NCBI GenBank assembly: GCA_022574595.1
Contig: JACZRS010000013.1
Location: 62,001 to 126,000, forward strand
DNA: 64,000 bases
Direction: 5' to 3'
DNA from: Planctomycetota bacterium
GTDB taxonomy: Bacteria; Planctomycetota; Phycisphaerae; Phycisphaerales; SM1A02
This document shows, piece by piece, positions 1 to 64,000 of the stretch. The translations under genes and the position numbers were made by a program. The notes below the pieces were generated by a model. That model saw only the letters and a program-made list of their open reading frames with translations. It searched no databases and was not told the origin of the DNA. How positions within the stretch are numbered: the first letter of the stretch is position 1; every line of letters starts with the position of its first letter.

Positions 1-216
1 ATAACACCAATACGCTTGAAACGATAAAGCTGCAGGTCATGGCTGGTGCCAGTGTGGCGGCGTGATGTATATCCTCTGTCTATGTTACTCCAGATTGAGC
101 TTGTAATTTGTCTGTACGAAAAACTCCATGATATTCCAATCGTAATCAATGCGCCTAGAAAAAGGAACAATACGAGTTTGAACAGGTTGCGTTTCACATG
201 AGTATTCTAACACCAT

Positions 217-384
217 AAGTCATGCCGTTACAACCCAATTTTTCCCCTCCATTTTTTTCGAAACGCTTGCTATATTAGACCCCCCCCTTCGATGGTTACC
301 ACAATCAAGTCGTGGCGTAACAACCAATTTATTTCCCCCCATTTTTTGGCGGCGATTTGTATATATAGACCCCCCCATCGGCCT
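217..384. repeat. Two imperfect direct repeats with C-tracts
   Basis: The copies start at about 217 and 307 (period near 90). Each opens with AAGTCRTGSCGTWACAACC, continues with a T/C-rich stretch and CCATTTTTT, and ends with TATATTAGA or TATATAGA followed by a run of seven C. Two copies are too few to call them iterons. The spacing and structure are unlike coding sequence. Confidence 0.6.
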
Positions 385-596
385 ATCTACAGTTAACCAA
401 GGATAGGGTCAGTAGGGGTAAGGGATGTGGTAACGTTACTGATTGCAATGGCTACACGATTAGGTACTTAACTGAACCTGTATACCACAGACCGTGGGGG
501 TCTGGTCAAGATATTGGAGCGATCCCGCATATAACAAGTCGATAAGTTGCGATAAAAAAACTTTAATAAACATAGGATAAACTAGCAGTAAAGCGC

Positions 597-625
597 TTGC
601 AAAGCCGAAAGAAGTGTTATAGTAT
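597..625 (+). promoter_or_regulatory. Possible promoter for the ardC-AAA-recombinase genes
   Basis: TTGCAA at 597-602 and TAGTAT at 620-625 are separated by 17 bases, close to a sigma-70-type arrangement. They lie about 130 bases before the first gene of the set. Planctomycete promoters are poorly defined, so this is a pattern match only. Confidence 0.3.
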
Positions 626-703
626 GTCACTAACCGCTCGGTTGATTACAGCAGATCGGTTATATGGGCTTGCTTCAACGTGAGGTAGGTTCACAATTAA
701 AAT

Positions 704-735
704 TGTCCCCGCGTAGTTAGAAGCTACCGGGGACA
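704..735 (+). promoter_or_regulatory. Leader stem-loop before the ardC-like gene
   Basis: TGTCCCCG and CGGGGACA pair across a second stem GTAG/CTAC, with one bulged C and a seven-base loop (TTAGAAG). This gives a GC-rich stem of about 12 pairs, seven bases before the AAGAAGGA ribosome binding site (742-749). It has no U-run, so it is more likely a translational or processing element than a terminator. Confidence 0.45.
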
Positions 736-757
736 CGGCCAAAGAAGGATTATTTCA

Positions 758-1627
758 ATGGCGAACACAGTATATCAAATCGTTACGGATAGGGTGATTG
801 AGCTATTAGAACGTGGCGTAGTGCCATGGCTCAAACCTTGGGCTGGGGATGATTCATGCCCAAAGAATCTTACATCGGGTAAGCATTACCGGGGTGTCAA
901 TCCCTTCTTGCTAGCGGTTACTTCGTGGTGCGAAGGTTACGAATCGTCATATTGGCTAACCTACAAGCAAGCCCAACAATATGGCGGGAATATCAAGAAG
1001 GGCGAAAAGTCAACGCGCGTTATCTTCTATAAGCAATATGCTGTAGCTAAGCGCGATCCACTAACTAAGCAAGTCGAACAAGTCAATATACCAGTCTTGC
1101 GCTTTTATAATGTTTTCAATGTCCAGCAAACAGAAGGCGTGGAATATCCAGAGTCGAACCTAGCACAAATCGACTTTGATCCTATTGAGCGCTGTGAGTC
1201 GGTTGTCGCAAGTATGCCCAATCCGCCACGGATTGAGATCAGCGGACACCGAGCAAGCTATCAGCCTAGTACAGATAAGATCACAATGCCTAAGCCAGAT
1301 AGGTTTCAATCGGCCGAACACTATTACGCTTCATTGTTCCACGAATTGACTCACTCAACCGGAAGCAAAGATCGGCTAGCACGTCCGGGAATCACTGAAA
1401 ATCCAGACTTCAAATCCGGTAGCTATGCCAAAGAAGAGTTAGTCGCTGAGATGGGATCTGCTTTTCTTTGCGGTCATTGCAATATCGAATCCGCAACGAT
1501 TGAGAATACTGCAAGTTATATCCAAGGCTGGCTAAAAAAGATTCGTAGCGATTCAAAGTTAGTTATCCAATCCGCATCAGCCGCACAGAAGAGCGCTGAC
1601 TTGATTCTCAGCGTTACAGCAAACTAA
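758..1627 (+). CDS. ArdC-like antirestriction protein / zincin metallopeptidase
   Basis: This 289-residue protein has the two-part ArdC/TraC-N layout. An N-terminal ssDNA-binding domain covers about residues 1-125 (VYQIVTDRVIELLERG, GVNPFLL, ARDC-type VIFYKQ). A zincin-like peptidase domain follows, with HELTH at 195-199 and a downstream EELVAE segment near 227-231 that would supply the third zinc ligand. ArdC proteins of conjugative plasmids protect incoming DNA from restriction. The AAGAAGGA site before ATG 758 fixes the start. It is the first of three same-strand genes ending in a recombinase, which points to an integrative or conjugative element. Family assignment is firm; the antirestriction role is inferred from relatives. 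Confidence 0.85.
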   Translation: MANTVYQIVTDRVIELLERGVVPWLKPWAGDDSCPKNLTSGKHYRGVNPFLLAVTSWCEGYESSYWLTYKQAQQYGGNIKKGEKSTRVIFYKQYAVAKRDPLTKQVEQVNIPVLRFYNVFNVQQTEGVEYPESNLAQIDFDPIERCESVVASMPNPPRIEISGHRASYQPSTDKITMPKPDRFQSAEHYYASLFHELTHSTGSKDRLARPGITENPDFKSGSYAKEELVAEMGSAFLCGHCNIESATIENTASYIQGWLKKIRSDSKLVIQSASAAQKSADLILSVTAN

Positions 1628-1695
1628 CAAACTTCGCCTTGCGATTGCTACCGCTTTCGCTTGGCTTTTCTATCACTTTAACTGGAGGTATTGCT

Positions 1696-2334
1696 ATGAG
1701 TTTATCCTTGTATGAAAAACACCGGCCAAGCAAACTGTCAGAAGTAATCGGCCAATCCAAAGTTATTAAGCAGATCGAATCAGTAGGCGATCCAGGCGGT
1801 AGAGCATTCTGGATATCTGGTGCTAGTGGTATTGGCAAGACTACGCTTGGCAGAATTATCGCAAGCCAAATTGCTGATAGCTGGTACATCACCGAGCTTG
1901 ACGCTACCTCACTAACTCCAGCCAAGCTAAGAGATATTGAGCAGTCGATGGCTATGTTTGGTGGAGGAAAAGGCGGACGAGCTTATCTAGTCAATGAATC
2001 TCATGGTCTGCGTAAAGACACTATCCGCCAGCTATTAGTATTGCTAGAGCGATTGCCAAGTCATGTAACGATTATCTTTACAACTACTAAGGATGGACAA
2101 GAAGCGCTGTTTGAAGATGAAATAGATAGCCATCCGCTACTTAGTCGCTGCATCGTTCTGACATTGACAAATCAGGGACTAAGCAAGCTATTTGCAGCAA
2201 GGGTACGGGAAATTGCACAAGCTGAAGGTTTAGACGGCCAACCGGAATCGGTATACGTCAAGCTGGCTCAGAAGTGTAAGAACAATATGCGATCAATGCT
2301 GCAATCCGTTGAATCTGGAGCAATGAAGCTATGA
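1696..2334 (+). CDS. Clamp-loader-like AAA+ ATPase (DnaX/RFC-type)
   Basis: The start is ATG 1696, preceded by GGAGGT at 1684-1689; the frame is open further upstream from TTG 1639 but without a binding site. The 212-residue product begins YEKHRPSKLSEVIGQ, the usual N-terminus of DnaX, RuvB-like and RFC small subunits. Walker A is GASGIGKT (42-49). The Walker B position reads YLVNESH, with Asn-Glu in place of the normal Asp-Glu. An SRC motif (150-152), the arginine-finger signature of clamp loaders, is present. It lacks the C-terminal oligomerisation domain of full DnaX. It overlaps the recombinase start by ATGA, so the two are probably translationally coupled. A role in element replication or recombination is inferred from context. 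Confidence 0.75.
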   Translation: MSLSLYEKHRPSKLSEVIGQSKVIKQIESVGDPGGRAFWISGASGIGKTTLGRIIASQIADSWYITELDATSLTPAKLRDIEQSMAMFGGGKGGRAYLVNESHGLRKDTIRQLLVLLERLPSHVTIIFTTTKDGQEALFEDEIDSHPLLSRCIVLTLTNQGLSKLFAARVREIAQAEGLDGQPESVYVKLAQKCKNNMRSMLQSVESGAMKL

Positions 2335-3005
2335 ACAATAAAGCAATCGGATATGTCCGAGTTAGCACTACCGATCAGGCAGATAATGGCGTTAGTCTTG
2401 AAGCTCAGCGTATAAAGATCGAAGCGTATGCAGCTATACATGATCTGGAATTGGTAGAAGTTATCGCAGATGGCGGTTTTAGTGCTAAGTCTCTTGCTCG
2501 TCCGGGTATGGCCAAACTTCTCAAGATTATTCGTGGCCGCAAGATCAACGTGATAATCATTGCCAAATTAGATCGAATTACTCGATCAGTTCGTGACCTA
2601 GGGGAATTAGTCGATCTGTTCAAACGATCCGGAGTTGAGTTTGCCAGTGTTGCCGATCATATAGATACGTCAACGGCATCGGGTAGGTTGGTGCTTAATG
2701 TAATGGGATCGGTTAGTCAATGGGAAAGAGAGGCCGTCGGTGAAAGAACCAGTGAAGCGCTTGCAGTTATGCGATCCAACGGCAAGAGGATCAGCAGATT
2801 CGCACCTTATGGATTCAAACTTAATGGTAATGGCGTAGTTGAAGATGCGGACGAACAGAAGGCTTGTAGGGCGATACACAAGCTAAGGCAGGACGGACTA
2901 TCACTACGACGTATTGGGGCGGAGCTTGAGCGTAGAGGCTTTTGTAGTCGCTCTGGTAGCGTGCTATCGGCACAGACGATAAATACAGTGTTGAAACGTG
3001 AATGA
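2331..3005 (+). CDS. Serine recombinase (resolvase/invertase family)
   Basis: The 224-residue protein starts with GYVRVSTTDQ, the catalytic N-terminal motif of serine recombinases, with nucleophile Ser12 and Arg10. It continues with the conserved blocks AKLDRITRSVRDL and MGSVSQWERE, the latter ending the catalytic domain near residue 135. The C-terminal part (about 150-224) resembles the start of the Recombinase domain (PYGFKLNGNG, LRQDGLSLRRIGAELERRG) and ends with a helix-turn-helix-like stretch. It is far shorter than the large serine integrases, so it looks like a resolvase or small site-specific recombinase. ATGA coupling joins it to the AAA gene. It may resolve or excise the element ending near 3440. 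Confidence 0.9.
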   Translation: MNNKAIGYVRVSTTDQADNGVSLEAQRIKIEAYAAIHDLELVEVIADGGFSAKSLARPGMAKLLKIIRGRKINVIIIAKLDRITRSVRDLGELVDLFKRSGVEFASVADHIDTSTASGRLVLNVMGSVSQWEREAVGERTSEALAVMRSNGKRISRFAPYGFKLNGNGVVEDADEQKACRAIHKLRQDGLSLRRIGAELERRGFCSRSGSVLSAQTINTVLKRE

Positions 3006-3564
3006 GGCTCTCGCACGCGCGCGTAATTGTAGGCGCACACGTGGATAGAGTTAACCCAGCCCACTTTCCAGCCAATCAACTCACTTTCTTAAATCGCAAT
3101 TCGTTATTTAGAGAATCACCCTTTCCCCAAACACTAGGCATTCTTACTACTCCATAACACATAACCCCTTGCTACATGGTGCTGGCAGGGGCTTTTGTGA
3201 TACATCGCCTAAAGGGAAAAAACGCAATCTAAATCTTAAAAGAGTAAGAGGTTGTTCGTTAAGAAGAAGAATTGTTAAAACACAGAATTGTTAAAACAAC
3301 AGCATAACCCCTATTATTAGCTCGTAAATGTTAAGCACTTGCTAAGACAGCTCATAAGTCCTTTATTTTCAATGGATATCAGGGGATTCAAAATCCAGTG
3401 CCCGCAAGGGCGTGTGGGTTCGAGTCCCACCTTCGGTATTGAGGCAGAATAGGGAATCAGTGGGATTTGTTACCTTCATACGGATCAAGCTGATTAGATT
3501 GTCCGTAATATCTACATGTAAATGCAATGTTAACTAGCAAGAGAACAACCTGAGGGCTATTACA
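3006..3564. other. Intergenic end of the element and chromosomal junction
   Basis: No gene is supported. The stretch contains a short tandem duplication (GAATTGTTAAAACA twice, about 3267-3297), the tRNA-Leu 3' remnant (about 3376-3438), and downstream flank that is repeated at 5706-5812. Confidence 0.5.
3376..3438 (+). pseudogene. 3' remnant of a tRNA-Leu(CAA) gene, probable attachment site
   Basis: An anticodon-loop-like TTCAAAA (3387-3393, anticodon CAA) is followed by a class II variable arm GCCC-GCAA-GGGC (3400-3411), a perfect T-arm GTGGG-TTCGAGT-CCCAC (3414-3430) and an acceptor 3' strand CTTCGGT with A. The matching 5' half (D-arm and an ACCGAAG acceptor strand) is absent upstream, and the anticodon stem pairs only three bases. 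A displaced tRNA 3' half is the usual scar of integration into a tRNA gene. The intact tRNA would then lie left of this window, at the far end of the element. Confidence 0.7.
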
Positions 3565-5649
3565 ATGAAAACTGTAATACGCATTGTATTCTTTGTATTC
3601 ATCATCAGTTTGCCTACATCTCAAACATTAGCCTCTCAAGGCCAGAATAATGCTGCAATATGGTATCAGCGGGCCATAGATGTCACCAATTCACTATCAA
3701 ACGATGATTGGAAAGCGTTAATGGTGTTTGCAAATACTCCTACTTCTACCCCAAATGATCGTGTGCGCAAACTGCTCTCACAATTAAATAAAGCTCAACA
3801 GCTCGTCTTGCGCGGATCACATAAAAAATACAGCAATTTCTACAGCGAGATTGATCCGGATAAAGCAGAGACTTATGGCTCTGGAACATTACTACCTTAT
3901 TCCAGCCACAACATAGTTGGTGTACCACGACTCGCAATTATGATGCGTGCTCAGGCTATGGTAGATATCAGTGATGGAAATACTAAAGGAGCTTCGCGAG
4001 CGTTGGCAGCTACATATAAGATGGCCCAGCATTTATCGCAGGACCTGATGGAGGGAAGCCAGTCTCCAGCATATGGGATAATTAGTAGAACTTCAGAAAC
4101 TGCACAACATGCTATTGATCAGGGAGTATTTTCTCCATCGGATGGAGTACATATGCTTAATTCTCTTCGTGACTTAGGAGAGACTGATCAGATAAATGTT
4201 ATTGAGACAGTGACAAACCAATACGATCAAACGTTGCAGTGGTTCGAGGCAGTTTATGAATCAGGGGATACCGATAGATTGGAAAAATACGCTGCATTAT
4301 TTGGAAACAATAACTTTGATCTTGATAATCTCGAAGAAGGACAATTCGAAGGGATGATCGATCAAGCTCATGATGTAGTAGATAGAGCAGTAGAGATAAT
4401 GATGCAGGGTGATTCGGAGCAAACGCGGGCGAAACTTGAAGAACTTAATAGTGAAATTAAAGGGACCCCGATTGCTGCACTTATACCTAAATTTCGAACT
4501 ACTACGATCGGAGGATTAATACTAATACAACGCGTTGAGAGTAAGATTCAAAAACAAATCAAAACGCTAGAGATACTAGTTGCAGATGAATTATCAATGA
4601 ATGAATCTGCCAATGCAGCTTTTTGGTATCTGCGTGGAACTAAGACTTTAGATCAGCTTGGTAGAACTCAGACAAATGAAGTGATCAAGGCAATTATTGA
4701 AGGCTCCCCAGTTGAAGAAGGTTCTGAATTAGCGGAATCAATGCAAAAAGCACAAGAAGCTTTAAAGTTATTTCGAGAGGCATCTTTAATTAGTAATTGT
4801 GACTTTGCGCCAGCTCGTATTAAAACAGTCCTTGAGGTCGGGCAGCCATCTCAAGCGGAAGATAGTCTGACATTGATCCCCAGCTATTTGCCGGGAATGT
4901 TAGAAGCCATCCTCTTACTTAATGCTGAAGCGCAATTTAATCTCTCTCAAGGAAACTTAAAAGATGCTGTAGATCGCGTTGCCACATGTTTTCGAATTAG
5001 TGCACATCTAGCACATGATCCAATAATGGCAAGCAGTCTACTTTCTCATTGGGCTTTTCAAGAAGAGATTACTCTCATAGAAAAGATTTTGATCCACAAT
5101 GCTTGGGATGAGCAATTGCGAAAATCTCTATCACTCTCATTTGATTTGATGAGTAAGAAAGATCCATTTGGGTATTTCGCTAGCACAACAAGAGCATACA
5201 AGAGACTGCCTTCCGCCATAGACTTTTGGAACAGTATTACAACAAAAGAGGGTGCGAGTCGGAGTAGTAAGTCTATAGCAGCGTGGAATTTGGATCAGTT
5301 AATCTTTGGATTGATTCTCTTCGAAGCATTGCAGGTTGCGCGAACAGATATGGATGTAACTTGGAATGAAACAAGAAGTAACTGGTGGGTCTCTTTGCAA
5401 GAGCCCATTCAAATAGAAGGAATAAGTGAAAATGAAGCTCGAATGTCAGCAATCATCTTTCTTCCAGACTTGCTTGCGGCGCGTGGTATGTGTTCATTGT
5501 TTATACCCGAGGCTCTAAAGGGCGATCTAAGCGCAATTAGCGAAACTGAAGTTGCTCAAATTACTAAGATAAGCGAATTACGAAAGAATGCTCGCAAGGA
5601 GCTTCGCCAGGCAAACTCGCTGATCAATCCTCTTCCTGATTTGAAGTAA
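3565..5649 (+). CDS. Secreted helical protein with an internal duplication, unknown function
   Basis: I do not recognise a named family. The 694-residue protein has a Sec signal peptide (hydrophobic IVFFVFIISLP, cleavage after about residue 24). It appears internally duplicated. NAAIWYQRAID near residue 30 matches NAAFWYLRGTK near 350, and a following LAIMMRAQAMVDISDGN segment matches AILLLNAEAQFNLSQGN. Each half is predicted all-helical and TPR-like. It lies between two copies of a tRNA-derived repeat (about 3410-3550 and 5681-5812), so it may have arrived or been duplicated there. The following gene is also a secreted helical protein but is not clearly homologous. Function unknown. Confidence 0.75.
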   Translation: MKTVIRIVFFVFIISLPTSQTLASQGQNNAAIWYQRAIDVTNSLSNDDWKALMVFANTPTSTPNDRVRKLLSQLNKAQQLVLRGSHKKYSNFYSEIDPDKAETYGSGTLLPYSSHNIVGVPRLAIMMRAQAMVDISDGNTKGASRALAATYKMAQHLSQDLMEGSQSPAYGIISRTSETAQHAIDQGVFSPSDGVHMLNSLRDLGETDQINVIETVTNQYDQTLQWFEAVYESGDTDRLEKYAALFGNNNFDLDNLEEGQFEGMIDQAHDVVDRAVEIMMQGDSEQTRAKLEELNSEIKGTPIAALIPKFRTTTIGGLILIQRVESKIQKQIKTLEILVADELSMNESANAAFWYLRGTKTLDQLGRTQTNEVIKAIIEGSPVEEGSELAESMQKAQEALKLFREASLISNCDFAPARIKTVLEVGQPSQAEDSLTLIPSYLPGMLEAILLLNAEAQFNLSQGNLKDAVDRVATCFRISAHLAHDPIMASSLLSHWAFQEEITLIEKILIHNAWDEQLRKSLSLSFDLMSKKDPFGYFASTTRAYKRLPSAIDFWNSITTKEGASRSSKSIAAWNLDQLIFGLILFEALQVARTDMDVTWNETRSNWWVSLQEPIQIEGISENEARMSAIIFLPDLLAARGMCSLFIPEALKGDLSAISETEVAQITKISELRKNARKELRQANSLINPLPDLK

Positions 5650-5680
5650 TAATAGTATTACCTGCCTTCTTCAAAGTGGT

Positions 5681-5812
5681 TTTGAGTTCGAGTCCCACAT
5701 AAGGTATTGAGAAAAGATTGGTGAAATTGGGATTTGTTACCTTTGCGCGGATCAAACTGAATAGATTATCCGTATTATCTATATGTAAAGGCAATGCTAG
5801 CTAGCAAGACAA
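5681..5812 (+). repeat. Second, decayed copy of the tRNA T-arm and its downstream flank
   Basis: The stretch repeats TTCGAGTCCCAC and GGTATTGAG of the tRNA-Leu remnant, plus the following flank up to CTAGCAAGA. By eye it is roughly 80% identical to 3412-3545. The variable arm is lost and the acceptor end is altered. It overlaps the start codon region of the next gene. It is best read as a second attachment scar or a local duplication. Confidence 0.65.
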
Positions 5813-8088
5813 CAACTCCGGCCCAGCGTACTTATAGCTGCAAATATCGCCAGGATTTGGTGATCTGCGCTTTGATCACGCTCCTTGCGAGCGCGAGTAT
5901 GCCGGCTGCTGCAGCAGATGAGAGGGATCAGATACCTAACCAGATTGTAGTCCGTCAATTCGAGATATATCTTGATTCATGTGAGCCGACTCGAGCGCAA
6001 TTTATTGAATCCGTTTCACTCTTTAAGACGTATCTCGATGACTATAACCATCTCAGAGCAACTAAGATCGAGAAGCAACTCGCTGATCGTGTTACAGCAG
6101 ACGATCTTGCAGGTATGGTCAAGCAATTCAAGAGCCTGATCAGGAAACAAAAACTACTTCGAAGAAAAGTTACCAGGCTGGATTCAGCCTTGTTTGATTC
6201 CTTGCAGGCGTTAATGTCCCAACAGCAGCTCGAATATCTCCAGCGAGCACGAAGCCATCGCATTCGACAAACAGCCCCTATTTCTGATTTCTTTAAATCG
6301 ACAGGCAGGAAGTTTATAGATCTTTCAAATGTTTCAAGCAGAATCATCGAACTAAACGACAAAGACCGTGAATTGCTCGATACTGTAATAAAGACTTATG
6401 AACAAAGATTGACAGCAATCGTGCGTCAACTCGCAAAGGATGTGCCGGACATTCAGGGTGATGTGCTGGCTGGCTTGCTTGAGCAGAATTATGAGCTAGA
6501 CACCGAGGGTTTCGGATTAGCTTATGATGAACTGAGAAATGCACTCACTGAACCCAGTCTGAAGTTGACGCAAACTGTAGATGAACTAAATTCACGAACA
6601 AGTCGCAGCATTGAGGCCTTACTAACAAACTCGGGAGTAGATGCGTGGCGACTTGCTAGCGTCAAGGCAATGTATCCTCATGCCCAATTCATTATCCGAG
6701 CTGAGCTACATGCCAAGAAAGTTAGGCAGCAGCTTGTAGACTTTACAGATGATGATCGTGTGCTTCTGGATTACCAACTAACAGAAACGATTAATCAACT
6801 GCGGATTACCCTAAAAACACTTATCACAGCAGACAACACAAATAACAAGCGACACTCACCGTATGTGCCTGGCCTTGGCGCAGCGATGCAAACCTACTAT
6901 CAAGCCCGATCGGATGCGCGGCAAAGAGTGTCCGAGCTGCTCAAAGTTCAAAAAGAGCTCTTCAAGACACAGTTGAGCGAGGCAGGTTTTATATTGTGGA
7001 CAAAGACGTCTGCATCAGTATTACGATCAACTCAGCCTGGCAATTCTCGGGAGTCTGAGGTTAAATCAACCGGCTACGCTTCGACCTCGTTCGCGCCTAT
7101 TTTCCAGAAGGATCTGAATCATTACAAATTGCTCCTCTCACTCAATGAGATGCAGTTCAATGCAATAAAACCCGTGTATGCAATGTATCTACCACGCGCA
7201 AGAGCAGTAGTATCGAAATCGCATAATGGTGTTGATCCCCAGAAACATAAGTTCAATTGGCTGCCATCTGAAAGTTCCGTTAGAAAGTTAACCGAACTCG
7301 ATACAGACATATTTGCGTTGTTAAATACATTTACCAACACAGAAAGTGACCAAGCCTGCCTCAAATCCTTGCAAGCGATTCGCAGGCGCAAATTGTTAAC
7401 ACATAAGATAAATCTATCAGGTGCTGGCGAGATTGATTTTACTAATGTTCTTTACCACACAGGCCTACCTAACGATGCTCTGTTTACTCTAGATGATTTG
7501 CTGACGGAATATAACCCGCGCGCAGATATATTATTTACTGCTCGGTTCCAAGCCTATAAGAAAATTATCGATCTTCAAACAATGGAAGATAACGAAAGCG
7601 ATCTAAACGAGGCTAGGGATAATCGGCGAGGAATTCAGCAGCAGTTAGCTAGGCTGAATCTCGATACAGTCAAGCAAGCTTTAGACTTGCTCGCGCAAGA
7701 TGATAGAGATGCTCTTGAGAAAGCGTTTGATAAGGCTGCCTTTGGTAGAGTGCTACGTGATTCATCAGTAGCGGACAGGCTAATTCAGCAAGCAACCCAG
7801 TTAAGAGATCTAAATCAACTGCAAAGCGAATCAATCAAAACAGTAAAAGAGGAATACAAGAACTCGTACAGAAAATTCACTCGACGTATAGTTGAAACAG
7901 TCGGTGACAATGTAAGTTGGTCGGTAGATGAGAACCAAGAACTCTGGCCTTTCGGATCAAACAAACAACGAGCAACACTTCAAAGACTGCGCTTTGAAAG
8001 ACAACAATTAAATGAGCTGGTGCGACTGACTTTGCGCACAATACTCTCAAACGATCAGTTCAAGCTCATTAGTCGATATGCGAAATAA
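5794..8088 (+). CDS. Secreted coiled helical-repeat protein, unknown function
   Basis: The 764-residue protein is almost entirely helical, with many charged heptad-like stretches. A signal peptide lies at about residues 22-45 (VICALITLLASASMPAAAA). The first 20 residues are encoded by the repeat at 5681-5812, so the true start may be later, but no better ATG with a binding site is visible. A motif of about 40 residues recurs: a hydrophobic helix, then a Leu-rich segment, an acidic or Gln turn, and a helix with a Tyr near its end (for example FEIYLDSCEPTRAQF, IIELNDKDRELLDTVI, LLLSLNEMQFNAIKPV). The same motif opens the next two genes, so the three form a local paralogous family. Function unknown. 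Confidence 0.7.
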   Translation: MLASKTTTPAQRTYSCKYRQDLVICALITLLASASMPAAAADERDQIPNQIVVRQFEIYLDSCEPTRAQFIESVSLFKTYLDDYNHLRATKIEKQLADRVTADDLAGMVKQFKSLIRKQKLLRRKVTRLDSALFDSLQALMSQQQLEYLQRARSHRIRQTAPISDFFKSTGRKFIDLSNVSSRIIELNDKDRELLDTVIKTYEQRLTAIVRQLAKDVPDIQGDVLAGLLEQNYELDTEGFGLAYDELRNALTEPSLKLTQTVDELNSRTSRSIEALLTNSGVDAWRLASVKAMYPHAQFIIRAELHAKKVRQQLVDFTDDDRVLLDYQLTETINQLRITLKTLITADNTNNKRHSPYVPGLGAAMQTYYQARSDARQRVSELLKVQKELFKTQLSEAGFILWTKTSASVLRSTQPGNSRESEVKSTGYASTSFAPIFQKDLNHYKLLLSLNEMQFNAIKPVYAMYLPRARAVVSKSHNGVDPQKHKFNWLPSESSVRKLTELDTDIFALLNTFTNTESDQACLKSLQAIRRRKLLTHKINLSGAGEIDFTNVLYHTGLPNDALFTLDDLLTEYNPRADILFTARFQAYKKIIDLQTMEDNESDLNEARDNRRGIQQQLARLNLDTVKQALDLLAQDDRDALEKAFDKAAFGRVLRDSSVADRLIQQATQLRDLNQLQSESIKTVKEEYKNSYRKFTRRIVETVGDNVSWSVDENQELWPFGSNKQRATLQRLRFERQQLNELVRLTLRTILSNDQFKLISRYAK

Positions 8089-8152
8089 AAAGTGGATATT
8101 TAGTACTATGCGATATTGACAAAGTATACAACTCAGGGTAATTATAGGTTAT

Positions 8153-9403
8153 ATGAACAGATATTTTGGCACTTCGGGCTTTTCACTTTGGTTGTTCGTG
8201 GTATTCATTACCAGCGCACAATCGATTGCCAGTCTGAATCCTGATCCATACCAAATTACCCACGGTGAATTTCAGAAGCATTGCCAAATCCTTGAATTTA
8301 ATTCTCAACAACTTGCTTCTGCGAGAGAGATGTTTGATGCTCACACTATGGATTTCGATCGAACTTGTGAAGCATATTTAACTATTGATTCGTGGGCTCA
8401 CGCTAGCTCCGGATCTTCATTAGGTGTACGTCTGTATTCACCTGATTTCAGCAATAAAGTCTATGCTGATCGTCTTATGCTTGACAGGAAATTTCATGTA
8501 GCACTTCAAGAACTTGAAGAGCGGTATTTCCATGGCCTTAGTTCTATCCTCGACAAGCAGTCAGATGATGTAGACAATTTAGCGAGGCATCACCTCCGAC
8601 AACGAATCATCGGGCATCGAGACAGAAGGTTGGATCCTGACACATACGGGGCAAGTCTCGATCTCGCATCTATATTGCATCGCTCTCAGTTTCGTCAAGT
8701 TGTAGATCAAGATGTGGATATACAGAGAATACTAAAACAATACACCTTGGAGTTAGATGGCATTTTGCGGGCATTGGACATAATACCACCTAACTATAAA
8801 AAATATGCCAGGCTAGAACTTCGGGGTTTACGCGACAAAGCATTATCAAATATTACAATTGAACCTAATGAAATACAACATATGGCTGAGCAGTTTGCAT
8901 GCACACAAGATTATAGTCAACAAATTCGCAATCTTAATAAGCGTATAGCGATCAGTCTCGCGGAATTGCTGCCGAGCAAGTTGTCAGATGATTTTACATC
9001 CCAAATAAATAAAAGCCTGTATGCATACATCTATACTGATCGGCCGAACTGTACACAGATTCTAATTAAAGCGCGACGCAACTTGTCATCTCAACCACTC
9101 AGCAATGAGTTAGTCGAAGCTCTACAAACATTGATGGGCGCTGAACAAAATGCTATATCTTACGTTGAGCCTCTATACGATGAGATGCTATCGCCTGCCA
9201 ACCGAAAAGCTGCATGGGAATCATGGGTTGAATCTTTTATTGAAGGTGTTGGCCGACCGTTTGAAGATCCCCGAGTGGAAATAGTAGCGCGTTACAACGC
9301 TTCTCTTCTTCGATACAAAACCATTTTACAACCAATTGATCAGCTAACTTTGCGGCTCCTTGAGAAATCCAATATGCAAATTGATCCAGAAGGCGGCGGA
9401 TGA
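8153..9403 (+). CDS. Secreted helical protein, same local family
   Basis: The 416-residue protein starts with a signal peptide (WLFVVFITSAQSIAS, cleavage near residue 27). The mature N-terminus, FQKHCQILEFNSQQL, matches the repeat motif of the 5794 gene and of the 9400 gene. Its TGA overlaps the ATG of the next gene (ATGA), so the pair is co-translated. No catalytic motif was seen. The repeated Leu-x-Leu...Gln...Tyr pattern loosely recalls Spy/CpxP LTxxQ helices; this is a resemblance, not an assignment. Confidence 0.7.
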   Translation: MNRYFGTSGFSLWLFVVFITSAQSIASLNPDPYQITHGEFQKHCQILEFNSQQLASAREMFDAHTMDFDRTCEAYLTIDSWAHASSGSSLGVRLYSPDFSNKVYADRLMLDRKFHVALQELEERYFHGLSSILDKQSDDVDNLARHHLRQRIIGHRDRRLDPDTYGASLDLASILHRSQFRQVVDQDVDIQRILKQYTLELDGILRALDIIPPNYKKYARLELRGLRDKALSNITIEPNEIQHMAEQFACTQDYSQQIRNLNKRIAISLAELLPSKLSDDFTSQINKSLYAYIYTDRPNCTQILIKARRNLSSQPLSNELVEALQTLMGAEQNAISYVEPLYDEMLSPANRKAAWESWVESFIEGVGRPFEDPRVEIVARYNASLLRYKTILQPIDQLTLRLLEKSNMQIDPEGGG

Positions 9404-10671
9404 GTGTGAAGCATAGTAAACATTACTTCCTGGCAATTATTCAATTGGTCGTAATTGGATTTGGTAGCTTGTGCTATGGCCAACAACTCCCGGTCTTAGA
9501 ACAGTCATTGCCAATGCTGGATCGTGAAGAGTTTGCAATTTGCCTCATCACACTTGATCTAAAAGACAGTGAGACGGTGCCAATACTTTGGACGCTTTAC
9601 GATGAATACATCCTGCAATTAAATACTATAAGAGAGCGATATCGGCAATTGTTTTACACTAGCCTGGAGCAGGAGAAGGCGTACCTAAAAGCCAATCCAA
9701 ATATACATGATGCATGGGTTGATGAAGGAAAAGATTTTGGGTTGTTTGAAAATGAACAGAAGATCAAAGCTGAATATAAGATTGTGCAGGAGAGTTTTCG
9801 TGATGATCTAAAGATAGCCCTTGCTGACGAACGCGTTGAAACATGGTTAGAAATAGAACGAACGCTTAAACGCAAACGTTTATTATCTCAAATGAGTGTC
9901 AGATCCCCGATACCTTGGCTAATTAATCTAGTTGAGATCATGGAAGAAGTATCTATAAATGAAGATCATTTCTTACATGACAATTCACTGATAGAAGATT
10001 ATCTATCTCGTCTCGATATAGCAATAGATCAGTGGAATTCAGAGCGTGCGGGCTTAGTTAGAATAATCTGGTCCAATGGTATTAGCGCGCAAGAACGAAT
10101 CAATAACGATCCCAAAATTAAGAACAAGCGTAGACGGGCTATAAGAGCGTTTCGGCGTGAGAATGAACTTGTCCTATCAGTTGTGAATACGAATAAGGAA
10201 TTTTCGCAACTTATTGCTGATGAGTTGGCACCCGATAATCAGTTGCAATTCACCGAAGCGATCCAGAAGAAGAATTATCCTTTTCTCTTTACGCCTTGTC
10301 CAGTTGAATTGGTATTTGGGTATCTAACCGAATCTGAACTTCTAGATGTTAACCGTAGAAATCAAGTTAGATCTATTGCAAAGAAATATATAAAGCAGCA
10401 AACCGTGTTGCGCACATCAATAATTGATATTTTGGAATTACCGCCACCATCACAGCGGGAGTTAGATAGGTTAAGCGATATCAGAAGCAAGGCAATTGCC
10501 CAAGGAAGGGATCCATGGGAAGTTCTAGGTCCACACCCAATCACTGACTCACTTATAACCAGACGGGAGCTGTCAAACGAAGCCTTGTGGAAACTACGAA
10601 ATCTGTTTGCGGAAGACGAGTTTATTGCTGCACCCATGCACATACGTCTGTTGCTGTCGTGGAATAATTAA
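9400..10671 (+). CDS. Secreted helical protein, same local family
   Basis: The 423-residue protein has a signal peptide (FLAIIQLVVIGFGSLCYG, cleavage near residue 27) and a mature start of the family type (FAICLITLDLKDSETV, then LYDEYILQLN). It is rich in Glu, Arg and Lys and is predicted helical throughout. It is the last gene of the plus-strand set, overlapping its upstream neighbour by four bases. It converges on the TPR-VCBS gene, with only 44 bases between their stop codons. Function unknown. Confidence 0.7.
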   Translation: MSVKHSKHYFLAIIQLVVIGFGSLCYGQQLPVLEQSLPMLDREEFAICLITLDLKDSETVPILWTLYDEYILQLNTIRERYRQLFYTSLEQEKAYLKANPNIHDAWVDEGKDFGLFENEQKIKAEYKIVQESFRDDLKIALADERVETWLEIERTLKRKRLLSQMSVRSPIPWLINLVEIMEEVSINEDHFLHDNSLIEDYLSRLDIAIDQWNSERAGLVRIIWSNGISAQERINNDPKIKNKRRRAIRAFRRENELVLSVVNTNKEFSQLIADELAPDNQLQFTEAIQKKNYPFLFTPCPVELVFGYLTESELLDVNRRNQVRSIAKKYIKQQTVLRTSIIDILELPPPSQRELDRLSDIRSKAIAQGRDPWEVLGPHPITDSLITRRELSNEALWKLRNLFAEDEFIAAPMHIRLLLSWNN

Positions 10672-10715
10672 TAATTCGAAGGGGTTCGTAGCTTGCTGTC
10701 TTAATAAGCTCTAAG

Positions 10716-13700
10716 TCACCTACCTTCTTCAAAGCGGGTGTTGAATTGCTTGTGCAAAGTTTCGCGCTTGGGATTTTCGTTATTGGTGATCTGCGGCAAT
10801 GGACCGACTGTCTCGCCGTCTTTGGTGTATAGGTCCATGTCTTTGCACCAGCCTTGGGTTTCTATAACTAAGCGACGCGTCCAGTTTGTTGGTGGAGCTT
10901 TGAGGTTTGCATCGAACTCGAAGTGGATTTCTTCACCTGGGCCGAAGATTGCTAGGGTGTCATCGCCATAGCGGACTAATTCGTTGACGTTGCCGAAGGC
11001 TGTGTAATTGCCTTGCATGTGGCGTGTGTCCCAGAAGGGTGAGCGATTGTTGTAATCATAATGTGGTAAACGCTGCTGTGCTGTAGTTCGATTTGGAAAG
11101 CCAACCGTCCCAAGCCGGGCTTCCGCCAATGGCAATTCTGTTCGTTTTGCTTGTGGGCATGGCTGAGCATATGCGATGCTAAGACGATCCCAATATATTT
11201 CCTGCGTTGTGCGTATTCGCAGTTTTGTTGTACCGCTTGGAAGGTTATTTAGTGGAACGCTCATTTGGCGGGGCATACCTGCGGGATAACCAAATTGTTC
11301 TAATACGATTTGCCACTTGCCATCTGCACCTAAAGCTTCGATTGTTGGCGCGAGATATTCAGCATTAGCCTGCCAGGCTGCGAACATAGTTTGGGAGTAT
11401 GGATATTCAACCCAGCCGTCTGCTATTAAGGTTGGTTGGCCTTCATTTGCATCAAGTGATTCAGCAAATTCTAGTGTTATGACATGCTCATTAATCAAGC
11501 GGCCAATAAAACGATGATCGACCTTGCCAACTGGTGCAGCTTTGTGATCAGCTTGCAACACTGAGTTGGTTACATCATCGCCTCGATCATTAACAACGCG
11601 CATTGGCTGAATCTCTTTTTGATAAAACACCGCTTTGCCGGTCGGTTCTGGGCCGAGGATGTTCATGCGCTCATCAAGAGTCATCTTCCAACCGGATGGT
11701 AGGTCGTAGGCGATGAGTTTTGCTGAATCGAGATAGCAGGCTTCCTCCATTGGTTCGCCAATTTTTAGTTTATAACGACCTTGGTGCGGCTTAAGCGCGT
11801 CCATAGGCAATAGAAAATTTTCCCAAGGCCGTGGTGGTGCATATTCACCGGGAGCTACTAGAAACCCCATACCCCCTACCCCAAGAAGATCACTGACAAA
11901 TTCAAACTTTTCACCATCCCAGGCATAAAGTACCGGGCAACTGGATTTTTGTCTTTGTATTTCTTCAATGATATGTAGTTTGCCTGCTTCTAGATCTATT
12001 TCAGTTTGGAGTACGCCATCGGACCAATCCATTGCCACGAAATCTATTTTGTCATATCCTCCCAGGCCTACAGCGATAGGCTGCAAGCTTTGGCCTGGCC
12101 CTGAAGAATTACGAAAAGTATCGCGTATAGTCCACATTGAATCGATGCGTATTTCCGCATGCACACCTATTCCCGAAACGTTTGATCGCGTTTCGTTAGC
12201 TTTATCATCTTTACCGGTAAATTTGAGGGAAGCGAATTTATGGCGGCCTGGGCCTGGATAAGCTATAAATGGTGCGCCACCGTTTGGTATACCAATAACT
12301 GCAGGTCCATTGGTATGATCGAAAATAGCAGCGGCCCATCCTACTACCTCGGCATCATCATGAGGAACCAATCCCCAGATCACACCACCAGTTCCGTTAA
12401 TATCCCATACAGTCATATTGCCCTTATTTAGAACTATAGCTTCAGGCACTCCGCTGCCATCAATATCACTTAATGCAAGCGTGAATGGAGCAGATTGCTT
12501 TTGGCCACGACCATTCCAATCAGGCGGCTCCATAAGTTTAGTTGCAGTCCAATTATTGTCTGAGTTTCTATTCCAACGCAAACCCCAATGGAATTCATCA
12601 ATATCAGGTTCAAGTGACAACAGCTCAATAGAGCCATCTGCATCCAGATCAAAACCTACTACAGCAGACATTTGTGTATTGCGAAATACACCAAGACCCT
12701 CTGCTTCATGGTATTCCCACAATCGATCGTTTAGGTAAACTTCATGTGGTGGAGTCTCATTAACTACTATTATATCAGCATCACGATCACTATCTAAATC
12801 TGCGATCACTACTTGCCGCGATGCTCGACCATCACCAGCTATACCTCGCTCTTGAGCGATTGCTCGAAATGTTCCATCAAGATTGTTGTTCAGCAGTTCA
12901 TTTGGACCATCGGCATTGACACAGAATATATCGAGATCACCATCATGATCGGCATCGAAGAATGCTCCATCAACTGTGTCAAATTTGCCGTTGGCGGTTT
13001 TAGTAGCGTCCGTTACATCTTCCCAAACTTTGATCTTGATTTGCCGCCACAGTTGATTCGGACCTTTGCAGCATAAATACACATCTGTCAGACCATCATT
13101 ATCATAATCCCCCCATAGCGCTGCTCTAACATTTGGTATAGCTGCCAAAACGTGGTTGGTATTAAGGACGAAACGGCCATTGCCCTGATTGATAATGACC
13201 GCATTAACCGCCTTTTTTTGGCGCAGTGCATCGGCAATAAATAAATCTACAAGCCCATCGCCGTTGATATCACAGACAGTAATACTCATAGGCCGATCGC
13301 GTGGCGAAGTATTCCAAGTAAAATGCTCGCCATCATCTAATAGCGCTACAGGATCCGCAAATAGTTGCCCAGTTGGTCGTGGCTTGGGTTCGACTTTATC
13401 CAATCCGATCGCGAGTGCATTGGCTTTCGGCCCCATCCGCCCATAAATCTCTTTGATTGTCTTGGCGCGCGGGTTATCGCCAAGTCGTTGGAAGATCGCA
13501 ACCATCTCCTGGGCTTTTTCGGTATTGCCTAGGCGAATATTCATCTGCTGCGAGCCGTAATATGCACTTTTTAAGTAGGGATCGAGTTTAATTGCGCGCT
13601 CAAACCAACTAAGTGCCTGTTCATAGTCGCCTGCATCTCTATAGCCGCTTCCGACCTGATAAGCTGCATACGCATCGTTTGGATCAGCCTCAGCAACAGT

Positions 13701-14120
13701 CTTGTAGTAATCAAAAGCCTTGGCCAAGTTCTCAGGCTCACCAGTTCGTCGCATAAGCAGCGCAGCTGTGAATAACGCCCGTAGATTCTTTGGATCTGCT
13801 GCGATATCTTCATGCAATAGTTTCAATGCAGTTGCTTCATCGCCTTCTTGCTGACGATTTAAAGTTGCGATGGCGAGATTGACTTTAACATCTAGCCAAT
13901 CGGGATGGTTAGCAATTAGTGCTGCGAAAATGCTGTAGGCTTCTGAGTATTCATATTTCCCCATCAATCCAACTGCACGGTTATTGTCTGTTATATCTTG
14001 TTGAGTGATTGCCTTAGCAACAGGCTTGCTGCCACTATCCTCCTGCTTGGAGCAGCTAATCTCAAACGCACAAACTATTATCAGGATTACTACCGCAATA
14101 TATTTCGTTAGCATCTTCAC
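10716..14120 (-). CDS. TPR plus FG-GAP/VCBS (CRTAC1-type) lipoprotein
   Basis: The 1134-residue protein begins with a lipoprotein signal (IIVCAFEISC, lipid Cys near residue 23). TPR repeats follow at about 40-220 (YAAYQVGSGYRDAGDYEQAL). A beta-propeller follows at about 250-640, with Ca-binding FG-GAP loops such as DINGDGLVDLF, DYDNDGLTDVY, DADHDGDLDIF and DLDSDRDADII. The last 450 residues are beta-rich (YAWDGEKFEFVSDLLG, a segment typical of this VCBS/CRTAC1 group). It overlaps the upstream nitrilase gene by four bases (ATGA), forming a two-gene operon. A cell-surface or periplasmic binding role is likely; the ligand is unknown. Compare the 23376/21820 pair, where the same modules are separate proteins. 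Confidence 0.85.
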   Translation of the reverse strand: MKMLTKYIAVVILIIVCAFEISCSKQEDSGSKPVAKAITQQDITDNNRAVGLMGKYEYSEAYSIFAALIANHPDWLDVKVNLAIATLNRQQEGDEATALKLLHEDIAADPKNLRALFTAALLMRRTGEPENLAKAFDYYKTVAEADPNDAYAAYQVGSGYRDAGDYEQALSWFERAIKLDPYLKSAYYGSQQMNIRLGNTEKAQEMVAIFQRLGDNPRAKTIKEIYGRMGPKANALAIGLDKVEPKPRPTGQLFADPVALLDDGEHFTWNTSPRDRPMSITVCDINGDGLVDLFIADALRQKKAVNAVIINQGNGRFVLNTNHVLAAIPNVRAALWGDYDNDGLTDVYLCCKGPNQLWRQIKIKVWEDVTDATKTANGKFDTVDGAFFDADHDGDLDIFCVNADGPNELLNNNLDGTFRAIAQERGIAGDGRASRQVVIADLDSDRDADIIVVNETPPHEVYLNDRLWEYHEAEGLGVFRNTQMSAVVGFDLDADGSIELLSLEPDIDEFHWGLRWNRNSDNNWTATKLMEPPDWNGRGQKQSAPFTLALSDIDGSGVPEAIVLNKGNMTVWDINGTGGVIWGLVPHDDAEVVGWAAAIFDHTNGPAVIGIPNGGAPFIAYPGPGRHKFASLKFTGKDDKANETRSNVSGIGVHAEIRIDSMWTIRDTFRNSSGPGQSLQPIAVGLGGYDKIDFVAMDWSDGVLQTEIDLEAGKLHIIEEIQRQKSSCPVLYAWDGEKFEFVSDLLGVGGMGFLVAPGEYAPPRPWENFLLPMDALKPHQGRYKLKIGEPMEEACYLDSAKLIAYDLPSGWKMTLDERMNILGPEPTGKAVFYQKEIQPMRVVNDRGDDVTNSVLQADHKAAPVGKVDHRFIGRLINEHVITLEFAESLDANEGQPTLIADGWVEYPYSQTMFAAWQANAEYLAPTIEALGADGKWQIVLEQFGYPAGMPRQMSVPLNNLPSGTTKLRIRTTQEIYWDRLSIAYAQPCPQAKRTELPLAEARLGTVGFPNRTTAQQRLPHYDYNNRSPFWDTRHMQGNYTAFGNVNELVRYGDDTLAIFGPGEEIHFEFDANLKAPPTNWTRRLVIETQGWCKDMDLYTKDGETVGPLPQITNNENPKRETLHKQFNTRFEEGR

Positions 14121-15121
14121 GAATTCTCTCCCAATCGTTTCTTAGCATCGGCAATTCTTTGGCGAATACTATCACCAGTTAGCGGCTTATCACTCTCTCC
14201 TGGCGCTAAATATTGCTTGTTAATATATGGATGAATCTCGCTTCGCAAATGCGCAAGCATATCGTGACCAACCCTTCGCTTTCTTTCAATACGCAATGAA
14301 TCAATATTAATAGGTGCAACAACAATTTTTTCGCCCTCACCGGGATCCGCCTGGGCAAGTATGCGCCCATCATAATCAACAACCATACTCCCGCCCGGCC
14401 AACTAAACGGCGGATAGCCCTTTAATGTCGCACCTTGATTAGATGCAACAACATAAACCGTATTCTCCGCAGCCCGAGCGCGATTGAAAAGTGTCCACCA
14501 ATCCATCGGCTCAGTAGCACCCCAAGGATCCATGTACGCAGAAACACGAATGATTACTTCCGCTCCATTAAAAGCGATCTGCCTGATCGATTCGGGAATG
14601 AGCCAATCGTAACAAATCGCCACACCTAGCTTTCCTATTTCAGTATCCACAACCGGGAAGGGCTCATCTTTGTAATCAGCAATATCATGCGGGGAAGAGT
14701 GGATCTCCCAAGGGATCCACGGGTTAACTTTGCGGTACTTCGAGAGGATTCCATCGGGACCAATGAGAACTGTGGTATTGAAAACAACATTGGGGTAAGA
14801 GTCGTCGATTTCGAGGAACGTACCCGTTTGTATATAGCAGCCATATTTTTTTGCGATTGCTACATAACGATCTGTGTGCTCGTTGGGGATTGGAATCGCT
14901 AATCTATCGCTCAGCTTCTTAACACTGTCAAAGACCGGCGCAGCATGTGCAAATTCAGGAAAGACCAGCAGCCTTACATCAAAGAATGGTTCATAGCCGA
15001 TGATGGTGTGCTCAATCATCTCGCACATTCGCGTAGTGCGCTGAGCTATTTGTTTACGATCGGTCGGGCAATCAAACGAAGTTTGGCAAGCAGCAGCGTA
15101 ATAAAGGTTTGTAGTGGACAA
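14117..15121 (-). CDS. Carbon-nitrogen hydrolase (nitrilase superfamily)
   Basis: The 334-residue protein carries the Glu-Lys-Cys triad of the family: Glu56 in VFPEFAH, Lys131 in KYRKVNP and Cys170 in GVAICYDWLIPES. A second conserved Glu is likely in the PWE segment. Members hydrolyse amides, carbamoyl compounds or nitriles; the substrate cannot be read from the sequence. The start is TTG 15121, with AAGGGA shortly before it. The upstream 130 bases are duplicated at 25443-25580, where a dead copy of the start of this gene also lies. It is co-transcribed with the TPR-VCBS gene (ATGA overlap), a pairing that suggests processing of something bound or sensed at the envelope. Confidence 0.9.
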   Translation of the reverse strand: MSTTNLYYAAACQTSFDCPTDRKQIAQRTTRMCEMIEHTIIGYEPFFDVRLLVFPEFAHAAPVFDSVKKLSDRLAIPIPNEHTDRYVAIAKKYGCYIQTGTFLEIDDSYPNVVFNTTVLIGPDGILSKYRKVNPWIPWEIHSSPHDIADYKDEPFPVVDTEIGKLGVAICYDWLIPESIRQIAFNGAEVIIRVSAYMDPWGATEPMDWWTLFNRARAAENTVYVVASNQGATLKGYPPFSWPGGSMVVDYDGRILAQADPGEGEKIVVAPINIDSLRIERKRRVGHDMLAHLRSEIHPYINKQYLAPGESDKPLTGDSIRQRIADAKKRLGENS

Positions 15122-15661
15122 CGATTTTCCCTTCTAGTGTAATTTCAAAGATATGATGATAGTATTAAATTAGCCTGGTTTCACACTTATCAAAATAAGC
15201 AGCACTTTCAGCAATTAAATAAGCCCACTAAATGTTCATCCAGCAGGCTTAGTAGATTAAAATCTATTTTAGCAAAATACCTTTGCCGCTAAACCATGAA
15301 CTTACTCATTAAGTATTAATGCCAGCACGATTGTGGCGGCTTGGGCCTGGCCATCCGTGGCAACGTTCAAGGCCCAATTGGTGTAGTCGGCCATTAGCAC
15401 CGGGTTTTACCCGGGATCGAACCTGCTTAATCGTATACGCACAACCTTCCGTCCGATCCCCGGCAAAGCCGGGGGCTAATGGGTGGGAGTTGTTTTGCTT
15501 GCGGATTACTGCGTGTGCCACTGCCAGCATAGCGCTGCGTAGTCGTCATTATGGTTGAAAGAATATCGTGCCAACTGCACCGACGACTCGAAGACTCGAT
15601 GTCGATTGCACCCGGACATGCCCCTATCCGGGCATGGGTTCTTTCCCTCAATAATTCCTTT
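15122..15661. other. Intergenic region with a dispersed repeat
   Basis: 15122-15250 is the nitrilase upstream region, duplicated at 25443-25580. 15343-15533 is one copy of the dispersed repeat found inverted at 57132-57322. 15619-15638 is a small stem CATGCCC/GGGCATG downstream of the HAF-repeat gene. No gene is supported. Confidence 0.6.
15343..15533 (-). repeat. Dispersed structured repeat, copy 1
   Basis: About 190 bases match the reverse complement of 57132-57322 at roughly 85-90% by eye. Inside, TTAGCACCGGGTTTTACCCGG and CCCCGGCAAAGCCGGGGGC each form a GC-rich hairpin, and the pair ends in TTAGC...GCTAA, which gives the core inverted ends. It has no coding content and resembles a non-autonomous mobile repeat. 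Confidence 0.75.
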
Positions 15662-16954
15662 CTATCCCCAATTAGAGAATAACAATAGTAAATCAGTCGT
15701 ACTGACTGAACAAGATTCATCTAAATCTGCGGGGCAATCGTTGCAATCAGCGCATGGTCCCCAAGAGCCGAGCAAGATCAATAAGTCGGAAACATCGACA
15801 TCACCGTCTCCATCTAGATCACCTACTGGTGGGACAATCTCGCTTAGGAGTACCGCTACTGCACCAAATTCGAAATGGTTTCCTAGTCCGGCGATTTGGC
15901 CTGTAGCATTGATTCCCCGGGGTATTGAGACGAAATCAAAATTGGGATCGTCTGTCTGTACTATATCGTTTAATTCCCACATAACCCCATCTTCCCATAG
16001 AAAATGACCAAAGGTGCCAGGACCTTCGCAGAAGCCGATGGCCTGACCCGCATCATTGATATCGAGAACTCGGGTGATATCACAACCCGGCAAGACTCCG
16101 ATATCAATCCACTGGCTATCGCGCCAGAGGAAGGAGCGGATGATGACTTCCTTATTGTCGTTGAGCATGCGTCCCTGCACAGCCACATCGCCGTGGTTGT
16201 TTATAGCTATGCCCTCTCCAGTAAATCCGCCGGGAATAACACCGAGGTCTGTTACCTTTCCATCGTCCCAGATAAATGCGTGCGAGTCGATGAAGAATGC
16301 ATTACCCATCCAACCAGTGATCATACCTACTGAATTAATATCATTCCCAGCGTGAAGCGGTCCAATTGGAAGTTGTAAATCTAGCATCTCGCCGTCGACC
16401 CAAAGAAAAGCGTGAAGAGGTCCGATTGCACTATTACCCCACTGTCCCGTTACTTGAGCCTTATCGTTTATCGCTCGCGCCTGGCTGAAGTTGCCCCAAG
16501 GCGGAATACCGAGTTCGATAGCTTCACCGTTCTGCCAAAGGGCTGCATGAGGAACAACATTGATCGTGAGTAGTTCGCCAACAACTTGGTTTTTAGAGTT
16601 CAAGTCGAAGGCTCGGCCTTGCTCAAAACCTGCGGGAATCTCAAGTACAACGCGACCGGTCTGAGGCGACCAGAAGAATGGCTCCCAATCTGAAGCGCAA
16701 TTTCGTTCGTAGCCGCAGATATTGCCCAGATCATTGATTCCCCAACCAACCGCAGGCTCATAGCCGAAGATCCCACAAAACGGCCCGGGTATGACCGTAA
16801 CCTCATATTCCGGCGCTTCCGGCGGCGGTCCGCCTGCGAACGCACAAAGACCCCCAACGCCGCCATAAACAACGCTTAAAGCCAGGATTACAGCTAGAAC
16901 ATTGAGTTTTTTGGATGCGTAGCCGGCATTGGGCAATTGCTGTTGGTTAATCAT
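15662..16954 (-). CDS. Secreted HAF-repeat protein with C-terminal dockerin pair
   Basis: The start is ATG 16954, set by GGAGGA at 16962-16967; the frame is open 30 bases further upstream but without such a site. The 430-residue product has a signal peptide (VLAVILALSVVYGGVGGLCAFA). It carries repeated HAF-type blocks, for example HAFLWVDGEMLDL, HAFIWDDGKVTDLG and ARAINDKAQVTGQW, which usually form a beta-propeller. It ends in a dockerin-like pair: DLDGDGDVDVSDLLILLGSWG, a Cys-rich linker, then SCSVSTTDLLLLFSNWG. It is presumably exported and attached through the dockerin-like tail. Function otherwise unknown. Confidence 0.85.
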   Translation of the reverse strand: MINQQQLPNAGYASKKLNVLAVILALSVVYGGVGGLCAFAGGPPPEAPEYEVTVIPGPFCGIFGYEPAVGWGINDLGNICGYERNCASDWEPFFWSPQTGRVVLEIPAGFEQGRAFDLNSKNQVVGELLTINVVPHAALWQNGEAIELGIPPWGNFSQARAINDKAQVTGQWGNSAIGPLHAFLWVDGEMLDLQLPIGPLHAGNDINSVGMITGWMGNAFFIDSHAFIWDDGKVTDLGVIPGGFTGEGIAINNHGDVAVQGRMLNDNKEVIIRSFLWRDSQWIDIGVLPGCDITRVLDINDAGQAIGFCEGPGTFGHFLWEDGVMWELNDIVQTDDPNFDFVSIPRGINATGQIAGLGNHFEFGAVAVLLSEIVPPVGDLDGDGDVDVSDLLILLGSWGPCADCNDCPADLDESCSVSTTDLLLLFSNWG

Positions 16955-16984
16955 GGCTAATTCCTCCAATGATATATACGCCAT

Positions 16985-17231
16985 CTAGCCGGAAATCCTG
17001 CGCGCAAATGATAATATAAAGCAATAAATCTGCTTAATGTCTTGATAGGTGTCAGGTGTCAGGTGTCAGGTGTCAGGTGTCAGGTGTCAGGTTTTAGGGA
17101 AGAGAAGAGGGGAAGAGAAGAGGGGGAAGAAGAAAAGACCAGACCCTCACCTCGCTTCGAGTCGCCTATGGAGACCTAGCCCTCTCCCAGGGGGAGAGGG
17201 GATAAGAGAGATATAACCTTAATGTCTGCGA
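16985..17231. repeat. Heptamer array and CCCTCTCCC palindrome
   Basis: 17048-17089 is six perfect tandem copies of GGTGTCA. 17101-17135 is a purine-rich run of AGAAGAGGGG type. 17178-17199 is the palindrome CCCTCTCCC-A-GGGGGAGAGGG, within the longer dispersed unit ACCCTCACC...GGGGATAAG (17141-17206). The same unit occurs at 53818-53860 and, in variants, at 46465-46537 and 44645-44699. Confidence 0.75.
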
Positions 17232-19208
17232 CTAGCCCCAGTTTGCGAATAGTACTAGCAAGTCGCTGGTATTAACTGTACAGTTTCCGTCAAGATCGGC
17301 TGGGCAATCCCCCGGAAGGTTGCAAACAGCACATGGACCCCAACTGGCGAACAAGATTAGAAGATCGCTTGTATTAACCACACCATCGCCATTTAGGTCG
17401 GCTGGATTTGCGCCGGTTAGATCAATGATTGCCATATCCATATCAAGCGGCGCGCTCATTCCCTGTGCTATCCACTGGTCATAAGCGATTTGTCCTTTAT
17501 CATTGGTTGTGTTTTCAGCAAGTAGAAATTCGATGTACTCACGCGATGTGGTTTGGAAATATAGCGTCACAATCGCTTCGGCAGCATCTATGGGTATCTG
17601 ATAGGCAGTATCATCCCAATATTGTCCATCGGCATACGTATAGCCAACAGGCTCAGCTTGAACAGCTTCAAACGCTACGTTATTAAATCCAATCGGTGGA
17701 ATACGATTGTCAAATAGCACTGTATTATTGAGAATAAAGTGGTGTGATTCACCCACAGGCAGACCGGTTACTGCAGCCATGGTCTCATCGAGTCCGTGAA
17801 ATCGCTTATAAATCTTAGTGCCTTTAGTATCGAGGATTGCGGTAACGAAATCGTAGGCACCTGACTCATCTATTAACTGCTGGGCTTCATCATAAAACTT
17901 TACATTGATCCACATTCGCCGACCTTCCGGGTATCCGGTTGGCAGTTTGTGTCCTGAGTAGTTGATGATACGAACGATCAGTAGATCACGTTCTATGGTC
18001 AGCTCCATATCACTAGCATTTCTAAGCATGCCTTCTACGCGCGCCTGGGCTGCATCAACAATATCATCATTAAGGCCGGACTCACCGAATTCATCAAGTT
18101 CGTACACCGCTCGAAGTACCCAGGTGTTCCCGCCATTCAGTGCGTGCTGTGGCATATTGTCATATTCCGCAAAACCTGGTATTCGACAAGCGTGACTTTG
18201 CTGATCGGGCATGTGGCAATCTTGACAAGATTCTAGTGGTGTTTCATCAGGTAAATTTCCACCGAATCGGCCATCACTTATTACCACCCCACCGTTGGCG
18301 AATTGGCTTTGCTGCCACTCGCTGTATGTTCGCTCGATCGGGAACATTTGAAATTTGTCCATAGTCGGATGAGCTGCATCAAGCGCATTTGGTGCGTATG
18401 AACCATCCTTTTGAAGAATAAAAATCGGATTGGAAACATCATGGCAAGTTGCACAAAGCTCTGATTGCGAATGAAACGGCGATTGAAGGATCGGTGGCTG
18501 AGGCTGACCCTCAAAAATCGTAGGGTGGGGATTAAACGGAAGACCCGCAGGATCAAAAGGACCACGACGAGCATCCAGTGGGTCAACTACATATCTAGCT
18601 GTTCCTGGTTGCTCTGGTAGTAGGCCTTCAAGATCAAGATCAATGAGTATAGAAATATCTTCAATTGGGCTTTCACCTTTTACGTATTGAGGATTAACCA
18701 GGCGGTGACAGAAATGGCAAGACACTCCCTCAAAATCTACAGTACCTTGTATAAAAGCAGATCCATCAGTTGGTACAGATCTTCCACCAAGCCAAGCTGA
18801 TGAAGCATGGCAGCGCAAGCACAAATCGCCACCAAAATCTGCATCTTGATTTGCAACAGCGAGAGCTGCATAAAAGACAGGATCGCGCGACGCCTGGGCC
18901 ATCATGCTGCCTAGCCAATTCCTATAGGGTTCGCCTTCTAAATTTAGTGGTGGATTAGGTATATCAAATCCACCGTGGCAAAAAAGACAATTAACATCAG
19001 CATCAACAAATGGAAGAATCAGCGTTCCAGTCGGATCCGGCTGCGATCCAGGCATGAAGAAGTCGTTAAGTGTCGTGCCAACCGGCAACTGGCCACCACC
19101 GGGAGCAGCTTGCAAATTAGCAGCAAATAGTATCAATACCATGCCACAGATAAAGGCGCTAATCATTATTACGACAGAAGATAGACGTTTGGCGGCGCTA
19201 TAGGACAT
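17232..19208 (-). CDS. Five-heme cytochrome c with C-terminal dockerin pair
   Basis: Starts at 19247 (GTG), 19220 and 19208 are possible. 19208 is chosen because it gives a compact signal peptide (SSVVIMISAFICGMVLILFAANLQA) and has GGAG upstream. The product, about 658 residues, has five CxxCH heme motifs: CLFCH, CLRCH, CHFCH, CATCH and CQDCH. The arrangement resembles cytochrome c554-type multiheme proteins. A beta-rich domain of about 200 residues follows. The tail is the dockerin pair (DLNGDGVVNTSDLLILFASWG and DLDGNCTVNTSDLLVLFANWG). An extracytoplasmic electron-transfer protein anchored by a dockerin-like tail is the simplest reading. The redox partner is unknown. Confidence 0.85.
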   Translation of the reverse strand: MSYSAAKRLSSVVIMISAFICGMVLILFAANLQAAPGGGQLPVGTTLNDFFMPGSQPDPTGTLILPFVDADVNCLFCHGGFDIPNPPLNLEGEPYRNWLGSMMAQASRDPVFYAALAVANQDADFGGDLCLRCHASSAWLGGRSVPTDGSAFIQGTVDFEGVSCHFCHRLVNPQYVKGESPIEDISILIDLDLEGLLPEQPGTARYVVDPLDARRGPFDPAGLPFNPHPTIFEGQPQPPILQSPFHSQSELCATCHDVSNPIFILQKDGSYAPNALDAAHPTMDKFQMFPIERTYSEWQQSQFANGGVVISDGRFGGNLPDETPLESCQDCHMPDQQSHACRIPGFAEYDNMPQHALNGGNTWVLRAVYELDEFGESGLNDDIVDAAQARVEGMLRNASDMELTIERDLLIVRIINYSGHKLPTGYPEGRRMWINVKFYDEAQQLIDESGAYDFVTAILDTKGTKIYKRFHGLDETMAAVTGLPVGESHHFILNNTVLFDNRIPPIGFNNVAFEAVQAEPVGYTYADGQYWDDTAYQIPIDAAEAIVTLYFQTTSREYIEFLLAENTTNDKGQIAYDQWIAQGMSAPLDMDMAIIDLTGANPADLNGDGVVNTSDLLILFASWGPCAVCNLPGDCPADLDGNCTVNTSDLLVLFANWG

Positions 19209-19247
19209 TTGTATTGACATCTCCGGTACTTCAAGCGTAATTAGCAC

Positions 19248-19610
19248 TTACTTGATTATTCGATGAAATCTGTCTGGGTGTTCTATATTTTGGCTACTCA
19301 AGTTTAGACCTATCCTAAAGCTGAAAAACACGCACAATTATCCTATAGATTGCATCATCAATTAGGGTACGTCAATTGATATTTACCCATGACTAGTAGT
19401 AAAAGCAATATTGCTTCCAGTGATATAGTTTGCTTCGATAAAAGTGCGATTGATAATCAACAGGTCTTACCTATTTTAACAGTTTTTAAGCACCAAGTGG
19501 CGGTTTATATATCTCCAAAAAACATTGAAAAACCTCCCGAACCTAAGTTCGAGAGGATTGTGTTACTAAGTGAGCGACTAGGTTTATGTAAACCGTACGC
19601 CATGTTGCTA
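19248..19610. other. Intergenic region holding a terminator
   Basis: The right part is the downstream region of the VCBS-dockerin gene with its terminator hairpin (19526-19556). The rest is the AT-rich upstream region of the cytochrome gene, in which I see no convincing gene or promoter pair. Confidence 0.5.
19526..19556 (-). terminator. Rho-independent-type terminator of the VCBS-dockerin gene
   Basis: Read on the minus strand, CCTCTCGAAC-TTAG-GTTCGGGAGG forms a nearly perfect stem, with one mismatch, followed by TTTTT. It lies about 55 bases after the stop codon at 19611. Confidence 0.75.
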
Positions 19611-21416
19611 TTACGGTCCTGTGCGAGATAGAATTTCGAGGATGTAATCAGAGGAACCCCAATGGGCAAAAAGGTCGAGCAAGTCTTGTGTGCTGACATC
19701 GCCGCTACCATCTAAGTCAGAAGGATTACCGGGTTTTACGGGACCCCAGTTTGCGAACAATTCGAGAAGATCCTCTGTGCTAATACCACAGTCGCCAATA
19801 ATGTTAAAGGCACAATCCATACCGTTTACAACGATATCGTAAGTTCCGGTAGTGGTTATTGCGACCTGTAAGGCTTCTTCTACGCCAATGCCGCCGCGAT
19901 TTGAATTCGCCACCACTACTTGATCGCTGGTACGTATTACCTGCAAATGGTAATCGTCCGGGCCAGATAAAACCACTGAGATGAATGATGAGGAGCTAAT
20001 GTTTTCTGATGTAACAAACACATCAGAAGCGCCAGCGCTTGTCCCACCAACTATGGCGATCGGACTTTGGTTATAAAAGGGAGGCAGCACGCCACCTATT
20101 CTTGATTCCGGCATTCCATTTATACCAATATTCTCAAACAAGTGCTCGCCAACCCAACCGCCAAGAAAAATATCGACGTCGCCATCACCGTCTGTATCAA
20201 AGATGGCAGCTTGCCATCCGGTATGCATGTTACCCACTGGGAATGCATTTGCGGGAGTCCAATCGACGAACTGCATGATGTTGGACACAGTTACATTTCG
20301 AAGAATTGTCGGACGTCCGGCCCCGGTTTCCCTGGCTACGAAAGCGTCAATACGGCCATCATTATTGAAGTCCGCTACATCTACCTTTCGAGACACAGTA
20401 TTCGTAACTGATGGAGGTAGAATGTTCAATATTGAAAACGTAGCTTTGCCTCCAGCATCGTTACCATTATTTCGAAGAATTCGATCTCCGTTGCTGCCTG
20501 TTTGTTGAGTCCAATAAATATCTAAATCGCCGTCACCATCAAAGTCGGCTGTATCCATTGAATTCTCATTGGCCAATGGGTTGCCAAGGCTTTGCTGTGA
20601 ACCGGTATAGCTAAAGTCTCCGACTCCACTACCGGCATCATTAAGGTCGTTGTAGTAGATCCTATTTTGGTGGGTACCAAATTGAGAAATCAACAGGTCC
20701 AACTTGCCATCACCATTTAGATCAGCACCGTTGACATCTACTACATAGTCATTAGATGCCACAACATGGGTGTTTGTAATATTAGCAAAGACACCATTGC
20801 CATGGCTGTTAGTATAAAGTCTGTCTTGTGCTGAGTTGGGATAATTTCCGCAATACACATCCATAAAGCCATCTTGATTAAAGTCAGCAGACCAGCCGGA
20901 ACATGCTGCTCCTGTAAGAGCGCTACCGGGGATACGATTGTTTTCCTCTACGAATTGGACAAACTCGCCACCAATCCAACTTGCGATGAAAAGCTGATCA
21001 TTGCCCGTTCCATTTTGATAGTTCGAGTCATTGATGATCCATATATCTAAATGACCATCCATATCGAAGTCACGGAAGAAAGCAACACGAGAAACTTTAG
21101 TAATACCGAAGCCTGGAATAGCTCCACTACCTGTGACTTCTGTCATTACGCCATCTATATTCTCATATAGCTTGTTTCGACGATTGCCGAAATCGCTGTA
21201 GGCGACTGCGATAACTGCATCCAAATCTCCATCTTCATCGAAATCGCCGAAGTCGATATGCTTCTCGTTATTAGACGTTTCTCCAGTTGTCTGGACGACA
21301 TTAGTACCGGTCACATTCCTAAAGTTCATTGTGCCTGGAATACCGTCAGCTCTAGCTTGACCGGTGGTTCCTGCACACAAGATCACTAAAGTAATTAAGA
21401 GCATTGCTCGTTTCAT
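19611..21416 (-). CDS. Secreted FG-GAP/VCBS repeat protein with dockerin pair
   Basis: The 601-residue protein has a clear signal peptide (LLITLVILCAGTTGQARA) and a GGAG binding site before ATG 21416. It carries a propeller of FG-GAP loops (DFDEDGDLDAVIA, DFDMDGHLDIWII, DLNGDGKLDLLIS, DFDGDGDLDIYWT, DTDGDGDVDIFLG). A small beta-domain follows and then the dockerin-like pair (DCGISTEDLLELFANWG and DLDGSGDVSTQDLLDLFAHWG), here with Glu or Gln before the Asp. Unusually, about 13 residues follow the last repeat. It stands alone with its own terminator. Confidence 0.85.
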   Translation of the reverse strand: MKRAMLLITLVILCAGTTGQARADGIPGTMNFRNVTGTNVVQTTGETSNNEKHIDFGDFDEDGDLDAVIAVAYSDFGNRRNKLYENIDGVMTEVTGSGAIPGFGITKVSRVAFFRDFDMDGHLDIWIINDSNYQNGTGNDQLFIASWIGGEFVQFVEENNRIPGSALTGAACSGWSADFNQDGFMDVYCGNYPNSAQDRLYTNSHGNGVFANITNTHVVASNDYVVDVNGADLNGDGKLDLLISQFGTHQNRIYYNDLNDAGSGVGDFSYTGSQQSLGNPLANENSMDTADFDGDGDLDIYWTQQTGSNGDRILRNNGNDAGGKATFSILNILPPSVTNTVSRKVDVADFNNDGRIDAFVARETGAGRPTILRNVTVSNIMQFVDWTPANAFPVGNMHTGWQAAIFDTDGDGDVDIFLGGWVGEHLFENIGINGMPESRIGGVLPPFYNQSPIAIVGGTSAGASDVFVTSENISSSSFISVVLSGPDDYHLQVIRTSDQVVVANSNRGGIGVEEALQVAITTTGTYDIVVNGMDCAFNIIGDCGISTEDLLELFANWGPVKPGNPSDLDGSGDVSTQDLLDLFAHWGSSDYILEILSRTGP

Positions 21417-21819
21417 AATTATCTCCTGATGCTGAAAAAGGGGGTATTGGTGACCCTGGATTATGTCTCGACTACTTGACTTACGTTGGTCGGGGTTAAC
21501 TTGACAAACTCAATGACAACTAGAAGCCACCCAACTATCGTCCAAACCTTAAAAGGCGCATTCTAGTAATGGCGCACCTGCAGAGTTTACTCTATCAAAC
21601 AAAGCCTTGCCAAGATATTTATATAGGTTTGACGGTTTTAGGGGTATTTATTAAAGAATTTTACTCGTTAAAACACTTCTTTACTTGTATTGAGATATAA
21701 AAAAGCACTCGATCAGATGTCACCAGTTTCTCAAGCACCTCTATTTTCTGGCCCCTATGGCTGGTTTTATGCTCATACGCCCAAGAAAATGAGGCAATAA
21801 TCGAATTGAAAAGGTAGTA
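21417..21819. other. Intergenic region, nothing recognised
   Basis: This is an AT-rich stretch between two minus-strand genes. It should contain the promoter of the VCBS-dockerin gene and the end of the TPR gene transcript. No gene, clear hairpin or repeat was seen. Confidence 0.4.
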
Positions 21820-23379
21820 TTACTGCCGATGCGGCTGCTCCAATCGGTATAGCTCGATTCTAGTAGCAATTTGCTCAGCCAGTGCTTGTTTCCCAGCGGC
21901 TAACGCACTTTGTCTAGCCTGATTAGCGATTTCAATTGCCTCATCAAACCTGCCCAGCGATGCTAGAGCTGCTGCTTGTGCATCAAGAGGCTGGGGCAAT
22001 CGCTTACCCGTAACTAAACATACCCTAAGAGACAATTCCAAAGCCCGCTGAGGATTAAGCAACTGTTCATCTGGGCAAGTCGCAAGTATCCAGGCCAATC
22101 TATAAGCAAGCGTCAGATCATCTGGCAAGCGCTTATGCCCTATCTCAAGAGCGTCAATTGCATCATCAATTCTACCAAGCGACGAAAGAGCAGTTCCCAA
22201 TCTTAGATATGGACGAGGGTCCAGCGGCTTTGCGGATGATGCTAAGAAAAGGTGCTGGATTGCGGAATCTGTTTGGCCTAGCGGAATTAAATCGATACCC
22301 AACCCAAGATGTGCATCAAAATGGTCCGGCCTGAGATTTACTACTGCCTCAAATCGTGCTACCGCTTCAGTCAGTTCTTTTTCTCTATGGGCTATTAAAC
22401 CAAGATTATAAATTGCATCAGCAAAATCAGAATCTATTTTTATGGCTTGACGCAAGAACGACTTGGCTAATTCAAACTCATTTTTCTGCAAATATGCTGC
22501 ACCAAGTTGAGCGTTAGCCTCAGCTAAATTTGAGTCAATTGATATGGATTCTTTGAGCAGGGTAATTGCCTGGTCAATCTTGCCTGCTTGGAGCAATTCA
22601 ATACCTTGATGCAGCGCTTCATTGGCGCCTATTTTTAGATCATCAAGCGCAGCTGCTAAAGGATCTCTAAGAGGCGGAGATTCATCGCGCTGCTCCTGAG
22701 CTAATTGTAATTGCTGCCGCGCTTCATCTGGCCTACCTAATTTGCGCAGAGTTTGCCCTAACAAGTAACGTGCGCTGCCATAACCAGGTGCTAATTCAAT
22801 AGCAAGTTCCAGATGATTCAATGCTACTTCAAGATCATCCATGCTCACTAGCGTTCGAGCTGCGCCATAATGAGCAATCGCAATATCAATATCTAATCTA
22901 AGTACTTTGAGGTAACCAACTAATGCACTCTCCAGCAAATTCTGCTGTCGATTGGCATCTGCTTTATAAATCAGTGCAGGTAAATCATCTGGGCGCAACT
23001 CTAAAACAGCATCAAATTCCGCTGATGCTTCGGGCCATTCACCATTTTCTGCCAGTACTAAACCAAGGTAGTAATGCCACTTCCAGTTTTCTGTATCAAG
23101 CTGAACTGCACTCTCATAACATTGCTTGGCGCTAACGTGATATCCATAAGCATGAAAGATCATTCCCAAGCGCCCACTGGCCTTGGCATCATTGGGATTG
23201 CTCCTGGCCGCAAGTATTGCTTTGCTGAATTGCTCTTTAACCATCGGCTCAAGAGTTTCTAGAGGAAATTCCGGCAAGGGAGATAATTGCTTTTCTTGGT
23301 CGCAGCCAAGAACTATTACACAAATTCCCATCACTATCAGCATTTTATTGCTTGATCGTTTTCTTACTGCAATTCTCAC
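21820..23379 (-). CDS. TPR-repeat lipoprotein
   Basis: The 519-residue protein has a lipobox (CVIVLGC, lipid Cys near residue 26). About ten TPR units run through most of its length, for example WKWHYYLGLVLAENGEWPEA, AEANAQLGAAYLQKNEFELA and PRPYLRLGTALSSLGRIDDA. Its start overlaps the stop of the upstream CRTAC1 gene by ATGA, so the two are coupled. The modules of these two proteins together correspond to the single TPR-VCBS protein at 10716-14120. It is likely a scaffold partner of the CRTAC1 lipoprotein at the membrane. Confidence 0.85.
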   Translation of the reverse strand: MRIAVRKRSSNKMLIVMGICVIVLGCDQEKQLSPLPEFPLETLEPMVKEQFSKAILAARSNPNDAKASGRLGMIFHAYGYHVSAKQCYESAVQLDTENWKWHYYLGLVLAENGEWPEASAEFDAVLELRPDDLPALIYKADANRQQNLLESALVGYLKVLRLDIDIAIAHYGAARTLVSMDDLEVALNHLELAIELAPGYGSARYLLGQTLRKLGRPDEARQQLQLAQEQRDESPPLRDPLAAALDDLKIGANEALHQGIELLQAGKIDQAITLLKESISIDSNLAEANAQLGAAYLQKNEFELAKSFLRQAIKIDSDFADAIYNLGLIAHREKELTEAVARFEAVVNLRPDHFDAHLGLGIDLIPLGQTDSAIQHLFLASSAKPLDPRPYLRLGTALSSLGRIDDAIDALEIGHKRLPDDLTLAYRLAWILATCPDEQLLNPQRALELSLRVCLVTGKRLPQPLDAQAAALASLGRFDEAIEIANQARQSALAAGKQALAEQIATRIELYRLEQPHRQ

Positions 23380-25202
23380 GGCAATACCTCGCCGCGACCT
23401 TGGATAATCTTATGAATTTGCATCGGCGATAATTTAGTAAACCGCTCGTGCAAACCGCTTGGCCACAACACTTCAATTGTTTGATCGCTTTTATCAGCAC
23501 CAAGTCCAAAATGTAGGCGCAGATCATTAGCACTTAAGTAGCTGCTATCTGCATGTACATAACGGTGCAAATTATTTCTTACATTTCTTATTAACTTAAC
23601 ATCCGCACCGATGGCATTTGGATTCCCTTCTTTTGCTATCAGGCTAAAAGTAATCCATGATCGTTCATTACTAATTTGGTTTATTAAGAGTCGAACGGGG
23701 CCGTCACGATTAGAAATAAGTATGTCGATATCACCGTCGTTATCGATGTCGCCAAAGGCTGCACCACGAGAAGTCTCAACTAATTCAAGTGCGACTCCAG
23801 CTTGGCTAGTAGTATTTGTGAAAGTAAAATTCGGCGGGCCTGAGTTAAGCGCTAATTGGTTTAGATTGCCATAGGGATTGGCCTGGGTTGCTAATTCCTC
23901 AACGATCTTAACTGCTCCGTTAGCTACAAAGACATCTAAATCGCCATCGCAGTCAATATCTACCCATGCAGTTCCGAAGCCTGTGTATGGCCAACTCATT
24001 GAAGCAAGCGCGCATTGCTCGGTGCGATCATCAAAGGATGCGTTGCCATCATTTACTAAAAGTGTGTTGTGTTCGCCTAGTAAGTGAGAGAGGAATATAT
24101 CCAAATCGCCATCGAGATCATAATCCCCCCCACTTACTCCCATTCCTGCTTCGCTCATTCCATCAGCGTTATACGCAGCCCCTGCAAGCAGCGCTTCGTT
24201 TATGAACGTGCCGTCGCCTTGATTGATCCAAAGTTGATTGGCGTTGCCATCGTTTGCTACATAAATATCCGGCCAGTTGTCGTTATTAAAGTCCGCACAC
24301 ATAACACCCAGCCCACTGCCAAATGCCAGGTTGATCCCTGCTTCTTCGGTAACATCACGAAAGGTGCCATCGCCATTATTTGCAAACAATCGATCTGGAA
24401 CCGCGTTATAAGTTTGCGGGCCACAATAATCGCGCCTTCCGCCTGCGCTATGACAAATCTTATTTTCGCGAATTGAGAAATTGACGTAGTTGGCTACGAA
24501 CAGATCTAAATATCCATCTTTGTTGTAGTCAAAGAAAGATGCGCTGGTGCTCCAACGATCTTCGCTATCAATGGCAGCAGCCGAAACATCTGTGAATGTG
24601 CCATCCGCATTATTAAGATAAAGTTTATTCGGCCCAAAGTTTGTAACATAAAGATCAAGATCGCCATCATTATCGATATCCCCCACAGCCATTCCCATTG
24701 CGTAGCCTTGATCTCCCACACCCGCTTGATCGGTAACATCTACAAATTTAATTTGCGTCGACCCATCCGCATTGGTTTGCAGATCATTGCGATACAAACG
24801 GTTATTGCCTCGGCCTTTACTGGCTTTAATTTCGCTTGGTAGGGCTTGCTCATCTATATCAGTCAGCGCGAAAGATTGAAGAAGATAAACATCCAAATCA
24901 CCATCGTTGTCATAGTCGAATAAACCGCAGCCGGAACCAGCGATTTCCGGGAAGAAATATTCACCGGTAGCTCCGGTGGTATGCACAAAATCCAAACCAG
25001 ACTGCTCCGCTATCTCGATGAACCAAGGTTTTTCAATTCCCCCATGGTTTGCATCTCTGATTGATGGATCATCCTCCGAGCTTTCACAACCAGAAATAGC
25101 GCTCAAAAAAAGAGCCGCTCCAAAGAGAAAAGCCAATAGCAAATATATTTGAGTTCGGTCAAACACTAATAAGAGGATAGTCACACAATTTAGGTGTGCC
25201 AT
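23376..25202 (-). CDS. CRTAC1/ASPIC-UnbV family VCBS lipoprotein
   Basis: The likely start is ATG 25202; the frame opens at a TTG at 25223. The product, about 608 residues, has a hydrophobic leader ending in the lipobox LSAISGC. It carries a seven-bladed-type set of FG-GAP loops (DYDNDGDLDVYLL, DIDNDGDLDLYVT, DFNNDNWPDIYVA, DYDLDGDLDIFLS, DIDNDGDIDILIS). The C-terminal ASPIC/UnbV domain includes NAIGADVKL, LRLHFGLG and IEVLWPSG. The family is common in planctomycetes, usually beside TPR proteins, as here (ATGA overlap with 21820-23379). A dead nitrilase start lies directly upstream, matching the live nitrilase upstream of the 10716 gene. Confidence 0.9.
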   Translation of the reverse strand: MAHLNCVTILLLVFDRTQIYLLLAFLFGAALFLSAISGCESSEDDPSIRDANHGGIEKPWFIEIAEQSGLDFVHTTGATGEYFFPEIAGSGCGLFDYDNDGDLDVYLLQSFALTDIDEQALPSEIKASKGRGNNRLYRNDLQTNADGSTQIKFVDVTDQAGVGDQGYAMGMAVGDIDNDGDLDLYVTNFGPNKLYLNNADGTFTDVSAAAIDSEDRWSTSASFFDYNKDGYLDLFVANYVNFSIRENKICHSAGGRRDYCGPQTYNAVPDRLFANNGDGTFRDVTEEAGINLAFGSGLGVMCADFNNDNWPDIYVANDGNANQLWINQGDGTFINEALLAGAAYNADGMSEAGMGVSGGDYDLDGDLDIFLSHLLGEHNTLLVNDGNASFDDRTEQCALASMSWPYTGFGTAWVDIDCDGDLDVFVANGAVKIVEELATQANPYGNLNQLALNSGPPNFTFTNTTSQAGVALELVETSRGAAFGDIDNDGDIDILISNRDGPVRLLINQISNERSWITFSLIAKEGNPNAIGADVKLIRNVRNNLHRYVHADSSYLSANDLRLHFGLGADKSDQTIEVLWPSGLHERFTKLSPMQIHKIIQGRGEVLP

Positions 25203-25271
25203 TGCTACGTTAAGCACAGTCAAAACAGTTGGCTTTTTACTGGATTATTTGGCCGATAAAAGGCGCAAGGC

Positions 25272-25442
25272 TCATCTGAGCATACCGTAACGCCAGAGCA
25301 TCTCATTGACCACAGGGTCGTATAAGCGGATAGCGGTCCGGGCAATTCCACTCGAAGTACTTCATGGCGAACGAGTACTTGCGGCGATCCATCGGGCAAA
25401 CAAATGCGGTTTGGCAGGCGGCTACGTAATAAAGATCCAGTG
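25272..25442 (-). pseudogene. Nitrilase N-terminal relic joined to another gene end
   Basis: On the minus strand, 25442-25381 encodes DLYYVAACQTAFVCPMDRR, matching NLYYAAACQTSFDCPTDRK of the intact nitrilase. The start codon position reads TAG. The frame then leaves the family. In another frame the stretch up to the TGA at 25272 encodes a plausible protein end (IRLYDPVVNEMLWRYGMLR). The homology extends into the upstream region. This is a collapsed second copy of the nitrilase gene, in the same relative position before a CRTAC1 gene. Confidence 0.7.
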
Positions 25443-25678
25443 TGGTCTACGATTCATTCCTAACTTGGCGATTTCTTAAAATAAGATGATACTGCCAAGT
25501 GCACTTTGCTTCACGCTTAGCCGGCTTAAACTTATAGCAAGCAAATAAATAAGCCCCCTAAAAGTTCATCCAATTGCCATCAAAGTTATCGCACGGGGTA
25601 TCGAACAGTCCCAAGTCATAGGCCTGTTGCTGTATCGAATGTGGATCCCCCGGACTTTCCTGACTGCGATGGCGGCGG

Positions 25679-25684
25679 TATAAT
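25679..25684 (+). promoter_or_regulatory. Possible -10 box
   Basis: TATAAT lies 56 bases before the GTG start of the next gene. The hexamer 17 bases upstream is TTTCCT, a weak -35 match. This is pattern evidence only. Confidence 0.25.
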
Positions 25685-25740
25685 TTTCCAGTCCGAAGCG
25701 TATTCTGAACAAACATCCGTCTTTACTGCGAACTACAAAA

Positions 25741-26673
25741 GTGAGCAATAACATGAAGATGCTACCTATATCCGTCATCGCGATGTGCGTTTTTGTCTCA
25801 CAACCGGCATGCAGCCTGAAGCCGGCCGCGCACCCTGGCCCAGCGTCCGTCAAAACTCCACCCACACATGGCGATGATGCCCAACCCACCTGCATATTCG
25901 CTGACAAAATAGAGAATGGAATTACTGTCCGTGAACTGAGAGTTATCCTACAAGAAGCGGCAGCCCGACGGATAGCCCTTGAAGGCAGGGAAAAGTCCTA
26001 CCGCATCAACCTTAGTCCCTATCTTCCTCCCAAGCATCTGTTTACGGTCCACGATGGCCGCAACAACGTAGCGTGCATCGTCGCGAAAGTTCATCCTAAC
26101 GCAGCTTACTATTTTGTGTTTATCGACAACAAACTCGCGAGAATAGTTGAACTGCTACATCGCCAATGGGAAGATTCTGACGTTGTTACACTGGAAGACG
26201 GATCACGACTCCGCACCTGGAGACCGATCAGTCGGGAACAGCGCATCGAGTACGTGTTGAAATCTGAAGGCCTGTCGGCCGAAGAGTACCTTGCATCGGC
26301 TAAGAAGAAGATCGAAGCTTCGCGGCGAGCGCGCAGGCATGAGGAATTCAACCTGGCTCTCATACTGGCCAAAATCGGAAACCGCTCCACAAAAGGGTAC
26401 GCTCTTCGTCACATCGAGCTTATGGAGAAGTATGACGGTACGAAGATTCAACTCGGAATGTCGCGCGACCAGGTCGAGCAAATCTTTGGTCCGGCAAAGG
26501 AATTAGAGACTGTTGGCGATACCAATGACGTCTTCACATATGGCGAAGCTGCTGCAATTGGTTGGTACGCAATTCCATGGGTTTCGGTTGAGTTTCGCGA
26601 AGGTGAGGTATTTTCTGTTCATACGAACTACACAAATCAATACAGGAATCCTACGTCGCGGCCGAGTTCTTAG
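25741..26673 (+). CDS. Lipoprotein with a BamE/SmpA-like C-terminal segment
   Basis: The start is GTG 25741, or ATG 25753, which gives a tighter signal; neither has a good binding site. The product is about 310 residues, with a signal ending in QPAC (lipid Cys near residue 28). The middle is charged and helical (EEYLASAKKKIEASRRARR). The C-terminus IQLGMSRDQVEQIFG followed by VFTYGE...VSVEFREGEV resembles the SmpA/OmlA fold, in which a helix with a GMSxxxVxxxxG motif precedes beta strands. Its codon use looks GC-richer than its neighbours. No operon partner. Function unknown. Confidence 0.65.
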   Translation: MSNNMKMLPISVIAMCVFVSQPACSLKPAAHPGPASVKTPPTHGDDAQPTCIFADKIENGITVRELRVILQEAAARRIALEGREKSYRINLSPYLPPKHLFTVHDGRNNVACIVAKVHPNAAYYFVFIDNKLARIVELLHRQWEDSDVVTLEDGSRLRTWRPISREQRIEYVLKSEGLSAEEYLASAKKKIEASRRARRHEEFNLALILAKIGNRSTKGYALRHIELMEKYDGTKIQLGMSRDQVEQIFGPAKELETVGDTNDVFTYGEAAAIGWYAIPWVSVEFREGEVFSVHTNYTNQYRNPTSRPSS

Positions 26674-26794
26674 ACAGTACGGCGTTCGGAATTCAACTGA
26701 CAGTTAAATGATTCGATAAACATTTGACATAGTTATTGCACTCAATGTCTGAAATATGCGTTTTCCGTGGACATCGCTTCTTCGCCGGAGGAAG

Positions 26795-26842
26795 AAAAGG
26801 GGATAGGCTTACTTATCTGATAAAGTAAGCCTATCCCCTTTT
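26795..26842. repeat. Perfect REP-like palindrome, copy 1
   Basis: A perfect 20-base inverted repeat, AAAAGGGGATAGGCTTACTT and its complement, is separated by an eight-base loop (ATCTGATA). It shares the core GGGGAYAGGCTWACTT with the palindrome at 50243-50304, which also has an eight-base loop. It resembles REP sequences mobilised by IS200-like (RAYT) transposases. It lies between two gene ends and can also act as a bidirectional terminator. Confidence 0.85.
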
Positions 26843-26873
26843 GATCTCTGATCTACTGTGTAAAAGCTGCAAC

Positions 26874-27113
26874 TCATGCTCTGGGACGACTTTGTGAGCT
26901 TACATCTGCTCGGAGAAGTCGCTCGCCCTGTTCGGGGGTGATTGATCCCTCAGCAATATAGGCAGCTATCTCTCTGCGGCTTTTCTCTCGGGCGCCAGTC
27001 GTGAAAATTGATGTAACTGCCTTGATGAGAGAACTTGCGAGCAATATTAACCCGACCAAAGACACAACCACCACATACATGTGATCATCCAATAATTCTA
27101 GAATCTGATCCAT
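26874..27113 (-). CDS. Small single-pass membrane protein with SHOCT-like tail
   Basis: The start is ATG 27113, preceded by AGGAG at 27121-27125; the longer open frame from 27176 is not needed. The 79-residue product has one membrane helix (YVVVVSLVGLILLASSLI) and a cytoplasmic tail, REIAAYIAEGSITPEQGERLL. The tail has the shape of SHOCT or PspC-like short helical tails (helix, Gly-Ser-Ile turn, helix). It may serve in envelope stress or as an assembly adaptor. No operon partner is seen. The assignment is by shape only. Confidence 0.65.
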   Translation of the reverse strand: MDQILELLDDHMYVVVVSLVGLILLASSLIKAVTSIFTTGAREKSRREIAAYIAEGSITPEQGERLLRADVSSQSRPRA

Positions 27114-27525
27114 TGCAATACTCCTAATGTCCGCAAGAGCCTGGCTGTCTTCGTATGGTACTTCATTTGGGAGCACCCTCAGAGAAGGTTATTGGGTTGT
27201 TACGGACTAGCGTTTCATGCCCGATCCAGTTGGTCCTTTGACAATACTGATGCTTTATGGCTAGTACTGTCAACTATATATAGGATACGCATCCAGTTTA
27301 TGTCATGGCCGTCCGAAAATAAGCTATCTGAGACATGCAAATACCCTTGATTTTTATGGACTTGAATCAGAAGTGAGCTATATCCTTGGCTTACGATGGT
27401 CTTGATCTACGATTCTTGGAACAATGAAATATGTTACGGAAGTTATTACTTGTCTAGAGGCCGGTAGCAATTTAGGGCCAATAGACCCTAAAGAGCCATC
27501 TTGATAACAATGTGTTAGAGCCCCT
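27114..27525. other. Intergenic region between divergent genes
   Basis: This should hold promoters for the small membrane protein and the glycosyltransferase. TTGACA occurs at 27238-27243 without a good -10 partner at the usual spacing. No gene or repeat was recognised. Confidence 0.4.
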
Positions 27526-29031
27526 ATGAGCCCATTTGTCCAATTTATACTGATTTACTACATCACAGTTTGGGCTGTTATTTGTCTATATGGCCTACAT
27601 CGGTATTGGGTGGTATGGACATATATCAGGGATAAAGGCTGGAAGTCAGCGCCCAAGCCAGACAAGGATTTCCAAGCGCTGCCCAAAGTTACTGTTCAGC
27701 TACCTATGTTCAACGAACGGCACGTAGCTGAGCGAGTAATCGAGACTTGCTGCAAACTGGACTACCCAAGCGAACTTCTGCAAATTCAGGTTGTGGACGA
27801 TTCAACAGATGAATCTCAATTAATCGCCAAGCGCTGCTGTGAGCGAATGGTCGAAGCTGGTAATGATGTTCAGTATGTCCACCGTGAAAATCGCTACGGC
27901 TTTAAGGGTGGCGCGCTTGAAGATGCCATGTCATCGGTTACCGGCGAATTCATTGCGGTGTTTGATGCGGATTTTGTTCCGCCAAAGGATTTTCTGAAAA
28001 ACACCATCCACCACTTCACTGATGAATCAATAGGCATGGTGCAAACTCGTTGGTCGTATCTCAATCGTGATCAGTCACTTTTAACACAAGTTCAGGCAAT
28101 ACTCCTGGATGGTCATTTTGTTATTGAACAAACCGCACGAGCTGCAAGAGGACGATGGTTTAACTTCAACGGAACCGGAGGAATCTGGCGACGCAAGTGC
28201 ATTGAAGATGCGGGCGGTTGGCAGCACGATACTCTTACCGAAGACACGGATCTTTCTTATAGAGCGCAACTTGCTGGATGGAAATTCAAGTACCTTCAAA
28301 ACGTAACTTGCCCGGGCGAATTGCCTCCAACCGTTAGCGCATTTATGAGTCAGCAACATCGCTGGAACAAAGGCTTAATGCAAACCGGCATCAAGCTGCT
28401 GCCTCAAATTTTTCGCAGCAAGATTCCGCTGGCAACAAAGATCGAAGCGTTTTTTCATTTAACCTCACCGGTGCCCTACCTGGCTGTTCTGATGTTGGTG
28501 CTCCTGGCCCTGCCGGGTTTATATGTTGCACTTCCTGTTTACGAAATGCAGCCAACAATCGCACTGGCATTGGGAGGACTTTTCCTCATACTTGGCATGA
28601 TTGCTGCTTGCACGTTCTATGTTGTTTCTCAATGCGCGCAAGGACTCAGCTTTTGGCGAACCCTACTAAGACTGCCTGCGCTGATGGCTATTGGTGTTGG
28701 TATTAATGTACTAAACACCAAGGCAGCGATCGAAGCACTCATAAGGTATCAAAGCCCATTTGTTAGAACACCTAAGTACGCCAACGAAAAAGATAGTGAG
28801 CCGGATCCGATTATTAAAAATAAGCGCTTTGCTCTTCCAGCAGGATCGATAGAACTTGCGCTGGCGCTGATGATGATTGTTTGTGTAATGCTGAGCTTCA
28901 CCAGGCCCTACCTGATGATCGGCTTGCCCTTCCTGATTCTGTTTGCAGTTGGATATATCTCCATCGGACTTCCCAGCCTTCGCTCCGCTGTGATTGCTCG
29001 TCGGAGCAGCGCGCCTTTGCTCAAAGCCTAG
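27526..29031 (+). CDS. Membrane glycosyltransferase, family 2 (cellulose synthase-like)
   Basis: The 501-residue protein starts with one membrane helix (residues 5-22). The GT2 catalytic domain follows, with Asp91-Asp92, the DAD motif (147-149), TED (238-240, catalytic base) and QQHRW (276-280). Four or five C-terminal membrane helices follow (from about 315 to 490). This D,D,D,QxxRW layout is that of processive or large-product GT2 enzymes such as CESA/CslA and glucomannan synthases. The N-terminal sequence VTVQLPMFNERHVAERVI is typical of the CslA-like bacterial group. It probably makes a cell-surface glucan or mannan, or a glycolipid. The product cannot be told from the sequence. Confidence 0.9.
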   Translation: MSPFVQFILIYYITVWAVICLYGLHRYWVVWTYIRDKGWKSAPKPDKDFQALPKVTVQLPMFNERHVAERVIETCCKLDYPSELLQIQVVDDSTDESQLIAKRCCERMVEAGNDVQYVHRENRYGFKGGALEDAMSSVTGEFIAVFDADFVPPKDFLKNTIHHFTDESIGMVQTRWSYLNRDQSLLTQVQAILLDGHFVIEQTARAARGRWFNFNGTGGIWRRKCIEDAGGWQHDTLTEDTDLSYRAQLAGWKFKYLQNVTCPGELPPTVSAFMSQQHRWNKGLMQTGIKLLPQIFRSKIPLATKIEAFFHLTSPVPYLAVLMLVLLALPGLYVALPVYEMQPTIALALGGLFLILGMIAACTFYVVSQCAQGLSFWRTLLRLPALMAIGVGINVLNTKAAIEALIRYQSPFVRTPKYANEKDSEPDPIIKNKRFALPAGSIELALALMMIVCVMLSFTRPYLMIGLPFLILFAVGYISIGLPSLRSAVIARRSSAPLLKA

Positions 29032-29180
29032 GCTGAAATACATAGACAAAATATTTCCTAATAAACCCCTATCTGCGATTCTGAGCCATATTGCTACGGT
29101 CCGCTGTAGTTATCACCTGCACAAACTTCCAGACTCGCGCCGATGAACAGGCCTCCACCACCTTACTCGGAGCCTCGAAA

Positions 29181-29384
29181 ATGATGAGCAAGACTCAACT
29201 AATAAACTCGATCCAGCAGATAAATCAATCCGCGCGAGCTGAATGGCTTGCAGCTTTTGAGCCAAAAGCGCTGCAAGGTTATCTAGACCACCTGCAAATT
29301 ACTCTGGAACCGCGAGGCAGAAATAGTTCATGGATACGCCCTGCGGGTACACCGGTCATTGTTACACGAAACCCGTTATTCTAA
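29181..29384 (+). CDS. Small conserved-looking protein, unknown function
   Basis: The start is ATG 29181 (or the next codon, 29184), with GGAG ten bases before. It encodes about 67 residues: a basic and amphipathic N-terminal helix (QLINSIQQINQSARAEWL), a middle YLDHLQITLEPRG, and an end rich in short strands (SSWIRPAGTPVIVTR). It looks like a genuine small globular protein, and I have the impression of similar short proteins in other bacteria, but no function is known to me. The frame is open further upstream to 29091 but without a binding site. Confidence 0.55.
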   Translation: MMSKTQLINSIQQINQSARAEWLAAFEPKALQGYLDHLQITLEPRGRNSSWIRPAGTPVIVTRNPLF

Positions 29385-29488
29385 TTCTGATTAGACTTAC
29401 TTGCTAAATGAAGTTGTTGGATAGTTAGCCGACACTTTAAGAAGAGAAGAAGCAGGGAACGCTAATACTAAACTTACTGAATTGGCGA

Positions 29489-30049
29489 TTATGTATCGTC
29501 AAGCTTGTGTGCTGCGCTAGGGCTATCACGATCATCAGGTGAGCTGCGCTGCTTAAGTGAAAGTTGGTCAAGCTTCTTTTTAAGTAAACGCACACGAAGC
29601 AACGATCGAACTCTTGTTAACAATTCTAATTTGTTAACCGGTTTGGTTAGAAAATCATCTGTACCACATTCAACTGCGCGCTCGAAATCTCCCACTTCAT
29701 GCAATGCGGTAACCATAATGATCACCACATCGCGGGTACTGGGACTTGATTTAACTTTTTGACAAAGCTCAAAGCCGGACATCCTCGGCATCATCACATC
29801 AAGCAGAACCAGATCAGGCGGGTCATCCAAAATGGATTGGTATGCCTGCGATCCATCACGGGCTGTAGTTAACTTGCAGGGCAGGCTCTCCAGATAAGCC
29901 TGCATCAACTCGAGGTTCTGTTGATTGTCATCTACAAGGAGAATCTTAGCACCGACCAGATCCAATTCTTCCTCAGCAGCATTGGCAATTTGTGTTTGTC
30001 TTGTTGTATTCGGTTCGGTCATACTGTTCACGATTTTGTTGACGCCCAT
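29489..30049 (-). CDS. Single-domain response regulator
   Basis: The 186-residue protein has a complete CheY-like receiver domain at about 34-155: acidic pair Asp40-Asp41, phosphoacceptor Asp84 (VLLDVMMPRMSG), Thr114 and Lys136 (LTKPVNK). A short coiled tail follows (VRLLKKKLDQLSLKQ), with no DNA-binding or enzymatic output domain. It may work by protein contact, like CheY or the regulators associated with hybrid kinases. Its start overlaps the end of the upstream DUF2064 gene by 22 bases, so it is the last gene of the long ExbBD-VWA operon. ATG 30022 is an alternative start. Confidence 0.9.
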   Translation of the reverse strand: MGVNKIVNSMTEPNTTRQTQIANAAEEELDLVGAKILLVDDNQQNLELMQAYLESLPCKLTTARDGSQAYQSILDDPPDLVLLDVMMPRMSGFELCQKVKSSPSTRDVVIIMVTALHEVGDFERAVECGTDDFLTKPVNKLELLTRVRSLLRVRLLKKKLDQLSLKQRSSPDDRDSPSAAHKLDDT

Positions 30050-30750
30050 GATAGCGGCAATTTTTCTACTCTCTGAGCCAAGCTGCCAAGTGCTTCGTAA
30101 TCTTTTTCATCTTCTAACGAACTACTTAAAATCTGCTGCAACCTGCTGCGAAGAGCAACCAGATCCTCCTGGCGATCTACATCGTACCACAGCTTCAAAT
30201 TTGTGATACTTAAACCAGCCTGGGCGGCTCGATTACAAGTTTGATCGTAGACCATATCGCTACCCCAGTCGATTTCCTCCAGGATGCGGGGAAAGTATGA
30301 TCGGGCTGCCAGAGTCCAATAGCCGCCATCATCCGTTGGCCCTATGGCAATATCATTATTATTAAGTGCACCAGGAATCTCAGCCAAATGACTAAGCGGC
30401 ACATCCGGAACATCGCCACCGAAGAACGCAATAGGCTTATCAGTTCCAATTATGTTCCAAACTCGATCAAGACGCTGGCCTAGATTTCCATCTCCTTGAC
30501 CAACTACATTATCAAACTGCACAGCCAGATCAGATGCAAGCTGCTGGGCATCATCATCAGGCGATACTGCTAAGACAGTCTTGCTAATCCCCGTCAATCG
30601 CTTAGCAGTACACAAGAGCATTTCCCATGCAAGCTGTGATGCTTCATCCGCAGACAAGCAGCCTTCCTTGACAAGCCGCGTTTTAACTTGACCAGCCGTC
30701 GGGCGCTTGGCCATGAGTATTGCAGTAACTTCCCCTAGCAGCTTTGGCAT
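30028..30750 (-). CDS. DUF2064 / TIGR04282-type GT-A family protein
   Basis: The 240-residue protein matches the DUF2064 glycosyltransferase-A-like family. It has the N-terminal nucleotide-sugar loop AKRPTAGQVKTRL, the FFGGDVPDVPLSHL segment with the metal-binding acidic residues, the GPTDDGGYWTLAA motif, and a C-terminal YDVDRQEDL. Relatives are predicted nucleotidyl- or glycosyl-transferases of unknown substrate. It lies 12 bases after the secreted 269-residue gene and overlaps the response regulator. A link to the envelope operon is positional only. Confidence 0.85.
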   Translation of the reverse strand: MPKLLGEVTAILMAKRPTAGQVKTRLVKEGCLSADEASQLAWEMLLCTAKRLTGISKTVLAVSPDDDAQQLASDLAVQFDNVVGQGDGNLGQRLDRVWNIIGTDKPIAFFGGDVPDVPLSHLAEIPGALNNNDIAIGPTDDGGYWTLAARSYFPRILEEIDWGSDMVYDQTCNRAAQAGLSITNLKLWYDVDRQEDLVALRSRLQQILSSSLEDEKDYEALGSLAQRVEKLPLSWASTKS

Positions 30751-30762
30751 TAGAAGTACCCT

Positions 30763-31572
30763 TTAACGCGCCATCTCAGCGCTTACCCATTGGCGGTTTC
30801 GGTAGTACGCTTTTGACCCATCAACTAAAAGTGTTTGTTGCAGATTATCTGGATCAACTTCAAGTAGTGGTCGTGCATCCGTAAACAATTCATCCGCTGA
30901 CCATGTTCGATTATCTCCAGCGAGCAATGCTGCTTCAAGCTGCAACATGGATAAAAGATCATTACCTGCAATTGTCGGGCTTCTACCGCTGCGATAGAGC
31001 TTGCAGTCTTCTATAAACCGCTGCACGCCACCGCGCAAGACTCCGCCTGCTGCTTCTAATAATTCAGTTGCGCCCGGAGTATTAAGAGCAGCAATAGCGC
31101 GGTTGCCGTTACCTTTTCTGTAATGCGATAAAGCCTCGCTTACCGCCAATGCTGCACTGGGGCTAATCTGCTTGACCTGTGTTGTTTGCACCCAAGCTAC
31201 ACTACCTCCTCTTTCATCAAGAAGATCGCTAAGAGCTAAAAGGCGCTGTTTGTGGTGGACTCTGCTTTCCATATCCGCAAGAGCCAGGCACGCGCTTCGC
31301 CCAAGATTCTTAGGATCCAGCACACCTGATAGCGCAAATAGATGCTGAGCAAGTTTGCGGTGATATTCATCGTTAGCTGCATCTGCGATTTCCTCAGCCA
31401 ATTCGAAATACGCAAGAGGATTTGCTGGAGTTAAGGATTCCAGTCGCTGCTTCCACTGATCTACCTCATCAATCGTAGTTGCTGATGCGTTCTCTTGCTT
31501 ATCCGCAGCAATTACAGCAATTGTAATTAATGCTAACAATATAAGAAGCAATTTCCTGAGCTTTATATTCAT
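30763..31572 (-). CDS. Secreted helical-repeat protein of the motor operon
   Basis: The 269-residue protein has an N-terminal signal or anchor (LLLILLALITIAVIAA). The rest is helical with TPR-like stretches (ANPLAYFELAEEIADAANDEYHRKLA). It overlaps the upstream 980-residue gene by ATGA. No named family is recognised. The periplasmic location and position in the ExbBD operon suggest an accessory or adaptor subunit. Confidence 0.75.
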   Translation of the reverse strand: MNIKLRKLLLILLALITIAVIAADKQENASATTIDEVDQWKQRLESLTPANPLAYFELAEEIADAANDEYHRKLAQHLFALSGVLDPKNLGRSACLALADMESRVHHKQRLLALSDLLDERGGSVAWVQTTQVKQISPSAALAVSEALSHYRKGNGNRAIAALNTPGATELLEAAGGVLRGGVQRFIEDCKLYRSGRSPTIAGNDLLSMLQLEAALLAGDNRTWSADELFTDARPLLEVDPDNLQQTLLVDGSKAYYRNRQWVSAEMAR

Positions 31573-34511
31573 TGCCTACCTCCACCAGTGGTGCTGACAT
31601 CCAAACGCAGGCTCCAAACCTCCATGATTGTGCGTTCTATATCTGTTGCTTGATTTAGTACTTTGTTAATCCCACTACGCCTTACAGTTGCGCTAGCTAG
31701 CAGCGATCGCAAGCGCTCTGCAAGTTCTGGCTGCTCAGCAGATGTAATGTAAACAAGTAAATCTAAAACCGCTAATTGCTGAGCAACGAATTGCTGTAAG
31801 GTACCCTGGGCTAAAGATAGTCGCGATATCGCCCTGCGCCCTATTGATGAAAGATCGCCCGGTACCGGATCCGAAACAATGGCTGAGATCGCACGATCTC
31901 GCCACGCTTGGGCGAGCTGTTGAGCTGCATCGGTTGGTGAATTTGCGCCTGCGATCGGCCTAAGGTGTCCCTTGAGACTTGCGGTCCTGTTTATGTAAGA
32001 TTCTGAGATTAACTCACTAAGAAGATTTATCTGAGAATTGCCCACCACTTGCAAACGCAAACAATGCTCAACTAAGGCTAAGCGAGCTTCTGATTTCCAG
32101 GAAGTAGAGCGCACGGGGCCAAGCAGTTGTCCCGTCAAACGAGTTATAGCATCAGAAAGCACGCCGCTTGAAGTTACACCTGGAAATTGATCAAGCAATT
32201 CCAAAGCAACATTTGGGCCGTTTGAGAATTGCTCCACAAGAACCGAGCCGGCAAAAGCGCGCACCTCCTGTGGTGAACCTCGATAAATAATATTCACAAA
32301 TACTTCCGCATCGATAGGCCCAAGGTCCGTCCCTGCATCATCACGCAACATGCGAAGTAATTTAAGCTTCTGGGGTGTATTGCGCCCCTCTTGCTCAAAT
32401 GTAACCGCCCACATTGCATCATTACCAATTGCCTGGCCTGGAAGGCTATCTCTTCGAGAGAATTTGGGACGAGCAAGTACATCAGAATTGGGCGATGCAA
32501 TCGCAGATTCTGTACGGTATATAAGTTCACGCGCAACTATGGTTTTGCTTGCTACTAGTCTAGCTGCTGCTTCGTTTAGCCAACTGCTAATAAGCAATTG
32601 CTTCATTAAACCTTTGCGTCGATTTGGCAACGGGTCTGAAAGAATCTGCTCTACTAACGCTATCCATCGTGGGCCAAGTGTTGCATCAACAGACAAACCA
32701 CCTACAGCATCCGCAAAATCAACAACTTTATCCGCTTCGTCAGGCCATCTCAGCATTATGCGATCAGCAGTACGCCGCCTACGAACCCAATCTGCATCGT
32801 AGGCTAACACCAAATCTTCGCTAAACCATGAAGCTATTTGGGATTGCGCTAACAAACTTGTAAGCACCCACAGATCATCGTTGCCAATATTATCTGGATC
32901 ATCAAACAAAGCCTTGACGCTCTGCTTTACCATATTACTTGCGCGAAAATCTGCCATCGAGAGCAATCGGCCTAGAACATTAATGCTTGGTCCCGGATTG
33001 GATAGATCCGTCGAAGTTTGCATGATGACTGTTACGGTTCTTAAAAGTGCGCTATTCAGTCGCTCGCCTTGTGCTAAATATCTCTGAGCGCGAAGCCAGC
33101 ATTCCCAATAGTTATATATATCAGCTTCAAACTCTAAAACATCGACTAATTTGTGGGCTGCCTGGTCTAGCCACAATTGAGCACTTGATGAATTGCCTGT
33201 TTGGGTAACATGGAATTGATCTTCAATTGCAACATCCAGTTGCAGGCGTGCTTGATCTACCACCGCGGGCGCAAGATCCTTTCGCTCACTAATTTTCTGC
33301 AAAGTCAAGACCATCCACATGCCGCGCCAAATCTCAATCGGCTCATAAAACCGTTTTGTGTTTGGTGTTAGAGCAGATAATAGTTCATCGGAAACACTTG
33401 GCTTATCCGCAGCAGCATAAAATACTTCAAGGATCGCTGAGTCCAAATCTTCCTGCATACGAGCATCTAGTAACAACCAGGCATCACCTATAGTTTCGAT
33501 TATTTCCTTCCAATCGCGGTACACAGTCAGCGATGGTTCTTTAGCAATGATAATTTTTCGCGCAATCAAATCCAACTCATCCGGAAACTCCGCACATTCA
33601 TTAAGCGCTTCTGCCGCTGCTGTTGGAACCGATTCACCTAGAAAAGTAGGGATTTGTTGGAAATTTGCTATTCGCCTGCTTGAAGTATCAGGGTTTGGGA
33701 TTGCGTTTGCTTCATCCGTTAAGGAAGTATCAACCACCGGCAACTGCGACTTGATATTATCTGTGGTCGTATCTTTACTTGGAAATAAGGCAACACGAGC
33801 TATTACAAGCATGACTATCAGTGTAATTGTGCCGAACAAGAATGATAGCTTGATCTTGGTCCAGGTATGATCTTCTAAAAGTTGATTGCTTGGGGGAATA
33901 TAAGCAATAGGCTCTTGGATATCCATTGAAGCGGCAACAAGAGATGATTCAATGCGCCCCTGGCCAGATGTAATTTCTTCAACACCTAAGCGCGGCCCGC
34001 CTGACTTTGCATATTCACTTAAGCCTGTAACAACTCTTACCAAACCCTGTACGCTCAGGCCGTTTCCAGCAGCAAGTGCAACCAGCTTCGCTCTACTTGC
34101 GAAATTCCAGCCGCCACAACCAACCAGCACAGCCATTACTTGACGATCAAACATCGTAAGTTCACTGGAGCTAGGGCGAGCGCCAGAACGAGGCATCCAG
34201 CCAGGCGTGTTGCGTGAGGGTAATTTGCTGACTGTTTGTGGCTGAGGCCGCTGCGCTATCTTCGAATCAACAATACCTACGCCAAATTTAGCTACTTTTG
34301 TTAGCAGACTTGCCGCTTCGCGCAATTGCTTGCGAACTTCACTTGCTTCTTCATTTAGCCCTTCCGGATGAGCCTCAACTTGACTTAACCTCTTGCGCAA
34401 AGCTGCATCAATTTGCTCTATAGAAGATTTCGCTTGAGGTAAATCAAGTAATTCCCACGGGGGAGAATTACCTTTTACACCAATAAAACGCTGCATCGGA
34501 TCCATAGTCAC
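31569..34511 (-). CDS. Large single-pass membrane protein of the motor operon
   Basis: The 980-residue protein starts at GTG 34511 (GTGA overlap with the previous stop) or ATG 34505. The N-terminal 75 residues (PPWELLDLPQAKSSIEQIDA, then EAHPEGLNEEASEVRKQL) resemble a degenerate J-domain-like helical hairpin with HPE in place of HPD. A Pro/Ser-rich linker and a helix-rich stretch follow. One membrane helix lies near 222-245 (LSFLFGTITLIVMLVIARVAL). About 700 residues of helical repeats follow, predicted periplasmic. It would span the inner membrane, with a cytosolic head and a long periplasmic arm. No named family. It may be the scaffold of the complex. Confidence 0.75.
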   Translation of the reverse strand: MTMDPMQRFIGVKGNSPPWELLDLPQAKSSIEQIDAALRKRLSQVEAHPEGLNEEASEVRKQLREAASLLTKVAKFGVGIVDSKIAQRPQPQTVSKLPSRNTPGWMPRSGARPSSSELTMFDRQVMAVLVGCGGWNFASRAKLVALAAGNGLSVQGLVRVVTGLSEYAKSGGPRLGVEEITSGQGRIESSLVAASMDIQEPIAYIPPSNQLLEDHTWTKIKLSFLFGTITLIVMLVIARVALFPSKDTTTDNIKSQLPVVDTSLTDEANAIPNPDTSSRRIANFQQIPTFLGESVPTAAAEALNECAEFPDELDLIARKIIIAKEPSLTVYRDWKEIIETIGDAWLLLDARMQEDLDSAILEVFYAAADKPSVSDELLSALTPNTKRFYEPIEIWRGMWMVLTLQKISERKDLAPAVVDQARLQLDVAIEDQFHVTQTGNSSSAQLWLDQAAHKLVDVLEFEADIYNYWECWLRAQRYLAQGERLNSALLRTVTVIMQTSTDLSNPGPSINVLGRLLSMADFRASNMVKQSVKALFDDPDNIGNDDLWVLTSLLAQSQIASWFSEDLVLAYDADWVRRRRTADRIMLRWPDEADKVVDFADAVGGLSVDATLGPRWIALVEQILSDPLPNRRKGLMKQLLISSWLNEAAARLVASKTIVARELIYRTESAIASPNSDVLARPKFSRRDSLPGQAIGNDAMWAVTFEQEGRNTPQKLKLLRMLRDDAGTDLGPIDAEVFVNIIYRGSPQEVRAFAGSVLVEQFSNGPNVALELLDQFPGVTSSGVLSDAITRLTGQLLGPVRSTSWKSEARLALVEHCLRLQVVGNSQINLLSELISESYINRTASLKGHLRPIAGANSPTDAAQQLAQAWRDRAISAIVSDPVPGDLSSIGRRAISRLSLAQGTLQQFVAQQLAVLDLLVYITSAEQPELAERLRSLLASATVRRSGINKVLNQATDIERTIMEVWSLRLDVSTTGGGRQ

Positions 34512-37075
34512 TGCAAGCGCCCTTCAAGCGAATTAATGCGTTTATCAAGAGCCGCAAGTAATGCGCGCCAAGGCTCAGGTCCATAATCAGGATTCAACAG
34601 CTTCAGTTGATGCATAACTGCTCTGGCTCGCTGCAAATCCATCTCAGCTAAAACTAATATAAGGTGATATTTCGCTTCATACCATGATTCTGTACTTTGA
34701 TCACTGCCCGCAACTAAAGCTCGCCAACATGTAAGAGCACGCTGATTATTTCCTGATTTTTCAGATAATTCAGCTACAGCTCTTAAAACGTGTGCATCCC
34801 GTGGGCGCACGCTTAGCACCTTTTCATAGAGTATTAATGCATCATGTGCGCTTTGCTGGATTGCGTATTCTTTGAATTGCTGCATTAGAGCATCGGCAAC
34901 CGCTATGTGATATGCCAACACGCTGCTGCGCTTTATTGAATCGGGCTGAGCTTCAAATTCAGTCAAAATCCGCTGCCCGCATTTGACGATTAATCCCAAG
35001 GCTTCTGGAACATTAGTATTATTTTTTAGCTGCTGGCGCACCGAGTTAAATACTGTTCGTTGTGCCCCGCGCGACCATATTGATCCTTGATTACGCTGCC
35101 ATAACTCTCTGGCCACCCTGGCAGCGGCAAAAGTATTGTTATTTAGCAAACTTTCCTGCACTCGCCTGTAATCAATTTCATCTTGATAAGGAAGTAAGTC
35201 AAATTCGAGTCTATCTAGAGCATCAAACGCTTTTGTTGCGACGAGCAGTTGTGCAACTTCTTCACTAAGCGCTACTTCAAGGATTCGCCGACACCTCGAA
35301 ATGTATTGTTCGTTGCTTGCTGCATCCATATCAGGCGCATCATTTAATAATGGTGCCGCCACAACCAGATATTCCTTGCCATAGGTACTACGTTGAGTGC
35401 CTGATGAATCTCGAAACAGTTTGTATAGCGCTAGTGCTGCTTGTTTTCGTGCATCTTCGTATGCTTCACTATTTGCTGGAACCGATAGCAGTTCCTCTAT
35501 TACCTTTAGTGATGTAGACTTGCTGGCAGCCGCTCGTTTAACTATTAAACGTGGTGCCCGTGGGCTTGAAGGATACTGCGCTAAAAACCTGCTGATAAGT
35601 GAAGATAATTCTGCCGCTAGTGATGGGCTATTTGAAGCTTTAACAATATTGTCCAGACAAATAATGGCCATCCACAAAGCTTCAGGCGCATCCTCAGCTG
35701 GCAATTCATCAATAACTTCTTCAAATTCACTGCGTGCATCCAGGAATCGACTCTGAAAGTAACTACACCAGGCAATAAGCCATCTACAACCCGCAGCTGC
35801 TTGGGTATAACGGAACGCATCCGGTTCGGATAAGGCCGCTTCAAGTTCAACAGCTGCCCGTTCATATAATTCTACTAATCTCATCTCTACGGTTGGCCGC
35901 TGCGAACCGTGCAAGTCTCGTGCGCGTTGATAATGCCCAACCCCACGAACATAACGCATAGCAAATCCCGAACTGCCAAGCGCATCCGCACCATAGCGCT
36001 GCGCTAAATCTGATACTTGCTGCAATTCTCCTCTAGCTGCTAACTGTGCGACCGCCCATTGCGCAAGCTTTCCCGCTTCAGCATTTTGACTCTTAGCTTC
36101 AAGTGCATAAACCGCAGCCAATCGGATCCAAGTTAGTGGAACTTGCTCGTCTGCCTGCACATTCTCTAATATCGATCGTGCTGCTCGAAATTCATCATGC
36201 TCCAGATGTACAGTTATTTTCCAAACCGGAGCTTGAGTGCGCAGCTCACCGAATGTTTGTTCATGCTCTAAAAGTTGCACCCACCTGATCGCTGTAATAG
36301 AGCTTGCGGTAAGCGATTTACATAAAGCCATTCCCAGAATCGAACGCGCTATGGCTTCATTAGAACGCAAATCCACTGAGATATCTTCAGGTTGAGGGCG
36401 TGATGATTCAGCTTCTAATAAATCCGCAAATAGAACTTCCGCTATCCTGGCGTTTTCTGATCTTTGGTGTAGCCATGACTGGTAATAAAGCGCCCAAGCG
36501 TTTAGAAACTTACACTGAGCTAACAACCTATGGTATCTTTTCGCTTCTTGGACAAGAGTAACCATCTGTGCACCACTTGCGCGTATTAACCTGCGCTCCG
36601 CAAGATCCGATTGCTTCCTCAAATGCATGCGCAAATCGCGCAATTTCGGTATAAGGCCGGTAAGCGTTTCCTTGGCTTGATCCACTTGCTGTGGAGTACT
36701 TTGCCTGAGCCTGTGATCTTCTGCAATTTTCTCCGCAGCCCTAAAGGAACCTCTAAAGAGCGCCAGGCGCAGCTCATCCGTACTTTCTTTGGGAGCTGTA
36801 GCAAGTAACTTTTGTGCTCGCTGCTCAAGATCAATTCGATCAGCTTGATCGCTAGCAGCTTCAAGTAACTGTGAATATATTGTTGCAAGTCGCATCACTA
36901 AATCATTACGCTCTTCACCTTTAGCAGCTTCTAGCTGTTCTTGAAGATGTATTGCCAGGAGCTTGGATAAACCCAACCTCTCAAGGTAATCAGCAACATC
37001 ATCCGCCCTTGCGTTAGTAGCGAGTGTTGCCAGGAAAACGATAACGAGCAATACACCCCTACTTGGCCGGCACAT
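34508..37075 (-). CDS. Secreted TPR-like repeat protein of the motor operon
   Basis: The 855-residue protein has a signal peptide (GVLLVIVFLATLATNARA, cleavage near 24). It is built almost wholly of helical TPR/HAT-like repeats, clearest near the C-terminus (LILYEKVLSVRPRDAHVLRA, then SWYEAKYHLILVLAEMDLQR). It overlaps the ExbD2 gene by 17 bases and the 980-residue gene by GTGA. A periplasmic interaction scaffold is the likely role. Its partner is unknown, but the VWA protein and the 980-residue protein are candidates. Confidence 0.8.
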   Translation of the reverse strand: MCRPSRGVLLVIVFLATLATNARADDVADYLERLGLSKLLAIHLQEQLEAAKGEERNDLVMRLATIYSQLLEAASDQADRIDLEQRAQKLLATAPKESTDELRLALFRGSFRAAEKIAEDHRLRQSTPQQVDQAKETLTGLIPKLRDLRMHLRKQSDLAERRLIRASGAQMVTLVQEAKRYHRLLAQCKFLNAWALYYQSWLHQRSENARIAEVLFADLLEAESSRPQPEDISVDLRSNEAIARSILGMALCKSLTASSITAIRWVQLLEHEQTFGELRTQAPVWKITVHLEHDEFRAARSILENVQADEQVPLTWIRLAAVYALEAKSQNAEAGKLAQWAVAQLAARGELQQVSDLAQRYGADALGSSGFAMRYVRGVGHYQRARDLHGSQRPTVEMRLVELYERAAVELEAALSEPDAFRYTQAAAGCRWLIAWCSYFQSRFLDARSEFEEVIDELPAEDAPEALWMAIICLDNIVKASNSPSLAAELSSLISRFLAQYPSSPRAPRLIVKRAAASKSTSLKVIEELLSVPANSEAYEDARKQAALALYKLFRDSSGTQRSTYGKEYLVVAAPLLNDAPDMDAASNEQYISRCRRILEVALSEEVAQLLVATKAFDALDRLEFDLLPYQDEIDYRRVQESLLNNNTFAAARVARELWQRNQGSIWSRGAQRTVFNSVRQQLKNNTNVPEALGLIVKCGQRILTEFEAQPDSIKRSSVLAYHIAVADALMQQFKEYAIQQSAHDALILYEKVLSVRPRDAHVLRAVAELSEKSGNNQRALTCWRALVAGSDQSTESWYEAKYHLILVLAEMDLQRARAVMHQLKLLNPDYGPEPWRALLAALDKRINSLEGRLQ

Positions 37076-37481
37076 ATGTCACCTTCTTAAAACCAGCATC
37101 GTGCGCTGCTTGCATGGCAGCTGTGGCGTGCGCAACATCCACATCATCAAATACGTTGATAAATACTCCCGGAGCTTTAGGCAAAGCTTTAAGAGCCTCT
37201 AATAGATGTTGTTTATTGCGAAATATCCGAGCGCCTAACACAAACGCCGGTGCACCATCTACAAGCTTAACTTCTACTATCTGTGGCTCAAAATCGCTAT
37301 TGCTACCAACAAAGCTGTCACGCTGTGTTTGTAAGCCCGGGCTTAAGCGATCTTCCGGCTGCGCCAGAACAGTTGTCACCATAAAATATAACAACAGCAA
37401 AAACGTCACATCAATCATGCTGGCAAGATTGAGCGTGATTTCTTTTTCTCTGCGTGAAGATTTTTTTCGCTGAATTCTCAC
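37059..37481 (-). CDS. ExbD/TolR family proton-channel subunit, second copy
   Basis: The 140-residue protein has a basic N-terminus (RIQRKKSSRREKE). One membrane helix, LASMIDVTFLLLLYFMVTT, has the essential Asp at position 24. A periplasmic domain follows, ending in GFKKVTYVPAK, as in the TolR/ExbD fold. In ExbD and TolR the Asp carries protons through the ExbB/TolQ pentamer. It lies 17 bases after the first ExbD gene. The two ExbD copies differ clearly in the periplasmic part, so they may form a heterodimer in the channel. Confidence 0.9.
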   Translation of the reverse strand: MRIQRKKSSRREKEITLNLASMIDVTFLLLLYFMVTTVLAQPEDRLSPGLQTQRDSFVGSNSDFEPQIVEVKLVDGAPAFVLGARIFRNKQHLLEALKALPKAPGVFINVFDDVDVAHATAAMQAAHDAGFKKVTYVPAK

Positions 37482-37498
37482 TTATAAGTTCTCAATAT

Positions 37499-37927
37499 TC
37501 ACCTTGGTACTTCCGTAGCGATTCTTGCTGCTCCGATATTTAGTGATTGAAGCAATGTAACTACCTGGTTAAGCCTGGCTGATTCCGCGTTTTTATCTGC
37601 TCTAATAAGTAGCTTTAACTGATGTGCAGATCGATCAGGATACTTGGCAATTTCTTGCTTAACTAAATACTCAAGTTCCGTAAGATCTAGTGATGCATCA
37701 TTAACTATGATCTCTCCGCCTTCAGTAATATTTATCACAAGTCCCGCTTCTACCGGCGTAGGGTCTTGTTCGCCTGATTCTTGTGGCAATGAAACCTCTG
37801 CACGCGTCATCTTGGCAAACTGAGCAGTAGTCATAAAAAAGATTATCAGCAAAAAGACCACATCGATCATTGATGTGAGTTCAACGTTTATGGTGCGCTT
37901 ACGTCTTTCTGCTTCTACAAATCTCAC
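37499..37927 (-). CDS. ExbD/TolR family proton-channel subunit, first copy
   Basis: The 142-residue protein has the standard layout: cytosolic RKRTINVELT, a membrane helix SMIDVVFLLIIFFMTTAQF with Asp22, and a periplasmic domain (LVINITEGGEIIVND, then LKLLIRADKNAESARLNQVV). Its start overlaps the ExbB gene by ATGA. Together with the ExbB-like and second ExbD-like proteins it should form the proton-driven stator of the complex. Confidence 0.95.
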   Translation of the reverse strand: MRFVEAERRKRTINVELTSMIDVVFLLIIFFMTTAQFAKMTRAEVSLPQESGEQDPTPVEAGLVINITEGGEIIVNDASLDLTELEYLVKQEIAKYPDRSAHQLKLLIRADKNAESARLNQVVTLLQSLNIGAARIATEVPR

Positions 37928-38706
37928 TTCTTATTCCCGTCGTTAGGCTTTGTAGTAGCACTAGAGCCTGGAGCAGGCGCTGGCTGCGTAGGCCGGGGCA
38001 CACTAGAAGCAGGCCTGGCGCTTGCCTGAGGCCCAGCGCCTGATTCAAGATGCAATACAAGTCGTTCGATTTCCATCGCAGCTTCTGATGCTAAAGCATC
38101 AATGCGATTACCAAAGTATCGATAAAGCGAAACACACGGGATTGCCAGGATCAATCCCATTAATGTTGTCACTAATGCCAAGCTGATATTTCCAGCCAAC
38201 GCCTCATGATCCGGCGTAGCGCCATGTTGCAAAGCTTCAAAAGCGCCAATCATACCCCAAACGGTACCAAGCAACCCTAATAAGGGCGCTATCGAACCAA
38301 TAACCCCAAGAGCGTCAGTTGATCGATATAGCTTGGCGGTCTGGTCTTCACCCGCTTCTTCAATGGCGTTTTTTATTTCAAAGACCCCAAATGCTGACTT
38401 TTGAAATCTAGTTAAACCTGCTGAAAGTATGCGCGTTAAATATGAAACATTTGGAGGATCAAGACAGTATTCCAAAGCTCCATTAACATCACCTCTAGCT
38501 AACATTGCATCAATCTGCTCAAGATGAACATCGGGAATAAGGGCGCTACGCCTGATTTGAACCAGGTGCATTACGATTAGTGCTAAGGCAATTACGCTTA
38601 GCGCTATTATCACATATCCAACCAAACCGCCTGATTGGATAGTGTCCAGCCAAGTTTTGCTTTCGCCCGCAACTGCTTGGGCCAAGATAAAAATGAAATT
38701 AGACAT
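37924..38706 (-). CDS. ExbB/TolQ/MotA family proton-channel protein
   Basis: The 260-residue protein has three membrane helices: TM1 about 29-50 (GYVIIALSVIALALIVMHLV), TM2 about 132-158 (GVIGSIAPLLGLLGTVWGMI) and TM3 about 175-200 (SLALVTTLMGLILAIPCVSL). TM2 and TM3 carry the Gly/Thr pattern that lines the ExbB channel. The C-terminus is a Pro/Ala/Ser-rich tail of about 35 residues. It sits directly before the two ExbD genes. Confidence 0.95.
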   Translation of the reverse strand: MSNFIFILAQAVAGESKTWLDTIQSGGLVGYVIIALSVIALALIVMHLVQIRRSALIPDVHLEQIDAMLARGDVNGALEYCLDPPNVSYLTRILSAGLTRFQKSAFGVFEIKNAIEEAGEDQTAKLYRSTDALGVIGSIAPLLGLLGTVWGMIGAFEALQHGATPDHEALAGNISLALVTTLMGLILAIPCVSLYRYFGNRIDALASEAAMEIERLVLHLESGAGPQASARPASSVPRPTQPAPAPGSSATTKPNDGNKK

Positions 38707-38726
38707 TGCGTTTACTATTACTCCAA

Positions 38727-39803
38727 CTATTTTGATGATTTTTCAGGAAGCGTATTCAAGTGGATCGGGTGATTAGGTAAGGATCGTCTTAATTCTAAAC
38801 CTAAAGCATCCGCTGCTTCATAATCTCCCAAAGCCTTTAGCGCAATAGAAGCGTCGGATAATGCCAAACCTGCTAAGTAGGGTTGAGAGCGAACAAAACG
38901 TGCGGGCACATGCAGCAGATTTACTACGCCCTGAAGCTGTCTGCCTTGGCCATCTTCAGATATTAGAGATAGTCCAATCATCATATACGACCAGGCGTTG
39001 GTCCAATGCTGCTCATTAGTAATTTTACGACGCAATCGCTCTCGTGCGTTATTGCGCTTATCTGATTCCTTGTCTCGACAGAAAACCAGCAAACTTAAAA
39101 ACTTAACTCCATCATGGTTGGTCAATTGTTGGCCTTGAATTTGCGTTTGGGGTTCTCCCAGGGTTTGCTGCACAGCCTGTTTATATAGACTCGCAATTGC
39201 TGCAATTGTTTCATCGCCCTGAGCATCAAATTCTCCAAGGTCATGTACCAGCTTTTTTAACAAGGGTGAGCCCAGCCAGACAGGCGCTAACTGTGGACAC
39301 AAAGATCGCTTATCATCCATGACAGACTGAAGCATCGAGTAAATATCGGTACTGACCTCTGCGCGCAATAGCCGAGCAGTTTCTAATGCTGGGATAACAG
39401 CTAGTATATGATCCCCTCGCGCTAATCTGCAACGCAATAATCCCTCCGCCACGACTAGCGCTGTCTCATGCGTTTGCCCTCGATATTGCTCAAATAGCCG
39501 TTCAAACAATGGTTCAGCCAAGGTTGTATCGTTTCGTTGTACTCGGCTACGCGCACGCCAAAGATCAGTTGCTACTTCCAATTTGCTTTTTAATGTTTGT
39601 TCTAATTTTTCACTATCAACATCTTTAACTCGATCCCAAGGAACATAGTGCTTAGCTCCCAGTTCAGTTATCACATTAACCCCAGCATCATCGATTGAAA
39701 TCCTGCCTTGAATTGGTGGAACTCCTCCACGTTGATAAACCGTATCCGCCAAGATTGCTTGCGCGAAAAATAACATCGCAATAATCGTGATGCAAAATCT
39801 CAT
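38727..39803 (-). CDS. Secreted protein of the motor operon, unknown family
   Basis: The 358-residue protein has a signal peptide (FCITIIAMLFFAQAILA, cleavage near 19). A short beta-rich start follows (TVYQRGGVPPIQGRISIDDA, then HYVPWDRVKDV), and after it about 280 helical residues. It lies three bases after the VWA gene and 20 before exbB. It is likely periplasmic. Its place between the VWA arm and the ExbB channel gene suggests a contact partner of one of them. No named family. Confidence 0.75.
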   Translation of the reverse strand: MRFCITIIAMLFFAQAILADTVYQRGGVPPIQGRISIDDAGVNVITELGAKHYVPWDRVKDVDSEKLEQTLKSKLEVATDLWRARSRVQRNDTTLAEPLFERLFEQYRGQTHETALVVAEGLLRCRLARGDHILAVIPALETARLLRAEVSTDIYSMLQSVMDDKRSLCPQLAPVWLGSPLLKKLVHDLGEFDAQGDETIAAIASLYKQAVQQTLGEPQTQIQGQQLTNHDGVKFLSLLVFCRDKESDKRNNARERLRRKITNEQHWTNAWSYMMIGLSLISEDGQGRQLQGVVNLLHVPARFVRSQPYLAGLALSDASIALKALGDYEAADALGLELRRSLPNHPIHLNTLPEKSSK

Positions 39804-39806
39804 TGT

Positions 39807-40799
39807 TTAATTATCCCCCGCTGTGACGAATCGATATATCCCGCCCGTCTGCCGCGCAATTGCGCGGAGTAAATCCTGGCTTGCTGGATCACCGAATGCG
39901 ATTGTGTTTATTACCACATTCTTGCCCCGGCTTTTAGTAGATGGCAGCTCATCGGCACTGAAATCTGGGATTTTGCCATCTGTCATGAAATAGATAACAT
40001 CAGGACGTTCATCAAGTGAAAAAACTCTCTCAAAGCCTGGTCTTGGATTAGTACCGCCGCGAGGCTCTACTTGTCCGAACCATCGAACGAATTTGCGTAC
40101 AGTATTAGGCCTGGCGCGCGTCCAACCGCTTTGCATTGGCGGCATCTGCGCATCTGTTGAAAAAAGCACAACATAAAAATATGCGTAATCAGGCAGCTCG
40201 CTGATTGAACGCGCTAACTCGCGCATTGCAATGTGAATCTTTCGCTGCTGCCCCATTGAACCTGAAACATCCACAACATAGGCAAACCTTGAGCCGCGCG
40301 AGCTTACTCCAAAGAAACTTGTGCCTGCACTTCCACCGCCTAAAGTATCATCACCACTTCCATCACCGGACCCGCCAAGCGTAGGCATTGATCCTGCATT
40401 TGAAATTTCCAAGTTTGCAGCAGTAGCATCAACTGCAAGATCAGCAGAGGGTGAATCCTCTGCCATGTCATCCAGTTCAGCGCTCAATTCAAGATGCAAA
40501 TCATCGAATATTGGCTCATCTATATTGGTCAATTCTTGATCTTGTAAAGTTGCAAACTCAACTAAAAGCGGTTCAGTCGGACTACCAGCAGCTCCACCAC
40601 GTCGAAGCAGATTCAAATAAGCCATAAAACTCAAATGAACAACAATGGATAATGCCACAGCTATCAACAATATTTTTCGGCGGCGTTTCCTGCTCGTCTC
40701 ATCTCTGCGTAGCTGCAATTCAGCTACGTTTGCATGCAGATTGGCAACTTCAGCTTTTAGCTTATTAATTTGGCTCGGATTATTAATTGAACTATTCAC
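39807..40799 (-). CDS. VWA-domain protein with a TonB/TolA-type anchor helix
   Basis: The 330-residue protein has a cytosolic coiled segment (about 12-35) and a single membrane helix (43-65) after RKRRRK. The helix contains SIVVH (Ser51, His55), the SxxxH motif that TonB and TolA use to couple to ExbB-ExbD or TolQ-TolR. A Gly/Ser/acidic linker (70-165) leads to a VWA domain (172-330). It has an intact MIDAS: DVSGS (Asp177, Ser179, Ser181), Thr250 in GGTNP and Asp274 in MTDGK. First gene of the operon. The TonB-like anchor is seen in the sequence; energised movement of the VWA domain is inferred. Confidence 0.85.
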   Translation of the reverse strand: MNSSINNPSQINKLKAEVANLHANVAELQLRRDETSRKRRRKILLIAVALSIVVHLSFMAYLNLLRRGGAAGSPTEPLLVEFATLQDQELTNIDEPIFDDLHLELSAELDDMAEDSPSADLAVDATAANLEISNAGSMPTLGGSGDGSGDDTLGGGSAGTSFFGVSSRGSRFAYVVDVSGSMGQQRKIHIAMRELARSISELPDYAYFYVVLFSTDAQMPPMQSGWTRARPNTVRKFVRWFGQVEPRGGTNPRPGFERVFSLDERPDVIYFMTDGKIPDFSADELPSTKSRGKNVVINTIAFGDPASQDLLRAIARQTGGIYRFVTAGDN

Positions 40800-40858
40800 A
40801 AGAACACAATACGAGGCATGACTCGACCGGTTTCGCCCGTAATTAGGCCCATTGGCTA

Positions 40859-40864
40859 TATAAT
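40859..40864 (+). promoter_or_regulatory. Possible -10 box for pyrH-frr
   Basis: TATAAT lies about 100 bases before pyrH, in the 161-base divergent space shared with the VWA operon. No good -35 is seen at the usual distance. Downstream, GGTCA and TGACC (about 40892-40908) can form a small stem. Confidence 0.3.
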
Positions 40865-40960
40865 AGGGCCGTGGCGTTCTTCTGCCTAAGGTCAGCTAGC
40901 TTGACCGGATCGGCGTGAGGGTGTCCAATCCTCGCTCGATTATCTATTAGGATCACTTAA

Positions 40961-41689
40961 ATGCCCAGCCAGCCAAACTCCCCATATCAACGCGTAATAC
41001 TCAAAATCAGCGGTGAGAGCTTCTCAAAGCCCGGAGAGGGCGGAATTGTCGCCTCCGAACTCGATGCAATCGCCAAGGAAATCTCCGATGCTGCCTCAAG
41101 TGGGATTCAGATCGCAGTCGTTGTGGGCGGTGGAAATATCATCAGAGGGGCTATGCTAGCTGAGCAGGGACAAATCGACAGATCAACCGCTGACTATATG
41201 GGCATCCTCGGAACCGTCATCAATGGAATGGCTTTGCGCGAGGCTCTGATCGGACTCGGCCTTGATTGCAGGCTGATGACCGCTATTGAGATCCCAGCAG
41301 TAGCTGAGGCTTTTATTCGGGCCAGGGCAATACGGCATTTCGAAAAAGGCCGCATAATCGTCCTTGCTGCCGGAACGGGTAATCCCTTTTTCACCACCGA
41401 TACATGTGCTGCCTTGCGCGGAGCAGAACTCAACGCTGATGTACTATTAAAAGCAACAAAGGTTGACGGTGTATATACCTCTGACCCTGCAAAAGACTCT
41501 GAAGCAAAACGCTATGCACAGCTAACGTTCGCTGAAGCGCTCGAGAAAAAACTAGGCGTAATGGACCTGACCGCACTTACAATGTGTATGGAACATGATA
41601 TGCCGATCGTCGTGTTTGACTTTAAGAAGCCCGGTAACATTCGCCGAGTAGTTTCCGGTGAGCAAATTGGGACATTGATAACAAACTAA
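40961..41689 (+). CDS. pyrH: UMP kinase
   Basis: The 242-residue protein matches the bacterial UMP kinase family: LKISGESFS (phosphate loop), VVGGGNIIRGAML, the ADYMGILGTVINGMAL segment, VLAAGTGNPFFTTDTCAALR and LLKATKVDGVYTSDP. It phosphorylates UMP to UDP with ATP and is usually a hexamer regulated by GTP and UTP. AGGA lies eight bases before ATG 40961. frr follows after 24 bases, the common pyrH-frr arrangement. Confidence 0.97.
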   Translation: MPSQPNSPYQRVILKISGESFSKPGEGGIVASELDAIAKEISDAASSGIQIAVVVGGGNIIRGAMLAEQGQIDRSTADYMGILGTVINGMALREALIGLGLDCRLMTAIEIPAVAEAFIRARAIRHFEKGRIIVLAAGTGNPFFTTDTCAALRGAELNADVLLKATKVDGVYTSDPAKDSEAKRYAQLTFAEALEKKLGVMDLTALTMCMEHDMPIVVFDFKKPGNIRRVVSGEQIGTLITN

Positions 41690-41713
41690 TAAATAGCTAC
41701 GAAAGAAAACGCG

Positions 41714-42280
41714 ATGGATATCAACCAAATTATAAAACATTGCTCAGAACTCATGGACAAATCTGTGCAGTATTTACAAAATGAACTGCGCGGGATTAGA
41801 ACAGGCAGAGCTACAACTGCGTTAATCGATTACGTTAAGGTCGATTACTATGGAAGCCCAACGGAACTGCGCGAACTAGCTGCGGTAAGTGTTCCGGAAC
41901 CAACTCAACTTATGATCAAACCTTTCGATCCAGGCGCTCTCTCGGAAATTGTAAAAGCTATCGAAACAGCTGACCTTGGGCTTAATCCCATGAAGGAAGG
42001 CCAAACCATACGCATTAATGTTCCTGCACCATCTGCTGAACGCAGAAAGCAGTTAGTAGTCCAGGTTAAAAAAATGACTGAAGACGCTCGTGTTGCTGTG
42101 CGTAATGAACGCCGTGATGCTAATAAACATATCGAACAATTGGTAAAGGACAAGACCAATCACGTTTCTGAAGATGCGGGCAAAGGTGCTAAAACTGAAG
42201 TTGAAGATCACACCAAGAAACACATTTCAAAGATAGATGAAGTCTGCAAGAATAAAATGGCTGAGGTCGAAAAACTATAG
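41714..42280 (+). CDS. frr: Ribosome recycling factor
   Basis: The 188-residue protein has the RRF signature: ELRGIRTGRATTALID near residue 24, VDYYGSPTELRELAAVSVPE, and the C-terminal helix VRNERRDANKHIEQL. It splits post-termination ribosomes together with EF-G. The length is normal. It is co-transcribed with pyrH. Confidence 0.97.
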   Translation: MDINQIIKHCSELMDKSVQYLQNELRGIRTGRATTALIDYVKVDYYGSPTELRELAAVSVPEPTQLMIKPFDPGALSEIVKAIETADLGLNPMKEGQTIRINVPAPSAERRKQLVVQVKKMTEDARVAVRNERRDANKHIEQLVKDKTNHVSEDAGKGAKTEVEDHTKKHISKIDEVCKNKMAEVEKL

Positions 42281-42338
42281 TTTTCGATATTTATTTCAGG
42301 CCAACTGGCTGTATCATATTCCTCTATAAAGGAGTTTG

Positions 42339-44540
42339 ATGATGATGTTGTTGTTGGGCCTAATGTGTACTGCTACTGCGGTGCCGCCGATCGTTGTGGT
42401 AGATCGGGATAATATTCAAATCACACAATCCTGCTCAATTAGTATTGATGCAGATTACATTATTGACACAGACAATAACGGCGTCTTGCACATTACCGGC
42501 AATGATATCGTTGTAGATTTTAACGGCTCAATTTTACATGGTGCAAACTCTACTCAGATGCCTGATACTTTCACCGGAATAGGTGTACGAATTACCGGCC
42601 AACATGTTACGCTTAAAAACGCTCATGTTTCAGGTTACAAAGGTGGGATTTACGCAACCAACACAAACAATCTCATTATCGAAGATTGTGATATTTCAGG
42701 TAACTACCAGCAGCGACTACGTTCAACACCTAAAGCAGAAGATGGAGTTGATTGGTTATATCCACATAACAACGATAATAACCAATGGCTCACTAACTAT
42801 GGTGCTGGCATTTATATAGAAGACTCTAACGATGTGACAGTCACGCGAGTCTACGCAAGAAACGGACAAAACGGCATCATCCTGGATCGCGTTAACGACT
42901 CGGTAATTTACGATAACGATTGTTCATTCATATCCGGCTGGGGATTAGCACTATGGCGAAGCAGTAATAATATAATCTCACGAAACGCATTTGATTTTTG
43001 TATACGAGGTTATAGCCACGGTGTATATAACCGTGGACAAGATTCGGCCGGACTGTTAATGTTTGAACAATGTAGCGGCAATGTTATTACAGAAAATTCT
43101 ATAACCCATGGCGGCGACGGTATCTTTGCCTTTTCAGGTCGAGAAGCGCTTGGCGAAAAAGTCCCACCCAAAAGCGCAAACGTGACCGATGAAAATATCG
43201 AGTGGTATCGTGGACGTGGCAACAGCGGCAACATCTTCCTGGGTAACGATTTATCCTACGCTGCAGCGCATGGACTCGAATTAACTTTTGCCTTTAACAA
43301 CACCATTGCACAGAACCGTATGGTTTCAAATGCAATCTGCGGAATCTGGGGTGGTTATTCCAAGGCTACAACTATTGTAAAAAATACTTTCAAAGACAAC
43401 GGCGATATGGCTTATGGCTTAGAACGCGGCGGCATTAACATCGAACATGGACGGGACAATTGGATTCAATCTAATACCTTTGAAAATAACGCGTGCGGCA
43501 TTCACCTTTGGTGGGATCCCGATGTGGGCTTAACCAAGACACCTTGGGGGAAAATCAACGGCGTAAAATCTTTCCGCAACGTGATCTACGGAAACACTTT
43601 CACTAAGGATAAGGTTGCAATCCATCTCCGCGAGTCTGATACAACTTTCATAGTCTCAAATGAAGTAACAAACGTCGAAGTCCAACTTCTCGCTGATGAA
43701 CTAAGTCGATCCAACATAAAGCGGCACCTTGATGCGCCTGAGCTAAATTGGTCGCTACCTGAATATGAACCGCTTGGCGAAACAAGGCCTATTGGCGCAC
43801 GCGCTCATCTTGCGGGTCGAAAAAATATAATTATGACAGAATGGGGGCCATACGATTGGCAGTCTCCGCTTCTAACTTTGGTTGAAAAAACTGCGGATCG
43901 TCACGTTTATCGAATGCTTGGTAAGGAACAAATTCAGTCCGTCTCGCTTAAAGCTCATAATAAAGATGATGTAAAGTATGATCTTGTTGGTTCAACTCTG
44001 ACGTTGACCACAACCGCTAAGGATAAACTGGTTGAGTACGCGATCACCACAACAACTAAGTCAGGCCCGCAACGAGTAAGCAATACATTTATGCCCATGC
44101 AGTGGGAAGTACTTTGTTTTAGCTACGAAACTGATCCACGTGAAGATGTCAAAGCATGGCGAAAAGAAGCAACCACCCACCAAAATGCCAAAGCAACTTT
44201 AGCTTCGCTCGATCTTACATTTGCTATGCGCGGGCCAAGCAATGCGGGAATAAAAACTGAAGGTGATGCTGAGCAATTGCCTGACAATCATTTCGGTACA
44301 TTCGCAGATTCCAGTATCACCCTACCGGCCGGCACATGGCGCTTAAAAACCACCTCCGATGATGGCATCCGCGTCTGGCTCGACAACAAAGTGGTAATAG
44401 ATGATTGGACCTGGCATGCACCAACACCACACAACTACGAGTTCACACTAACGCACCCCAGGAAAATCACATTACACGTTGAACACTTCGAATTAGACGG
44501 CTACGCAATCCTAACCCTGGAAATCGAGCGCGCGGAGTAG
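42339..44540 (+). CDS. Secreted right-handed beta-helix protein with C-terminal PA14 domain
   Basis: Several start codons in a row (TTG 42336, ATG 42339, 42342 and 42345) follow AAAGGAG; 42339 is chosen. The product, about 733 residues, has a short hydrophobic leader (MLLLGLMCTATAVPP). A NosD/pectate-lyase-type parallel beta-helix follows at about 45-450, with repeated N-x-I/V turns (GIYIEDSNDVTVTRVYARN, GWGLALWRSSNNIISRNAF). A middle beta-domain follows, then a PA14 domain at about 620-733 (LPAGTWRLKTTSDDGIRVWL, then VIDDWTWH). PA14 usually binds carbohydrate, so a surface polysaccharide-binding or -cutting enzyme is likely. It lacks a dockerin. Confidence 0.85.
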   Translation: MMMLLLGLMCTATAVPPIVVVDRDNIQITQSCSISIDADYIIDTDNNGVLHITGNDIVVDFNGSILHGANSTQMPDTFTGIGVRITGQHVTLKNAHVSGYKGGIYATNTNNLIIEDCDISGNYQQRLRSTPKAEDGVDWLYPHNNDNNQWLTNYGAGIYIEDSNDVTVTRVYARNGQNGIILDRVNDSVIYDNDCSFISGWGLALWRSSNNIISRNAFDFCIRGYSHGVYNRGQDSAGLLMFEQCSGNVITENSITHGGDGIFAFSGREALGEKVPPKSANVTDENIEWYRGRGNSGNIFLGNDLSYAAAHGLELTFAFNNTIAQNRMVSNAICGIWGGYSKATTIVKNTFKDNGDMAYGLERGGINIEHGRDNWIQSNTFENNACGIHLWWDPDVGLTKTPWGKINGVKSFRNVIYGNTFTKDKVAIHLRESDTTFIVSNEVTNVEVQLLADELSRSNIKRHLDAPELNWSLPEYEPLGETRPIGARAHLAGRKNIIMTEWGPYDWQSPLLTLVEKTADRHVYRMLGKEQIQSVSLKAHNKDDVKYDLVGSTLTLTTTAKDKLVEYAITTTTKSGPQRVSNTFMPMQWEVLCFSYETDPREDVKAWRKEATTHQNAKATLASLDLTFAMRGPSNAGIKTEGDAEQLPDNHFGTFADSSITLPAGTWRLKTTSDDGIRVWLDNKVVIDDWTWHAPTPHNYEFTLTHPRKITLHVEHFELDGYAILTLEIERAE

Positions 44541-45228
44541 CCAACCGACACCCAAGGCTTTACAGGGGCAATCCATGTGGGTTCTTTAAGAAGGCATCAA
44601 GGCATCATGGCAACGTGGCATAAAGCCGCTATCGTTGGTCGCGTCTTATCCCCCTCCATTTTCCGGGGGTAGGGAGGGGGCAAGGGGGTGAGTGTTCTTA
44701 AATTCTCCTCCTAATGCCTAATGCCTTCTGCCATACCAATGGCACAGCCAACGCCAGCAATCTGCTCATCCTCTTCACCAAATGGGGAGTGTTTCCGTGG
44801 CTCCAGTTCAAGAAGCGTTCGAATACGATTCGCAGTACCGGTGTGATCTTGGCCTGTTTGGACCTGTACCGTTGTAAAGTGGATTTGTGAATTGTTTTCC
44901 TCTTTTTTTGCAAGATTTCCCAGGGCACACGACATGCGCCTACGTGTGGAGACTTCAGAGGAACAAACCCAGTCCGCGTAATGAGCAAGTGATCGAAGTT
45001 GCTGAGGTGGAGGGTCTAAGCTGACAGTACTACTAAACTACTTAACCGAGCCCCCCTGGTTGGGTATCACGCCAGGTGTAGGGTTGATAGCTCACTGATG
45101 CTAGTTTAATACGCCCTAATAGTGATACTGTAAGCCATTCGGTCGCATGGAGACACTTGCGGCCATCCCGATTTTAATCGGGACTGCTGACTTCACTGTG
45201 CGGCTATTACCTTGAAGGAGGTTATCCC
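44541..45228. other. Intergenic region with repeats and a dockerin relic
   Basis: 44571-44620 is a copy of the ATCCATGNGGGTTCTTTAAGA-GGCATCATGGCAACG element. 44645-44699 is a variant of the CCCTCTCC repeat. 44735-44788 is a dockerin relic. The rest is unassigned leader of the beta-helix gene. An open frame on the minus strand (44698-44988) has no binding site or recognisable motif. Confidence 0.6.
44735..44788 (+). pseudogene. Orphan dockerin C-terminal relic
   Basis: The plus strand encodes TNGTANASNLLILFTKWG with no upstream frame. It clearly matches the dockerin half DGVVNTSDLLILFANWG of neighbouring genes, with Asp lost at two calcium positions. It appears to be the tail of a lost secreted protein or a recombination footprint. 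Confidence 0.65.
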
Positions 45229-46458
45229 ATGTGGTTCAAGTCAAGATTCACAATCTCGTCGGTCATTGCGATTAGTTTCTGCTTTATTAATGGGACGGTA
45301 CCCGTTGCAGCAGACATACTACACGTCCCTGGTGACTTCCCCACCATACAAGCAGGCATCAACGCAGCCCAAGCTGGCGATGAGGTCGTTGTCGCTGACG
45401 GGATCTACACAGGTCCCGGCAACCGAAATATATTGTTTGCCGGTAGAGCCATAACCTTGCGCTCAGAAAACGGCCCAACAAACTGTATCATCGACTGCGA
45501 GAGTCTAGGGCGAGGATTTATCTTCTACGAACTTGATACGCCCGCAACCATCGTTGAAGGCTTTACCATCACTAATGGGTTGGGCCACCCCGGAGGAGCT
45601 ATTTACGCTTACTACTTCAGTAGCCCCACTATCAAAAACTGCATTATCACAGGCAACGCCGGAGACGCTGGTGGCGGTGGCGGATTTTACTGTGCAATGT
45701 GCTTTTCAACAATCTCAAACACAATCATTACAGGCAACACAGCTAACGGCAACGGTGGTGGCATTTACTCCGAAGGCGGCGACCTCACTATCATCAACTC
45801 CTTGATCTCCGAGAACACTGCAAGCTTAAGCGGCGGTGGCGTGTATTCCGATTGGGGTAGCACGACAATCATCAATTCCATATTCGCTGGGAACTCTGCG
45901 GCGAACCTTGCAGGGGGTGGCTACTTCGGTGGAAAGAGCAATCCCTCAATCACTAACTCAGTTTTCTGGGGCAATGGGCCGGAATCGATATACAGTGGTT
46001 TATACAACGGCCTGGAAGTCAGCTACAGCAATATACAGGGTGATTGGCCGGGCGCTGGCAATATCAACCAGAATCCAATGTTTGTTAATCCCGCTAATGG
46101 AGATTACTACCTGTCTTTCGATTCGCCTTGTATTGATGCGGGAATTAACGCAGCTGTTCCACTTGGAACTGTCACCGACTTAGCTGGCAATACTCGGTTT
46201 GTCGATGACCCCAACACAAAAGATACCGGCTTAGGCAAACCGCCTCTGGTTGACATAGGCGCACTTGAATTCCAAGTAATTGTACAATGCCCTTGGGATC
46301 TTGATGCAAATCAGAGTGTGGGCATAAGCGACCTGCTAATCTTGTTCGCAGCCTGGGGCCCCGTCCCCACACCCGACCCACCCGACTTCGACGGCGACAG
46401 CATCGTCAACACCACCGATCTACTAATCCTCTTCGCCAATTGGGGTCCATGCCCGTAA
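45229..46458 (+). CDS. Secreted beta-helix protein with dockerin pair
   Basis: ATG 45229 follows AAGGAGG. The 409-residue protein has a signal peptide (ISSVIAISFCFINGTVPVAA). It carries a Pfam-beta-helix-type region (GGGGFYCAMC, GGGIYSEGGDLTIINSLISE, GGGVYSDWGSTTIINSIFAG) and the SPCIDAG...DLAGN...DIGALEFQ ending typical of these planctomycete proteins. The dockerin pair follows (LDANQSVGISDLLILFAAWG and FDGDSIVNTTDLLILFANWG). Its first 80 codons are clearly homologous at DNA level to the gene starting at 61011. Confidence 0.9.
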   Translation: MWFKSRFTISSVIAISFCFINGTVPVAADILHVPGDFPTIQAGINAAQAGDEVVVADGIYTGPGNRNILFAGRAITLRSENGPTNCIIDCESLGRGFIFYELDTPATIVEGFTITNGLGHPGGAIYAYYFSSPTIKNCIITGNAGDAGGGGGFYCAMCFSTISNTIITGNTANGNGGGIYSEGGDLTIINSLISENTASLSGGGVYSDWGSTTIINSIFAGNSAANLAGGGYFGGKSNPSITNSVFWGNGPESIYSGLYNGLEVSYSNIQGDWPGAGNINQNPMFVNPANGDYYLSFDSPCIDAGINAAVPLGTVTDLAGNTRFVDDPNTKDTGLGKPPLVDIGALEFQVIVQCPWDLDANQSVGISDLLILFAAWGPVPTPDPPDFDGDSIVNTTDLLILFANWGPCP

Positions 46459-46727
46459 CCATCATCTTATCCCCCTCTCCCCCGGGAGAGGGGCAAGGGG
46501 TTAGGGTCTTATCTTATCTTATCCCCTCTCCTCCGGGAACAAATAAAGGTGTCTGAGGTGTCTGACACCTCCTATGAAGCCGGGTTTGTCAAGTGGGTTG
46601 GATGACGATGATTCCAGCCTCCTATCCGAGCTGCCGCATTGGGATATTTCCGGCGTGCGGGCCCATTCAACTGCTTGTCGTCGGAATACTTTGCCTGGCA
46701 GCTCTGCAGCGCTAATGTTATTTCGGC
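46459..46727. repeat. CCCTCTCCC repeats and a GGTGTC palindrome
   Basis: 46465-46511 contains CCCCTCTCCCCCGGGAGAGGGG with AAGGGGTTAGGGTCTT. 46511-46537 is a second partial copy. 46556-46570 is the palindrome AGGTGTC-T-GACACCT, sharing GGTGTC with the heptamer array at 17048. Confidence 0.65.
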
Positions 46728-47294
46728 ATGCAAGCAAGACCGCAGAAAAAGCGCGCGGTGATGAGACGTCTGCTGAGGGAGATACGCACGAAGCGACTCG
46801 TGCGGCGCGACTTGCTTGTGTTAGGTATCTCCATCGTCTGCATGGCCCTGCTTGGTGATGCAGCAATGCTCACGCAATGGATCAAGGATGGCTGGCTGAC
46901 TGCTTGGTGGGGTCCCCTGGATGCGGTCCCAACATTGCTTCTATGTGCGGTCGTCGGTGGTTTCGTCGGGTTGTTGAGCTGGCCGTGTGTCTCGTTGTGT
47001 CTTTCCTCCAAGGATCTACGGTTAGCGGTTCCGGTTGTTTATGGGATAAGCCTCTTTGTCATCGTGGTCTACACCTTCACTGGGGCCACAGGCATATTCG
47101 GCCCACTGTCCGCGGCAATCCCGGCTTTTGTATCCGTGTGCTTGTGCAGCGTCGCCGCGCGGTTTGTCCTGCCAAATGTGGTCCGTGATGTCGGCCTTTG
47201 CCCGCAGTGCGGTTACGATCTGCGCGTGAGTATCGAGCGCGGCTGCCCGGAATGCGGCTGGGGGCGCGTGCAAGAAGCTACACACATCGAGTGA
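46728..47294 (+). CDS. Membrane protein with C-terminal CxxC...CxxC zinc ribbon
   Basis: The start is ATG 46728, or ATG 46761 (MRRLLREIRTKRLVRRDLL); neither has a strong binding site. The product, about 188 residues, has a basic N-terminus and three or four membrane helices (about 30-48, 62-85, 100-118 and 122-145). The tail LCPQCGYDLRVSIERGCPEC has two CxxC pairs. This motif is very common on planctomycete membrane proteins and probably binds zinc in the cytosol. Function unknown. Its GC content looks higher than that of neighbours. Confidence 0.7.
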   Translation: MQARPQKKRAVMRRLLREIRTKRLVRRDLLVLGISIVCMALLGDAAMLTQWIKDGWLTAWWGPLDAVPTLLLCAVVGGFVGLLSWPCVSLCLSSKDLRLAVPVVYGISLFVIVVYTFTGATGIFGPLSAAIPAFVSVCLCSVAARFVLPNVVRDVGLCPQCGYDLRVSIERGCPECGWGRVQEATHIE

Positions 47295-47574
47295 CGGCCC
47301 CCCCCGAAGAGTCACATCCGGCCGTGTACGTTCTTGTTGAACAAAAGGCATGAAGGCACCATGGCATCAAGATATGCCGCCCTTTTCGTTGATCAAATAG
47401 ACGAGTTAGTGCTGCACTATGCAGGTCGCCCTCGAAAAATAACACAAGTTCTCGGCAATATGCCGAAATAAACGATAACTGGCGGCGTGCGTGACTGATC
47501 TTTTCTAGATGGTGTATTCATTCAAGAAAAGCCATGATTAATGTTCGCCCTGTTATGCCGATTGGAACAATGCA
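47295..47574. other. Intergenic region, nothing certain
   Basis: A partial match to the GGCATCATGGCA element lies at about 47345-47380. No other structure is recognised. Confidence 0.35.
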
Positions 47575-50154
47575 ATGTGGAAACTCTCTCTTTGTCGAAG
47601 TGCTTGTGTAAGCTTATTTATTACAAGTTTGTGCATGGCATCAACTGCATCAGTTGAAGTAGTTCTGTACGTTGATAATGATGCACCGCCGGGTGGTGAT
47701 GGGATGAGTTGGGATACCGCATATCAATTCCTGCAGGATGCGTTTGCTTATGCTTCCGATCAGGAAGTCAAAGAGATCCACGTTGGGGAAGGTTTCTATA
47801 AGCCGGATCTAAGCGAACGCAATCCCAAAGGGACGGGCCAGAGAGATGCTACGTTTCTTCTAATCAACAGCGTTGCAATCATGGGTGGTTATGCCGGTAT
47901 AGGTACAGACGATCCCAATGCCCGTGATATAGAGCTATACGAGACCACCCTTAGTGGCGATCTAGCAAACAACGACGGCCCACCCGGCTCGTTTGAGAAC
48001 AATGAAGAGAATAGTTACCACGTTGTAACAGGAAGCCAAACCGACGAAACCGCGATTATTGATGGATTTGTAATTACCGGTGGCAATGCAATCGACTCCG
48101 AATTCTATAAGTTTGGTGGTGGACTGTTCAATCTCACTGGAAGTCCTACTGTTAGCAATTGTTCATTTTCTCACCATACTGCGCGCCTAGGTGCCGGGAT
48201 GTACAACTCTGTTTCCAGTAGTCCCACTGTAACGAACTGTATTTTCTATGGGAATGTAGGTGCGGTCGGGACGACAGCAGGCGCAGGCATGTACAACTTC
48301 GGTGACTCTAATCCACTGATTGTCAATTGCTTATTCACCGAAAACGTTGCAATACAAGGCGGGGGGCTATATGCAAAGAACAGCAGTCCTGTGATCATTA
48401 ATTGCACTTTCAGCTTAAATAATGCCTCCGGTGGTGCTGCTGCCGTATTCTCAGGAGGAGGCGAACCATTCATTTTCAGCTGCACCTTTGAAGGTAACTT
48501 GGCTGAAAATAAGGGCGGGGCATTGCTTGTTGGGGGCAATACTAATATCACAATAACAAACTGTGATTTCATAAGTAACTCTACCGAGTCCCGAGGCGGT
48601 GCAGTTTATATAAATTGTCTTTCTTCAGAGATAATCGGCTGCACATTTTCAAATAATACTGCATCATTTAACGGTGGTGCATTAATGTTAAATTACATTG
48701 GCACACATACTTTGCACGACTCTGTATTTACAAACAATAATGCAGCAGTCGGAGGAGCTATGTACCACACAGCCACTGATACTCTAGTAAGTCAGGTCAC
48801 GTTTAGCAGTAATTCAGCGAGCGTTGGAGGAGGATTATATGTCGGTGAAGGCAATCTTGAACTGGAAGACGCTACCTTTCAAGAGAATGAAGCAGTATTC
48901 GGCGGTGCAGTCTACGTTGATCATGCAAATCCAACTCTTGAGAACTGCCTGCTCGATGACAACTTTGCAATACTTGACGGCGGTGGTCTTTATAACGATA
49001 TGGGAAGCCCCTCACTTATAAATTGCATCGTTCTATACAATAGCTCACTTGCTGACGGCGGCGGTATCTATAATATACACGGCGAAGTGTCGCTAGTTGA
49101 TTGCACAGTCAAAGCTAACTACGCACAGGCATTTGGCGCAGGAATGTTCAACTTTGCGGGAGAGTTATTTGCAGTCGGCACCACGTTCTCGCATAACTTG
49201 GCATTAGGATTTGGATTTGGCGGTGGACTATACAATGAACTCAGTAATTCGACACTAATTGATTGCGCTATATTTCAAAATACAGCAAGTCAGTTGGGCG
49301 GAGCAATGTATAACATTGACAGCAATCTGATAATAGAGAAGTGCAGGTTTACGGATAATAAATCTGAATGGGATCATGGCGGTGCAATGGCCAATTACTC
49401 CAGCTCCTTAGCCATAGTTAATAGTACATTCAGCGACAACGACTCAGGAGGAAAAGGCGGCGCTATGTACAACGAACAAAGCACTTCGCAGATTCTAAAC
49501 TGTATATTTTGGTTTAATCAGGCTATTGAATTCGGCGGCGGACTATCAAATATTTCCAGCGATACCACTATAATTAACACAACTTTCTACGCCAACAGTG
49601 CACTTGTTGGTTACGGCGGAGCCATAGCAAATGACCAAAGTACAATAAATATTGCAAACTCGATTCTTTGGGGTGATTTTCCAAGTGAAGTCCTTGATAC
49701 CCGGGGGTCACAATCTGTTATACGACATAGCAACGTCCAAGGCGGTTGGGGAGGTGACGGCAATATCGATCTTAATCCACTCTTTGAGGCAGAAGTTCCC
49801 TATGCTGATCAACTACGACTTACTCCCGGCTCACCTTGCATCGATGCAGGTGATAATTTTTCACTGCCCAAGGGATCCGAACTTGATCTCGATGGTAACC
49901 CTCGTTTTCTTGACGATCCTTGCGCAATTGATACTGGTAGTGGAAGTGTTCCCATAGTGGATATGGGAGCGTACGAGTTTCAAGGATCAAGCTGCGATCT
50001 TAACAGTGATGGTTTGGTAAATACCAGCGATCTGCTTTTACTCTTCGCTAATTGGGGGCCATGCGCTGATTGCGTCAACTGTCCGATCGATCTTGACAAC
50101 AACTGCAGCGTGGGACTTACCGATCTGGAAATACTTTTAGATAACTGGGGTTAA
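47575..50154 (+). CDS. Large secreted beta-helix protein with dockerin pair
   Basis: The 859-residue protein has a signal peptide (CVSLFITSLCMASTASVEV). The N-terminal segment LYVDNDAPPGGDGMSWDTAY is characteristic of planctomycete polymorphic beta-helix proteins. About 20 coils follow with GGG-[ML]-YN and NC.F..N turns (for example GGGLYNDMGSPSLINCIVLY, GGAMYNEQSTSQILNCIFWF). The SPCIDAGDN...DMGAYEF closing block and a dockerin pair end it (DLNSDGLVNTSDLLLLFANWG and LDNNCSVGLTDLEILLDNWG). It is a probable surface adhesin or polysaccharide-related protein; no catalytic residues can be assigned by eye. Confidence 0.9.
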   Translation: MWKLSLCRSACVSLFITSLCMASTASVEVVLYVDNDAPPGGDGMSWDTAYQFLQDAFAYASDQEVKEIHVGEGFYKPDLSERNPKGTGQRDATFLLINSVAIMGGYAGIGTDDPNARDIELYETTLSGDLANNDGPPGSFENNEENSYHVVTGSQTDETAIIDGFVITGGNAIDSEFYKFGGGLFNLTGSPTVSNCSFSHHTARLGAGMYNSVSSSPTVTNCIFYGNVGAVGTTAGAGMYNFGDSNPLIVNCLFTENVAIQGGGLYAKNSSPVIINCTFSLNNASGGAAAVFSGGGEPFIFSCTFEGNLAENKGGALLVGGNTNITITNCDFISNSTESRGGAVYINCLSSEIIGCTFSNNTASFNGGALMLNYIGTHTLHDSVFTNNNAAVGGAMYHTATDTLVSQVTFSSNSASVGGGLYVGEGNLELEDATFQENEAVFGGAVYVDHANPTLENCLLDDNFAILDGGGLYNDMGSPSLINCIVLYNSSLADGGGIYNIHGEVSLVDCTVKANYAQAFGAGMFNFAGELFAVGTTFSHNLALGFGFGGGLYNELSNSTLIDCAIFQNTASQLGGAMYNIDSNLIIEKCRFTDNKSEWDHGGAMANYSSSLAIVNSTFSDNDSGGKGGAMYNEQSTSQILNCIFWFNQAIEFGGGLSNISSDTTIINTTFYANSALVGYGGAIANDQSTINIANSILWGDFPSEVLDTRGSQSVIRHSNVQGGWGGDGNIDLNPLFEAEVPYADQLRLTPGSPCIDAGDNFSLPKGSELDLDGNPRFLDDPCAIDTGSGSVPIVDMGAYEFQGSSCDLNSDGLVNTSDLLLLFANWGPCADCVNCPIDLDNNCSVGLTDLEILLDNWG

Positions 50155-50242
50155 AAAAGAAAATAGCGCCTTGGCATCGAGTTTAACCCGTTTAGCCGGC
50201 GGGCTTGACCCGCTGCGTATGCAAGAAGGAGTAAAGATAAGG

Positions 50243-50304
50243 GGGTAAAGATAAGGGGACAGGCTACTTATTTAATAAAGTAGCCTGTCCCCTTATCTTT
50301 ACCC
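50243..50304. repeat. Perfect REP-like palindrome, copy 2
   Basis: A perfect 27-base inverted repeat, with arms GGGTAAAGATAAGGGGACAG followed by GCTACTT and the complement, has an eight-base loop ATTTAATA. Just before it, GTAAAGATAAGGG occurs once more in tandem (50231-50243). The core matches the palindrome at 26795-26842. It lies after the 859-residue gene and could also stop transcription. Confidence 0.85.
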
Positions 50305-50379
50305 ATCCCTCAGGTTGCTTGGAATCCGCCGCGGTGGAACTCACTATTCCATAATTATGGGAATAACTCACCCCGCTAT

Positions 50380-51411
50380 ATGTTTGTTTTCTTGGACGAT
50401 CAGCCAACCTTTTATAGTGAGGACGTTTATGTGAAACAGATCAGCTTTCTGCCAAAGACCGAATCAGCGCGACTGCGACATCGAATACTTTTTCGATTGT
50501 TATTTCTCATTCTGCTGACTCATGCGGTTCTAGTTTATACCGTGCCAAACTTTGCCATGCTTACGCGCGGAACTGTGCTTTGGTTACTCGAAGGTGCACC
50601 TGGCGCTATGGATCCGGCTCGTGTGCATCCAGAACTTATTACGCATGTAGATGGCAAAACATATCTTTGGGGTGGGGACAATGATGAACGATTTGATATC
50701 ACACAAATGCAGTTAGATCCAGCTAGGATGCATTGGGCGTTAGGGCGGGAGCATTTCAAAGCCTTGACCGAACCGAAATTCGTATCAATAGAAACAGCCA
50801 TCGAATGGCTCGAAGATGATCAACGTGTGTTGCTGGTTAGCATAGGAAACGAAGCTCGTATTTATCCCTTAAACATATTGCGACAACATGAGTTAGTAAA
50901 CGATACTATTGGCGATCACCCAATATTTGTGGCTTTTTGTCCACTTGCGGATCTCGCAGCTGCTTATGATAGAAAAGTTGGCGAACGTACATATACCTTC
51001 GGCGTTAGTGGATACACCTACGATGATCCGGACTTTTGGGATGGATCAGAGGCGTTCGTGTTGTGGGACCGCGAGACTGAGAGTTTATGGTGGCCGCCCA
51101 TTGGCAAGGCTGTGTCTGGACCGATGATTGAGACATCTTTGAATGTGCTGGAAAACAAACTGTGGGCCCAAACCACGTGGGGTGAGGTTAAAGAGCAATT
51201 CCCCAATGCTGTTGTCTTGCAGCAAGGGCAAGCGTTTTTACCAGATCCTTCTACGGAAGAACCGAACATGGCGATGGTGGCTGGCCCCATAGGTCCAATA
51301 CTAACAGGCCCTGATGGACCACGCCCTAAGTTGCATCAAGGCCCTGAGTCGGCGATTGCTCCGCGCTGGGGAGAGAATGCAAATGTTGTAGTAGACAGCT
51401 CCGAGGATTAA
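50380..51411 (+). CDS. DUF3179 family membrane-anchored protein
   Basis: The frame opens at ATG 50380, but GTG 50431 (VKQISFLPK) has GAGG eight bases upstream and gives a normal signal anchor, so it may be the real start. The product is up to 343 residues: one membrane helix (ILFRLLFLILLTHAVLVYTV) and then a DUF3179 domain (VLLVSIGNEARIYPLNILRQ, FCPLADLAAAYDRKVG, TYTFGVSGYTYDDPDFWDGS, and LWWPPIGKAVSG). In many DUF3179 proteins a Cys or His cluster follows FCP. Function unknown in the family. Confidence 0.85.
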   Translation: MFVFLDDQPTFYSEDVYVKQISFLPKTESARLRHRILFRLLFLILLTHAVLVYTVPNFAMLTRGTVLWLLEGAPGAMDPARVHPELITHVDGKTYLWGGDNDERFDITQMQLDPARMHWALGREHFKALTEPKFVSIETAIEWLEDDQRVLLVSIGNEARIYPLNILRQHELVNDTIGDHPIFVAFCPLADLAAAYDRKVGERTYTFGVSGYTYDDPDFWDGSEAFVLWDRETESLWWPPIGKAVSGPMIETSLNVLENKLWAQTTWGEVKEQFPNAVVLQQGQAFLPDPSTEEPNMAMVAGPIGPILTGPDGPRPKLHQGPESAIAPRWGENANVVVDSSED

Positions 51412-51510
51412 ACAAAGCTTCAACTACCTTGCACAAATAATATATGATATCCGATATATGCAAAGTCCTGGTCGTTATTAAATTGCGGTTGCGCAAGTCG
51501 AGGGTATTCA

Positions 51511-52407
51511 TTGAGCGTAGTTGTTACTAACAATTTAACTAAAAGATATGGTCGCAGAGTCGGTATTGAAGATGTTTCGATTACGGTGGGCCAAGGTGAA
51601 GTCTTTGGCTTTTTAGGCCCAAACGGTTCCGGCAAGACCACAACCATCCGCCTATTGCTGGGCTTGCTACGACCTACTAGTGGGGAATCCAGCATCTTTG
51701 ACCTGGATTGTTGGCGAGCTACAAAGCAAATTAAAGAAGATATTGGATACCTGCCTGGTGATTTGCGCTTGTATGCAAACTCTACCGGCCGAGATATGTT
51801 GCGCGTATTTGGGGCAATTCGGGGTCGTGATTTGCTAACTTTTGGTAATGTTCTTGCGGATCGATTCGAACTTGAGATGAATGTATCAGTAAGGCGAATG
51901 TCGCGCGGCATGAGACAAAAACTCGGGCTAATCATCGCACTTGCGCACAAACCCAAGCTAATAATCCTTGATGAACCAACTGCATCGCTTGATCCTCTAA
52001 TGCAGGAGCAATTGATGCAGCTACTGCGCGAATTCGCCTCGGATGGGCATACGGTATTTTTCTCCAGCCACACACTAAGCGAGGTCGAGCGCCTTTGCGA
52101 TCGTGTGGCAATTGTGCGCGAAGGTAAAATAGTAGCAGATGAATCTTTAGCTACGTTAAAAGCTCTTGCTAAACGTGATGTAACCATAAAATGGAAATTG
52201 GGGACTGATATTCCTGATGTGCCAAATTTTCTCGATCTATATCAAAGTGCAAATAAGGATCATCTTTGGCAAGCGACGCTTGATGGATCTGTGAATGAGT
52301 TATTGGATTGGCTGCATGGTCGAGGCTATGACGATTTCGCAGTTGGGCATCCTGATTTGGAAAGTTTGTTTCGCCGTTTCTATGAAAAGGAGAGAGTCGC
52401 CAAGTGA
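51511..52407 (+). CDS. ABC transporter ATP-binding protein
   Basis: TTG 51511 start with GAGGG upstream. The 298-residue protein has Walker A GPNGSGKTT, Q-loop, signature MSRGMRQKLGL, Walker B LIILDEPTASLDPL and the H-loop SSHTLSE. The C-terminal extension of about 80 residues is typical of drug/Na or ABC-2 exporters (DrrA/CcmA type). GTG of the permease gene overlaps its stop (GTGA). The substrate cannot be told. Confidence 0.95.
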   Translation: MSVVVTNNLTKRYGRRVGIEDVSITVGQGEVFGFLGPNGSGKTTTIRLLLGLLRPTSGESSIFDLDCWRATKQIKEDIGYLPGDLRLYANSTGRDMLRVFGAIRGRDLLTFGNVLADRFELEMNVSVRRMSRGMRQKLGLIIALAHKPKLIILDEPTASLDPLMQEQLMQLLREFASDGHTVFFSSHTLSEVERLCDRVAIVREGKIVADESLATLKALAKRDVTIKWKLGTDIPDVPNFLDLYQSANKDHLWQATLDGSVNELLDWLHGRGYDDFAVGHPDLESLFRRFYEKERVAK

Positions 52408-53219
52408 ATCGAGGCTTACTCATCAAGACTATTCGAGAAGTATGGGCGATAACCGCGCCATTTGCGATAGCTGTATTTATAGTCGAGACCCTAATTGCAT
52501 ACGTATTACCCACATTCTCCGAACAGTTCGCCGACTCTTGGATGGGTATTGAAATTGTGCGGAAAATGCTAAGCGCTCTACTAAGCGTAGATATTGGCGA
52601 CCAATTTGGTCCGCACGTTTTTATTGCCATTGCCTGGGTGCATCCAATCGTGTTAACGATATTTGGCGCACATGCAACGATATTTGCCACACGCTTTCCC
52701 GTAGGAGAGATCGATCGTGCGACTATTGATGTTTTGATGGGTTTGCCGGTATCACGTTGGCAAATATATCGATGTGAACTTGTAGTATTTATTGCCACGG
52801 GCTTGGTTCTTTTAGCCATGGCAATTGCGGGTAATCGACTTGGCACTTCCTTAGTATCAGCCGATCAACCCTGGCCAGTTAGTTCGATCAGCATCGTCTC
52901 TATTAATCTGCTTAGTTTGTTCCTAGCAGTTGGAGGATTGGCGTGGCTGGTTTCTTCACTTAGTAATCGCCGAGGCAAGGCCATTGCGGTTGTTTTCTCA
53001 TTGCTTCTAGCATCATTTCTGCTAAGTTTTCTAGCACAATTCTGGGAGCCAGCAGAGAACATTGTTTTTCTTAGCATCCTGAATTATTACCAGCCGCTCA
53101 TAATTATTCGTGATGGAGATTGGCCAACCTTAAACATTGTAGCGTTATTGATTGTTGCTACATCCCTGTGGATCATTGGTGGTGTAATAAATGCGAGGCG
53201 TGATATCTGTACAGTTTAA
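52404..53219 (+). CDS. ABC-2 type transporter permease
   Basis: The 271-residue protein starts at GTG 52404, overlapping the ATPase gene. It has about six membrane helices (near 15-35, 70-90, 115-140, 150-175, 180-205 and 240-262) and matches the ABC-2 permease pattern. The region LMGLPVSRWQIYRCELVVF is the usual ABC-2 cytosolic coupling loop. With 51511-52407 it forms a two-component exporter. Confidence 0.85.
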   Translation: MNRGLLIKTIREVWAITAPFAIAVFIVETLIAYVLPTFSEQFADSWMGIEIVRKMLSALLSVDIGDQFGPHVFIAIAWVHPIVLTIFGAHATIFATRFPVGEIDRATIDVLMGLPVSRWQIYRCELVVFIATGLVLLAMAIAGNRLGTSLVSADQPWPVSSISIVSINLLSLFLAVGGLAWLVSSLSNRRGKAIAVVFSLLLASFLLSFLAQFWEPAENIVFLSILNYYQPLIIIRDGDWPTLNIVALLIVATSLWIIGGVINARRDICTV

Positions 53220-53239
53220 CAGATATTGATGGATAAGGG

Positions 53240-53731
53240 ATGAAACAAATACAGCCAAGTGCTAATGTACGGACTGCGACTACCGATGATGCGGAGGCTG
53301 CATGCGTAGCAGTGCGGCGATCCATTGTGGAAATCTGCGGGCCTGATTACGGCCATGAAGAATTGGTGATGTCAGATTGGCTGGCTAATAAGACGCAGGA
53401 TAATTTCAGGAAGTGGATTGAAGCGTCTGATGCCTATTCAGTGGTTGCTGTATCTGCAATCGGTGATGTTGTTGGTTTCGCTAGGATAAGCCGAGCTGGT
53501 TTTGTGCAGATGTGCTACATCGTTCCCGAAGTGCTGTATCAAGGATACGGAAAAGCGATGTTATCAACGATGGAGCAGCAAGCTGTGCAATGGGGTTTGG
53601 ATATTGTAAAATTAAACAGCAGCATTACAGCCAAGGCGTTCTACGAGCGCAACGGATATCAGCTTAACGGTGAGCCGAAGATGTTCGGCAGCACACTTGG
53701 TGATTTTCCGTTTGCCAAAGAGTTAAAGTGA
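53240..53731 (+). CDS. GNAT family N-acetyltransferase
   Basis: The 163-residue protein has the GNAT fold: the acetyl-CoA loop YQGYGKAMLSTMEQ, the strand VKLNSSITAKAFYERNGY and an N-terminal VRTATTDDAEAACVAV. The substrate is unknown. It lies 20 bases after the ABC permease and may be co-transcribed with it. Confidence 0.9.
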   Translation: MKQIQPSANVRTATTDDAEAACVAVRRSIVEICGPDYGHEELVMSDWLANKTQDNFRKWIEASDAYSVVAVSAIGDVVGFARISRAGFVQMCYIVPEVLYQGYGKAMLSTMEQQAVQWGLDIVKLNSSITAKAFYERNGYQLNGEPKMFGSTLGDFPFAKELK

Positions 53732-53817
53732 GAATGGTAGGTAGGATAATAGTTATACCATTTTTAAGAACCCCATGGATTTGGATCTGGAATATGGGGA
53801 GAGAGGATAAGAAGAAG

Positions 53818-53860
53818 ACCCTCACCCTAGCCCTCTCCCGGGGGGAGAGGGGATAAGAAG
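53818..53860. repeat. CCCTCTCCC dispersed palindrome
   Basis: ACCCTCACCCTAG followed by CCCTCTCCC-GGGGGGAGAGGG and GATAAG lies between the convergent GNAT and carbinolamine dehydratase genes. It matches the unit at 17141-17206. Confidence 0.7.
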
Positions 53861-53874
53861 TTGCTATCCATAAG

Positions 53875-54171
53875 TTATGCTGGTTCAGGGGCGGGAACGT
53901 AGCTGTCTGATGCGTGGGCGAAGGAGAAATCGCTTTCGGTTAGTCCGCTGGCATCATGGGTTGTGAGTGTTAATGTAACTTTGCTATAACGGATCATGAT
54001 GTCAGGGTGGTGCTGCATTGATTCAGCAAGATCTGCGACTCGGTTAACGAAGGCAATGGCTGCGACAAAATCATCGAAGTTGAATGTTCGTTGCAGCGAT
54101 TCGCCGTTTAACGCCCATTGGGGAAGTTCGGCAATCTTGGCCTCTACTTGTTCTGGATTAAGCTTATCCAT
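53875..54171 (-). CDS. 4a-hydroxytetrahydrobiopterin dehydratase (PCD/DCoH family)
   Basis: The 98-residue protein has the family signature: AIAFVNRVADLAESMQHHPD, then YSKVTLTLTTHDASGLTESD. The catalytic His pair is in QHHPD, and another conserved Asp-Phe region follows. It dehydrates 4a-hydroxytetrahydropterin to regenerate the pterin cofactor. It is divergent from the GluQ-RS gene, with 103 bases between. No pterin hydroxylase is in view. Confidence 0.93.
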   Translation of the reverse strand: MDKLNPEQVEAKIAELPQWALNGESLQRTFNFDDFVAAIAFVNRVADLAESMQHHPDIMIRYSKVTLTLTTHDASGLTESDFSFAHASDSYVPAPEPA

Positions 54172-54274
54172 CCGCGATGCTCCCGAGGAATGATTGCATG
54201 GTTAAATGCAAGAAAAAATGAACCTGGCTGGCGAAAAAGTACTCTATAGCGCACTATAACCGGCTGAGCAAACA

Positions 54275-55216
54275 ATGAACAACCGCATCTCACGAATAGC
54301 TCCATCGCCCACCGGGGCCCTGCACATTGGAAATGCCCGAACATTTCTCATAAATTGGGCTTTGGCCCGCAAACAGGGTTGGCGTTTGGTGATGCGCATG
54401 GAGGATCTAGACGGCCCTCGTATTAAAAAGGAATCCGCTGATCAAGCCATCGACATTCTAACATGGCTTGGCATTGATTTTGATGGAAAGATATTGTTTC
54501 AATCGCACGATTTTAAGCCATATCGGGACGCAATGCGTGTATTGCAGCAGCAAGGGCTTATTTATCAATGTCGTCTTAGTCGCAAGCAAGTCAAAGATGC
54601 AGCCGCTGCGCCTCATCTGGGTCAGCATGAGATCAGGTATTCACCTGAGCTTAGACCTAACGATCGAGCAGCTTTTGTCTTTGATGAAGAGCAAACCAAC
54701 TACCGCTTTTTAGTCACAGAAGAAGCTATATCCATTTCAGATGAGTTTGCTGGCCAAGCAATATTCAAACCCTTTGATGAGGTGGGTGATTTTGTGATTT
54801 GGACAAAAAGTGGCACACCTGCTTATCAGTTAGCGGTCGTGGTTGATGATGCCAGACAGGGTGTTACGGATGTGGTGCGCGGCGATGATTTATTATCATC
54901 CGCAGCAAGACAGGAATTAATTTACAAAGCGTTAGGGCTTAAAGCGCCAAAGTGGTGGCACTTGCCCTTGGTAATTGGCGAAGATGGTAGACGACTTGCA
55001 AAGCGGCATGGAGATACACGGTTAGTTACATATAAAAAGGAAGGCGTTTCCGCAGAGCGGGTTATTGGGGTGCTTGCGGCGCTTAGCGGTATTTGTGAGA
55101 CTCCCCAAGAAATGTCCGCAGCACAGTTTAAGGATGCGTTTGAAATTGAGGATCTTAATAGTGAGCCTGTTGTATTTGGCGAGGAATTGCGCAAGTGGCT
55201 AGTAGACTCAAAGTGA
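54275..55216 (+). CDS. gluQ: Glutamyl-Q tRNA(Asp) synthetase
   Basis: The 313-residue protein is the truncated class I glutamyl-tRNA synthetase homologue. It has IAPSPTGALHIGNARTF with HIGN at 17-20, MRMEDLDGPRI, the DVVRGDDLLSSAARQ segment and a KMSKS-like RRLAKRHG. It lacks the anticodon-binding domain, as expected for GluQ-RS, which attaches glutamate to queuosine in tRNA-Asp. The zinc-binding Cys set of many relatives is reduced (IYQCRLSRK). It overlaps the DUF192 gene by 22 bases. Confidence 0.9.
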   Translation: MNNRISRIAPSPTGALHIGNARTFLINWALARKQGWRLVMRMEDLDGPRIKKESADQAIDILTWLGIDFDGKILFQSHDFKPYRDAMRVLQQQGLIYQCRLSRKQVKDAAAAPHLGQHEIRYSPELRPNDRAAFVFDEEQTNYRFLVTEEAISISDEFAGQAIFKPFDEVGDFVIWTKSGTPAYQLAVVVDDARQGVTDVVRGDDLLSSAARQELIYKALGLKAPKWWHLPLVIGEDGRRLAKRHGDTRLVTYKKEGVSAERVIGVLAALSGICETPQEMSAAQFKDAFEIEDLNSEPVVFGEELRKWLVDSK

Positions 55217-55710
55217 AATACTTATTACTGGGGTGCTGCATGTTGTTATTTGCATTTGCCATGGGTTGTCAACATAGCAGTGGTGTTAAAATGACTGAGC
55301 GTATAACTATTGCAGGCGAGAATTTTACTTTGGAAGTTGCATCGGATAGCTATGCGCGCCTGCGCGGGTTGATGGAACGCGAGCATATTGATGAAGATGG
55401 TGGAATGCTGTTTATCTATGGCTATGAACAGGCTCAGCAATTCTGGATGGGCTACTGCCTGGTTGATATTGATGTTATTTTTCTCGATACTAATGGAGTG
55501 GTGACTGCAACGCATGAGATGAAATACCAGCGTCTAATCGGAGATGGTGAATCTGAAATTGATTATCGGGCACGAATGGCTGATTATGACAGTGTGCTGC
55601 CCGCACAGTTTGCAATAGAGCTTCGTGGGGGTTGGCTTGCGAAACTTCAAATTAAAAGTGGTGATAGGCTCGAGCTTGATGTGGGTAGGCTTAAGCGCCT
55701 GGCTCACTAG
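55195..55710 (+). CDS. DUF192 domain lipoprotein
   Basis: GTG 55195 start; the leader includes a lipobox AFAMGC (lipid Cys near residue 25). The 171-residue protein then has the DUF192 pattern: FTLEVASDSYARLRGLMERE, GGMLFIYGYEQAQQFWMGYC, DIDVIFLDTNGVV and IKSGDRLEL. These are small beta-proteins with a putative binding pocket; function unknown. It overlaps the GluQ-RS gene. Confidence 0.85.
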   Translation: MASRLKVKYLLLGCCMLLFAFAMGCQHSSGVKMTERITIAGENFTLEVASDSYARLRGLMEREHIDEDGGMLFIYGYEQAQQFWMGYCLVDIDVIFLDTNGVVTATHEMKYQRLIGDGESEIDYRARMADYDSVLPAQFAIELRGGWLAKLQIKSGDRLELDVGRLKRLAH

Positions 55711-55770
55711 GCCGATGACTTGCTCATGGGCTGTCGCAATGAGGCAGTTTATCGGGGTGCGCTAAGATCC

Positions 55771-57054
55771 ATGAGCAATTTGAATATTACAATTGCTGCA
55801 TGCAGGGGGGCGGAAAGGGAAGCTCAGAAACTGCATGATGATTTGCAAGGCTCATTTAGCGCGCATCGTCAAGCAACATTTAAAGTATGCGCCATTGAGA
55901 AAATCGCACCTGAACAAATAACGAAAATTGATGCCGCAATCGTCATCGTCAATGAGGACACTAAAGCCGGCCAAGTCTCGCGTTTTTTAAGTGAGTGTGA
56001 AGAAGCACACATTCCAATGCTAGCAATTTGTAATTGCATAAATGATGTGATGAAGGTCATGTCTCATTCGGGCGCCATGGAGCAGTCATCTAATACGCCG
56101 ATTGAGGTGACTTGCGCTACATTGAACGCTCTGATTCACCGTCAAGTTGAGATAAAAACCCTAAAGCAAGAATTGGCATTATTGAATCGAGCACACGGCG
56201 GCGTACATAATGAAATGGCAAAGATTCACGAGGAACTGCAATTGGCCGGTTCTGTGCAGCGCGATTATTTGCCGCAGGAATTTCCCCAATTGCACGGCGT
56301 ATCTGTGGCAGCATTGTGGAGGCCGGTGAATTATGTTGCCGGTGATATTTATGATGTGCAGCAGCTTGATGAGGACCATTTGGGAATTTTCCTGGCCGAT
56401 GCAGTAGGTCATGGGGTTCCGGCAGCATTAATGACAATGATCATTTGTCAATCGTTAAGAACGCATGAACGCAACGGTTCATCCTGGGAAATACTTCCGC
56501 CATCGGAGGTTCTTGGTCGGCTTAACGCAGACATGGTTAGAAGGCAAGAACGCAGTTCACGATTTGCGACTGCGGTATATGCAGTTGTTAATTGTCGATC
56601 GCGCACCATGACTATCGCAGGAGCAGGGCATCCGCCATCTTTGATATTGCACACAGATGGCCGAAAGTCCATGCTGGAAAGTCAAGGCGGTTTGCTGGGT
56701 GTGTTTGAAAACGAAGTATATAAGCAAACCGAAGTTGAGCTAGACGTAGGTGATCGCTTGCTACTTTATTCAGATGGTTTTGAGCAGGCGTTCCCACAAG
56801 CAAACGGTGATGAGAGTAATACGCGCGTACCTACGGAAGTTTATCTAGATGAGTTTGAGAAGCTTTGCGCCGCTGGCACGCCTCAGGAAACGATTGATGC
56901 AGTAAGTGAACGCTTAGATCAACAAAGTGGATCACTTCACCAAATCGATGATCTCACACTTATATGCTTGCATGCAGGATCACTTGTAGGTACTTGTGAG
57001 AATGAAGGCGCATTGGCATCTACTTCCAACCACAGCAGCCAGATAAGTAAATAA
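55771..57054 (+). CDS. PP2C/SpoIIE-type serine phosphatase with receiver-like N-terminus
   Basis: The likely start is ATG 55771 (MSNLNITIAACRG); the frame opens at TTG 55720. The product is about 427 residues. Residues 1-110 resemble a receiver fold (IDAAIVIVNED, then HIPMLAICNCI) but without the acidic triad and with no clear phospho-Asp. A coiled linker follows (IHRQVEIKTLKQELALLNRA). The PP2C domain follows, with metal-binding DIYDV...FLADAVGHGVPAALM and LLLYSDGFEQA. It matches RsbU/SpoIIE-type phosphatases, which usually control a partner anti-sigma system. No such partner is nearby. Confidence 0.9.
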   Translation: MSNLNITIAACRGAEREAQKLHDDLQGSFSAHRQATFKVCAIEKIAPEQITKIDAAIVIVNEDTKAGQVSRFLSECEEAHIPMLAICNCINDVMKVMSHSGAMEQSSNTPIEVTCATLNALIHRQVEIKTLKQELALLNRAHGGVHNEMAKIHEELQLAGSVQRDYLPQEFPQLHGVSVAALWRPVNYVAGDIYDVQQLDEDHLGIFLADAVGHGVPAALMTMIICQSLRTHERNGSSWEILPPSEVLGRLNADMVRRQERSSRFATAVYAVVNCRSRTMTIAGAGHPPSLILHTDGRKSMLESQGGLLGVFENEVYKQTEVELDVGDRLLLYSDGFEQAFPQANGDESNTRVPTEVYLDEFEKLCAAGTPQETIDAVSERLDQQSGSLHQIDDLTLICLHAGSLVGTCENEGALASTSNHSSQISK

Positions 57055-57602
57055 ATCAACAAGCCAGCTCTCTTTTTTGATAGTGCTATTCATAGTTGCA
57101 AGGCTCTCTCGCCCGTTGACTAATCCGCGGTGCTATGCTGTTTGTGGCACCCACTGTAATTCGCAAACAAAACAATTCCCACCCCTTAGCCCCCGGCTCT
57201 GCCGGGGATCGGGCGGATGGTTGCGCGGATAGGATTAAACACGTTCGATCCCGGGTAAAACCCGGTGCTAATGGCCGACTACACCAATTGGGCCTTGAAG
57301 GTTGCCACGGATGGCCAGGCTAACCCTCCTCGAAAATTTCATGGGAGGATCTTTGTAGATGTACCGAAGGAAGATGAATAGGCTGGAGTTAAACCGTTGC
57401 GTCCGAGCCTGCGGAGCATCATATATGAACTTGCACGCTCTTTGTAACAACTCCCTGCCAAGGTAGTATCAAATGTGTGGAATGCCATAGTGGTCAGCTG
57501 TGTTTGAGCTTAGTAGACAAGGTGTAGGAATGTGGAATATCAATTGAGCATTACCCAAGAATAGTAAGTCAAACCACTTTTTCGTTAAGAGGAGCATAGG
57601 CA
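57055..57602. other. Intergenic region with a dispersed repeat
   Basis: 57132-57322 is the inverted partner of the repeat at 15343-15533. The rest is the unassigned upstream region of the small lipoprotein gene, with GAGGAG just before it. Confidence 0.6.
57132..57322 (+). repeat. Dispersed structured repeat, copy 2
   Basis: About 190 bases match the reverse complement of 15343-15533, including CCCGGCTCTGCCGGGG and CCCGGGTAAAACCCGGTGCTAA hairpins. Copy differences are scattered substitutions, so both copies look fairly recent. Confidence 0.75.
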
Positions 57603-57986
57603 ATGAAGACAATTATGAGGATCACACGCGTACTTGCAGCCCTGGGATTTGCAGCCTTTATTTTAACAGCCAGCGGATGCCTGGTTGTATCCGGCAGCTC
57701 GACTTACGAAAGCGGTGTAAAAATCACACCAACAACGCTTGAGCGAATCGTAGTGGGTCAAACCACCGAGGCGTGGGTCATCGCAACGCTTGGCGAGCCT
57801 ACCGAACGAAACGAAGTCGAAGGCCAACCCAACGTACAAATCTTCAAGTATGAACACACCACCCATGAATCATCCGGTGGCGCGGTGCTGTTCATCTTCG
57901 CTGATGCTAAAAACAAATCCCACAAATCGGTTGTGTATATCGAAATTACCGACTCTGTAGTGAGCGACTATTGGACTGAACAATAA
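57603..57986 (+). CDS. Small BamE/SmpA-like lipoprotein
   Basis: ATG 57603 after GAGGAG. The 127-residue protein has the lipobox LTASGC (lipid Cys near 26). The mature part ERIVVGQTTEAWVIATLGEP and QIFKYEH fits the SmpA/OmlA fold (helix with G-T-T...LG-P turn, then strands). It stands alone. It may be an outer membrane accessory lipoprotein; the family call is by motif only. Confidence 0.75.
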   Translation: MKTIMRITRVLAALGFAAFILTASGCLVVSGSSTYESGVKITPTTLERIVVGQTTEAWVIATLGEPTERNEVEGQPNVQIFKYEHTTHESSGGAVLFIFADAKNKSHKSVVYIEITDSVVSDYWTEQ

Positions 57987-58143
57987 ATTGGGAATGTGAG
58001 GGTGGATGGACGAGGTTGTGGAAAGGTCATCCGCAGCTTTGTCGTACCTTTGTTCACTTTTACTTTTTGAATGAAAGCAAAGCATGTTTGATGCATCTAC
58101 AATAAATGTAGAGTACAATTAAGATTCTTTGAGGAGCTCAGCA

Positions 58144-59658
58144 ATGAAATATAGCCACCAAGTTGCTAGCGCATCTCTTATCGCAAGCTTTTTCGCATGC
58201 TCGGCCTATGGCCAAGTTCAACCTTGCGAAAAACAAAAGCTAATAGCATCCGATGCAGCGCTATTAGACCTATTCGGCAACTCCGTATCAATTAGTGGCA
58301 ATAACGCAATCATCGGTGCTTGGAATGCTGATGGGCCTTTCGCATTTGCATGGGGAGCAGCGTACATATTTGAATTAATTGATGGGCAGTGGATAGAGCA
58401 AGAGTTACTCACGCCTTCGGATCATAATGAACAGGATCGCTTTGGACATGTTGTGGCAATTAGTGGTGATATCGCAGTAGTTGGCTCACCGATGAATGAT
58501 GATGCTTGTGAGGATAGTATATTTTGCGATTCCGGTTCAGCTTACGTTTTCCGCAAAGTTAAAGGTAAGTGGATTGAAGAACAAAAGCTCCTGGCTTTTG
58601 ATGCAGAACCAACTGATCAGTACGGCTTGACTGTGGCTATTGACGGTGATGTCATAGTAATAGGCTCACCTTGGGAAGATGATGCGTGTGGAGGAAGTCC
58701 AAGCTGTAACGCAGGTGCGGCGTATGTTTACAGATTTGTAGTTGACCAATGGGTATTAGATCAAAAGTTAACTGCTTCAGATCCAGATACTATTGATACA
58801 TTCGCACAAGCAGTATCAATAAGCGGCGACAATATCCTGGTTGGTGCCCGCGGTGATAATGATGATGGATTCAATTCCGGATCTGCATACATTTTTAATT
58901 ACAATGGCAAGAGCTGGGAAGAAACTCAAAAACTCACAGCCTCGGACGCAGAGGAAGGCGATGAGTTTGGTCTAGGTGTTTCAATCCGTGGCGATTTACT
59001 AATAGTTGGCGCGCTAAAAGATGATACAGCTTGCCCTGAAAACATCTTATGTAATTCAGGATCAGCATATGTGTTTCGGTTCAACGGGAAGCAGTGGATC
59101 CAAGAACAAAAACTCGAAGCTCCAGATATGGCTGAAGGTGATCAGTTTGGAGGATCAGTTTCCATCTATGGTGATGCAGCAGTTGTTGGGTCCAGATGGA
59201 ACGATGATCTGTGTCCGGAAAATCCTGATTGCAACTCCGGCGCAGCTTATCTTTTCCGCTTTAATCCTGGCGTTGTTGTTGGATGGTCTTTACAACAAAA
59301 GCTCACGCAGAGCGATGCAGCTCCAGTAGATCTATATGGATCTGCTGTTGCTGTAAACAATCATAATGTCTTTATTGGTTCTGAAGGTGATGATGACGAT
59401 GGCACAGGTTCAGGTTCGACTTACTACTACCTTCTAGATGGTGCAGATAGCAACGGTGATGGTATAGCTGACGATTGTCAAACCCTCGGCGACCTTAATG
59501 ATGATGGCGTCGTAAATACCAGCGATTTGCTTCTCCTCTTTGCCAGTTGGGGGCCATGTGATCATTGCAAAGTTCCTGGAGATTGCGCAGCCGACTTTGA
59601 TGGAAACTGCATTGTAAACACAAGCGACCTGTTAATTCTCTTAGCCAATTGGGGCTGA
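58144..59658 (+). CDS. Secreted FG-GAP repeat protein with dockerin pair
   Basis: The start is ATG 58144, preceded by GAGGAG; an in-frame TTG lies at 58129. The product, about 504 residues, has a signal peptide (ASASLIASFFACSAYG). It carries about seven FG-GAP/integrin-like units of the form LxASDAxxxDxFGxSVxIxG...VVGxxxDDD...GSAYVFR. The dockerin pair is DLNDDGVVNTSDLLLLFASWG and DFDGNCIVNTSDLLILLANWG. These units usually form a seven-bladed propeller and bind calcium. Confidence 0.92.
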   Translation: MKYSHQVASASLIASFFACSAYGQVQPCEKQKLIASDAALLDLFGNSVSISGNNAIIGAWNADGPFAFAWGAAYIFELIDGQWIEQELLTPSDHNEQDRFGHVVAISGDIAVVGSPMNDDACEDSIFCDSGSAYVFRKVKGKWIEEQKLLAFDAEPTDQYGLTVAIDGDVIVIGSPWEDDACGGSPSCNAGAAYVYRFVVDQWVLDQKLTASDPDTIDTFAQAVSISGDNILVGARGDNDDGFNSGSAYIFNYNGKSWEETQKLTASDAEEGDEFGLGVSIRGDLLIVGALKDDTACPENILCNSGSAYVFRFNGKQWIQEQKLEAPDMAEGDQFGGSVSIYGDAAVVGSRWNDDLCPENPDCNSGAAYLFRFNPGVVVGWSLQQKLTQSDAAPVDLYGSAVAVNNHNVFIGSEGDDDDGTGSGSTYYYLLDGADSNGDGIADDCQTLGDLNDDGVVNTSDLLLLFASWGPCDHCKVPGDCAADFDGNCIVNTSDLLILLANWG

Positions 59659-60152
59659 GCAAAAACGCATAACGGATACCCCCGACGCCCATGGATAGCA
59701 ATCCATGGGTTTCTTGAAAGAGGCATCATGGCAACGCGGCGTTGAGTAAGCCGCACCTGAGGCTTTGTGAAGTCGCAGATCCGCCTCTGGAGGGGTCTGG
59801 ATATTGCTCATGCTGTTAAGGTTTATGGCAATTCCATTGGGATCCTCTCCCTTGGCCATTTTTCAAATACACTTAGCCGGCATTCTCGACAGAGAATTAG
59901 TATTTGACGATTGGATTTTTTTAGAACGAATAATGTCGTCTTATAGCCGGTTAGCTGGATATCCCTAACGCAACACAAACCATTCAGTAAAGGCCCGAAA
60001 CATGCAATTAGCCTCTGGCTCGCCCTCAATCCAAAATCGACTATATTTGAAGCTAGAGTGAATAATGAGTGATGCTTTAACAGTTGTCCAATTAGCCGAT
60101 TGCTTCGTCAAATGCTAATGACTTTATATTAAGATTTATAGGAGATCATGAG
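59659..60152. other. Intergenic region with a hairpin
   Basis: A perfect stem CCCATGGAT-AGCA-ATCCATGGG with TTTCTT (59688-59715) lies 30 bases after the FG-GAP gene. AGGCATCATGGCAACGCGGC follows (59720-59740), as at 44600-44620. The rest shows nothing recognisable. Confidence 0.55.
59688..59715 (+). terminator. Hairpin after the FG-GAP dockerin gene
   Basis: A nine-base perfect stem with loop AGCA is followed by TTTCTT, about 30 bases after the stop codon. It may terminate the transcript, although the T-run is short and the sequence also belongs to a dispersed element. Confidence 0.45.
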
Positions 60153-60554
60153 ATGCGAAAAGCTCTAAAGACAGGTATTTTTCTTGTTTGCAGTCTAGCC
60201 TTAATAGGCATATTGCAAGTCGGGTGCGCCTCAACCGAAAAAGCCACGACGCAGCCGGACGCCCAAGTCTCGCCCGGTGCCTTGTCACTATGCACTGCAT
60301 GCGGACAGTTCAAGGGAACAGACGTTTGCTGCCAGGCAGATCAGGCTCAATGTGCAGGCTGCGGTTTGGCCAAGGGATCGCCCGGATGTTGTCGCATAGA
60401 TAAAGGCTCAACAGAATCGGTAGCCGTCTGCCTTAGCTGCGGACACATCAAGGGTGATGCATCTTGTTGCAAACCCGATCAGATGCGCTGCGCAAGTTGC
60501 GGTCTAGTAAAAGGCTCAGCCGGTTGCTGCAAGATTCCCGACTCACTCAAATAG
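60153..60554 (+). CDS. Cysteine-rich lipoprotein with a duplicated CxxCG...CC unit
   Basis: The 133-residue protein has a lipobox ILQVGC (lipid Cys near 25) after a hydrophobic leader. The mature part has two near-identical halves, each of the pattern CxxCGxxKG...CC...DQxxCxxCGLxKGSxGCC. That gives four CxxCG knuckles and four CC pairs, about 16 Cys in 85 residues. It could bind metal ions (Zn, Cu or Fe-S) at the membrane surface. I know no characterised relative. Confidence 0.8.
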   Translation: MRKALKTGIFLVCSLALIGILQVGCASTEKATTQPDAQVSPGALSLCTACGQFKGTDVCCQADQAQCAGCGLAKGSPGCCRIDKGSTESVAVCLSCGHIKGDASCCKPDQMRCASCGLVKGSAGCCKIPDSLK

Positions 60555-61010
60555 CAAATCGCTACTGAAATCATTATGTTCTTTTTCAACCGCCTTCGAT
60601 TGCCAAAGTGTGGCAGCGATTATTGTATCAGCACGAGTGACTTGCTAATCCTTTTTGCCAATTGGGCTATGTGCCTGCAATCATCAATATAGGCTCGGAG
60701 CCATGATGGTGCTGGTTAAGCCGTGGTTTACCCCTGCGATTCCAGCAATTCAGCAGTTAAGCTTTTTTGTTGTTTCTTACTTTATACTGAACATTAAAAC
60801 TGCTTGGTGTGCTAATATAGCAAGTATCGTTCGGCGGTGGTCGCGGGTGGGGCGCGTGATCTCTGAGGACAGCAAAGGACTCTGTCAGCCACATCCCCTC
60901 CTATTGGCCTCCAGCCACAAAGGTTTAGAGTGGGCTTTGGGCCTGCTCAATAATTTGTGAATCTGGCCAAGGCTTGCCTGCTCACTCCAAGCACTAAGGA
61001 GGATTTAGCG
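60555..61010. other. Intergenic region with a dockerin relic
   Basis: 60600-60692 is a relic of a dockerin tail. An AAGGAGG site at 60996-61002 precedes the next gene. No other gene is supported; an open frame at 60655-60960 has no motif or binding site. Confidence 0.55.
60600..60692 (+). pseudogene. Orphan dockerin C-terminal relic
   Basis: The plus strand encodes LPKCGSDYCISTSDLLILFA followed by NWAMCLQSSI and a stop. This matches the second dockerin half (NCTVNTSDLLILFANWGPC) of neighbouring genes. The frame opens only at 60576, so no full protein remains. Like the relic at 44735, it sits a few hundred bases before a beta-helix gene with the same type of N-terminus. Confidence 0.7.
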
Positions 61011-64000
61011 ATGTTGTGCAATTACCAAGTGGTGAATAGAGTGTTTGTGGTCGTTGCGATTAGTTTCTGCCTAATTAGCAGGACAGTCCCTGCAGCGGCC
61101 GACATACTTCACGTTCCCGGCGACTACCTGACCATTCAGGAGGCTATTGATGCGGCTATGGAAGGCGACGAGGTAGTAGTCGCGCCCGGCACCTACTTCG
61201 AGAACATCGACCTGCATAGCGACGCAATATCCGTCAGCAGCTCAGGCGGCCCAGACGTGACCACTATCGACGCAGGCGGAAACGGCACAGTTGTGTCCTG
61301 CATCAGGGGGGAGGGTAACCCACCGTGTAGTATCATTCTCGACGGGTTCACCATAACCGGCGGTAACAGTGGCGGAATGGTAAACCAAGGGTCCAGCCCG
61401 ACAGTGATGAACTGTATATTTCTAGGCAATTCAGCAAACTTCGGCGGCGGGATGCAAAACAATGGGCAAAGCCCCACGGTGATGAACTGTTTATTCCTCG
61501 ACAATTCAGCAGAATTCGGTGGCGGGATGGGCAATCTTGGCAGCAGCCCGACTGTTATCAACTGCACATTCAGTGGGAACACGGCAACGGACAGTGGCGG
61601 CGGTATGCAGAACAATGGGGAGGGTCCAGGGGCCGGCACGATGGTGATCAACTGCACGTTCAGTGGGAACACAGCCACTAACAATGGCGGAGGCATACAC
61701 AATGGTTTCAGCAACCCCACGGTGACAAACTGCATTCTGTGGGGTGACAGCCCGGATGAGATCTTCGACTCCAACAGCTCGCCCAGCGTCACCTTCAGTA
61801 ACGTCATGGGTGGCTACGCTGGCGACGGAAACATAGATGCCGATCCGCGCTTCTTCGAAGACGACATGCAGCTCGATCGATTCTCCCCTTGCACGGATGC
61901 TGGTGACAATACTGCCTCTGGCCTGATCGGCATCACGGAGGATCTCGATGGCAATCCCCGCTTCGTTGACGATGCGGGAGTCGCGGACTCCGGCATGGGT
62001 GCTCCGCCCATCATCGACATGGGCGCCTACGAGCGACAGACCGTTTCAGTCAACCTCACCATAAAGCTCACCATCGTCGATTCCATCCAAGAGACGATTG
62101 ACTTCGCGCTGGACGGCGACGAGATCGTGCTAAATACGGGGAACTACAACCAGACCATTAATCTCCTAGGCAAGGCGATCACCTTGCGGAGCACGGACCC
62201 GAACGACCCCGCAGTTGTGGCGGCGACGATTCTCGACGGAACAGGTCTTGAAACCACTGTCATCACTTGCGACTCAGGGGAAAGTACTGACACAGTCATT
62301 GACGGCCTAACCATCACCGGCGGAAACGCAATAAATGGCGGCGGGATGAGCAACTTCTCCAGCAGCCCAACGGTGACCAACTGTTCGTTTATCGGGAACA
62401 TCTCTAGTTTCGGAGGCGGCATTGGTAACCACGACGCCAGTAGCCCTATGGTGGCCTTCTGCACATTCAGCGAGAATTCAGCCAGCTTCGGGGGCGGTAT
62501 GGTCAATTTTAACGACAGCAACCCAGCGGTGATCGACTGCGCGTTTAGCGGGAATACGGGGGTTGGAGGTGGAATATTCAACCTCGGCAGCGACCCAACT
62601 GTGACTAACAGCATCTTCAACGGGAATACGGCTTCCCGAGGCGGCGGGATGGCCAACGACTTCAGTAGTAACCCGACGGTGACAGACTGCACATTCAGCA
62701 ATAACACGGCCAGCGACCTAGGTGGCGGGATGATCAACATTGGCAGTAGCCCGACCGTGACCAACTGCACGTTCATCAATAATTCGGCGTCCTCTAGGGG
62801 CGGCGGGATGAGCAACACCGATAACAGCAGCCCAACGGTGACCGACTGCGCCTTCACTGGGAATTCGGCCGGCTATGGTGGCGGGATGAGCAACCAAGTA
62901 ACAAGTGAACCAGAGGTGATCAACTGCACCTTCGAAGGGAACATGGCCTTTAAGGGCGGCGGGATGATCAATGACACCGGCAGCCCGATTGTGACCAATT
63001 GCACTTTCAGTGGGAATACAGTCACGGGCACTGGAGGAGGCATGGGTAATGACTTCAGCACGCCGATGGTGATCGACTGCACTTTCAATTTGAATACGGC
63101 AAATGAAAACGCCGGCGGTGGAATGGCAAACAACAACAGCAACTCGACGCTAATCAACTGCATTTTCATAGAGAACACGGCACTCTCAGGCGGCGGAATG
63201 GTTAACAGCCAGTGCAACCCGACAATGACCAACTGTTCGTTCATCGGGAACTTAGCTACTTTCGGCGGCGGCGGGATGGCCAACTACAGCTTCAGCGATC
63301 CGATAATGACGAACTGCACGTTTAGAGGGAATGTAGCAGCAGAAGAAGGCGGCGGAATATTCAACCAGTTTGTCAGTAACCCGATCGTGACAAACTGCAC
63401 ATTCAGTGGGAATTTTGCCAGCTTCGGCGGCGGGATGGGAAACATTTCTAGCAGCCCGAACGTAACCAACTGCACGTTTGAGGGGAACTTGGCCGTCATC
63501 GATAACGGCGGCGCGATGTATAACTCCTTCAGCGCCTTTCCAACAGTAAACAACTCCATCTTTTGGTTCAATACCGGAGGAGAGATTGTTGACCATGACA
63601 CTGCAGTGACTGTAGTCAGGTTTAGCAACGTTTCAGGTGGTTTCGTGGGCGAGGGCAACGTCGATGCCGATCCGATGTTTGTAGATGCTGACGGACCAGA
63701 TGACATCCCCGGTACCGATGATGACAATCTGCGCCTGTTACCGGGCTCGCCATGCACCGACGCCGCTGACAATACAGCTGTGCCCGGTGGAATCACGCAA
63801 GACCTCGACGGCAATCCGCGGTTTGTTGATGATCCAGATACGATAGACACTGGCTTTGGCGATCCGCCGATCGTGGATATGGGTGCTTATGAGTTTCAGT
63901 TACCGCCGCCGAATAGTGATCCCGACAATCCCGAACCGGTTGAATCAGGTGAGACCATCTTAGGCGACTTCGATTACGCCACCAGCGACGGGACTTCTTC
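61011..64000 (+). CDS. Giant secreted beta-helix protein, partial at the window end
   Basis: ATG 61011 follows AAGGAGG by eight bases. The frame stays open to the last base (at least 996 codons). The signal peptide (VFVVVAISFCLISRTVPAAA) and the block DILHVPGDYLTIQEAIDAA match the 45229 gene. Two complete modules follow, each starting with an IQE[AT]ID[AF]A..GDE segment (near residues 43 and 357). Each has coils of the form GGGM.N..SSPTV.NCTF.GN.A and closes with SPCTDA.DN...DLDGNPRFVDD...DMGAYE. A third segment begins near residue 965. The end, and any dockerin, lies outside the window. Confidence 0.9.
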   Translation, partial: MLCNYQVVNRVFVVVAISFCLISRTVPAAADILHVPGDYLTIQEAIDAAMEGDEVVVAPGTYFENIDLHSDAISVSSSGGPDVTTIDAGGNGTVVSCIRGEGNPPCSIILDGFTITGGNSGGMVNQGSSPTVMNCIFLGNSANFGGGMQNNGQSPTVMNCLFLDNSAEFGGGMGNLGSSPTVINCTFSGNTATDSGGGMQNNGEGPGAGTMVINCTFSGNTATNNGGGIHNGFSNPTVTNCILWGDSPDEIFDSNSSPSVTFSNVMGGYAGDGNIDADPRFFEDDMQLDRFSPCTDAGDNTASGLIGITEDLDGNPRFVDDAGVADSGMGAPPIIDMGAYERQTVSVNLTIKLTIVDSIQETIDFALDGDEIVLNTGNYNQTINLLGKAITLRSTDPNDPAVVAATILDGTGLETTVITCDSGESTDTVIDGLTITGGNAINGGGMSNFSSSPTVTNCSFIGNISSFGGGIGNHDASSPMVAFCTFSENSASFGGGMVNFNDSNPAVIDCAFSGNTGVGGGIFNLGSDPTVTNSIFNGNTASRGGGMANDFSSNPTVTDCTFSNNTASDLGGGMINIGSSPTVTNCTFINNSASSRGGGMSNTDNSSPTVTDCAFTGNSAGYGGGMSNQVTSEPEVINCTFEGNMAFKGGGMINDTGSPIVTNCTFSGNTVTGTGGGMGNDFSTPMVIDCTFNLNTANENAGGGMANNNSNSTLINCIFIENTALSGGGMVNSQCNPTMTNCSFIGNLATFGGGGMANYSFSDPIMTNCTFRGNVAAEEGGGIFNQFVSNPIVTNCTFSGNFASFGGGMGNISSSPNVTNCTFEGNLAVIDNGGAMYNSFSAFPTVNNSIFWFNTGGEIVDHDTAVTVVRFSNVSGGFVGEGNVDADPMFVDADGPDDIPGTDDDNLRLLPGSPCTDAADNTAVPGGITQDLDGNPRFVDDPDTIDTGFGDPPIVDMGAYEFQLPPPNSDPDNPEPVESGETILGDFDYATSDGTS

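Follow-up and report, generated by a model that had tools for sequence, protein, structure and literature searches.

We conclude, at a probability of roughly 70%, that a 330-residue protein encoded in a planctomycete genome works as a TonB/TolA-type transducer of proton-motive force, with a VWA domain as its tip. In textbooks, proton-driven transduction to the outer membrane is the work of Ton and Tol; if our reading is true, the same type of motor also drives a metal-dependent grip, one that is widespread in planctomycetes and occurs where Ton and TolB are undetected. Conservation of the Ser/His pair, the MIDAS and the operon makes the question of a motor-driven arm directly testable by point mutants. 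The earlier note on this DNA had held that no TonB-type arm with a VWA tip was described, which is wrong: exactly this family, the vWA force transducers (Tichowtungia family), has been reported (Williams-Jones et al. 2025, Mol Biol Evol 42:msaf138, PMC12204202, Fig. 4a-b). The locus is a member of that family, and every family feature open to testing was found in it. The idea is thus already published, and what we add is stronger comparative evidence, an extended operon, and two apparently co-inherited systems per genome.

A VWA protein at the head of a motor-gene operon

The candidate force transducer is encoded by an open reading frame with a GTG start at positions 39807-40799 (minus strand) of the window, the whole 64,000-nucleotide stretch of DNA that was analysed, and its parts were assigned from the reading frame, Pfam, AlphaFold2 and sequence alignment. 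A cytoplasmic coiled helix (residues ~8-42) leads into a transmembrane helix (residues ~43-65), the only strong hydrophobic helix of the protein, which carries S51-I-V-V-H55 as the earlier note had claimed. Just after this helix stands the D-box-like strand PLLVEFAT, followed by a linker (residues ~70-157) and by a VWA domain with a MIDAS (residues 158-327). AlphaFold2 modelled residues 8-68 as one continuous helix, residues 70-157 as disordered (pLDDT <50) and a well-formed domain at ~158-327, with pLDDT mostly >90 across residues 158-327. By inspection, this protein has Arg where the SHLS motif ends in Ser. A reading of the helix as one that supplies its own pore Asp, as in TPH-type proteins, was ruled out, since the helix contains no Asp.

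The C-terminal domain has a VWA fold and is not a TonB or TolA C-domain. Pfam returned a match to VWA_3 (PF13768, E 8e-13), and the best matches of the modelled domain among solved VWA structures gave Z of 19-20 (up to 19.8). Residues D177, S179, S181, T250 and D274 of the MIDAS did not vary across 16 aligned homologues, and DxSxS was kept in all 47 of 47 motor-linked VWA relatives. The Pfam match, the modelled fold and the invariant residues bear out the earlier claim of a VWA domain with an intact MIDAS.

Downstream of the VWA gene, the operon continues on the minus strand with genes that overlap or are separated by gaps of up to ~20 bases. The first encodes a 358-residue periplasmic TPR-like partner (38727..39803), which has a signal peptide by inspection, occupies the same position in relatives and was modelled by AlphaFold2 with moderate confidence (mean pLDDT 69) as a small N-terminal beta domain followed by helical repeats. 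An ExbB/TolQ-family motor subunit of 260 residues (37924..38706) comes next, followed by two ExbD/TolR-family subunits of 142 residues (37499..37927) and 140 residues (37059..37481), both of which keep the pore Asp. A large periplasmic TPR-like protein of 855 residues (34508..37075), with a signal peptide by inspection, is likewise conserved in the operon. It is followed by a 980-residue protein (31569..34511), which has one internal transmembrane helix by inspection and no Pfam match; most relatives within the family likewise have its gene at the 3′ end of the operon. A 269-residue secreted or anchored protein (30763..31572), also without a Pfam match, is encoded by a gene that overlaps the preceding one and is probably an operon member. 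Close by beyond it, in the same direction, lie a DUF2064/CofC-like gene and a response-regulator gene.

The earlier note had described an operon of four genes in which the VWA gene precedes exbB and two exbD. The VWA gene does stand at the head, and the three motor genes are present; however, the gene for the 358-residue TPR-like protein separates the VWA gene from exbB, and more genes follow in the same direction than the note had listed. This gene order is common to relatives of the same family and order, and the nearest named records are metagenome-assembled genomes of Phycisphaerales and other planctomycetes, which makes a Phycisphaerales-like planctomycete the most probable host. Among plasmid records there was no relative. 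Elsewhere in the window, large secreted proteins with parallel beta-helix-like repeats are encoded on the plus strand at 42336-44540, 45229-46458 and 47575-50154, the latter two products ending in dockerin-like DxNxDGxxxxxDLLxLFANWG repeats.

The SxxxH helix among VWA homologues

VWA proteins with an N-terminal membrane helix were sorted by whether an ExbB gene adjoined them on the same strand, and the motif was counted by a loose rule, so that proteins with early-called starts or with a MIDAS that misfits the pattern were included. SxxxH was present in 46/46 non-redundant ExbB-adjacent proteins, as against 3/23 of those with visible context and no ExbB (Fisher p ~1.5e-14, a figure that is indicative because the sequences are related). 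Across 47 motor-linked proteins, Ser and His were each kept in 47/47; between -12 and +39 relative to the motif no other column was invariant, and neighbouring helix positions varied. The earlier note had proposed a search for further proteins in Planctomycetota with an SxxxH helix and a VWA domain beside exbB-exbD; a phylum-wide sample contained six more motor-linked proteins with SxxxH, together with one tandem pair carrying AxxxH, so that of the two residues the His is the more strictly kept. The AxxxH pair, in which Ser is naturally replaced by Ala, adjoins ExbB/ExbD at L167:6651-8779; further VWA proteins in tandem were seen in L093, L094 and L116.

Most homologues without the motif were distant verrucomicrobial proteins whose surroundings contain no motor gene; several of these proteins keep the His as AxxxH. 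Those without both residues were distant verrucomicrobial orphans, again with no motor gene nearby; the earlier note had named the loss of both Ser51 and His55 as an observation that would count against coupling, and no such loss was found among motor-linked homologues. Several planctomycete VWA proteins carry SxxxH, yet no ExbB lies within several kb in the stretch read. Motor linkage therefore predicts SxxxH, whereas SxxxH does not require linkage. Two further cases were noted in passing. A VWA homologue at L032:1387-2406 has an intact MIDAS and SLAVN in place of SxxxH, on a contig that ends before the expected motor genes. In a related family, paralogous VWA proteins at L105:7485-8744 and L106:7313-8731 keep SxxxH and have D-x-S-G-A at the MIDAS; no ExbB gene was found near either, and this branch is possibly motor-less or degenerate.

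These distributions bear on two explanations in which the motor does not drive the VWA protein. A single SxxxH in a single hydrophobic helix could arise by chance, in which case motif and gene neighbourhood would be coincidental and the helix a plain anchor; but the motif is invariant over dozens of relatives down to ~30% identity, recurs in two paralogous systems and goes with co-inheritance, and we consider coincidence extremely improbable. An anchored assembly or chaperone role is often assigned to paired VWA and TPR proteins such as those of the Bat group, and the VWA and TPR gene pairs here resemble Bat-type operons. The VWA protein could then be an anchored factor of this kind, standing beside the motor or helping to build it without being driven by it, and the existence of orphan VWA homologues without motors fits such a role. 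Left unexplained, however, would be the invariance of the helix Ser and His in proteins with a linked ExbB and their absence from most motor-less homologues, which makes an assembly role improbable.

The same genome contains a second, paralogous VWA-TPR-ExbB-ExbD-ExbD-TPR operon (L097:7822-14660, contig C10), whose VWA protein carries SFGLH in its helix. The later MIDAS positions of this protein look altered, with GRSNP and LSEN replacing GGTNP and MTDG. The VWA-domain tree and the ExbB tree share the same deep A/B split between the two systems, so that either arm seems to have kept to its own motor and, as far as the trees can tell, VWA and ExbB appear to be co-inherited.

Six MotA/ExbB-family loci, one of them part of the second VWA operon, were counted in the genome, which also has OmpA-domain proteins and flagellar genes including a MotA-like gene; a TonB C-domain (TonB_C) had no match anywhere in it. 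One further locus (L118:6874-12905, contig C1) combines ExbB with a single ExbD, is flanked by genes for 1050-residue and 1589-residue proteins and adjoins apparent BlaI/BlaR-type genes, with no SxxxH arm flagged nearby. We also considered whether the main role of the VWA system is to stand in for TonB, and ruled this out, since the system occurs in relatives both with and without TonB_C; as relatives with TonB also have it, it does not simply replace TonB.

Proposed docking site and mechanism

In TonB, the D-box is a short strand after the helix that is captured by ExbD and in which hydrophobic and hydrophilic residues alternate (PMC10907165). A D-box-like 6-mer was found 26-34 residues after the Ser in 20/47 relatives, compared with 5.6 expected from shuffled linkers; its most common start was at a distance of 27 residues. 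With a strict 7-residue version the excess stood out less clearly (8/47 versus 2.7 expected), and PLLVEFAT in the VWA protein fits six of the seven D-box positions by inspection.

On the motor side, Ser16 and His20 of E. coli TonB touch ExbB Ser34 and Trp38, which are linked to Pro190 (PMC12215075). The ExbB of the operon keeps the equivalents of T148, T181, S34, P141 and P190 and has Leu at the equivalent of W38; the E. coli reference sequences used are consistent at these sites with the published residue numbers. Among the ExbBs of this set, the pore residues Thr148 and Thr181 were kept in 33/33, Ser34 in 33/33 and Pro190 in 31/33, and the ExbD pore Asp was kept in 61/61. Ser34 is not specific evidence, because it also occurs in two ExbB-family proteins outside such operons. 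None of the 33 ExbBs has Trp at position 38, where Leu, Ile, Val or some other residue stands instead; judged from the aligned residues, the docking site therefore resembles the E. coli TonB-ExbB site without its contact network being identical. Together, a motif that follows motor linkage (46/46 versus 3/23), an enriched D-box-like strand, conserved motor residues and the apparent co-inheritance of VWA and ExbB support the coupling of helix to ExbBD that the earlier note had proposed.

From these features we infer physical docking, force transmission, metal binding and the identity of a ligand for the VWA arm, as follows. The SxxxH helix would dock on the outside of the ExbB pentamer, and the short strand after it would be captured by the periplasmic domains of the two ExbDs. 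As protons flow through ExbB/ExbD, the flexible linker and the VWA domain would be pulled, rotated or otherwise moved. The VWA domain would hold a divalent metal at its MIDAS and bind an acidic residue of a partner, force thereby being applied to the VWA-partner complex. The partner would most likely be a periplasmic TPR protein of the operon, or an envelope component reached through the TPR proteins. No other periplasmic proteins are linked as constantly as the TPR proteins, which puts them first among the candidates. Adhesion, which the earlier note had suggested for the VWA domain, is a conjectural role.

The main rival to force transmission is a gating or sensing role, in which the SxxxH helix docks on ExbBD all the same and the VWA protein acts as a sensor or gate: a ligand on the VWA domain would open or close the channel for protons, while the work itself would fall to the TPR proteins or to further clients of the motor. 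The same contacts would fit gating, since the orientation of the TonB/TolA helix has been proposed to signal to ExbB Pro190 (PMC12215075). The linker of the VWA protein is, moreover, short and disordered, and its conserved partners include two large TPR proteins of the periplasm. Against this, the D-box-like strand, which is the proposed force handle of TonB, is enriched after the helix and favours pulling, and we regard a gate or sensor as unlikely, albeit less so than an assembly factor.

Beyond the force-transducing arm itself, a broader picture can be sketched, one that we find worth proposing while leaning slightly against it. The lineage may possess two parallel, separately inherited VWA arms, each with an ExbB, two different ExbDs and TPR partners of its own, and its ExbBD-type motors may serve neither Ton nor canonical Tol. 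Alongside those two, the arms would then form a third class of envelope machine powered by protons, one that exerts force on a dedicated TPR-built structure through a metal-dependent VWA grip.

Comparison with known transducers

With TonB and ExbB-ExbD, the locus shares the SxxxH helix, the D-box-like strand, and ExbB and ExbD subunits with the pore Thr and Asp residues. It differs in having a VWA tip instead of TonB_C, two different ExbD genes and a replaced ExbB Trp38, and a search of its genome returned no match to the TonB-dependent receptor plug domain. With TolA and TolQ-TolR (Tol-Pal), it has in common the SxxxH helix and a TolQ/TolR-like motor, and Tol operons too include a periplasmic TPR protein; in contrast to TolA, however, it bears a VWA tip and no TolA C-domain, and its linker is disordered rather than helical. 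The TolB N-domain (PF04052) had no match in the 21 genomes searched, this one included.

Two published families combine a membrane helix with a VWA domain. The TPH-vWA proteins, the second family of PMC12204202 (Fig. 4c-d), resemble the locus in that helix and VWA domain adjoin a tolQ-like gene. Unlike the locus, with its SxxxH and two linked exbD genes, they lack the SHLS residues, supply their own pore Asp and have no exbD gene. The operon genes are not mentioned in the main text of two transposon essentiality studies, on planctomycetes and Verrucomicrobium, nor are VWA partners mentioned in a phylogeny paper on MotAB stators.

The vWA force transducers are the closest counterpart. Reported in Planctomycetes among others, they have an SHLS-type transmembrane helix, a ~100-residue linker with a predicted motor box and a C-terminal VWA domain, and their neighbours are a TPR gene, a tolQ-like gene and two different tolR-like genes; an AlphaFold3 complex of the family placed the His on the motor, and no phenotype is known for them according to that study (PMC12204202). 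Our locus shares the Ser/His transmembrane helix, the disordered linker with its D-box-like strand, the VWA C-terminus without a TonB or TolA C-domain, and the linked TPR, tolQ-like and two tolR-like genes. It departs from the described family in that the last Ser of SHLS is absent, the operon includes another large TPR-like gene plus two more conserved genes, and its genome contains a second complete paralogous system.
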